Assembly: GCA_013607775.1 (NCBI GenBank)
Contig: VCAW01000033.1
Location: 1-35,202, forward strand
DNA: 35,202 nucleotides
Reading direction: 5' to 3'
DNA from: Campylobacterota bacterium
GTDB lineage: Bacteria; Campylobacterota; Campylobacteria; Campylobacterales; Sulfurovaceae
The notes beneath the pieces are model-generated. The model was given only the letters and a program-made list of their open reading frames with translations. It made no database searches and had not been told where the DNA came from. Position numbers and translations under genes: made by a program. Each line of letters begins with the position of its first letter. Positions within the stretch are counted from its first letter, which is position 1. This document shows, piece by piece, positions 1-35,202 of the stretch.

Positions 1-111
1 GGTTCTCATAAAAAGCCTTATAGTTTTTTTGATAAAGTTTTAATGTTTGTTGTAAAGTATTATAACATTTATCGAGGTCTAAAGGTTTTTTTGAAATTTA
101 ATTTAGCTTAA
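1..111 (+). CDS. 3' end of an upstream protein (partial, unknown; ends ...YRGLKVFLKFNLA*)
   Basis: Frame 1 is open from the window edge to TAA at 109-111. Confidence 0.45.
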   Translation, partial: GSHKKPYSFFDKVLMFVVKYYNIYRGLKVFLKFNLA

Positions 112-119
112 ATTGTGGG

Positions 120-560
120 TTGTTTTTGGTAATCTGCAAGTGGCTCGGATACAAAGGTAAAAAAGTTGATCTCAATGTCGATAAAACATTTATTCCACTC
201 ACAAGTGATACCTGTAAATTTGGTAAGTGGTTTAACTCCCACTCAGATCATCTTCGTAAAATCCCATCAATCGGACGTTTTGTCACAAGAATAGAAGAGC
301 ACCATGAACACTTACACGACACCTACCAATATATTTATGATATCTTTTTTGAGATGCCTCACAGACGTTCTCTTGTACATAAAATACTCACTTTTAACAG
401 TAAAAAAGTAACGACTGAAGAACGTGAAAAAGCTAAAATATATTTAACCTATCTTAAACATACCTCTAAAGAACTTTTAGAAGTACTCTCTGTCTTAGAA
501 GATAAAGTAAAATCACTTGACTATAATGAACTTAAAACAGTAGTAGAAACACACGCTTAA
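120..560 (+). CDS. CZB-like (chemoreceptor zinc-binding) domain protein
   Basis: 146-aa ORF, apparent TTG start; contains TCKFGKWF...IPSIGRFVTRIEEHHEHLH, resembling the C-x2-GKW...H-x3-H core of CZB domains. Confidence 0.6.
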   Translation: MFLVICKWLGYKGKKVDLNVDKTFIPLTSDTCKFGKWFNSHSDHLRKIPSIGRFVTRIEEHHEHLHDTYQYIYDIFFEMPHRRSLVHKILTFNSKKVTTEEREKAKIYLTYLKHTSKELLEVLSVLEDKVKSLDYNELKTVVETHA

Positions 561-1099
561 TTATTTTTACAAAAATAACGGATAGAAGCAAACCCTTTTG
601 CTCCTACAGCAGCACAGTCAGCTATCTGCTCTTGTGTCAAAATCCCTCCCAATGCAAGTACAGGAATATCTACGGAAGAGACAACTTCTTTTAAGATCTC
701 TAAGCCTACAGCCTTACCTTTGTTTGGGGTATCAAAAATAGGGCTAAATGTAACCATATCTGCACCCAATGCTTCTGCATGTTTGGCTTCATCTTTGCTA
801 TGTGTACTGACAATCACAAATAAGCCCAAAGCCTTTGCCTTTACAATATCATCAAACTGTGTACTTGTAAGATGTACCCCATCGGCATGACACTCATTTG
901 CTAAAATATACTCACCATGTAAAAGTACTCTCTCAAAATTTTGTGCATTTACAACAAATAATTTTGCATTGTTTACATACTCTGATGTCATTTTGTCTCG
1001 ATAGACTATCATCGAAGCTTTTGTAGAAAAGTACGCTAAATCATCTACTAAAGTATCAAAATTTAAAGTTGTGGGATCTGTAATGGCATACGCTAGCAT
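557..1099 (-). CDS. thiE: thiamine phosphate synthase / TenI-like protein
   Basis: TIM-barrel motifs ADGVHLT, GADMVTFSPIFDTPNKG, VLALGGI. Confidence 0.75.
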   Translation of the reverse strand: MLAYAITDPTTLNFDTLVDDLAYFSTKASMIVYRDKMTSEYVNNAKLFVVNAQNFERVLLHGEYILANECHADGVHLTSTQFDDIVKAKALGLFVIVSTHSKDEAKHAEALGADMVTFSPIFDTPNKGKAVGLEILKEVVSSVDIPVLALGGILTQEQIADCAAVGAKGFASIRYFCKNN

Positions 1100-1372
1100 T
1101 TAACTGGTTTGCTGTTGTTCAAGTATTTTTTGAAGTAGTGCGGTTTGTTTTTGTAACTCAAAATACTTGTCACGGGAGACAATAAAGTACTCTAACAATA
1201 AAACGCCTATCATACCTGGTAACATAGCAACAACTGCTGCAATGATTGCGAAGAAAAAAGATTGTGAATAAAAAGAGAGAAAGGTGCTAAAAGCACCTAT
1301 GAAGACCGTAGCCCAAGCTACGCCTAAAAGAAAATTAATCACAAAACTAAGAGAGGTACCTTTTAGTCTCAT
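1100..1372 (-). CDS. small membrane protein
   Basis: 90 aa with hydrophobic segments and a Gln-rich tail; abuts thiE and lies downstream of atpB. Confidence 0.6.
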   Translation of the reverse strand: MRLKGTSLSFVINFLLGVAWATVFIGAFSTFLSFYSQSFFFAIIAAVVAMLPGMIGVLLLEYFIVSRDKYFELQKQTALLQKILEQQQTS

Positions 1373-1380
1373 TGATTTAA

Positions 1381-2106
1381 TTATACAGCACCCATTGTAT
1401 CAATCACTGGATCTGGTGCTTTTTCATGTTCTTCATCAATCGCTACTGCACCTGCAAGGTATACATAGATAAGAATCATAAATACAAACGTCTGAAGCAA
1501 TGCTGAGAACGAAAGTAAAAGGTATGCAGGAAGTGGTGCAATAAATGGTACTAACATAAGAAGTACCCATAAGAACAAGTCATCCCCTTTGATGTTACCA
1601 AAAAGTCTGAATGAAAGTGAAATAATTCTTGAAATATGAGAAACGATTTCGATTGGGAACATAAGTGGAGCAAGGACTTTTACAGGACCAGCAAAGTGTG
1701 CAAAATAATGTACAACACCATTTTCTCTGATACCTTCATAGTTATAGTAAAAGAATACCATAAATGCCAAAGGCAAAGTCACGTTAATGTTTGAAGTTGG
1801 AGATTCAAACCCTGGAATAATACCAATAACGTTTGATACAAAGATAAAAAGTCCAACTGCAGCTACGAGTGGTAGATACTTACGTGCAAGATCTTCACCG
1901 ATAACATCTTTACCCATAGCAATCACACCACCAAGGTATGCTTCCATAACATTTTGTGTACCATTTGGTACGGCTCTAAGGCTTTTTGTAGCCATTTTAG
2001 CGATAAGTAGTACGATAACAGAAACTAAAAGTAAATGCGCCACCAATACTACTGAGTGGTTGTGCTCTCCAAAAATACCGCCAAGGCAAGTAAATACACC
2101 TTCCAT
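1381..2106 (-). CDS. atpB: F0F1 ATP synthase subunit A
   Basis: [41 protein letters not shown]...[15 protein letters not shown] is characteristic. Confidence 0.95.
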
Positions 2107-2138
2107 AAAACATCCTCTTGTATAAAATAATTGTGGCG

Positions 2139-2144
2139 ATTATA
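2139..2144 (-). promoter_or_regulatory. -10 box (TATAAT) upstream of atpB
   Basis: Minus strand reads GCTATAATCGCC about 30 nt upstream of the atpB ATG. Confidence 0.5.
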
Positions 2145-2163
2145 GCTTTTTAGTACTTAGAAT

Positions 2164-2952
2164 TTACTGTAATTTCTCTTGTCCAAGCCTATAGAGTGCA
2201 AAATCATATTTAATTGGGTCACTCTTATCAAACTTTTTCAACTTTTCAGTCAATTCAATTGTCGCTTTCATGTCATAGGTTTTTCGTTTAAGTAGTCCCA
2301 AACGTTGTGATACTTTAAACGTATGCGTATCAAGAGGCATAAGTAAGTCTTTTTTATCTATTTTCGACCAAATCCCCATATCTAAGGCATCACTACGTAC
2401 CATCCAACGCAAATACATCATATAACGTTTATAGGTACCCATCCCACTCATTTTTTGAGGGACAGAGCCCACAAGAAAATCATAGCCCCTACTTTTATGG
2501 CTCTGCATAGATTTTAATGTTTCTATAAAACACCATAAGCCATCCAATACATTTTCTTCTTTTTTATAGCCTTCATAAAAGATATTTTCAATACTGTCTA
2601 CATCTCTAAGTCGCTTAAGTGTAATAAAAAGTCTGCTTACATCTTCTGCATTTTGAAAACGGTAGTAGTGTGATGAAAGTGTATGTTTAATCGTTTTATC
2701 AGAAGCATCAAGAAGTGAAAAATCCAAACTTTGTAAAAACTTGACGATGAGCCTTGCGTTACCATAAGCAAAAAGTGCACATATAAGGGCAATGGTTTCG
2801 TCATTATGTTGCGAAGCTATTAGGAGGGGGTCTGGTTTTTCTAAAGAGATTTCAGCGCTGCTATTACGAGCTTCAACCTCATTGTCTAAAAGTATTTTTA
2901 TTTTTTTAAATGTCATAGGTTTCCGTAGGTCGAGGTGTCCTCTCCCCGACAT
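2164..2952 (-). CDS. TIGR02757-type (DUF2400) family protein
   Basis: FAYGNARLIVKFLQSLD...HYYRFQNAEDVSRLF...DTHTFKVSQRLGLL; start site uncertain. Confidence 0.75.
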   Translation of the reverse strand: MSGRGHLDLRKPMTFKKIKILLDNEVEARNSSAEISLEKPDPLLIASQHNDETIALICALFAYGNARLIVKFLQSLDFSLLDASDKTIKHTLSSHYYRFQNAEDVSRLFITLKRLRDVDSIENIFYEGYKKEENVLDGLWCFIETLKSMQSHKSRGYDFLVGSVPQKMSGMGTYKRYMMYLRWMVRSDALDMGIWSKIDKKDLLMPLDTHTFKVSQRLGLLKRKTYDMKATIELTEKLKKFDKSDPIKYDFALYRLGQEKLQ

Positions 2953-2955
2953 AAA

Positions 2956-3678
2956 TTAAAATGTAAAGTGTTCACCTAAATAGTGTTTACGTACATTTTC
3001 ATTATTTTTTATCTCTTCAGATGTACCTGTGGATAACATTTCTCCTGCACGCATGACATAGGCTCTGTCACAGATACTTAGTGTTTCACGTACATTGTGA
3101 TCGGTAATCAAAATACCCATGTCCAACTCTACAAGTTGCGCGATAATATTTTGTATATCAATCACCGCAATAGGATCAACCCCTGCAAAAGGTTCATCAA
3201 GGAGTAAGAACTTAGGCTCTCCTACTAAAGCACGTGCGATTTCTACCCTTCTTCTTTCTCCACCACTCAAACGAATCCCTAAACGTGAACGAATAGGTTC
3301 AATGTTAAAAATTTCAAGAAGTTTCTCTATACGTGGTTTAATGGTCTCTTCAGATAAGTCCAATGCTTCAGCTGCGATGAGCAGATTTTCTTCCACACTC
3401 AAATCTTTGAAGATGCTCGACTCTTGTGGCAAGTAGCCTATGCCCATTTGTGCTCTAGCACTCAATGGAAGTTTTGTAATGTCTTCACCATCTAAAAAGA
3501 CTTCACCTTCAGTAGCATCGGTCAATCCACATACCATATAAAATGAAGTTGTCTTACCTGCCCCGTTAGGTCCAAGAAGTCCTACTATCTCTTTAGATTT
3601 GACGCGAAGAGAGATATCATGCACGATTTGTGTTTTTTTTATGGTTTTAGCAAGGTTGATGGCTTCAAGTGTATGCAT
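2956..3678 (-). CDS. lptB: LPS export ABC transporter ATP-binding protein
   Basis: Walker A GPNGAGKTT, signature LSGGERRRVEIARAL, Walker B FLLLDEPFAGVDPIAV. Confidence 0.95.
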   Translation of the reverse strand: MHTLEAINLAKTIKKTQIVHDISLRVKSKEIVGLLGPNGAGKTTSFYMVCGLTDATEGEVFLDGEDITKLPLSARAQMGIGYLPQESSIFKDLSVEENLLIAAEALDLSEETIKPRIEKLLEIFNIEPIRSRLGIRLSGGERRRVEIARALVGEPKFLLLDEPFAGVDPIAVIDIQNIIAQLVELDMGILITDHNVRETLSICDRAYVMRAGEMLSTGTSEEIKNNENVRKHYLGEHFTF

Positions 3679-3679
3679 T

Positions 3680-4102
3680 TTAACTCTCTATCTTATAAAT
3701 TCTACCATCTTTGGATGGTTCTATCTCAATCGTGACAACATTATAACCAACGCTCACTAAAAAGGCTTTAAGTGCATCACTTCCCCACTCTACCATATGC
3801 CAACCAGACTTCTCAAACTCTTCAAAAAGCCCCATTTGCATAAACTCTTCGTGCTCCAGTCTATAAAGGTCATAGTGGTAAAGATTTGCATCATTTCCAC
3901 CCTCATAACACTGCTGCAATGAAAATGTAGGAGAGGTTACTTCACCCTCAATACCTTTTGCTTTGGCAACAGCTTGTGTCAATGTGGTTTTTCCCGCTGC
4001 CAAATCTCCACGGAGAAATACGATAGCGTTTTGAGGCAACGTTTGATTTAGATACTCAACAACTTTGTTTAAGCCATCAAGTGATGCTTGTATCTCTTTC
4101 AT
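3680..4102 (-). CDS. tsaE: tRNA threonylcarbamoyladenosine biosynthesis ATPase TsaE
   Basis: FLRGDLAAGKTTLTQAVAKAKGI...VTSPTFSL...YHYDLYRLEH. Confidence 0.93.
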   Translation of the reverse strand: MKEIQASLDGLNKVVEYLNQTLPQNAIVFLRGDLAAGKTTLTQAVAKAKGIEGEVTSPTFSLQQCYEGGNDANLYHYDLYRLEHEEFMQMGLFEEFEKSGWHMVEWGSDALKAFLVSVGYNVVTIEIEPSKDGRIYKIES

Positions 4103-4104
4103 TT

Positions 4105-5091
4105 TTAATTTTTAATTTTTAATTTTTGTGAAACATCTGCCATAAAATTCAAATGTTCTCTGGCTTTCCCACTCTCAAGCTGAGCTTCAACCATAGCAAT
4201 GGCTTCGGGAATGTCTATCACATCTCCATCTACAAAAAGTGCAAAAGCAGCATTGAGTACCACTATGTCTCTTTTAGCCCCTCGTTCTTCACCTGAGAAT
4301 ATATCTCTGGTTATTTGCGCATTAAACGCAGCATCTCCACCAAGTATCGCCTCTTTAGGAGAAAGTTTAAATCCAAAAGTCTCTGGGTTTATCTCACCCT
4401 CACTGATGCGTCCTGCAGAGACATAGGCAAATGCTGTGTTGGTGCTGATGCCTATCTCATCCATACCATCAAGACTGCTTACGACATATGCCTGTTTGGT
4501 ATCTAGCCCTAAAAGTGCTTCTGCCATGACCTTTACATAAGAAGGGTCAAACACACCTAAAAGATACTTCTGTGCACCTGCAGGATTGGTCAAAGGACCT
4601 AGAAGGTTAAATATCGTTCGATGCTCTATGGATTTACGTATCGGCATGATGTGTTTCATCGCAGGATGGTGGTCTGTTGCTGGGAAGAAACAAAATCCTG
4701 TCTCTTCAAGCATTTTGATTTTGTTCTCTATGCTCAAATCAAGATTTAATCCCAAAGCTTCAAGTACATCTGTAGCACCTGAGTTGGAGGTAATGCTTCT
4801 GTTTCCATGTTTGGCAACCACACGCCCCACAGAAGCCAACAAAAGTGATACCGTTGTAGAGATGTTAAAGCTTCCGCTTTTGTCTCCACCTGTACCCACA
4901 ATGTCTATGGCTTTATCTCGGAGTTCCTCTGAGAGATTAAGTTTGATAGAGTGCTCACGCATCACAGAGGCTGCTGCAGCGATATCCTCTCCACTCTCTC
5001 CCTTTTCATAAAGGTCTATGAGAAATTGACGCGCCTCGTTTTGAGGCATTTCATTGTTAAATAGTTTTTCAAATTGAGATTTAATGCTCAT
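4105..5091 (-). CDS. trpD: anthranilate phosphoribosyltransferase
   Basis: DIVGTGGDKSGSFNISTTVSLLLA...KHGNRSITSNSGATDVLEALG. Confidence 0.95.
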   Translation of the reverse strand: MSIKSQFEKLFNNEMPQNEARQFLIDLYEKGESGEDIAAAASVMREHSIKLNLSEELRDKAIDIVGTGGDKSGSFNISTTVSLLLASVGRVVAKHGNRSITSNSGATDVLEALGLNLDLSIENKIKMLEETGFCFFPATDHHPAMKHIMPIRKSIEHRTIFNLLGPLTNPAGAQKYLLGVFDPSYVKVMAEALLGLDTKQAYVVSSLDGMDEIGISTNTAFAYVSAGRISEGEINPETFGFKLSPKEAILGGDAAFNAQITRDIFSGEERGAKRDIVVLNAAFALFVDGDVIDIPEAIAMVEAQLESGKAREHLNFMADVSQKLKIKN

Positions 5092-5092
5092 T

Positions 5093-5338
5093 TTAAAGCT
5101 CCTTTACGAACTCTTCTTTTTGGCTTTTGGGAATCGTCTTTGTCTTAGGTATCTGCAACACTTCATAGTGCTTCGCACCTTTAAGATACTCTATCGTAAT
5201 CTTATCACCAATCTTTACATCTTTAGATGCCTTGGCTTGTATATCGTTAATAAATACAACACCTGATTTTAGCATATCTGTAGCTATAGTACGGCGTTTC
5301 ACTACATTGACAGCTGAGAGCCATTTGTCTACTCTCAT
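5093..5338 (-). CDS. S4 domain RNA-binding protein (HslR-like)
   Basis: MRVDKWLSAVNVVKRRTIATDMLKSGVVFINDIQAKASKDVKIGD. Confidence 0.85.
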   Translation of the reverse strand: MRVDKWLSAVNVVKRRTIATDMLKSGVVFINDIQAKASKDVKIGDKITIEYLKGAKHYEVLQIPKTKTIPKSQKEEFVKEL

Positions 5339-5571
5339 TGCTTAAACATCTCCTCAGCCAACTTCGCTTCCATCACACCCTTCATGGTAAGCCCACCATC
5401 TTCAGAGATATACTGTTCCTCTTTAAGATTTTTAAAGACAGACTTACACTCTTTCATGTCGAACATACCAGTCTCTACCAACATTTTTTGAATGTCTGAA
5501 AGTGTCTCTTCAGGCTCTTTTTTCATGAGTGCCAAAAGACAGACACGTTCAACTACATTTTCTTCATTCAT
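5335..5571 (-). CDS. hypothetical protein; start probably internal Met MNEENVVERV
   Basis: Track ORF extends to 5625, but ATG at 5571 is preceded by GGAGTAAAT and the extra N-terminus would be translated through hairpin DNA. Confidence 0.6.
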   Translation of the reverse strand: MNEENVVERVCLLALMKKEPEETLSDIQKMLVETGMFDMKECKSVFKNLKEEQYISEDGGLTMKGVMEAKLAEEMFKQ

Positions 5572-5667
5572 ATTTACTCCATTTAAATGCGACAAGTCGC
5601 ATGAGCCAACTGCTGAAGTTGTCACAGTGACAACGTAGCAAATGGACTTTGTTCATGTTGCGTTCTA

Positions 5668-6861
5668 TTAATGTAAATCCGCGTTTAATTTTACTTCTCT
5701 TGTACTTCTTCTAACAACTATCTCACCTGTAGTAGAGTTTTGTCTAAAGTGAAGTCCATTGAGTCCTTGGAACTCGTCTGCACGGAATGTTGTTTTAGTG
5801 TCTAGCTTAGCATCTGGGTTTGCCTCTTTTATTTTAGCCAACTCTTCAGGTGCTACTTTTACTTTAGTCCCCGCAAAGATAGCTACACCACCATCAATGA
5901 TACACGCATCACCAAGAGGGATACCACACGTCGAGTTTGCCCCAAGAAGTGTGTTTTCACCAATACTGATAGGGTTACCGTCTGTTCCAGAAAGTACACC
6001 TAAAATACTTGCTCCTCCACCAACGTCAGAACCACTTCCCACGATAGCCGAAGAGGAAATACGCCCTTCAACCATCACAGAACCAAGAGTACCAGCGTTA
6101 AAGTTGATGTATGATGCACCTGGCATAACCGTAGTTCCTGCTGCTAGTTGTGCACCCATTCTTACTTTAGAGGCTTCAAGGATTCTTGTATTGTCCGCAG
6201 GAATCACATGTTGTAAGAATCTTGGGAATTTATCTACAGAGTCCACTGTTGGGTAAGTTCCATATAGTTTCATCTCTATTTCGTTGTCTCTTAGGTAGTC
6301 AAGCTCGTAAGGTGTATTCCCTACCCATGCAACGTTAGACAGGATGCCAAATGCACCATTGAGGTTTACTTTTCTAAGTTCTGCTTTACTTTGAGACAGT
6401 GCGTAAAGTTTTAAGTACACAGCTTCTACTGACTCAGGATTTGCATCTTCAAACAAGAAAACGATTCTAAAGTTCTTACCAATGTCTTCCATGTTTGCTA
6501 ATGTTTTAATGACCTGAACATTTTTGTGTGCATCCCCTGTTGCTTCTGCTAAGTATGGAGCAAAAGCTGCCATTGCATTGTTTACAAAGTTTTCATTGAT
6601 AGTCGCTACAAATTCAGAACCTGAAAAGTCAACATCTATTTTAGCTTCTTGCAGTGCTTTGATGAACACTGCCGCTGAACCAGAGTTCTCTTTCCAGTTA
6701 ATAAGCCCAAAGTTTGCCTGTAAAATCTTCTCTGCATTCTTTTGCCCTCTGTCTACACGTGCAATACCAAATGCCATAGGCTCTTTGTACCCTGCTTGTG
6801 AAGTAACTTCTGTTACCAATGCTTTAAATGCGTCTGTTGTTTGAACTGTTTCAATTGCCAT
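5668..6861 (-). CDS. dapD: 2,3,4,5-tetrahydropyridine-2,6-dicarboxylate N-succinyltransferase (long form)
   Basis: Left-handed beta-helix segment RMGAQLAAGTTVMPGASYINFNAGTLGSVMVEGRISSSAIVGSGSDVGGGASILGVLSG...LLGANSTCGIPLGD. Confidence 0.9.
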   Translation of the reverse strand: MAIETVQTTDAFKALVTEVTSQAGYKEPMAFGIARVDRGQKNAEKILQANFGLINWKENSGSAAVFIKALQEAKIDVDFSGSEFVATINENFVNNAMAAFAPYLAEATGDAHKNVQVIKTLANMEDIGKNFRIVFLFEDANPESVEAVYLKLYALSQSKAELRKVNLNGAFGILSNVAWVGNTPYELDYLRDNEIEMKLYGTYPTVDSVDKFPRFLQHVIPADNTRILEASKVRMGAQLAAGTTVMPGASYINFNAGTLGSVMVEGRISSSAIVGSGSDVGGGASILGVLSGTDGNPISIGENTLLGANSTCGIPLGDACIIDGGVAIFAGTKVKVAPEELAKIKEANPDAKLDTKTTFRADEFQGLNGLHFRQNSTTGEIVVRRSTREVKLNADLH

Positions 6862-6888
6862 TGAATTCTCCTGTAAATAATTAGAGCG

Positions 6889-6894
6889 ATTATA
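6889..6894 (-). promoter_or_regulatory. -10 box (TATAAT) upstream of dapD
   Basis: Minus strand reads AAAGTATAATCGCTC upstream of AGGAGAATTCAATG. Confidence 0.5.
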
Positions 6895-7121
6895 CTTTTT
6901 TTTTCTTGTTCATTTGCTTGTGAAGAGATATATCAATCATTTCTCATTTCTACTCATTCCACAACTGTGTTATTTATAGGCATCTCCACGAAAACAAATG
7001 CACATCTAATCATATTGGGAATGCATACGAGTATCTGCATAATTTATGAGTTATTCTGTTGCCTGTGTTTGAGTATGCGTTACCACAGAGGACGGATGGG
7101 AACGAGATAGCAGTAAAATCT

Positions 7122-7142
7122 GTAGGGTGGGTCACACCCACC
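7122..7142. repeat. REP-like hairpin (GTAG foot): GTAG GGTGGGT CAC ACCCACC
   Basis: 7-bp perfect stem; shares GTAG foot and GGTG/CACC ends with other copies in the window. Confidence 0.75.
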
Positions 7143-7226
7143 ACATAAGGTTTGTTGAAAACAATCACACTTTCGCCGTAAGGGCTAGAGAATATTGTGT
7201 AAATTTAAAGAGTTTTCATTGTCACC

Positions 7227-7793
7227 CTAAAGTTTATAAACTTTTATAAAATAAATAGCATAAACAATACCAAATAGTATTGCAATAGGAAGTCCAAAAA
7301 TTAATATAATTCCGTACATTTGTTCTGCATGTCCACCTACTAGAGGGTAAAGAGTAAAATTGAGCACATGTATAGCTATAGAAATGATAATACTTACTGT
7401 TGTTATATAAAATTTAGTTTTTATGTAGGATTTACTATAAAGAAAATGCATCACAGTTCCGAATATAGGCAGAAATAGTGTAAATCCAATGTACTCATTA
7501 AAAATACCCGTATAATAGGGTGCATCTGCATATGAAGATTTCTGAAAAATAAAACCAATAAATGCCAACAGTGCCAGTTCTGAAACTATTTTTGCTGTTG
7601 TATTATGATTTTTTGTATCTATTGATGAGTTATTACCAAAAAGATTGATGCTAGTAATAACAGGTACAAGTAGTCCTGATATTAAAGCTAGCAATTCTAA
7701 TGGTTCTGCTGAATGAGGAAGTATTTCCCATGTAATTTGAAACACCATAAACCCACCGAACAAAGAGAGTAAAAGTAAAATAATCTTTTTCAT
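7227..7793 (-). CDS. multi-pass membrane protein, unknown function
   Basis: 188-aa ORF with several hydrophobic segments. Confidence 0.65.
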   Translation of the reverse strand: MKKIILLLLSLFGGFMVFQITWEILPHSAEPLELLALISGLLVPVITSINLFGNNSSIDTKNHNTTAKIVSELALLAFIGFIFQKSSYADAPYYTGIFNEYIGFTLFLPIFGTVMHFLYSKSYIKTKFYITTVSIIISIAIHVLNFTLYPLVGGHAEQMYGIILIFGLPIAILFGIVYAIYFIKVYKL

Positions 7794-8057
7794 AAAAAAC
7801 CTTCAACAAGAGTATAAACATTATACTTAGATTACATTAATCCCAAATAGGATTACTAACATTAGTGATATTACTTGCACTTTGGGTGTTTGCAAACAAT
7901 TTACACCCCAAGGGCATTTCCCTGGGTAGTTTAACCATTATATTCATCGATGATTATTTATAAATACTCACAGTACAATAACTTTTGCTAGTTTAGAATT
8001 TCTATTACATAGTTTTGGTTTAATTCAACAATAAGATACAAAAGATACAATTCCCCT

Positions 8058-8225
8058 ATGAAGAAATATTTACGTGGTCATACTAAACAGTACTTTTCCC
8101 TTGCCGTTATAGCGATGTACTCTACTTTACATAAGTTGTGTACGCTTGACAGTAATTACCAGTACCATAAACTTGCCTATGATTTAGTACCCAATAAAAC
8201 TGCTCCTCCTTCAAAAACTGCATAA
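8058..8225 (+). CDS. candidate 55-aa small ORF MKKYLRGHTKQYFSLAVIAMYSTLHKLCTLDSNYQYHKLAYDLVPNKTAPPSKTA
   Basis: ATG to TAA read directly; below the track cutoff; lies upstream of the TonB receptor; no strong RBS. Confidence 0.3.
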   Translation: MKKYLRGHTKQYFSLAVIAMYSTLHKLCTLDSNYQYHKLAYDLVPNKTAPPSKTA

Positions 8226-8333
8226 TTGTAAGGTTGATACTATCAACCACAACACCCATATAAAAACATTATCCATTGTTCATTAATATTGAACTTACAC
8301 ATAATACATATAACACATAAATTAGGAATATCC

Positions 8334-10187
8334 ATGACAACAAAAACACTAAGCCTCGTAGCGGCTTCTCTACTTTTAACACAGGCAACTTTCGCAGACA
8401 CAACACTTGAAGACATTACTGTTGTATCGGCAACAAGAACGACACAAAACCTTCAAAATGTTACATCAAATGTAGATGTCATTACCGCACAAGACATTGA
8501 AGACAGAGGGTACACTACAGTTACTCAGGCACTTAACTCACTTCCAGGTGTCACATTTACACAAAATGGTGGACTTGGAACATCTACCTCTGTAAATCTA
8601 AGAGGTATGGACTCAAGAAGTACACTCGTACTCATCGATGAGGTACGTTATAACGACATTACAGGTACTTCAGGAGCACCTTTTGCGCACCTAATGGTGG
8701 AAGACATAGCACAAATCGAAGTGGTTAAAGGTGCTCAGTCAGGTATCTGGGGTGCTGACGCTGCAGCTGGTGTGATAAACATCATCACTAAAAAACCTGA
8801 GAATAGTGTACATGGTTCTGCACATATCGAAGGTGGAAGCTTTAACACGAAAAAGTATGGGGCAACACTCTCAACAAAAACAGAGAACTATACACTCAAA
8901 GTGAGTCACAATGTTGTAGATACAGACAGCTTTACAGCACAAGCTCCAAAAGGTGAAAATATTGACGATTTTGAAGATGATGGCTACAAAAACCAAACAA
9001 CCAACGTACAACTAGGACTCAACATCAACGAAAGCAACAAAGTTGACCTAGCTTACACATACATCGATGCAGACAGCCAGTATGACACATACCAAAATCC
9101 AAATGGTATCGCCAACAGTACAACAAAAGACTCTTTTGCTTCTGTAAACTTCAACCATATAGACAGCTTTAACGAACTGAATGTCTATGCAAAACGTTCT
9201 AAGTTTGAAAGAGAGTTTATCGATACTTTTTCTACTTCACCATTTGACGGTCAGGTAGATGAATACGGTATCAACTCTAAAATCCCTTATGGCACAGAAG
9301 ATTTTGTCCTTGTAGGTGCAGACTACAAGAAATTTGAGCACAAAAACAGCATCAACAAAAACTTTAACAACAAAGGTATCTTTGTAACCAATAACAACAC
9401 CTTTAAAGGTTTTATGGGTGGGACTACTATCTTAACAGAGTCATTGCGTTATGACAGCTACTCAACCTTTGACAATGAAGTCACAGGGAAGATAGGTCTT
9501 AAGCACATTCATGAAAACATTGAAGGTCTTGTGACTTCACTTAACTATGGTACTGCATACACTGTACCGACACTTTACCAACTCCACGCACCAGGTTCAA
9601 CATACAGTGGTGTTTACTACCCTATTGGTAATGAAAACCTTAACCCAGAGACTACAAAATCATTTGATGTGACAATAGCCTATAAAGATTTCTCAGTGAC
9701 GTACTTTAGCAACAAAATAGACAACCTCATCGAATACACCAATGGATATAATAACGTAGAGGGTACGTCTAAGATAGATGGTATCGAAGTTGCTTATTCA
9801 AAAGAAATCATTGAGAACCTTCAACTTAGTATGAACTATACTAACCTCTTTACTGCAGAAGACAAAGATGGGAACACACTTAAAAGAAGAGCTATTGAGA
9901 CATTTAAAGCTGCTGTAGATTACTATGGTGTTGAAAGTCTTCATGTTGGTGCAGACCTTGAGTACGTAGGAAGCAGAACAGACATCATCTTTAACCCAGA
10001 CTACACAACATCTGATGTAGAAACTGGTAAATACACTGTGATTAATCTGACTGCTGATTACCAAGTGACAAAAGCATTCCAAGTTTATGGTAAAATTGTT
10101 AATCTTACAGATGAAGAGTACCAAACAGTCTATGGTTATGCAACATCTCCAAGAGCATTTTATGCAGGTGTAAGAGCTAAGTTTTAA
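8334..10187 (+). CDS. btuB: TonB-dependent outer-membrane receptor, BtuB-like (probable vitamin B12)
   Basis: Signal peptide MTTKTLSLVAASLLLTQATFAD; plug domain ITVVSATRTTQNLQNVTSNVDVITAQDIED; C-terminal YGYATSPRAFYAGVRAKF; followed by btuFDC. Internal ATG preferred over track start 8289. Confidence 0.88.
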   Translation: MTTKTLSLVAASLLLTQATFADTTLEDITVVSATRTTQNLQNVTSNVDVITAQDIEDRGYTTVTQALNSLPGVTFTQNGGLGTSTSVNLRGMDSRSTLVLIDEVRYNDITGTSGAPFAHLMVEDIAQIEVVKGAQSGIWGADAAAGVINIITKKPENSVHGSAHIEGGSFNTKKYGATLSTKTENYTLKVSHNVVDTDSFTAQAPKGENIDDFEDDGYKNQTTNVQLGLNINESNKVDLAYTYIDADSQYDTYQNPNGIANSTTKDSFASVNFNHIDSFNELNVYAKRSKFEREFIDTFSTSPFDGQVDEYGINSKIPYGTEDFVLVGADYKKFEHKNSINKNFNNKGIFVTNNNTFKGFMGGTTILTESLRYDSYSTFDNEVTGKIGLKHIHENIEGLVTSLNYGTAYTVPTLYQLHAPGSTYSGVYYPIGNENLNPETTKSFDVTIAYKDFSVTYFSNKIDNLIEYTNGYNNVEGTSKIDGIEVAYSKEIIENLQLSMNYTNLFTAEDKDGNTLKRRAIETFKAAVDYYGVESLHVGADLEYVGSRTDIIFNPDYTTSDVETGKYTVINLTADYQVTKAFQVYGKIVNLTDEEYQTVYGYATSPRAFYAGVRAKF

Positions 10188-10227
10188 TTATTTAATTGTA
10201 AAGTAACTGCCTCATTATTTTAATCGT

Positions 10228-10348
10228 GGCGTTGTTTTCCTCTTACTTTTCTAAAAAAGTAAGCAAAAGTCGTCGTGGCTCTCGAAACGTTACGTATTTT
10301 TTGCAAGGATGCAAAAAATACTACTTACAAGGACGTTCGCTACGACAG
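10228..10348. repeat. structured interspersed element, copy A
   Basis: GGCGTTGTTT...AGCAAAA...CTCTCGAA...CAAGGACGTTCG...GACAG with nested stems; homologous blocks at 25675-25773. Confidence 0.7.
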
Positions 10349-10368
10349 TTATCCATATAAGGAAGAGC

Positions 10369-11190
10369 ATGAAAATTATACTGTTTCTATTTCTTACACT
10401 ATATGCTTACTCACAAGAACGCATAGTCTCCCTCTCCCCTGCTATCAACGAGATAGTCTTTTCTCTTGGCTCTGGCGATGAAGTAGTGGGGAATACACAG
10501 TATTGTACCTACCCCAAAGCTTCACAGTCTGTGCCTAAAGTAGGTGGCTATTTTTCTCCTAGTTTGGAGAAGATACTTGCCCTAAAACCAAGCATTGTCA
10601 TCATGCAACCTAACAATACCAAACTTGCACAAAAGCTAAAAAAACTGGTCATCAAAACAAAAACCATACCCATAGACAGACTCCCACATATTCAAAAAGC
10701 TATTACAGAGTTGGGAATCCTACTCCATAAAGAGAATCAAGCCAAAGGTATTGTGAAGAGTATCAATCATGCATTAGATGACATCAAAGATATTACTAAA
10801 GATAAAAAAATTCTCATAGTTATAGGGCATAACACTTCTTTGGTCAAGCAAATATTTGTAGTGGGGCAAAATCTCTACCTTGATGACATCATCAATGCAT
10901 CAGGCAATACCAATGCCTTGCAGTCCAATCGTAAAGAGCAACCCATCCTTAACCAAGAGAACATCATCGCTACTAATCCTGACATTGTCATCCTCTTAGC
11001 ACACTCCATGCACCAAAGAGGGCTTAGTGAGTATGACTTAAAAGAGCCATGGAGAGAGCTACCCATCAGTGCAGGAAAAACGAATGATATTTACATCATA
11101 GACAAAGAGTATTCAGGCATACCAAGTGACAGACTGGTACTTTTTTTACAAGACTTTAAAAAGATTTTAGAACATGCTTCAAATAAATAA
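10369..11190 (+). CDS. btuF: cobalamin ABC transporter periplasmic binding protein
   Basis: ERIVSLSPAINEIVFSLGSGDEVVGNTQYCTYPKASQSVPKVGGYFSPSLEKILALKPSIVI; signal peptide from ATG 10369 (AAGGAAGAG upstream). Confidence 0.88.
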   Translation: MKIILFLFLTLYAYSQERIVSLSPAINEIVFSLGSGDEVVGNTQYCTYPKASQSVPKVGGYFSPSLEKILALKPSIVIMQPNNTKLAQKLKKLVIKTKTIPIDRLPHIQKAITELGILLHKENQAKGIVKSINHALDDIKDITKDKKILIVIGHNTSLVKQIFVVGQNLYLDDIINASGNTNALQSNRKEQPILNQENIIATNPDIVILLAHSMHQRGLSEYDLKEPWRELPISAGKTNDIYIIDKEYSGIPSDRLVLFLQDFKKILEHASNK

Positions 11191-11881
11191 TTATTCCAAT
11201 GCCATTTTGAGTAACATCTCTTTCTCTCTTGAAGCAGGTAAACACCTCATCATCCTTGGCTCTAATGGTGTGGGTAAAACTACTTTGGCAAAAGTCTTAT
11301 GTGGCATCACCCCTAGTTCAAAGGTAGAGATAGATGGTCTCAATCCCTCTAAAGTCTATGGCAAAAAACGTGCTAAATTGATTAATTATATCCCTCCTAA
11401 GTTGGATGTATTTGATGACTTTATCACTGTACGTGAGTTTTTGGAGCTTGGGCTTATGGGTATTGTCGGGGGACAATACCCTACCATTGAAGAGGTACTT
11501 ACGAAACTAAATATAGCACACCTTCAAGACAAAAGCTGCAAAACACTCAGCTCTGGAGAATCACAACTCCTTCTCATCGCCTCTGCACTCTTGCACGATG
11601 CAGGCTATACCATCTTCGATGAACCCACAGCCAACCTAGACCCACAAAAGATGCAACTTCTTTTTGGACTACTTAAAGATGACAAAATCCTCAAAAGTAA
11701 AATCATCATCACTCATAACCTAGACCTTGCCTACAAACTGGGGTATGATATTCTCTTTTTAGAAGAAGGAAAAGTGAAATTTCATGGCACTTCACATGAC
11801 TTTTTTGCACAAGCACACTTAGATGCACTCTATGATGGTGCAGTAGAAAAACAAGACAATAACATCGTGGTGAAGTTATGA
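11174..11881 (+). CDS. btuD: cobalamin/iron-complex ABC transporter ATP-binding protein
   Basis: Walker A GSNGVGKTT, signature LSSGESQLLLIASALL, Walker B YTIFDEPTANLD. Confidence 0.9.
   Translation: MLQINNYSNAILSNISFSLEAGKHLIILGSNGVGKTTLAKVLCGITPSSKVEIDGLNPSKVYGKKRAKLINYIPPKLDVFDDFITVREFLELGLMGIVGGQYPTIEEVLTKLNIAHLQDKSCKTLSSGESQLLLIASALLHDAGYTIFDEPTANLDPQKMQLLFGLLKDDKILKSKIIITHNLDLAYKLGYDILFLEEGKVKFHGTSHDFFAQAHLDALYDGAVEKQDNNIVVKL
11458..11484. repeat. REP-like hairpin inside btuD: GGGTATTGTC GGGG GACAATACCC TAC
   Basis: 10-bp perfect stem, tetraloop and CCCTAC end as in the other copies. Confidence 0.6.
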
Positions 11882-12819
11882 AAAAAGTTATCTTACTCTT
11901 TAGCCTGCTCTTGTTAGCCATCGCACCTTTTTTTGGACAGATAGCACTACCTCTCTCACAGCTTTTAGATGCTGGCACCATGGAGCATAAAGTCTTTTTT
12001 GACCTACGTCTGCCTCGTGTACTTTTGGCATTTTTGGTTGGAGGCATACTGGCGCTTGGTGGACTCATCTTCCAAACTGTCTTTCGTAACCCTATGTCCA
12101 CACCCTTTACCCTAGGCGTAGCCTCAGGTGCAACACTCTTTACTGCCATAGCCATCATCTTAGGGTTTTCTGCACTTTCCCCTCTTTTTGCCTTTGTAGG
12201 TGCGATACTTACGGTCATCATACTCTTTAGTATCGCCACGAAGTTTGACGCTTACGATACCTCGTCGCTTTTGCTAGTGGGGATTGCCCTTTCGTTTTTT
12301 TATGCTGCTGCACTTATGGTGATGTTTTATGTTTCAACCTTGCAAGAGAGTTACGAGATTATGCGATTTACCATGGGGAGCCTTGACATTGTAGGGTTTA
12401 AAAACATCATCATCTTAGCCCTCACCTCTGTCTTTTTACTCTTTATCATACACAAGTACCACTATGAGCTTAAACTTTTGCTTACCTCGTACGAGTTTGC
12501 CTACCTTAAAGGCATAGATGTCAAAAAAACCAACTACATCTTACTCTTTGCAGTCTCTGTTGCCGTAGGTGTAGCAGTAAGCTTCACAGGTCCCATAGGG
12601 TTTGTAGGACTCATCATCCCTCACATCCTTAAAACTATCTATAAACAGAGTGCGGACAAACTCATCTTGCCTATTTTATTTTATGGTGGAGTATTCTTGG
12701 TACTCTCAGACCTTGTTGCAAGAAACTTGGGAACGATGAGCGACATTCCTATAGGTGTACTCACTTCGTTTTTAGGTGCACCATTTTTTATTTATTTATT
12801 GATTAAAGGTCGTAGATGA
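11878..12819 (+). CDS. btuC: cobalamin/iron-complex ABC transporter permease
   Basis: FDLRLPRVLLAFLVGGILALGGLIFQTVFRNPMSTPFTLGVASGA; FTGPIGFVGLIIPHI (FecCD/BtuC family). Confidence 0.93.
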   Translation: MKKVILLFSLLLLAIAPFFGQIALPLSQLLDAGTMEHKVFFDLRLPRVLLAFLVGGILALGGLIFQTVFRNPMSTPFTLGVASGATLFTAIAIILGFSALSPLFAFVGAILTVIILFSIATKFDAYDTSSLLLVGIALSFFYAAALMVMFYVSTLQESYEIMRFTMGSLDIVGFKNIIILALTSVFLLFIIHKYHYELKLLLTSYEFAYLKGIDVKKTNYILLFAVSVAVGVAVSFTGPIGFVGLIIPHILKTIYKQSADKLILPILFYGGVFLVLSDLVARNLGTMSDIPIGVLTSFLGAPFFIYLLIKGRR

Positions 12820-12843
12820 TTTATAGTTTAATCACAATCCAAA

Positions 12844-12867
12844 GGTGCGGTGGCAACCGCACCCTAC
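12844..12867. repeat. REP-like hairpin: GGTGCGGT GGCA ACCGCACC CTAC
   Basis: 8-bp perfect stem, 4-nt loop, CTAC (GTAG) foot; between btuC and cobT. Confidence 0.8.
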
Positions 12868-12883
12868 ACAAAAGGAAATCATA

Positions 12884-13942
12884 GTGCTACATACCATCAC
12901 AGGCAATCCAGACTACTTCCAAACGCTCAAGAACAAACAAGCAACCTTCATGCTTGCCATGTCCAACACAGCCACAGCCAACATAGAGGGCATCACCCAA
13001 GCAGGCATCCCAGGGATGTTACACCTTACCCCTGTACTTGATGCAGAGTTTTTAGCTACAGGTGAAGTACGAAGCCTGCCCAACATCGCAGAGACTCCAA
13101 AGGGTGTACCTACTCCTGCACTCATCACTAGAGCCATACATCTATTACACCCCTTTGCACATGTAGAACTACTAGACTTAGGCTTAGAGGTACAACCACA
13201 AGGCGATGATCTTACCATTCACCACTTTGACATTGCCCCAAGCCAAAGCATCGCAAAGGGAGCGAACATCGATGCCAAAGAAGTATTTGAAAAAGGGTAT
13301 GCCTTTGGAAAAAACTACGCATGTAAAGATGACTACCTCATACTAGGTGAGTCTGTACCCTCAGGCACCACCACTGCCACAGCCACTGCCCTGGCCCTAG
13401 GCTATGATGCAAAAGAGCTTTTCTCCTCTAGCTTCAAAAACGTACCCAACAACATACGCCAAGAGACCATTAACAAAGCCTTGGTAAATATAGAAGGGAA
13501 AACAGACCTCTTTGACATCTTAGGAACAGTCTCTGACAATATGCTCATCTTTAACGCAGGATTCATACTCGGTGTAAACAGCCGTTTTCCTATTGTCCTA
13601 GCTGGTGGCACGCAGATGTCTTGTGTATTGTTGGTTGCTAACAGCATCGTCCAATACATGGGCACGAAGATTGACAGTTCAAAACTAACTCTAGCCACCA
13701 CCAAATGGGTAGCCCAAGATGACAATTCTGACATCAAAGCCTTACTTGAAATGTTAGACTTCCCTATAGACGCTTACTACAGTAACTTCGACTTCTCACT
13801 CTCCAACCACCCTGCACTCAAACTCTATGATGAGGGAGAAGCAAAAGAGGGTGTGGGTGCTGGTGGAGCTTTGGTATATGGGATTTTGAATGGGCTTGGT
13901 AAAGAAGATATTACAAAAGAGGTTGAGGGGTTTTTAGGCTAA
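12884..13942 (+). CDS. cobT: nicotinate mononucleotide-dependent phosphoribosyltransferase (CobT-like, TIGR00303-type)
   Basis: GESVPSGTTTATATALALGYDAKELFSSSF; GTG at 12884 follows AAAGGAAATC; track start 12845 lies within the REP. Confidence 0.8.
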   Translation: MLHTITGNPDYFQTLKNKQATFMLAMSNTATANIEGITQAGIPGMLHLTPVLDAEFLATGEVRSLPNIAETPKGVPTPALITRAIHLLHPFAHVELLDLGLEVQPQGDDLTIHHFDIAPSQSIAKGANIDAKEVFEKGYAFGKNYACKDDYLILGESVPSGTTTATATALALGYDAKELFSSSFKNVPNNIRQETINKALVNIEGKTDLFDILGTVSDNMLIFNAGFILGVNSRFPIVLAGGTQMSCVLLVANSIVQYMGTKIDSSKLTLATTKWVAQDDNSDIKALLEMLDFPIDAYYSNFDFSLSNHPALKLYDEGEAKEGVGAGGALVYGILNGLGKEDITKEVEGFLG

Positions 13943-14436
13943 TGAAAACTCTCTACCACGGCGGACAAAAATCAGGTAAGAGCCTACTAGCAGAGCAAAA
14001 GGCACTAAGCCTTGCAGGTGAGCAAAAGCCCTACTACATCGCTACCTATGACAACAGCTACAACGATGTAGAGATGGCAGAGCGTATTGCTGTGCATCAG
14101 AGCCAGCGTAAAGAGCAGTTTAGTACCATAGAAGAGACACTACATCTTAGCCAACACATCCAAGAGGGTCATACCTACCTCATAGACTGTATGAGTATGT
14201 GGTTGCTCAATACTATGGAATGGAGCATGGAAGCACTCTTAGATGAAGTCGAGATAATATGTAGCAAAGAAGCTAACTTTGTCTTTGTGCTAAACGACGT
14301 AGGCTCTGGGGTCATACCGCTAGATGCTATGAGTCGTAAGTATGTGGATAGGTCTGGCATACTAGGACAGAAACTTGCACAGCTTTGTGATGAAGTGTAT
14401 GAAGTGAAACTCGGACTGGAGAACAGACTCAAATGA
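13942..14436 (+). CDS. cobU: adenosylcobinamide kinase / guanylyltransferase
   Basis: YHGGQKSGKSLLAEQKAL, YIATYDN, FVLNDVGSGVIPLDAMSRKYVDRSGILGQKLA. Confidence 0.9.
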   Translation: MKTLYHGGQKSGKSLLAEQKALSLAGEQKPYYIATYDNSYNDVEMAERIAVHQSQRKEQFSTIEETLHLSQHIQEGHTYLIDCMSMWLLNTMEWSMEALLDEVEIICSKEANFVFVLNDVGSGVIPLDAMSRKYVDRSGILGQKLAQLCDEVYEVKLGLENRLK

Positions 14437-15451
14437 CAACCTTTGAACACGGTGGTGATGTAACAGCTTTTGCCAAGGCTTGTGGCTGTGACATTAGTGA
14501 GGTTATTGACCTCTCTTCAAACATTAACTTTGTGAAGCCTCATGTAAATATTGACTTTAATGCGTTAGATATTGCACCTTATCCTAATTATGAGACTTTG
14601 TATGAGAGTATTGCTTCGCATTATGGTGTGAACATAGAAGAGATAGAGCTTTTTAATGGAGGCTCTTCGGCTATCTTTTCTTTGTTTTCTCATATCAAAG
14701 GTGCTGTAGCAACAACACCCTACGTAAGCATCTATTCTCCTGCGTATTTGGAGTATAAAAAGGCTGCTGGGTTTTTGGGTATGAGGTAGAACATATTGAC
14801 CGATTTGAAGCATTTGATACAGAGGTAAAAGAGGGTAGCCTTGTGGTGTTTGTGAATCCTTCTACACCTGATGGGATGTTTTATGACATCGTACCACTAC
14901 TAAAAAAATGGCAAGAGAAAAACTGCACAGTGTTAGTAGATGAATCGTTTATAGAATTTACTTCTAAAAGCTCAGTCACACAATACCTAGCAGAGTACCC
15001 AAACCTTTTCATACTCAAATCCATGACCAAGTTTTTTGGGGCTGCGGGCATTCGTGTGGGTACGCTTATCTCACAAGCTAGCAATATAGCCAAACTCAAA
15101 GCCAAAGAACCTCTATGGAAACTCTCTGCTTTTGATGCTACTTATATAAAAACTGTTTTACGCGACTCTACGTTTAAAGAGGTTTCAGATGTATACAACA
15201 AAGAAGCCAAACATTATCTCTTAGAGATACTCCAAAACACAAAAGAAGTAGAGCATATCTACCCCTCATTTGCAAACTACATCCTCGTAAAGCTCAACAT
15301 CACTGCAAAAGCATTTCAAGAAAAACTCATACCATACAACATCATGATACGTGACTGTTCTAACTTTGATGGGCTAGGTGAACATCATGTACGCATAGCA
15401 GTAAAGAGCATCGCTGAGCTTACAAAGCTCAAAGAGGTACTCCATGCATAA
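14433..15451 (+). pseudogene. threonine-phosphate decarboxylase-like PLP aminotransferase (HisC/CobC family), split by a one-base frameshift
   Basis: ORF 14433-14789 (frame 0) continues in frame 2 as YEVEHIDRFEAFDTEVKEGSLVVFVNPSTPDGM...SMTKFFGAAGIRVG; junction at TTTTTGGGT 14772-14780. Confidence 0.8.
14700..14723. repeat. REP-like hairpin inside the aminotransferase: GGTGCTGT AGCA ACAACACC CTAC
   Basis: One base different from the 20109-20132 copy over 24 nt. Confidence 0.75.
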
Positions 15452-16772
15452 CATCAGTATATTTGGTACGAGTTCGGATGCGGGGAAAAGTACCCTCACA
15501 TGGGTTATCGGACGCATACTCCAAGATGCAGGCTACTCAGTCGCACCCTTTAAGGCACAAAATATCTCTAACAACGCCCATGTAGCAGATGATGGCTCAG
15601 AGATAGCCATCGCCCAGCACTTTCAAGCCAAAGCCTTGGGTGTACCCACCTCATGGCATAATAATCCTGTACTACTCAAGTCGGGCAGAGGCTCTTCGGC
15701 TTCACTCATCGTCAGAGGTAAGAGTGCTTCAGACAAAGATGTCAAAGAGTACTATCGTGACCTTGACACACTTAAACCTACAGTCAAAGAGGCATTTGAG
15801 TACTTAGATGCCAACTATGACTGTGTCGTAGCCGAAGGTGCAGGCTCTCCTGTAGAACTTAACCTCATGGACAAAGACCTCTCTAACATCTTCATAGCCA
15901 CAAAGTACAACACCAAAATCATCCTCGTAGCAGACATCGAAAAAGGTGGGGTGTTTGCTTCTATTTATGGCGTGTACCATCTACTGCCAAAAGACTTACA
16001 ACACAATGTCATCGGTGTCATAGTAAATAAATTTAGAGGAGATATGAGCCTGTTTGATGAGGGTGTAGATATTATAGAAAAAGAGTTTGGCATTCCTGTA
16101 CCAGGTGTTCTGCCTTACGAGCCATTTAACCTTGGCTTTGAAGACTCTCAAAGCCTCCTCAACTACACCAAAAACTGTGAGAAAGCCACACGTCATGTAG
16201 CTGTCATCACTTACCCTACTATGAGCAACTACACCGACTTTGAGCCATTCCTTGCAGACCCTAACACCTGTGTGGAGTTTGTCACAGCTAACATCGACCT
16301 CTCAGGATTTGAATGCATCATTTTACCTGGCTCTAAACGTGTCATGGAGGACTTGGCTTGGCTAAAGAGAACAGGACTTTTTGAGCAGATACAAAAACAC
16401 TACAAAGAGCAACATATCCACCTCATAGGCATTTGTGGTGGCTACCAAATGATGTTTGGGCATATTGTCGATAACGAGTGCGTAGAAGTGCAAGAGCCTA
16501 CGACTGTTAAAGCCTTGGGCTTCATAGATGACGATATAGTCTTTCAAAAAGAGAAGATACTCAAACTTCATGGTGATACTTACGAGATACACCATGGCAC
16601 ATCTAAAGCATACCCTAGTGAGTACAAAACATAGAAACTATATGGTACATTCTCCCATGGGCTTTTTATCGATGAATGGTTTAAAAACTATGAAAAAGAG
16701 CGTATTGATGCTTTTGTTGAAAATATGAAAGTACATTTAGATGCTCAAAGGATACTACAAAGTGTACTTTGA
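15444..16772 (+). pseudogene. cobQ: cobyric acid synthase with in-frame TAG at 16632-16634
   Basis: MHNISIFGTSSDAGKSTLTWVIGRIL...GICGGYQMMFGH; same frame resumes after TAG with KLYGTFSHGLFIDEWFKNYEKERIDAFVENMKVHLDAQRILQSVL*. Confidence 0.88.
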
Positions 16773-17649
16773 TATCGCACTTATCGCCTACACTATAGAC
16801 CGTGTGTTTGGAGAGTTTCGTTTCATACGACACCCTGTGGTGCTCATGGGAGACTATATCAAATGGTTTGAGAAACGATTTTACAAAGATAACATATTTA
16901 GGGGAGCATTATTAACCCTAAGCCTCACAAGCATAGTGGGAGCTGTAGGGTGCTGTTGCCACAGCACCTTTGCATACATATTTCCAGAGTATATCAGTGC
17001 CATTATACTGGGTATCATCGCTTCAACCACCATAGCCTCTAAAATGCTCTACGATTCGGTTAAAGATATTGTCAACCATCCAGAAAATATCAGATTCCTC
17101 GTAAGCCGTGATACAGAAAACCTCAGCACTTCAAACATCAACAAAGCAGCCATAGAGACCTATGCTGAAAATCTATCAGATGGGGTCATAGCCCAACTGT
17201 TTTATCTGATACTTTTTGGCTTATGGGGTGCATTTGTCTATAAAGCTATCAATACTTTAGACTCTATGGTAGGCTACAAAAATAAAAGGTATGAAAAGTT
17301 TGGAAAGTTCTCTGCCAGACTGGATGATGTGGTGAATTATGTTCCTGCTAGGATAACCGCCTTGTTAATCATCATATTATTTCGTAGGGGAAATCCCTTC
17401 TGGTTGCCCTTCAAACAAGGAAAACTTCATGATAGTCCCAATGCAGGACACCCCATCGCTGCTATGGCTTTGAGTCTTGGCATTAAACTCGGTGGAGACA
17501 CCTCTTACTTTGGAAAAATAAAATCAAAACCCTTTTTTGGAATAGGTAGAGAAAATATCACCAAAGATGACATACAAAATGCACTAAACTTACAGCCAAG
17601 ATTGGATATATTCATTCTATTATTTTTAGGATTGGGAGTTGTACTTTGA
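16741..17649 (+). CDS. cbiB: adenosylcobinamide-phosphate synthase (CbiB/CobD)
   Basis: YTIDRVFGEFRFIRHPVVLMGDYIKWFEKRFY...ETYAENLSDGVIAQLFYLILFGLWGAFVYKAINTLDSMVGYKN...HDSPNAGHPIAAMALSLGIKLGGDTSY. Confidence 0.93.
   Translation: MLKGYYKVYFDIALIAYTIDRVFGEFRFIRHPVVLMGDYIKWFEKRFYKDNIFRGALLTLSLTSIVGAVGCCCHSTFAYIFPEYISAIILGIIASTTIASKMLYDSVKDIVNHPENIRFLVSRDTENLSTSNINKAAIETYAENLSDGVIAQLFYLILFGLWGAFVYKAINTLDSMVGYKNKRYEKFGKFSARLDDVVNYVPARITALLIIILFRRGNPFWLPFKQGKLHDSPNAGHPIAAMALSLGIKLGGDTSYFGKIKSKPFFGIGRENITKDDIQNALNLQPRLDIFILLFLGLGVVL
16945..16968. repeat. REP-like hairpin inside cbiB: GTAG GGTGCTGT TGCC ACAGCACC
   Basis: 8-bp perfect stem; inverse orientation of the 20109 copy with one loop difference. 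Confidence 0.75.
17384..17409. repeat. divergent GTAGGGG repeat-like segment inside cbiB: GTAGGGGAAATCCCTTCTGGTTGCCC
   Basis: GTAG foot and imperfect stem GGGGAAATCC/GGTTGCCC; encodes unusual RRGNPFWLPF. Confidence 0.35.
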
Positions 17650-18392
17650 GTGAACACTATTTGGGACTAAAGTTTATGTTTTCCTACTTTAGCATACTAC
17701 CTGTGCGTTTTGCAAAAGACGATGACCTCTCAACCCCTACAGTTTTAGCCTCTATGCTCTTTTTTCTTCCTTTGGGTGGGTTGGTATTGGGGAGTATCGC
17801 TTTAGGTATCTTTACCCTACTTGAGCCGCTTTGGTGGCTTGGTGCATTGGTTGCAGGAGTAGCCTATATGATGCTTTATGGTTTTTTGCATACAGAAGCC
17901 ATTATGGATGTAGCAGATGCACTCTATGCCAAGCACTCGGGTAAAGATGCTTATGAGATTATCAAAGAGCCTACGGTTGGGGCTATGGGTGTACTTTGGG
18001 CTGGGTGTATGGTATTACTTAAAGTGGGTGGCATTGTCTTTCTTTTACTACATGGAGAGTACGCACTTTTTCTTTCGGTTTTGATGGTGAGCCGTTTAGG
18101 ACTTTTACTGCTTTTCTTTACACAAACCTTTCGTTCTTCATTCATTACACAGATGCAAGAAGGCTTTAGTAAAACATACTTTACAGCTTCGCTTATGCTA
18201 TTTACACTGATTGGGGTAGTTCTTAGTTCTTGGCATTTTTTAGTATTACTTCTGTTTGGCTTACTCTTTAGCTACGTTCTTGCAACTATTCTCAGAAAAA
18301 ATCTAGGGTTTATCAATGGGGATGTGTTGGGAACCACGCTCGAAAGTACAGAGATTATACTCTTCATACTAGGAGCCACACTATGGCTCTAA
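17646..18392 (+). CDS. cobS: adenosylcobinamide-GDP ribazoletransferase
   Basis: FSYFSILPVRF, FLHTEAIMDVADALYAKHSGKDAYEIIKEPTVGAMGV, INGDVLGTTLESTEI. Confidence 0.9.
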   Translation: MSEHYLGLKFMFSYFSILPVRFAKDDDLSTPTVLASMLFFLPLGGLVLGSIALGIFTLLEPLWWLGALVAGVAYMMLYGFLHTEAIMDVADALYAKHSGKDAYEIIKEPTVGAMGVLWAGCMVLLKVGGIVFLLLHGEYALFLSVLMVSRLGLLLLFFTQTFRSSFITQMQEGFSKTYFTASLMLFTLIGVVLSSWHFLVLLLFGLLFSYVLATILRKNLGFINGDVLGTTLESTEIILFILGATLWL

Positions 18393-18901
18393 CTCTCCTA
18401 CGTCATGCAGCGCTATCTAAAGAGAATGAACATCGCTATAACGGATGGACAGACCTAAACATAGACCCCTCACTCTTTGATGCACAAAAAGTAGCACTCC
18501 TTAGTAAACAAAAGTTTGACCTCATCTACTCTTCAGACCTTGTACGCTGTCAGCAGACTTTAGAAATGATGGGCATGATGGAGTACATCACCGATGAACG
18601 CCTGCGTGAAGTACGATTTAAAGAGGAGATAGAAGGACTTAATTTTAACGAGATAGAGAAGTTAGCCTCCTATAAATCCAGCTATATAGAACAAAGAGAA
18701 TCATGGCATGAGTATATTTGTGACGAGTCACAAGAAGCATTTGAGGCACGGATTAAAGACTTTTTAGAAGCATTACCTGTAAACAAAGAGATACTCATCT
18801 GCTCCCATGGTGGTACACTACAAAAAATGATGGCAATACTCGGCTATGCCAAAAACAAAATAGCCTACCTAGAACATATAAGGATAGACAATGTCATATA
18901 G
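18383..18901 (+). CDS. histidine phosphatase family protein (alpha-ribazole phosphatase-like)
   Basis: TLLRHAALSKENEHRYNGWTD...YSSDLVRCQQT...LICSHGGTLQKMMAIL. Confidence 0.82.
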   Translation: MALTLLRHAALSKENEHRYNGWTDLNIDPSLFDAQKVALLSKQKFDLIYSSDLVRCQQTLEMMGMMEYITDERLREVRFKEEIEGLNFNEIEKLASYKSSYIEQRESWHEYICDESQEAFEARIKDFLEALPVNKEILICSHGGTLQKMMAILGYAKNKIAYLEHIRIDNVI

Positions 18902-19372
18902 CTCATGGTTTCAAACACACGGAGAAAAACATAAAGCCATCATGGACAAACTCACACACCTGAGTGATGATGAAGTCATCGCCTACTTCAGATTTGAAAA
19001 TATGGTAGAAAAAGAGCCAGACTTCTGTCCACTCTACAAAGACCATAAAAAATGCCACGACATGAAAGAGCTCAACTGCTACCTCTGTGCCTGTCCCAAC
19101 TTTAGGTTTGACGATGAGGGCTTCAAAAAAGTAGAAGAAAAACCCTCTACTCCACCTGCAACATAGAATCAAAAGACGGCAGCCAATACATCAGCGATGA
19201 CGCCATACACCAAAACTGTGCAGGTTGTAGGGTACCTCACCATGAAGCATATATTCAAAAGTTATTTGACAGATATTGGTTTAAAATAATGAATAATGAA
19301 GAAGGTCTTACCGAAGAAATAAATGATTTTCGGTATAATCGCGTTTATGAACGAAGATTTAGACTTACTTAA
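18891..19372 (+). pseudogene. Cys-rich small-domain protein (PF04071-like), one-base frameshift near 19143-19145
   Basis: Frame 0: FCPLYKDHKKCHDMKELNCYLCACPNFRF...VEEKP; frame 2 continues LYSTCNIESKDGSQYISDDAIHQNCAGCRVPHHEAYIQKLFDRYWFKIMNNEEG...*. Confidence 0.7.
19334..19339 (+). promoter_or_regulatory. -10 box (TATAAT) just upstream of the bpt ATG
   Basis: TTTTCGGTATAATCGCGTTTATG. Confidence 0.4.
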
Positions 19373-20108
19373 CCCACCATCGACAGACTTTTCCATGCTT
19401 GACTACGAGTGCGCATACATTCCAGGCAACAAGGTACGTATGAACTACAAGTATGTTGCACAGGCATCTAAGCAGTTTGCCACTGCCGTTATTGCACGTG
19501 GATGGAGACGTTTTGGGAAGTACTTTTTTCACCCTATCTGTAATGGATGTAACGAATGTAAAAGCATCCGCATTGATGTAACGAACTATAAGTATTCTAA
19601 GTCACAACGCAAAACCATAAAGCGTAATGCAGAAACAAAAATCATCGTGCAAGAGCCTACACTCACACAGGCACATTTAAACCTCTACAACAAATACCAC
19701 GCATACAAAAGCCAAACTGATGGTTGGACCCATAGAAATATCTCTCAACGTGAGTATCATGAAAATTTTGTAGACGGTGCGCATGACTTTGGAAAAGAGG
19801 TACTCTACGTCATAGATGACAAACTAGTTGGCGTTGACCTCATCGATGTACTTGACGACGGCATAAGCTCCATCTACTTCTATTATGACCCAGACTACGC
19901 ACGTTTGTCTTTAGGAACCTATTCGTTACTGTATCAGATAAAACTTGCAAATATTTTAGAGCTTCCATGGATTTATTTGGGGTATTGGGTAGATGGATGT
20001 AAGGCTTTTGCCTATAAATCAAAGTTCCAACCAGAAGAGATACTTGATGGTTTTCCTCATGTTTCAGAACAGCCGTTATGGGAGACTTGGAATAAACCTC
20101 AAAGTTAA
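19347..20108 (+). CDS. bpt: aspartate/glutamate leucyltransferase (Bpt; arginyl-tRNA-protein transferase family)
   Basis: DYECAYIPGNKVRMNYKYVAQASKQFATAVIARGWRRFGKYFFHPICNGCNECKSIRIDV; ATG at MNEDLDLL. Confidence 0.85.
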   Translation: MNEDLDLLNPPSTDFSMLDYECAYIPGNKVRMNYKYVAQASKQFATAVIARGWRRFGKYFFHPICNGCNECKSIRIDVTNYKYSKSQRKTIKRNAETKIIVQEPTLTQAHLNLYNKYHAYKSQTDGWTHRNISQREYHENFVDGAHDFGKEVLYVIDDKLVGVDLIDVLDDGISSIYFYYDPDYARLSLGTYSLLYQIKLANILELPWIYLGYWVDGCKAFAYKSKFQPEEILDGFPHVSEQPLWETWNKPQS

Positions 20109-20132
20109 GGTGCTGTAGCAACAGCACCCTAC
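20109..20132. repeat. REP-like hairpin: GGTGCTGT AGCA ACAGCACC CTAC
   Basis: 8-bp perfect stem; fills the gap between convergent bpt and the mnmC-like gene. Confidence 0.82.
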
Positions 20133-21283
20133 AATTTTCTACACCATTTTAAGAATAGTCTATCTGGATTAACTCTTTTGTCTATATCATTATCTTCTAA
20201 GATATGTTCAGCCAATAGTTTCGCCATGAGTGGTGCAAAGACAAAACCACGTCCTCCAAGTCCGTTAAGTACATACAAGTTATCGATATACTCCAATTCT
20301 GGCTTGGCTCCTCGTACTATGGCAGGATACGTTTCTAACATATAAGGTACATCGATCACCTGACCCACCGAAGGGAAGTAGTCTTTAGACCCAGCACGCA
20401 TGCCACAATAGGTTTTTACAAGTTTTAAATCTGAAGTATCTATCATGTCGGAAGCTTTTTCTTGGAGACTTAGAGCTTGTGTGTCACTACACTCTACAGG
20501 TTCTTTCACCATCTTTTCATGTGTTGCACCAAGCTTAATAATACCATCAACATTTGCTCCCACTGACATAGACTGATGCATACTCACATTTAACTCTAGT
20601 TTTGAACTAAAGTCACCTCGTGTACCCCATGTACCTCGTATGCCCATGTATCGTAGGTCAGCTGAGTTACTTTCATATCCTGTGGCTAAGATGATGTTTT
20701 TGGCTTTGGCTTTGACTTCGACAGACTCAGCCACCTTATTGATCGTCGGTTCCTGAGCCTGTCGAAGGACATTCCACATTCCATCTTTATAAACAATTTC
20801 TTCAATATTACAAATCTGAACTTCAATATCTTTCAATAAATATTCACAGACCTGAGGGGCATCACAATCCCCAGCATCAGGGAAATAAAAACTGTCAAAA
20901 TCTGCCTTTATGCCAAAAGATTGAAGTTTTTCTTTGCTGTAGTTTTCATATGTTGTATCATTAAATTTCTCATATTCAGAAAACTTCTGAGCATCCATCT
21001 CATCTTTAGGTATACGTATCACCCCTGTTTGGTGAAAATACTCAGCACAAGTAGAGAGGTAAAACTCTTTAGCATACATAAATGCTTCATTGGTCAATGT
21101 TTGAAGCGCTGAACCTTTCCCTATCTTAGGAGAAACAAAAGCACCAGCAGCCCCTGAACCACCAGAGGCTATGCCATTTTTATCTACTACTAATACTTTT
21201 TGATTTTGTTTTGTGAGAGTGTATGCAATTGCAGCCCCTGCAATGCCTGCCCCTATGATGATGGTGTCGTAGGTTTTAGGCAT
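20129..21283 (-). CDS. FAD-dependent oxidoreductase, MnmC C-domain-like
   Basis: YDTIIIGAGIAGAAIAYTLTKQNQKVLVVDKNGIASGGSGAAGAFVSPKIGKGS...GLGGRGFVFAPLMAKLLAEHI. Confidence 0.78.
   Translation of the reverse strand: MPKTYDTIIIGAGIAGAAIAYTLTKQNQKVLVVDKNGIASGGSGAAGAFVSPKIGKGSALQTLTNEAFMYAKEFYLSTCAEYFHQTGVIRIPKDEMDAQKFSEYEKFNDTTYENYSKEKLQSFGIKADFDSFYFPDAGDCDAPQVCEYLLKDIEVQICNIEEIVYKDGMWNVLRQAQEPTINKVAESVEVKAKAKNIILATGYESNSADLRYMGIRGTWGTRGDFSSKLELNVSMHQSMSVGANVDGIIKLGATHEKMVKEPVECSDTQALSLQEKASDMIDTSDLKLVKTYCGMRAGSKDYFPSVGQVIDVPYMLETYPAIVRGAKPELEYIDNLYVLNGLGGRGFVFAPLMAKLLAEHILEDNDIDKRVNPDRLFLKWCRKL
20716..20768. repeat. palindromic element (CTTCGACAGGCTCAGGAACC type) in frame in the mnmC-like gene
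   Basis: Minus strand CCTTCGACAGGCTCAGGAACC...GGTGGCTGAGTCTGTCGAAG; arms are near-perfect inverted repeats. Confidence 0.75.
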
Positions 21284-21660
21284 TACAACTTTAATGACAT
21301 TATCATGCTTTTAGATACTGCTAAAAGTTCATTCAATTGTGTGTCACAAATATTAAAAATGATCTCTGCATCTAAATCAAAATAATGATGAGAGAGAATA
21401 TCTCTAATACCTTTTACACCTCTCCAATCTATTTGTGAATATTCGTTTAATAATGTTCTATCTGTGAGTTTATCAATATTTTTAAAACCTTCTCCTATAG
21501 CTACAAGTCGCATAGAGATACTATCTAGTTTTTCTAACTTATTTTCATCCGATAAAAAATCATCACTACTACTTATACTTTCAAATCGTTTTTCTATAAG
21601 TTGGAGAGAATACACTATGTCTTCTAGTGTAGAAAGAAGCATGTTCACTTTATCAGACAA
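21283..21660 (-). CDS. hepT: HepT-like toxin (HEPN, RX4HXY)
   Basis: R-DILS-H-H-Y motif in IRDILSHHYFD; overlaps mntA. Confidence 0.8.
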   Translation of the reverse strand: MSDKVNMLLSTLEDIVYSLQLIEKRFESISSSDDFLSDENKLEKLDSISMRLVAIGEGFKNIDKLTDRTLLNEYSQIDWRGVKGIRDILSHHYFDLDAEIIFNICDTQLNELLAVSKSMIMSLKL

Positions 21661-21940
21661 TTAATAAATCTTTTTTAATCGTTTCTAAAAAAAATGGTTT
21701 CATATATTTATGTTCACGAATAATGTCTACTTTGATTTTCAAATCGTTTTCTATCTTTTCTTTTAAGCGTACCAAATTAAACAAATCAGGTTTCACTTTA
21801 ACCAATAGATCAACATCACTCTTAGGTGATGCTTCATCACGTGCATAACTACCAAAAAGTCCTATTTGTTCTACTTCAAACTGTTTATAAAATTCATCTT
21901 TATGCTGAGACAAATAATTTAAAATATTTTCTTTGTTCAC
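21653..21940 (-). CDS. mntA: MntA-like minimal nucleotidyltransferase antitoxin
   Basis: GSYARDEASPKSDVD matches GSX10DXD. Confidence 0.85.
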   Translation of the reverse strand: MNKENILNYLSQHKDEFYKQFEVEQIGLFGSYARDEASPKSDVDLLVKVKPDLFNLVRLKEKIENDLKIKVDIIREHKYMKPFFLETIKKDLLIV

Positions 21941-21971
21941 AAAGACTCCTTTTGGTTTTTATTTATTATAC

Positions 21972-21999
21972 ATTTTTTTGCTAGGTTAGTCAAAAAAAT
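21972..21999. promoter_or_regulatory. inverted repeat ATTTTTTTG...CAAAAAAAT upstream of mntA-hepT
   Basis: 9-bp perfect arms around CTAGGTTAGT, 31 nt upstream of the mntA start. Confidence 0.3.
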
Positions 22000-22153
22000 A
22001 TCGCATCGCAACTCTAGCTGTGATACTTTTACTGTTCATATAGATTAAACATTCGACTTCATTAAACGAGTTAGAAATTTGGATACTTCTTTACAATCCT
22101 ATAACCTGCTCTAGAGATAAAAAATGACGCCAATAAAGCTATAAAATCTACAG

Positions 22154-22465
22154 TTAATGGCGCTTTAAATAAAAAAACAATGCATCATATAAAGTAGTAA
22201 GCAAAATACCTATTCCCCAGAAACATAAGAATATTCCCCATAAAAATACAAGGTATCTACCCATTTTAATATCAAATAAGACCAACTTTATTTGCTTATC
22301 ATACATATCAATAAGACCACCAATACTTATAAAAAGCCATGGTAACAATAAAAAAAGCCAAAGAAAAAACCAAATAATCATAAATCCTAATTCTTCGGGA
22401 TATAGGAATTCCATATAAAACACTATCCAAATTATATTAAATGCAATTCCAAGATAATGTTTCAT
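22154..22465 (-). CDS. small membrane protein
   Basis: 103 aa, mostly hydrophobic. Confidence 0.55.
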   Translation of the reverse strand: MKHYLGIAFNIIWIVFYMEFLYPEELGFMIIWFFLWLFLLLPWLFISIGGLIDMYDKQIKLVLFDIKMGRYLVFLWGIFLCFWGIGILLTTLYDALFFYLKRH

Positions 22466-22477
22466 TATGTATGTTTC

Positions 22478-24526
22478 TTAAACCGTAATTTCCTTAATAT
22501 CCGCCACACTCTTAAATGTCTTATACACAGACCCAATCGTATTCAAACGGTTATTTTTCAACGCCTCATCCTCCGCATTTACCATCACATCATCAAAGTA
22601 CCCATCAAGTTCACGTTTGAGTCCGAACATTGCTTCTAGTTCTTCTTTGTAGTTATGGTAGGTAGCGTTAATGACTTTTTCATAGGCATTGTAAAGTGTT
22701 ACTTCTGCATCTTCTTTGAAGAGTGAAGTATCTATGTTCAAGTCTGCATCCAAATCTACATCTTTAGAGATGTTCGCCACACGTTTAAAGGTAGAGAACT
22801 GCTCTTTGAATGTGTCTGAACTTACTATCTCATTGAGTGCTGCTACCTTTTTGGCTATTTCGTTGATATCTCTTTCACCTGATGCCAAAACTGCAGAAAT
22901 AACAGATGGATTTGCATCGAGAGATTTGTTAATACGCTCGATGATGAAGTCAATCAACAAGTTGGTATCAAAGTCATCATAAGCATCTTGAAGTAGTGAA
23001 ATAACATCATCTATGTTAAATGATAAGTCATATTCTGTCACTATGCGCACGATTCCATTGACAGCACGTCTAAGAGCAAATGGGTCTTTTGAACCTGTTG
23101 GTAGCATACCTACCGAGAAGAGTCCCATAAGTGTATCTAGCTTCGCAGACATCGCGACAATAGATGAGAAGATAGATGTTGGTAGCTCTGCACCCTCACC
23201 CACTGGCATATACTGCTCTTTAATGGCAGTATAAACAAGTTCATCTTCTCCTAGTGCTTTGGCATAGTAGTAGCCCATAAGCCCTTGAAGTTCTGTAAAC
23301 TCATAGACCATTTCAGACATAAGGTCAGCTTTTGCAAGGTTGACTGCTCTGTCCATAAGTTTTTCTAGTTCTACATTGTTTTTAGCTGTCTGGGCTTCTA
23401 CTTTTTCCATGTAGAGACCAAGAAGTCGCATAGCAATATTTTTCTCTCTAACTATCTTGTCTGCCAGTGTTCCTAGTCCATCGATGAATTGAACTTTTTC
23501 AAGTCCATCAGTGCTGAGTCCATTTTTCAAGTCATTTTTGTAAAAGAAGAGTCCATCGGCAAGACGTGGCTTAAGTACACGCTCATTTCCTGCAACTACT
23601 TTTGAGTAGTCATCTGTGTAGGCATTGGATACCACTACAAATTTATTGGCAATCTTTCCACCCTCAAACACAGGGAAATAGCGCTGATGCTCTTTCATAG
23701 AAGTGATGATGACTTCAGGGGGAAGCTCCAAGAAAAGCTCATCAAATCTACCCACCAATGCTTTAGGGTTTTCAGTAATCGCCACAACTTCAGCAAGTAA
23801 AGCATTGTCACGTTCTATGATGATGTTATGCTCAGCCTCTAGTGCCTCAAACTCAGCTAAGATAACAGCTTCACGCTCGCTAGGCTGTAACATCACAGCA
23901 CCCTCTCCCAGAATCTCCTCATAGGCATCAATATTTGGTACTTCTACTGCATCATAACTTACCATACGGTGTACATAGGTTTTAGTATCGGACTGTACAC
24001 CATAGAGTTCTACAGGTACAGAGCTTTCACCCATACGTACTTGAAGCCAACGTATAGGACGGATAAACTCATCGCTTCTGTCTCCCCATCGCATCATCTT
24101 TCCAAATGCCATAGAGGCTATCCACTTCTCTAACATCTCTTGTAAAAGTGAAGCTGTCTGTGCACCTTTTTCTTCTTTTTTGAAGTAGAGTACCTCTTTG
24201 CCATTTTTCTCACCACGTCCTAGTTCTTCAAAGCTCACACCACACTTACGGGCAAAACCTTCAGCTGCTTTGGTAGGCTCACCATCTTTAAGCGCAGCTA
24301 CCATAGGAGGACCAAAAAACTCTACTGTCGCATCTGCTTGACCTACAGGCATAGAGTCATGCTTAAGTACCAATCTTCTAGGTGTATAAATGAAGTCAAA
24401 GTCATTGACTAGATTATATTCAGTAAGTATCTTTGTCCATGATTTTTCAATGTTAGCTACGATTTTAAGTAGTGGTATCGCGGGTAGTTCTTCTACACCA
24501 ATTTCGATGAGTAAAGGTTGTGTCAT
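22478..24526 (-). CDS. glyS: glycyl-tRNA synthetase beta subunit
   Basis: LLIEIGVEELPAIPL...MKEHQRYFPVFEGGKIANKFVVVSN...GSKDPFALRRAVNGIVRI; MTQPLL start preferred. Confidence 0.95.
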   Translation of the reverse strand: MTQPLLIEIGVEELPAIPLLKIVANIEKSWTKILTEYNLVNDFDFIYTPRRLVLKHDSMPVGQADATVEFFGPPMVAALKDGEPTKAAEGFARKCGVSFEELGRGEKNGKEVLYFKKEEKGAQTASLLQEMLEKWIASMAFGKMMRWGDRSDEFIRPIRWLQVRMGESSVPVELYGVQSDTKTYVHRMVSYDAVEVPNIDAYEEILGEGAVMLQPSEREAVILAEFEALEAEHNIIIERDNALLAEVVAITENPKALVGRFDELFLELPPEVIITSMKEHQRYFPVFEGGKIANKFVVVSNAYTDDYSKVVAGNERVLKPRLADGLFFYKNDLKNGLSTDGLEKVQFIDGLGTLADKIVREKNIAMRLLGLYMEKVEAQTAKNNVELEKLMDRAVNLAKADLMSEMVYEFTELQGLMGYYYAKALGEDELVYTAIKEQYMPVGEGAELPTSIFSSIVAMSAKLDTLMGLFSVGMLPTGSKDPFALRRAVNGIVRIVTEYDLSFNIDDVISLLQDAYDDFDTNLLIDFIIERINKSLDANPSVISAVLASGERDINEIAKKVAALNEIVSSDTFKEQFSTFKRVANISKDVDLDADLNIDTSLFKEDAEVTLYNAYEKVINATYHNYKEELEAMFGLKRELDGYFDDVMVNAEDEALKNNRLNTIGSVYKTFKSVADIKEITV

Positions 24527-24660
24527 AGTAGGATTTCCTAGATAAAAATAAATTAGTAATATTTTATCCAAATGTTCGTTAATAATGAGGTTAAATACTT
24601 TGGTGTATAATTATATTGTTTATGCTATAGTAATATATAATCAATGTTTAAAGGAAAATT

Positions 24661-24933
24661 ATGACTTGTCCATACTGTAACAAGGATACTATCAATTTTG
24701 CTAAAATTTATTTATGGCCGTATGGTACAAAAAAGTGTCCAAATTGTAATAATTATTCAAGAGTAAAAAGTAATATTCCATTAAGCTTTATATCATTAGT
24801 TTTAGGTGTAATTTGGATATCAGTACCACTAATTCTATTGAAAAACCCTTGGTACTTAATTCCATCAACATTAATAATATTCAGCATTGATTATCTAATG
24901 GATAAAAAATATAGATACTTAATTGTACTTTAA
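24661..24933 (+). CDS. small zinc-ribbon membrane protein
   Basis: CPYC and CPNC pairs plus TM segments; AAAGGAAA RBS. Confidence 0.6.
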   Translation: MTCPYCNKDTINFAKIYLWPYGTKKCPNCNNYSRVKSNIPLSFISLVLGVIWISVPLILLKNPWYLIPSTLIIFSIDYLMDKKYRYLIVL

Positions 24934-24971
24934 ATATATTGATATTGCTATAACCATTGACTAACAAAAAA

Positions 24972-25118
24972 TCAATCTAGTTTGTCTTCATCATCCAACA
25001 TGTCAATACGCCTTCCCTCGTCATCAAACTTATTTTTATAATAGTTTCTGACGATGCCAAAAGTTATATAGACAAAAATAAACATAGCGATGACATAAAG
25101 TATATCTCCAAAAGACAT
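24972..25118 (-). CDS. 48-aa small membrane protein MSFGDILYVIAMFIFVYITFGIVRNYYKNKFDDEGRRIDMLDDEDKLD
   Basis: Read directly; start overlaps the trmL stop (TAATG); TM plus acidic tail. Confidence 0.55.
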   Translation of the reverse strand: MSFGDILYVIAMFIFVYITFGIVRNYYKNKFDDEGRRIDMLDDEDKLD

Positions 25119-25612
25119 TAGTTCTCCTCCAGAGTGTTAGCAATGGTAATTTTTTCAAAACCATCATAGTTTTGACGCAAAGCATCGTAGATAACCACTC
25201 CCACTGAAACACCAAGGTTAAGACTTCTCCCCTTGCCACCCATAGGAATGGTAATACACTGCTCAGGATGTGCCAAAAGTACTTTTTCATCTATGCCTCT
25301 GGTCTCTGCACCAAAGAGAATATGGTCACCTTTTTTAAAAGGTGCGTTAAAGTAAAGGTTATCTGTTTTAGTTGTACCCATATAAGAGTTTTTTGTAATA
25401 GGATGTGCCTCTAAATACGCGTCAAAACTCTCCCACACTACTAAGTCCAAGTGTTTCCAGTAGTCAAGCCCTGCGCGTTTTACAGCTTTATCATCTATAT
25501 CAAAGCCTAGAGGTTTTATGAGGTGTAGTGTTGCACCTAGATTGACACAGAGTCTACCTATGGTACCTGTATTTTGGGGGATTTGGGGTTCGACTAATAC
25601 GATATTGAACAT
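25118..25612 (-). CDS. trmL: tRNA (cytidine(34)-2'-O)-methyltransferase
   Basis: MFNIVLVEPQIPQNTGTIGRLCVNLGATLHLIKPLGF...LFGAETRGI...IPMGGKGRSLNLGVSVGVVIYDALRQ. Confidence 0.93.
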   Translation of the reverse strand: MFNIVLVEPQIPQNTGTIGRLCVNLGATLHLIKPLGFDIDDKAVKRAGLDYWKHLDLVVWESFDAYLEAHPITKNSYMGTTKTDNLYFNAPFKKGDHILFGAETRGIDEKVLLAHPEQCITIPMGGKGRSLNLGVSVGVVIYDALRQNYDGFEKITIANTLEEN

Positions 25613-25674
25613 ATAGGCATCCTTATTTCTACTATTTATACATCATTCTATAATATCCGAATTATGCATATTGA

Positions 25675-25773
25675 GGCGTTGTTTCTCTCGTCATTTTTTT
25701 TAGAAAAAAACGAAGCAAAAAAAGCGTCTCTCCTCTCGAATCGCTTCGCTTTCAAGGTCGTTCGGAGAGACAG
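25675..25773. repeat. structured interspersed element, copy B
   Basis: GGCGTTGTTT...AGCAAAA...GTCTCTCC..CTCGAA..CAAGGTCGTTCGGAGAGACAG. Confidence 0.7.
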
Positions 25774-25775
25774 GG

Positions 25776-25814
25776 CACGGAAGCGTGATTTAATGGAGAC
25801 ACGCTTCGCGTGCT
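25776..25814. other. long hairpin GCACGGAAGCGTG...CACGCTTCGCGTGC
   Basis: About 13-bp stem with one bulge, adjacent to the purU stop. Confidence 0.5.
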
Positions 25815-25815
25815 A

Positions 25816-26652
25816 TTAAAATATAACGGTCTTATTCCCATTCACAAAGACTCTGTCGTTGAGTACAAGTGCTAAGGCACGGGAAAGCACTATCTTCTCA
25901 CCATCACGTCCTGCACGTTGCATATCTTGCCAACTGAGTCTATGTGTCACAGGAATGACATCTTGCGCGATAATCGGCCCTTCGTCAAGGTCATCAGTTA
26001 CATAGTGTGCCGTAGCACCTATAATCTTCACCCCTCTCTCAAAAGCTTGTTTATAAGGATTTGCTCCTATAAATGCAGGGAGGAAAGAGTGGTGAATGTT
26101 GATGATTTTATGTGCATAAGCTTTAACAAAAGTAGAAGTCAAAATACGCATATATTTGGCAAGAACAATGTAGTCAAATTCATATTTGTCTATTTGAGTC
26201 ATCACTTTTTCTTCATGTGCTTCTCGACTAAGGTTATCTGCTGAAATATAAATAAAAGGGATATCAAAACGCTCTACAAGTTCTTTAAGTGTTTCACGGT
26301 TACCTATAACACACTGTATCTGGGCACCCAGTTCACCATCTGCATGACGTACAAGTATGTCACCTAAAGCATGAGACTCTTTGGTTACCATGAGGATGAT
26401 TTTTTTATCTTTTGGTTCGATGACTCTTATATGTGCATCTGCAGGTACAACCGTACGTAGTTCATCTTCAAGCTCTTGTATATCAAAGAGCCCTGTGACA
26501 ATCGTACGCATGAAAAAACGACCATGTTCTTTATCTACAAATTCACGGTTGTTGTCTATGTTTAATCCTCTGTCATAAAAGACTTTAGAAATTTTATAGA
26601 CCAGCCCCTTTGCATCTTCACAGTCTATGAGTACTCTTGCACGTTTTTCCAT
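25816..26652 (-). CDS. purU: formyltetrahydrofolate deformylase
   Basis: ACT-like N-terminus plus IINIHHSFLPAFIGANPYKQAFERGVKIIGATAHYVTDDLDEGPII. Confidence 0.93.
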   Translation of the reverse strand: MEKRARVLIDCEDAKGLVYKISKVFYDRGLNIDNNREFVDKEHGRFFMRTIVTGLFDIQELEDELRTVVPADAHIRVIEPKDKKIILMVTKESHALGDILVRHADGELGAQIQCVIGNRETLKELVERFDIPFIYISADNLSREAHEEKVMTQIDKYEFDYIVLAKYMRILTSTFVKAYAHKIINIHHSFLPAFIGANPYKQAFERGVKIIGATAHYVTDDLDEGPIIAQDVIPVTHRLSWQDMQRAGRDGEKIVLSRALALVLNDRVFVNGNKTVIF

Positions 26653-26670
26653 ACTTTACCTCTCTATGCA

Positions 26671-26691
26671 GGGTGGGTTTTCTAACCCACC
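26671..26691. repeat. REP-like hairpin: GGGTGGGTT TTCT AACCCACC
   Basis: 8-bp stem; exact inverse of the 26728 copy over 21 nt. Confidence 0.8.
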
Positions 26692-26727
26692 GTAAACATG
26701 GTTCAATATCAATCATAAATGATTGTT

Positions 26728-26751
26728 GGTGGGTTAGAAAACCCACCCTAC
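26728..26751. repeat. REP-like hairpin: GGTGGGTT AGAA AACCCACC CTAC
   Basis: 8-bp stem, CTAC foot; inverted partner of the 26671 copy. Confidence 0.82.
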
Positions 26752-26754
26752 AAT

Positions 26755-27822
26755 TTATCTACTAGCGTAGTCCGCGACAATATCACCCATCTCTGAACAT
26801 GTCATAATCTCTTTGGCATCATAGTCACCAAGGTCACCAGTACGGTATCCTTCGCTTAATGCTTTTTTGATAGCATCATCTATCTTGTCTGCTGCTGCAT
26901 CTTCGCCTAATGCATAACGCAACATCATAGATGCAGATGAAATAGTCGCTAACGGGTTAGCTATCCCTTGTCCTGCAATATCAGGTGCTGAACCGTGAAT
27001 AGGTTCAAATAGTCCTACACCTTTACCCGTACTAGCACTTGGAAGAAGCCCAATAGAACCAGAAAGCATTGATGCTGCATCAGACAAGATATCTCCAAAG
27101 ATATTTCCTGTCAAGATGACATCAAACTGTTTAGGATCACGAATCAGTTGCATCGCAGCATTGTCTACATACATATGTGTAAGTTCAACTTCTGGGTAAT
27201 CTTTAGCTACTTCTTCTACGATTTCTCTCCAAAACTGGCTTACTTCAAGTACGTTTGCTTTATCGACAGAACAGATACGTTTATCACGTTTCATAGCAAT
27301 ATCAAATGCCACTACAGCAATACGCACTACCTCTTCACGTGTATAGATCATGGTATTATATGACTTATTGGCATCATATTCACGTGGCTGACCAAAGTAG
27401 ATACCACCTGTAAGTTCACGTACAACCATAATATCCACACCTTGAATCACTTCAGGCTTCAAACTTGAGGCATTCACCAACTCATCATAAACCATAGCTG
27501 GTCTAAGGTTTGCAAATGTTCCCATCTCTTTACGTAGTCCAAGAAGTCCTGACTCTGGGCGTAGATGTCTTTCTAGATTATCCCATTTTGGGCCACCTAT
27601 AGCACCAAAAAGTACTGCATCACATTTTTTCACACCTTGAATTGTCTCATCTGGAAGCGGCACACCAGTTTCATCGATGGCAGCACCACCAAGTAACATC
27701 TCTTCATACTTAAGGTTAAACCCTTGCGTTACAGAAACTGCATCAAGTACTTTTATCGCCTCATCAATGATCTCAGGACCAATCCCATCACCTTTAATAA
27801 CGCCTATTTTATAACTTTTCAT
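26755..27822 (-). CDS. leuB: 3-isopropylmalate dehydrogenase
   Basis: [25 protein letters not shown]...[32 protein letters not shown]...[26 protein letters not shown]. Confidence 0.96.
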
Positions 27823-27837
27823 ACTTTTATGCCTTTT

Positions 27838-28332
27838 CTATTTTTCTTTGTTTGCTATCTCTTGTTTTGCGAACTCAATAAGCCCACCTGCATCTACCAA
27901 CTCTTGCATAAACTCTGGGATAGGTGTAAATTTGTAGGTTTTTGCCTGAGAAACATTGATAATTTCTCCTGCATCCATATCTACTCTTACAGTATCACCT
28001 TCTTCTATCTCTGCAGCTTCTGGAAGTTCAAAAATAGGAAGCCCCATATTAAATGCATTTCTATAAAAAATACGTGCAAATGTAGGTGCAATAACAGAGG
28101 CTACCCCTGCTTCTTTAAGTGCAATAGGTGCATGTTCACGACTTGAACCACATCCAAAGTTCTCACCCGCAACGATAATGTCACCTGGGTTCATTTTTGA
28201 AACAAATGCAGGATCTGCATCTTCCATCACATATTTTGCTAACTCTGACGCATCAGAAGTATTGAGATATCTTGCTGCGATGATGAGATCTGTATCGATG
28301 TTATCACCAAATTTCCAAACTTTACCTTGCAA
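27838..28332 (-). CDS. leuD: 3-isopropylmalate dehydratase small subunit
   Basis: GDNIDTDLIIAARYLNTSD...GENFGCGSSREHAPIALKEAG; TTG start with GAAGGA RBS rather than track start 28446. Confidence 0.93.
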   Translation of the reverse strand: MQGKVWKFGDNIDTDLIIAARYLNTSDASELAKYVMEDADPAFVSKMNPGDIIVAGENFGCGSSREHAPIALKEAGVASVIAPTFARIFYRNAFNMGLPIFELPEAAEIEEGDTVRVDMDAGEIINVSQAKTYKFTPIPEFMQELVDAGGLIEFAKQEIANKEK

Positions 28333-28377
28333 ATTTTGTCCTTCGTACAGGGTATCTAACCCCTTAAAATTTTCGCG

Positions 28378-28383
28378 ATTATA
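28378..28383 (-). promoter_or_regulatory. -10 box (TATAAT) upstream of leuD
   Basis: Minus strand reads AGCTATAATCGCGAA. Confidence 0.5.
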
Positions 28384-28436
28384 GCTGAAAAAATAAAATT
28401 TATCAAATTTAGGGCTAAAAATGAATGAAATTTCGG

Positions 28437-28442
28437 TATAAT
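28437..28442 (+). promoter_or_regulatory. -10 box (TATAAT) upstream of rpoD
   Basis: AAATTTCGGTATAATCC about 50 nt upstream of the rpoD ATG. Confidence 0.5.
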
Positions 28443-28491
28443 CCATCTTAATTATTTCTGAGGTTTCCCCCTCACATTTTCAAGGACACAA

Positions 28492-30342
28492 ATGGCAGCA
28501 AAAGATAGCATGAAGAACATAGAAGCACTCTTTACATCTAAGAAAAAAGGCGATGTGGTTACACTCGAAAACATTGCTAAAGAATTCACCAAACAACCCA
28601 CTGCTGCACAAGCTAAGAAAATACACAAATTTGCAACAGATTCTAAGACAGAGATTATATCTGCATCAGAGTATGCAAAATTTTTAACAGACAAAGAAAA
28701 GAAAAAACGCGCTGATGCAAGAAAACGTCTTGCTGAAAGTGGAGAAGATGAATTTGATCTCAATAAAGAGAAAGAAATTCTTGAATGGAGCCGTTCTGAT
28801 TCACCTGTACGTATATACTTGCGTGAGATGGGTAAAATCCCACTTCTAACAAAAGAAGAAGAGGTTGAACTTTCTCAAACGATTGAAGAAGGTGAGGACA
28901 TTATTATCGATGCTATCTGTTCAGTGCCTTACCTTATCGGATATATTATCAACTATAAAGAGCCTTTACTTAACCGTGAAAGACGTGTTAAAGAACTTTT
29001 TAAATCTTTTGAAGATGAAAAAGCATCTGCAGATGATGACGGTTCTGAAGAAACTGCTGAAGAGAAAGAAGAGAAAAAAGCACCTAAAGATGATAAACGT
29101 GTCAAACAGGTTGTAGATAGTTTTAAAGCACTTGAAAAAGCCAAAAAAGACTGGATGAAAGCACGTGAAGATTTAGATGCATTTTTAGAAACAGAAACTG
29201 ACCCTGTAGCTATCTTACATGAGCGTCTTAAAATTGCATTTAAAAAAGAGTTACTTAAAAAGGCGCTTTTAAATCTTGGACCAACATCAAAACTCATCAA
29301 TGAACTTGTAAAAGCGATGGAAACTGCTCTCACTTCTGATGACAGTTTTGACAGAGAGTTAAAAAGACTTGAGTACAAACTCCCACTCTTCAACGATACA
29401 CTCAAAGAAAACCACCATAAGCTACTTGACAACATCATCAATATGGACAAAGATGACATCATCGATGCTGTGCCAGAAACAACAATGGTTTCTACCTATG
29501 TTGAGATTAAGAAACTTTTCGAAACAAGAGAAGCATCTAAAGGTGGTTTTGATCTTAGCGAAGAGAAGTTACAAGATATTCTAGGTCAAATCCGTCAGGG
29601 TAAAGCCAAATCAGAAGTAGCTAAAACACGTATGGCAAAGTCTAACCTTAGACTTGTTGTGAGTATTGCAAAGCGTTACACCAACCGTGGTCTTCCATTC
29701 CTTGACCTTATTCAAGAGGGTAACATCGGGCTTATGAAAGCGGTTGATAAATTTGAGTATGAAAAAGGATACAAGTTCTCTACCTACGCAACATGGTGGA
29801 TACGTCAGGCCATCTCTCGTGCCATTGCTGACCAGGCAAGAACGATTCGTATCCCAATTCACATGATTGAGACCATTAACCGTATCAATAAAATTATCAG
29901 AAAACACCTCCAAGAGACAGGGAAAGAGCCAGATTTAGATACTATTGCAGAAGAAGTAGGACTTTCAGTTGATAAAGTGAAGAACGTTATCAAGATTACT
30001 AAAGAACCTGTATCATTAGAGACACCAGTAGGTGATGAAGATGATGGTAGATTTGGTGACTTCATCGAAGACAAGACTACACTTAGTCCAACAGATGTAG
30101 TACTCAAAGATGACCTTAACAACCAGATAGACGAAGTCCTTGACCAACTCAACGAAAGAGAAAAAGCTGTCATACGTATGCGTTTTGGTCTGCTTGAAGA
30201 CGAAAGTGACAGAACATTAGAAGAGATTGGTAAAGAGCTTTCTGTGACTCGTGAGAGAGTAAGACAGATAGAATCTTCAGCTATTAAAAAACTTAAACAC
30301 CCTAAAGTTGGTAGAAAACTTAAGAATTATATAGAGGAATAG
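28492..30342 (+). CDS. rpoD: RNA polymerase sigma factor RpoD
   Basis: [25 protein letters not shown]...[55 protein letters not shown]...[22 protein letters not shown]. Confidence 0.97.
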
Positions 30343-30345
30343 ACT

Positions 30346-31095
30346 TTGTCTTCTCCTCACTTTTTTGTCCTCATCATAGGCACAGAAATCCTCAACCGTC
30401 GTCGTGAAGATGCACACTTTGACTTTGTCACCAAAGCATTAGCTGACAAAGGTCACAAACTTACAGGTTCTTTCATCATAGAAGATGATCCTGCGCTTAT
30501 TATTCAGACTATTAAATTTATAGCCTCTCAACCTAACCCTGTACTTTTGAGCTTTGGGGGCATTGGTTCAACACCTGATGACCATACACGTAAATGTGCA
30601 GCTATTGCTCTACGTGGTGGAGATTTTGTAGTGCATGAAGAAGCCAAACGTATTATAGAGGAGAAGTTGGGAGAGGCTGCCTACCCTCACCCTATTAAGA
30701 TGGCAGAGCTTCCAAAAGGTGCGGCACTTTTAGATAACCCTGTGAACAAAATGCCTGCCTTTTCTTTAGATGAGCGTTACTTCTTTATGCCAGGTTTTCC
30801 TGAGATGAGCCACCCTATGGTGACAGAGATACTGGAAAAACTCATCCCACATAAAAAAGAGACCTATAGATATATACTCACGGCACTCTGCAAAGAAAAC
30901 ATTTTTATAGAAGTGATGGAAAATATGCCAAAAGGTGTGTAGTTCTCCTCTTTACCAAAATTGCTTGACGAGGGATGGTCAGTGAGTATCTCTGTAGCAA
31001 GTGATGATGAGACTTTGGCAAGAAAAGCATTTTCTATGTACGTCGATGTACTTAAAAAAGAAAATATCTCCTACACACTTGAAGACAAAGCCTAA
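30346..31095 (+). pseudogene. CinA/MoaB-like molybdopterin-binding domain protein with in-frame TAG at 30940-30942
   Basis: VLIIGTEILNRRREDAHFDFVTKALADKGH...SFGGIGSTPDDHT; same frame resumes after TAG with FSSLPKLLDEGWSVSISVASDDETLARKAFSMYVDVLKKENISYTLEDKA*. Confidence 0.8.
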
Positions 31096-31097
31096 CC

Positions 31098-32292
31098 TTG
31101 ACCTACCTAGACACACTCAAACACCCCATCATTAGACGGCTTTCTCTTATACAGTTTATCTCTTACTTTGGAACATGGTTTTCTCAAGTAGCTATATTTT
31201 CTATGTTGGTTGCCCATGGTGCTGATGAACTTACCATCGCATTTACCGCAGCCATGTCTATGCTTCCTGCTGTAGTCCTTGCTCTTATTATAGGACTTGT
31301 GGTTGACCGTATAGCGTTTAAAAAGCTTATGTCTGTGCTGTTGATAGTAGAAATTTCTATGACACTAGGGTTTATCTTTATAGACTCTCTATCCTATGTT
31401 TGGATACTGATGATACTCATCTTTATACGCTCTTCCGCAGCTTCTATGCTCTTTTCAGCCGAGATGGCTCTCTTTCCCAAGCTCGTCTCTGGGGATATGC
31501 TCAAAAACACCAACGAAATACACTCTGTTATCTGGTCTGTCTGTTATGCTTTGGGTATGGCAGTAGGTGGTGTGGTCACTTATTATATAGGGTTTGACCT
31601 TGCCTTTAGCATTGACGCCATACTCTACACTGTCGCCGTGCTTTTACTGATAGGATTGCATATCTCCATAGAGACCATTACCCATACAGAATCAAACTTT
31701 GAGATGCTTAAAATCTGGTTTTGCCTATATCATCTCACAAAAAAAGATACTCCATCTCATCCTCCTGCATGCATCTATAGGACTCACCTCTTTTGATGCA
31801 CTCATTACCCTACTTGCAGACTTCCAGTATAAAGAGCTCATCGCTGTGCCCCTAGCCATCGGATGGATGAATGCTACAAGAGCCTTGGGACTGATGATTG
31901 GCCCATTTTTTATCTCTAAAATTATCTCTAAACACAATTTGCACTACTTTTTCATACTCCAAGGTCTTGCCATCATACTCTGGAGCTTTTTAGAGTACAA
32001 TTTTTACTTTGCACTTGTAGGGCTGTTTATCACAGGTTTTTTCATCACGACACTCTGGTCATATACCTATCTACTCATACAAGAAGAGACAGAGAGTAAG
32101 TTTATGGGAAGGGTCATCTCTTACAATGATATGATTTTTATGCTCTCCAATGTTGCTACGGCACTCTTTATAGGCTATGCCTCAAAATGGGGTGTGTCCT
32201 TACAAGGTATTACACTTACATTAGGCTTTGGTTTTTTTGTGTATGCGGCATATTATTTTTGGTTTAAGAAGTCCTATTTAGATGTCCACTAA
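31098..32292 (+). pseudogene. MFS transporter, one-base frameshift at AAAA 31710-31713
   Basis: Frame 0 ...TITHTESNFEMLK joins frame 1 SGFAYIISQKKILHLILLHASIGLTSFDALITLL...; multiple TM segments. Confidence 0.75.
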
Positions 32293-32890
32293 TCCACGTT
32301 CCATCTGCTACCACTGTTACAGACCCAAGACATCATGTATGTGTGCATACATCACACCCATAGAAACCAACACACGCTTTGTCATACTCATGCACCCAAA
32401 AGAGTTTAGAAAGACCAATAACGGCACAGGACACTTTACCAACCTCTCTTTAAAGAATTGTGAACTTCATGTAGGTATAAACTTTACAAACAATGATGCA
32501 ATCAATGCAATATTGGAAGATAAAAATAATAATTGTTTTGTACTCTACCCTTCTAAAAACAGCATCAATTTAAATGAAGAGAAGATAAGCGAAGATAAAA
32601 AGCAAACCGTACTATTTCTTATAGACTCAACATGGCCATGTTCGCGTGCCATGCTTAAAGAGAGTCAAAACATAGATACTTTGCCAAAAGTAAGTTTTAC
32701 ACATACAAAGAGTTCAGCCTTTACCTTTAAAGAGCAGCCACAAGAGTATTGTCTCAGTACGATGGAGAGTACACTCTGTGTCCTCGAATTACTGAATCAG
32801 CATCATATAGAACATATCTCACAAAGTATACTCAAAGACTTTTTAAAACCATTTCATAAAATGGTTGCATATCAACTTTCATACACCTAA
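32282..32890 (+). CDS. DTW domain protein (tRNA-uridine aminocarboxypropyltransferase family)
   Basis: CYHCYRPKTSCMCAYITPIETNTRFVILMHPKEFRKTNNGT...LIDSTWPCSRAML. Confidence 0.85.
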   Translation: MSTNPRSICYHCYRPKTSCMCAYITPIETNTRFVILMHPKEFRKTNNGTGHFTNLSLKNCELHVGINFTNNDAINAILEDKNNNCFVLYPSKNSINLNEEKISEDKKQTVLFLIDSTWPCSRAMLKESQNIDTLPKVSFTHTKSSAFTFKEQPQEYCLSTMESTLCVLELLNQHHIEHISQSILKDFLKPFHKMVAYQLSYT

Positions 32891-32894
32891 ACCT

Positions 32895-33575
32895 TTAGTA
32901 AATCGTCTGATAGACCTTCTGAGCCAACTGTCTGGCACCTTCTTTATTTGGATGCACTTTATCTGGAAAGAGCGATCTTTTATTACTTAAGGTACTGTAG
33001 ATATCTATCACTTCAACACCATTGATTGAAGCAATTTGGGTGATTTTAGGGATTATCTCATTCTTAATACGCGTATCAGTAATACCTGCAACTTCACCAT
33101 ACACAGGAGGTGGATAACAGATATACACTCTTGGCTGACTTGCTAGGTTTTTATAGCTTTGTATGAGCTCATTATAGTTACCTATAAATTTACTCTTATG
33201 CTCCCAATTGATTGGTTTGGCATCATTGGTACCCAACATAATAATAACAATATCAGGGTTAAAGTCATGAGACGGAACAAAAGTACTGGTATTCCAATAA
33301 GGCGTTGTACCATTTTTTAATACTGTGGCTGATTTTTTACCAAAATTTCCTACTTCCCAACCTGCTCCAAGCATTGCAGAGAGTTGTGCAGGATAACTCT
33401 CTTGTGAAGGATTTGACAATCCCGTTCCTTCGGTAATACTATCACCTACACAAGATACACGTAATGCACTGGGATTTTCAGAGGTTGTAGGTACATTGGA
33501 CTCTGAGCTAGAATCACCACATCCACTTATCACAAAACCAATAAGCAGAAATAACAAAAGTTTAAACATTTTCAT
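32895..33575 (-). CDS. SGNH/GDSL hydrolase, lipoprotein
   Basis: Lipobox VISGCGDSS; VGDSITEGTG; IIMLGTNDAK; DKVHPNKEG. Confidence 0.88.
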   Translation of the reverse strand: MKMFKLLLFLLIGFVISGCGDSSSESNVPTTSENPSALRVSCVGDSITEGTGLSNPSQESYPAQLSAMLGAGWEVGNFGKKSATVLKNGTTPYWNTSTFVPSHDFNPDIVIIMLGTNDAKPINWEHKSKFIGNYNELIQSYKNLASQPRVYICYPPPVYGEVAGITDTRIKNEIIPKITQIASINGVEVIDIYSTLSNKRSLFPDKVHPNKEGARQLAQKVYQTIY

Positions 33576-33577
33576 AC

Positions 33578-34090
33578 TTAAATCATTTTCTCAATTAAAG
33601 CGATAATCTTTTTTATCTCTTCATCAGAGACTTGACCAAACTTTTTATAAATCAATCGACCTTTTTGATCAAAGATTAAAATATCTGAATTGTCATCAGC
33701 CAAACTCCATTTATCAACTAAGACCTTTTTCTTGTCTTTCACATAGATAGTGTCAGGAAACTTTTTCTGTTTCTTTTTTAATAGTGACTCCAAAACCATA
33801 TTCGGTATCCACGTTGCAGCAAGGTTAATTATGGCTACAGAATTTACTTTTTTTCTATCAAATTTTCTTGCTTTAAGTGCATCAGCCAAAGGATTGTTCA
33901 AATCCCTCTCATCAGGATCTACATAAAAAACAGTGTAGACCTTACCCTTTAACATACTCGAATGCCATGCTGTACCATCAAGCTTTCCACCATTTTCACC
34001 CTCAATAGTCACAGATGGTGCTATCTTTCCTAACTCAACAGCGCTTAGACTTACCAATAAAAAGGATAATCCTATTAAAATTTTCTTCAT
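33578..34090 (-). CDS. YtfJ-family thioredoxin-like periplasmic protein
   Basis: Signal peptide; GKVYTVFYVDPDERDLNNPLADALKARKF; DKWSLADDNSDILIFDQKGRLIY. Confidence 0.75.
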   Translation of the reverse strand: MKKILIGLSFLLVSLSAVELGKIAPSVTIEGENGGKLDGTAWHSSMLKGKVYTVFYVDPDERDLNNPLADALKARKFDRKKVNSVAIINLAATWIPNMVLESLLKKKQKKFPDTIYVKDKKKVLVDKWSLADDNSDILIFDQKGRLIYKKFGQVSDEEIKKIIALIEKMI

Positions 34091-34199
34091 AATCTTCCTC
34101 CATACAAAAATATATTAACCATAGTACCCTAATTTGATGAAGTATTTATACATTTTATGCTACTATTTGCAAAATTTAACCTAGATGGAGAATACCTGT

Positions 34200-34718
34200 A
34201 TGGATATTACTAAAATTGGACATGGGGAAAACCCAGATGCAGTCAAAGCAATCATTGAAGTACCACTAAACTCAATGATTAAATATGAGATAGACAAAGA
34301 TTCAGGTGCGGTAGAAGTTGACAGAGTACTTTACTCTGCAATGCACTACCCAGCAAACTACGGATTTGTAGCAAATACACTATCAGATGATGGTGATCCG
34401 GCAGATATCCTTGTACTTTGTGATTACCCACTTCAAGCAGGTTCTTACATCAAATGTAGACTTGTTGGTGTACTTATGACTGAAGATGAGTCAGGTGGTG
34501 ATGAAAAACTTATCGCTGTACCAACGGAGAAAATAGACCCAACATACGCTAAAATCCAAGATCTTGGTGATGTACCGGAGCATACGCTTAACCGTATCAA
34601 AAACTTTTTTGAAACATACAAAATGCTTGAGCCTAACAAATGGGTAAAAGTTTCAGGCTTCAAAGATAAAGCTGCAGCGACTGCTATCTTAGACAAAGCT
34701 ATCAAAAACTACAAATAA
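34200..34718 (+). CDS. ppa: inorganic pyrophosphatase
   Basis: IKYEIDKDSGAVEVDRVLYSAMHYPANYGFVANTLSDDGDPADILVL; ATG at MDITKIG preferred over 34185. Confidence 0.94.
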   Translation: MDITKIGHGENPDAVKAIIEVPLNSMIKYEIDKDSGAVEVDRVLYSAMHYPANYGFVANTLSDDGDPADILVLCDYPLQAGSYIKCRLVGVLMTEDESGGDEKLIAVPTEKIDPTYAKIQDLGDVPEHTLNRIKNFFETYKMLEPNKWVKVSGFKDKAAATAILDKAIKNYK

Positions 34719-34727
34719 TAAAGGGAG

Positions 34728-35202
34728 TTAGAGATTAATCTCTCTCTTTCTATTGTCTATATAAGACCCAACACCTTTAACTATACCTTCAACTATCTCT
34801 TCTTGATAGTCTGAAGTAAAAAGTCTTTTACGCTCTTTAGTATTGGTTATATATCCCACTTCTACAAGTATAGAAGGTCTGCTTGCACCTACAAGTACAT
34901 AAAATGGTGCAGGTCTTACTCCACCATCTTTTACCCCATTAAACTTATTTTTAAGGTTTTTTACCATATTTTGTTGTACATCTATAGCCAACTTATGAGA
35001 CTCAATAATTTTAGGTCCATTAAGCACTGAGTCTATAATAACATCTTGACTTAAACTATCTGTGCCTTGAAGTACAGAAGCATTTTCACGAGCTGCAATG
35101 CGTTGTGATTTTGCATCTCTTGTTTTTTGTAGATAATATGTTTCAACACCCTCAACATCATTAAATCTACTTCTATCAGATATAGCATTGGCATGAACAG
35201 AA
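34728..35202 (-). CDS. N-acetylmuramoyl-L-alanine amidase (Amidase_3), 5' end outside window
   Basis: Open to the edge: SVHANAISDRSRFNDVEGVETYYLQKTRDAKSQRIAARENASVLQG...FYVLVGASRPSILVEVGYITNTKER. Confidence 0.85.
   Translation of the reverse strand, partial: SVHANAISDRSRFNDVEGVETYYLQKTRDAKSQRIAARENASVLQGTDSLSQDVIIDSVLNGPKIIESHKLAIDVQQNMVKNLKNKFNGVKDGGVRPAPFYVLVGASRPSILVEVGYITNTKERKRLFTSDYQEEIVEGIVKGVGSYIDNRKREINL

Follow-up and report, generated by a model that had tools for sequence, protein, structure and literature searches.

A structured, interspersed palindromic repeat family with a covarying stem in Sulfurovum and its relatives

Two copies of a structured element in one contig

The window, the whole stretch of 35,202 nucleotides that was analysed (contig VCAW01000033.1 of assembly GCA_013607775.1, Sulfurovaceae), contains two copies, A and B, of a folded repeat lying between genes. 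Copy A fills the spacer between the stop codon of a TonB-dependent receptor gene and the btuF start codon; the product of this downstream gene has the Peripla_BP_2 domain expected of BtuF, in agreement with the position upstream of btuF given in a preliminary description of the locus. Copy B separates two minus-strand genes: its left flank is the start codon of a SpoU-methylase gene (ends 25612), and its right flank is the purU stop codon at 25816-25818. The features of the two copies are as follows.

Copy A
about 10188..10368, + strand: whole element, its extent taken from the flanks (empty orthologous site, end profile)
10228..10238, + strand: conserved left block GGCGTTGTTTT
10242..10263, + strand: hairpin 1, type II, A/T-rich, 9 bp with loop CTAA; arms CTTACTTTT (10242-10250) and AAAAGTAAG (10255-10263)
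10264..10271, + strand: linker CAAAAGTC
10272..10279, + strand: 5' arm of the P2 stem, GTCGTGGC
10280..10284, + strand: TCT, one side of the 3x3 internal loop, then CG of the inner 2-bp helix (by covariation)
10294..10321, + strand: extra apical hairpin GTATTTTTTGC/GCAAAAAATAC, arms 10294-10304 and 10311-10321
10334..10338, + strand: CG of the inner helix, then TTC of the internal loop
10339..10346, + strand: 3' arm of the P2 stem, GCTACGAC

Copy B
25613..25815, + strand: whole inserted segment, delimited by the empty junction TAATG in six genomes
25665..25795, + strand: covariance-model match (119 bits, E 9.1e-25)
25689..25714, + strand: hairpin 1, type I, with the mid-stem A.C mismatch of the family
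25726..25733, + strand: 5' arm of the P2 stem, GTCTCTCC
25764..25771, + strand: 3' arm of the P2 stem, GGAGAGAC
25776..25787, + strand: right-hand hairpin HP3, CACGG-AA-GCGTG

All blocks and coordinates that the preliminary description gave for A and B are present in the sequence exactly as placed, four P2 positions do differ on both arms between the copies with pairing kept, and the inner GTATTTTTTGC/GCAAAAAATAC stem is found in A and not in B. The intervals were correctly placed and too short: empty sites show that the real elements reach over about 10188-10368 (A) and 25613-25815 (B). The right terminus of copy A, AAGGAAGAGC, is the right-end motif of the family and also the likely ribosome-binding site of btuF. 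The CGTC-like tag of this copy consists of the final linker base and the first three bases of the P2 stem, and its inner helix was assigned from the covariation of the second base of the CG with the C of the opposite CG. Its P2 stem holds one G.T pair, HP3 is missing, and the extra apical hairpin occupies the place of a short GC-nnn-GC hairpin in other copies; the same apical extension is present at locus L023. The TAATG junction that matches the site of copy B was found in G008, G061, G045, G006, G065, and G079. Past the right end of copy B (window 25800-25813) there is a second small palindrome, CACGCTTCGCGTG, which also occurs in G013 and in none of the other filled junctions examined.

A covariance model whose seed includes copy B and excludes copy A found A at 1.4e-13 and B at 9.1e-25, two weaker matches on the − strand that overlap A and B, and no third copy in the window. 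The + strand of copy A folds better as RNA than all 200 dinucleotide shuffles (z −4.4; 0/200 as good), while copy B folds no better than its shuffles (z −0.05 on the + strand, −1.5 on the − strand). Since copy B alone has no excess of folding energy, the case for the element depends on comparison between copies.

Anatomy of the repeat unit

The anatomy was derived from 155 parsed Sulfurovum copies. The element is about 160 bases long and occurs in dozens of copies between genes. On the + strand it consists of a T-rich left end, TTTCC, about 14 nt, G(T/A)GGCGTTGTTT, an A/T-rich hairpin 1, an A-run linker, the P2 core hairpin, HP3, and a purine-rich GATTNATGGGAAGAG end. The sequence [T/G]CGTC leads into P2, with GTC opening the 8-bp stem. 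P2 is composed of this freely variable stem, a conserved 3x3 internal loop and a 2-bp CG helix, and its interior reads TCT, CG, AATC, GC-nnn-GC, TTTCAAGG[G/T], CG, TTC, followed by the 3' arm (P2'); the strings AATCGC and GCTTTCAAGG flank a variable apical hairpin. HP3 (CACAC/GTGTG and variants) begins a few bases after P2'. Sequence information fades about 35 nt before the model start, at a point where the stop codons on the left-hand side are concentrated, and about 4 nt beyond its end. The core strings are conserved across families of the order, with P2 stems of different sequence; other genera have various long hairpins at the apical position, and copies in the other family can carry CGGCC in place of CGTC.

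Distribution of the family

Matches to a covariance model built from 16 copies (R1; copy B among them, copy A left out) were found in 68 of 78 Sulfurovum genomes at E<=0.001, and in 54 of these the match was better than 1e-10. Copy numbers reach at least 27 per genome (27 copies in G020), counts that may be too low, as 44 candidates were scored in each genome. Besides A and B, the genome of the window (G000) carries six or more additional copies. The element is absent from several complete genomes of the genus. A separate pattern search detected copies in 13 of 24 same-genus genomes, in addition to G000, and in 0 of 16 genomes of other families. The element is also present in the Sulfurovum MAG records L075, L106, and L111.

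In a wider scan, two sister genera (g21, g22) gave strong matches and a third (g20) gave weaker matches. A model rebuilt with diverged copies (R2), for which the scores of seed genomes are partly circular and G265, G145, G269, and G305 lie outside the seed, found at least nine copies each in G265, G341, and G362 of genus g72, which belongs to another family of the order. None of 39 non-Sulfurovum genomes of mixed phyla had a match, the sole match among the 40 genomes being in the Sulfurovum-like G572, and a loose-pattern scan over a broad set of genomes returned mostly chance matches outside Sulfurovum. From these comparisons the family looks specific to one order, with diverged relatives in three sister genera and one other family.

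Insertion into gene junctions

Both sites in the window have empty counterparts, which identifies A and B as insertions. At the purU/SpoU-methylase junction, the stop and start codons of empty species overlap or touch (TAATG, TAAATG, TAATATG). Among 30 species, ten have the element or a remnant oriented as in copy B (a decayed one in G021, one truncated at a contig end in G074) and three have it in the opposite orientation. The spacer between the TonB receptor gene and btuF is empty in G008, with 24 nt between stop codon and ATG; in G068 it holds an intact copy without the inner insert, and in G000 it holds copy A, extra stem included.

Other repeats also occupy the two sites. The purU/SpoU-methylase junction is a hotspot where other Sulfurovum species hold unrelated palindromes (L214, L219, L233, L235), including GTAG-type repeats (GTAGGGTGCGTTTGCCAACGCACC) and a GGACGCAAAATGAGC repeat, and GTAG-type palindromes occupy the spacer upstream of btuF in species without the element there (L419, L411, L413, L416, L417).

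Elements mostly reside just behind the 3' ends of genes, in either orientation relative to transcription (61 >E>, 33 >E<, 32 <E<, and 3 divergent). The element ends show a weak TTTCC / GGGAA relation. No flank repeat beyond that of permuted pairings, as expected of a target-site duplication, was detected in 151 copies, a search that degraded duplications in old copies could escape. No autonomous element sharing terminal repeats was recognised.

Compensatory changes in the P2 stem

The 8-bp P2 stem occurs in 67 distinct arm combinations among the 155 copies. Its pairs are Watson-Crick in 97% of cases as compared to 62% with shuffled arms (3.3% of 1240 pairs are non-Watson-Crick), figures that lean slightly towards pairing because arms were located by sequence anchors, with the better-pairing 3' anchor taken where several were possible, and copies with fewer than 6 of 8 P2 pairs were dropped as misparsed. 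An unsupervised mutual information analysis in a fixed frame ranked the P2 pairs first and added the inner pairs 15-36 (GC 97, AT 35) and 20-26 (GC 124, AT 6). In a tree-aware test in the manner of R-scape, in which Fitch changes were re-dealt on the tree in 200 simulations, five pairs exceeded every null value: four P2 pairs and the inner pair 15-36. One more P2 pair reached E 0.08 and the remaining pairs were not significant. The supported inner pair 15-36 is absent from the preliminary description. Outside P2, the closing pair of hairpin 1 switches between C-G (106) and T-A (17), and HP3 occurs in several paired forms. Covariation beyond phylogeny is present, and folded DNA would yield the same signal as structured RNA.

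Where several species carry a copy at one gene junction, their P2 stems differ in sequence and yet pair, as seen at nine loci behind a gene ending LLKLLARKKR, where the element sits at a near-constant 32-35 nt from the stop codon. These same-site copies are probably orthologous, judging from their flanking genes, the alternative being repeated insertion at one junction. Template-switch correction is known for imperfect inverted repeats, and few wobble or mismatch intermediates are seen in P2, as would be expected if the matched changes were a mutational artefact of such quasi-palindrome correction, or of gene conversion between copies, with no selection. We consider this reading highly improbable. 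Copies within a genome share stems no more often than copies from different genomes (7.0% versus 6.3%, permutation p 0.35), so they are not being homogenised by conversion. In 123 of 127 type-I copies the A.C mismatch persists in hairpin 1, a longer inverted repeat next to P2, so that no general palindrome-perfecting process operates here, and the core loops are kept across families. The matched stems at shared sites, the lack of homogenisation, the retained A.C and the conservation of the core strings between families point to selection on P2 for its fold.

Comparison with known repeats and search for a mobilising enzyme

CGTC repeats are described as short palindromes with an 8-9 bp stem, a 4-5 nt loop and a CCA tail and with no dedicated transposase, and repeats of the CGTC and of the GTAG type are both reported from Sulfurovum NBC37-1 (Di Nocera et al. 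2013, PMC3733652). As with those repeats, most of our stems open with CGTC, some followed by AT, and the elements are intergenic and without a dedicated transposase. Unlike them, the element has a loop of about 30 nt with conserved internal structure, and hairpin 1 and HP3 are part of the unit. The Sulfurovum copies mostly start the stem with CGTC or CGTT and in some cases with CGAC or CATC; the pair after GTC is GC in 67, AT in 41, TA in 21, and CG in 2, making AT a minority; the structured loop of about 30 nt is present in 147 of 155 copies; and the tail is not CCA. The element thus departs from the stem, loop and tail given for CGTC repeats, a comparison made with their definition in the text of PMC3733652 and compatible with partial overlap with its Sulfurovum consensus. 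Canonical CGTC REPs searched by pattern in the presumed NBC37-1 genome gave matches that do not look palindromic.

In REPINs the conserved ends enclose a paired spacer with compensatory changes (PMC3116915), and E. coli REPs retain required stem mismatches (PMC8266576). Our element resembles GTAG REPs and REPINs in being an interspersed structured unit with conserved bases, a compensated paired part and conserved stem mismatches (PMC3116915, PMC8266576). It differs in that its consensus has no GTAG, several copy-rich genomes have no Y1 transposase, and the variable helix is outside the conserved core and not between two conserved ends. The BOX repeats of Streptococcus pneumoniae have boxA/B/C modules and share terminal inverted repeats with an IS element (PMC3049150). 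Like BOX and RUP, the element is small, interspersed and strongly folded, with uncertain function and a low insertion rate (PMC3049150); unlike them, it has no convincing terminal repeat or target duplication, and its signature is the covarying stem. MITEs offer a further parallel in the interspersed insertions with identifiable empty sites (purU/SpoU, TonB receptor/btuF), from which the element is set apart by the lack of a detectable target-site duplication in the 151 copies. We found no description of the whole element in a literature search, although the Sulfurovum CGTC consensus of PMC3733652 may overlap with it in part.

Mobilisation by a RAYT/Y1 transposase was rejected: PF01797 counts and copy number are uncorrelated across 78 genomes (Spearman 0.03), copies occur without Y1 in G020 (27 copies), G062, G064, G003, and G091-G093, and G087 has 31 Y1 genes and no element. 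IS110/bridge-RNA mobilisation was likewise rejected, as PF02371 is missing from most copy-rich genomes. Copies also do not appear to be the two ends of one transposon, since neighbours 0.9-3 kb apart flank seemingly ordinary host genes. Copies crowd one region in G341, G362, and G265 (at least nine copies each); an integron-like cassette array was rejected for them on the one stretch with ORFs listed (L371, G362), which has ordinary genes.

RNA, terminator and mobile-element readings

The preliminary description left the choice between an ncRNA class and a structured mobile element. Insertions, empty sites and the occurrence of both orientations at one junction fit the mobile element better, and the ncRNA class fits less well with the lack of a fixed orientation relative to transcription and a strand-asymmetry test for RNA that was not significant. 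A structured RNA that acts in cis or trans in the 3' UTR or intercistronic part of transcripts, for instance a hairpin bound by a dedicated protein and serving in processing, stability or regulation, would account for conserved loop strings next to covarying helices, for the location after stop codons, and for same-site copies that stay paired. The two indications of a strand disagree. The A.C that hairpin 1 keeps on the + strand becomes a G.U when the − strand folds, which favours the − strand as the folded one, yet among co-directional genes, where orientation is mixed, the + strand is transcribed more often (61:32, p 0.003). Wobbles in P2 are rare, which in our judgement is unusual for a fast-covarying RNA, and over distinct alleles they show no significant asymmetry (11 G.T versus 16 A.C, p 0.44); an apparent strand bias of wobbles in raw copies, considered as proof of RNA, disappeared on counting distinct alleles. 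Promoter-like sites at A or B showed no clear excess over shuffles. Among 4227 Rfam covariance models, none reached its gathering score over the window and none had a match at E<=1 over 10150-10400. On balance we consider an RNA class unlikely.

It is very unlikely that the copies are repeated ordinary bidirectional terminators. Their position between convergent genes and after stop codons, and a T-run after the P2 stem on the − strand, are what such terminators would show. However, a terminator has no need of conserved loop sequence, and an insertion would be polar at the purU/SpoU-methylase junction, where the two genes overlap as TAATG when the site is empty. A consensus scan, which takes loops of 3-8 nt and is blind to P2, found no terminator-like site at A or B.

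The elements insert into gene junctions, their P2 stems covary strongly, and their core strings are conserved across families of the order. We therefore favour, with a probability of about 0.62, the reading of A and B as members of an undescribed interspersed palindromic family of the REP/REPIN/MITE kind that is selected for its fold and whose folded core is recognised by a putative protein. With copies in 68 of 78 genus genomes, five pairs above the tree-aware null and no Rfam match, none of the three refuting outcomes named in the preliminary description occurred, and the original observation is confirmed as real and far stronger than two copies could show. As judged by sequence comparison, the family appears real, well supported and undescribed, with a covariation record that is unusually clean among structured interspersed palindromic repeats.

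Under the favoured reading as a fold-selected palindromic family, the folded core recognised by the putative protein would be either single-stranded DNA or RNA. The protein may read the unpaired core bases and require P2 only as a helix, so that the sequence of P2 may drift if both arms change. Rare transposition events, with no visible duplication of the target, would spread the elements. The purine-rich, Shine-Dalgarno-like ends, read outward, may let the downstream gene be translated, and elements may persist at the 3' ends of genes because both ends carry such a sequence. Well-paired copies at seemingly old orthologous sites would exceed the needs of a purely selfish element, which leaves room for a host function, although any such function is dispensable, as several complete genomes have no copy. 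More speculative, and on the doubtful side, is the idea of an order-specific class of folded nucleic acid with its own putative recognition protein, kept by copy-by-copy selection at gene 3' ends of Sulfurovum and its relatives, with helix sequence free and pairing enforced; this would be a host-used RNA or single-stranded DNA element unlike REP, BOX or terminators.

The family offers a very clear natural case of a bacterial repeat helix that has been rewritten many times with pairing kept, even at the same junctions across species. It makes testable the old question of whether such repeats are no more than selfish DNA, read as folded single strands, or have a role for the host within transcripts. 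The covariance model annotates dozens of Sulfurovum intergenic spacers, and the anatomy of core strings, inner helix and variable stem predicts what the putative binding protein should read.

Compound arrangements of the element

Several copies in genus g21 (L346, L352-L359) are nested in another palindrome, GTCATTGCGAACGCAAGTAATCTA...TAGATTGCTTCG...CTCGCAATGAC, which is similar to the classic CGTC type. Genus g72 (L369-L371) has core hairpins as head-to-head dimers in which the two P2 stems are of different kinds (GTCGTT.. and GGCCTT..). Tail-to-tail pairs of elements at the same gene junction were observed in six records (L126, L178, L197, L239, L299, L309), where one element has a near-constant GACACTAC stem and the other has variable stems.
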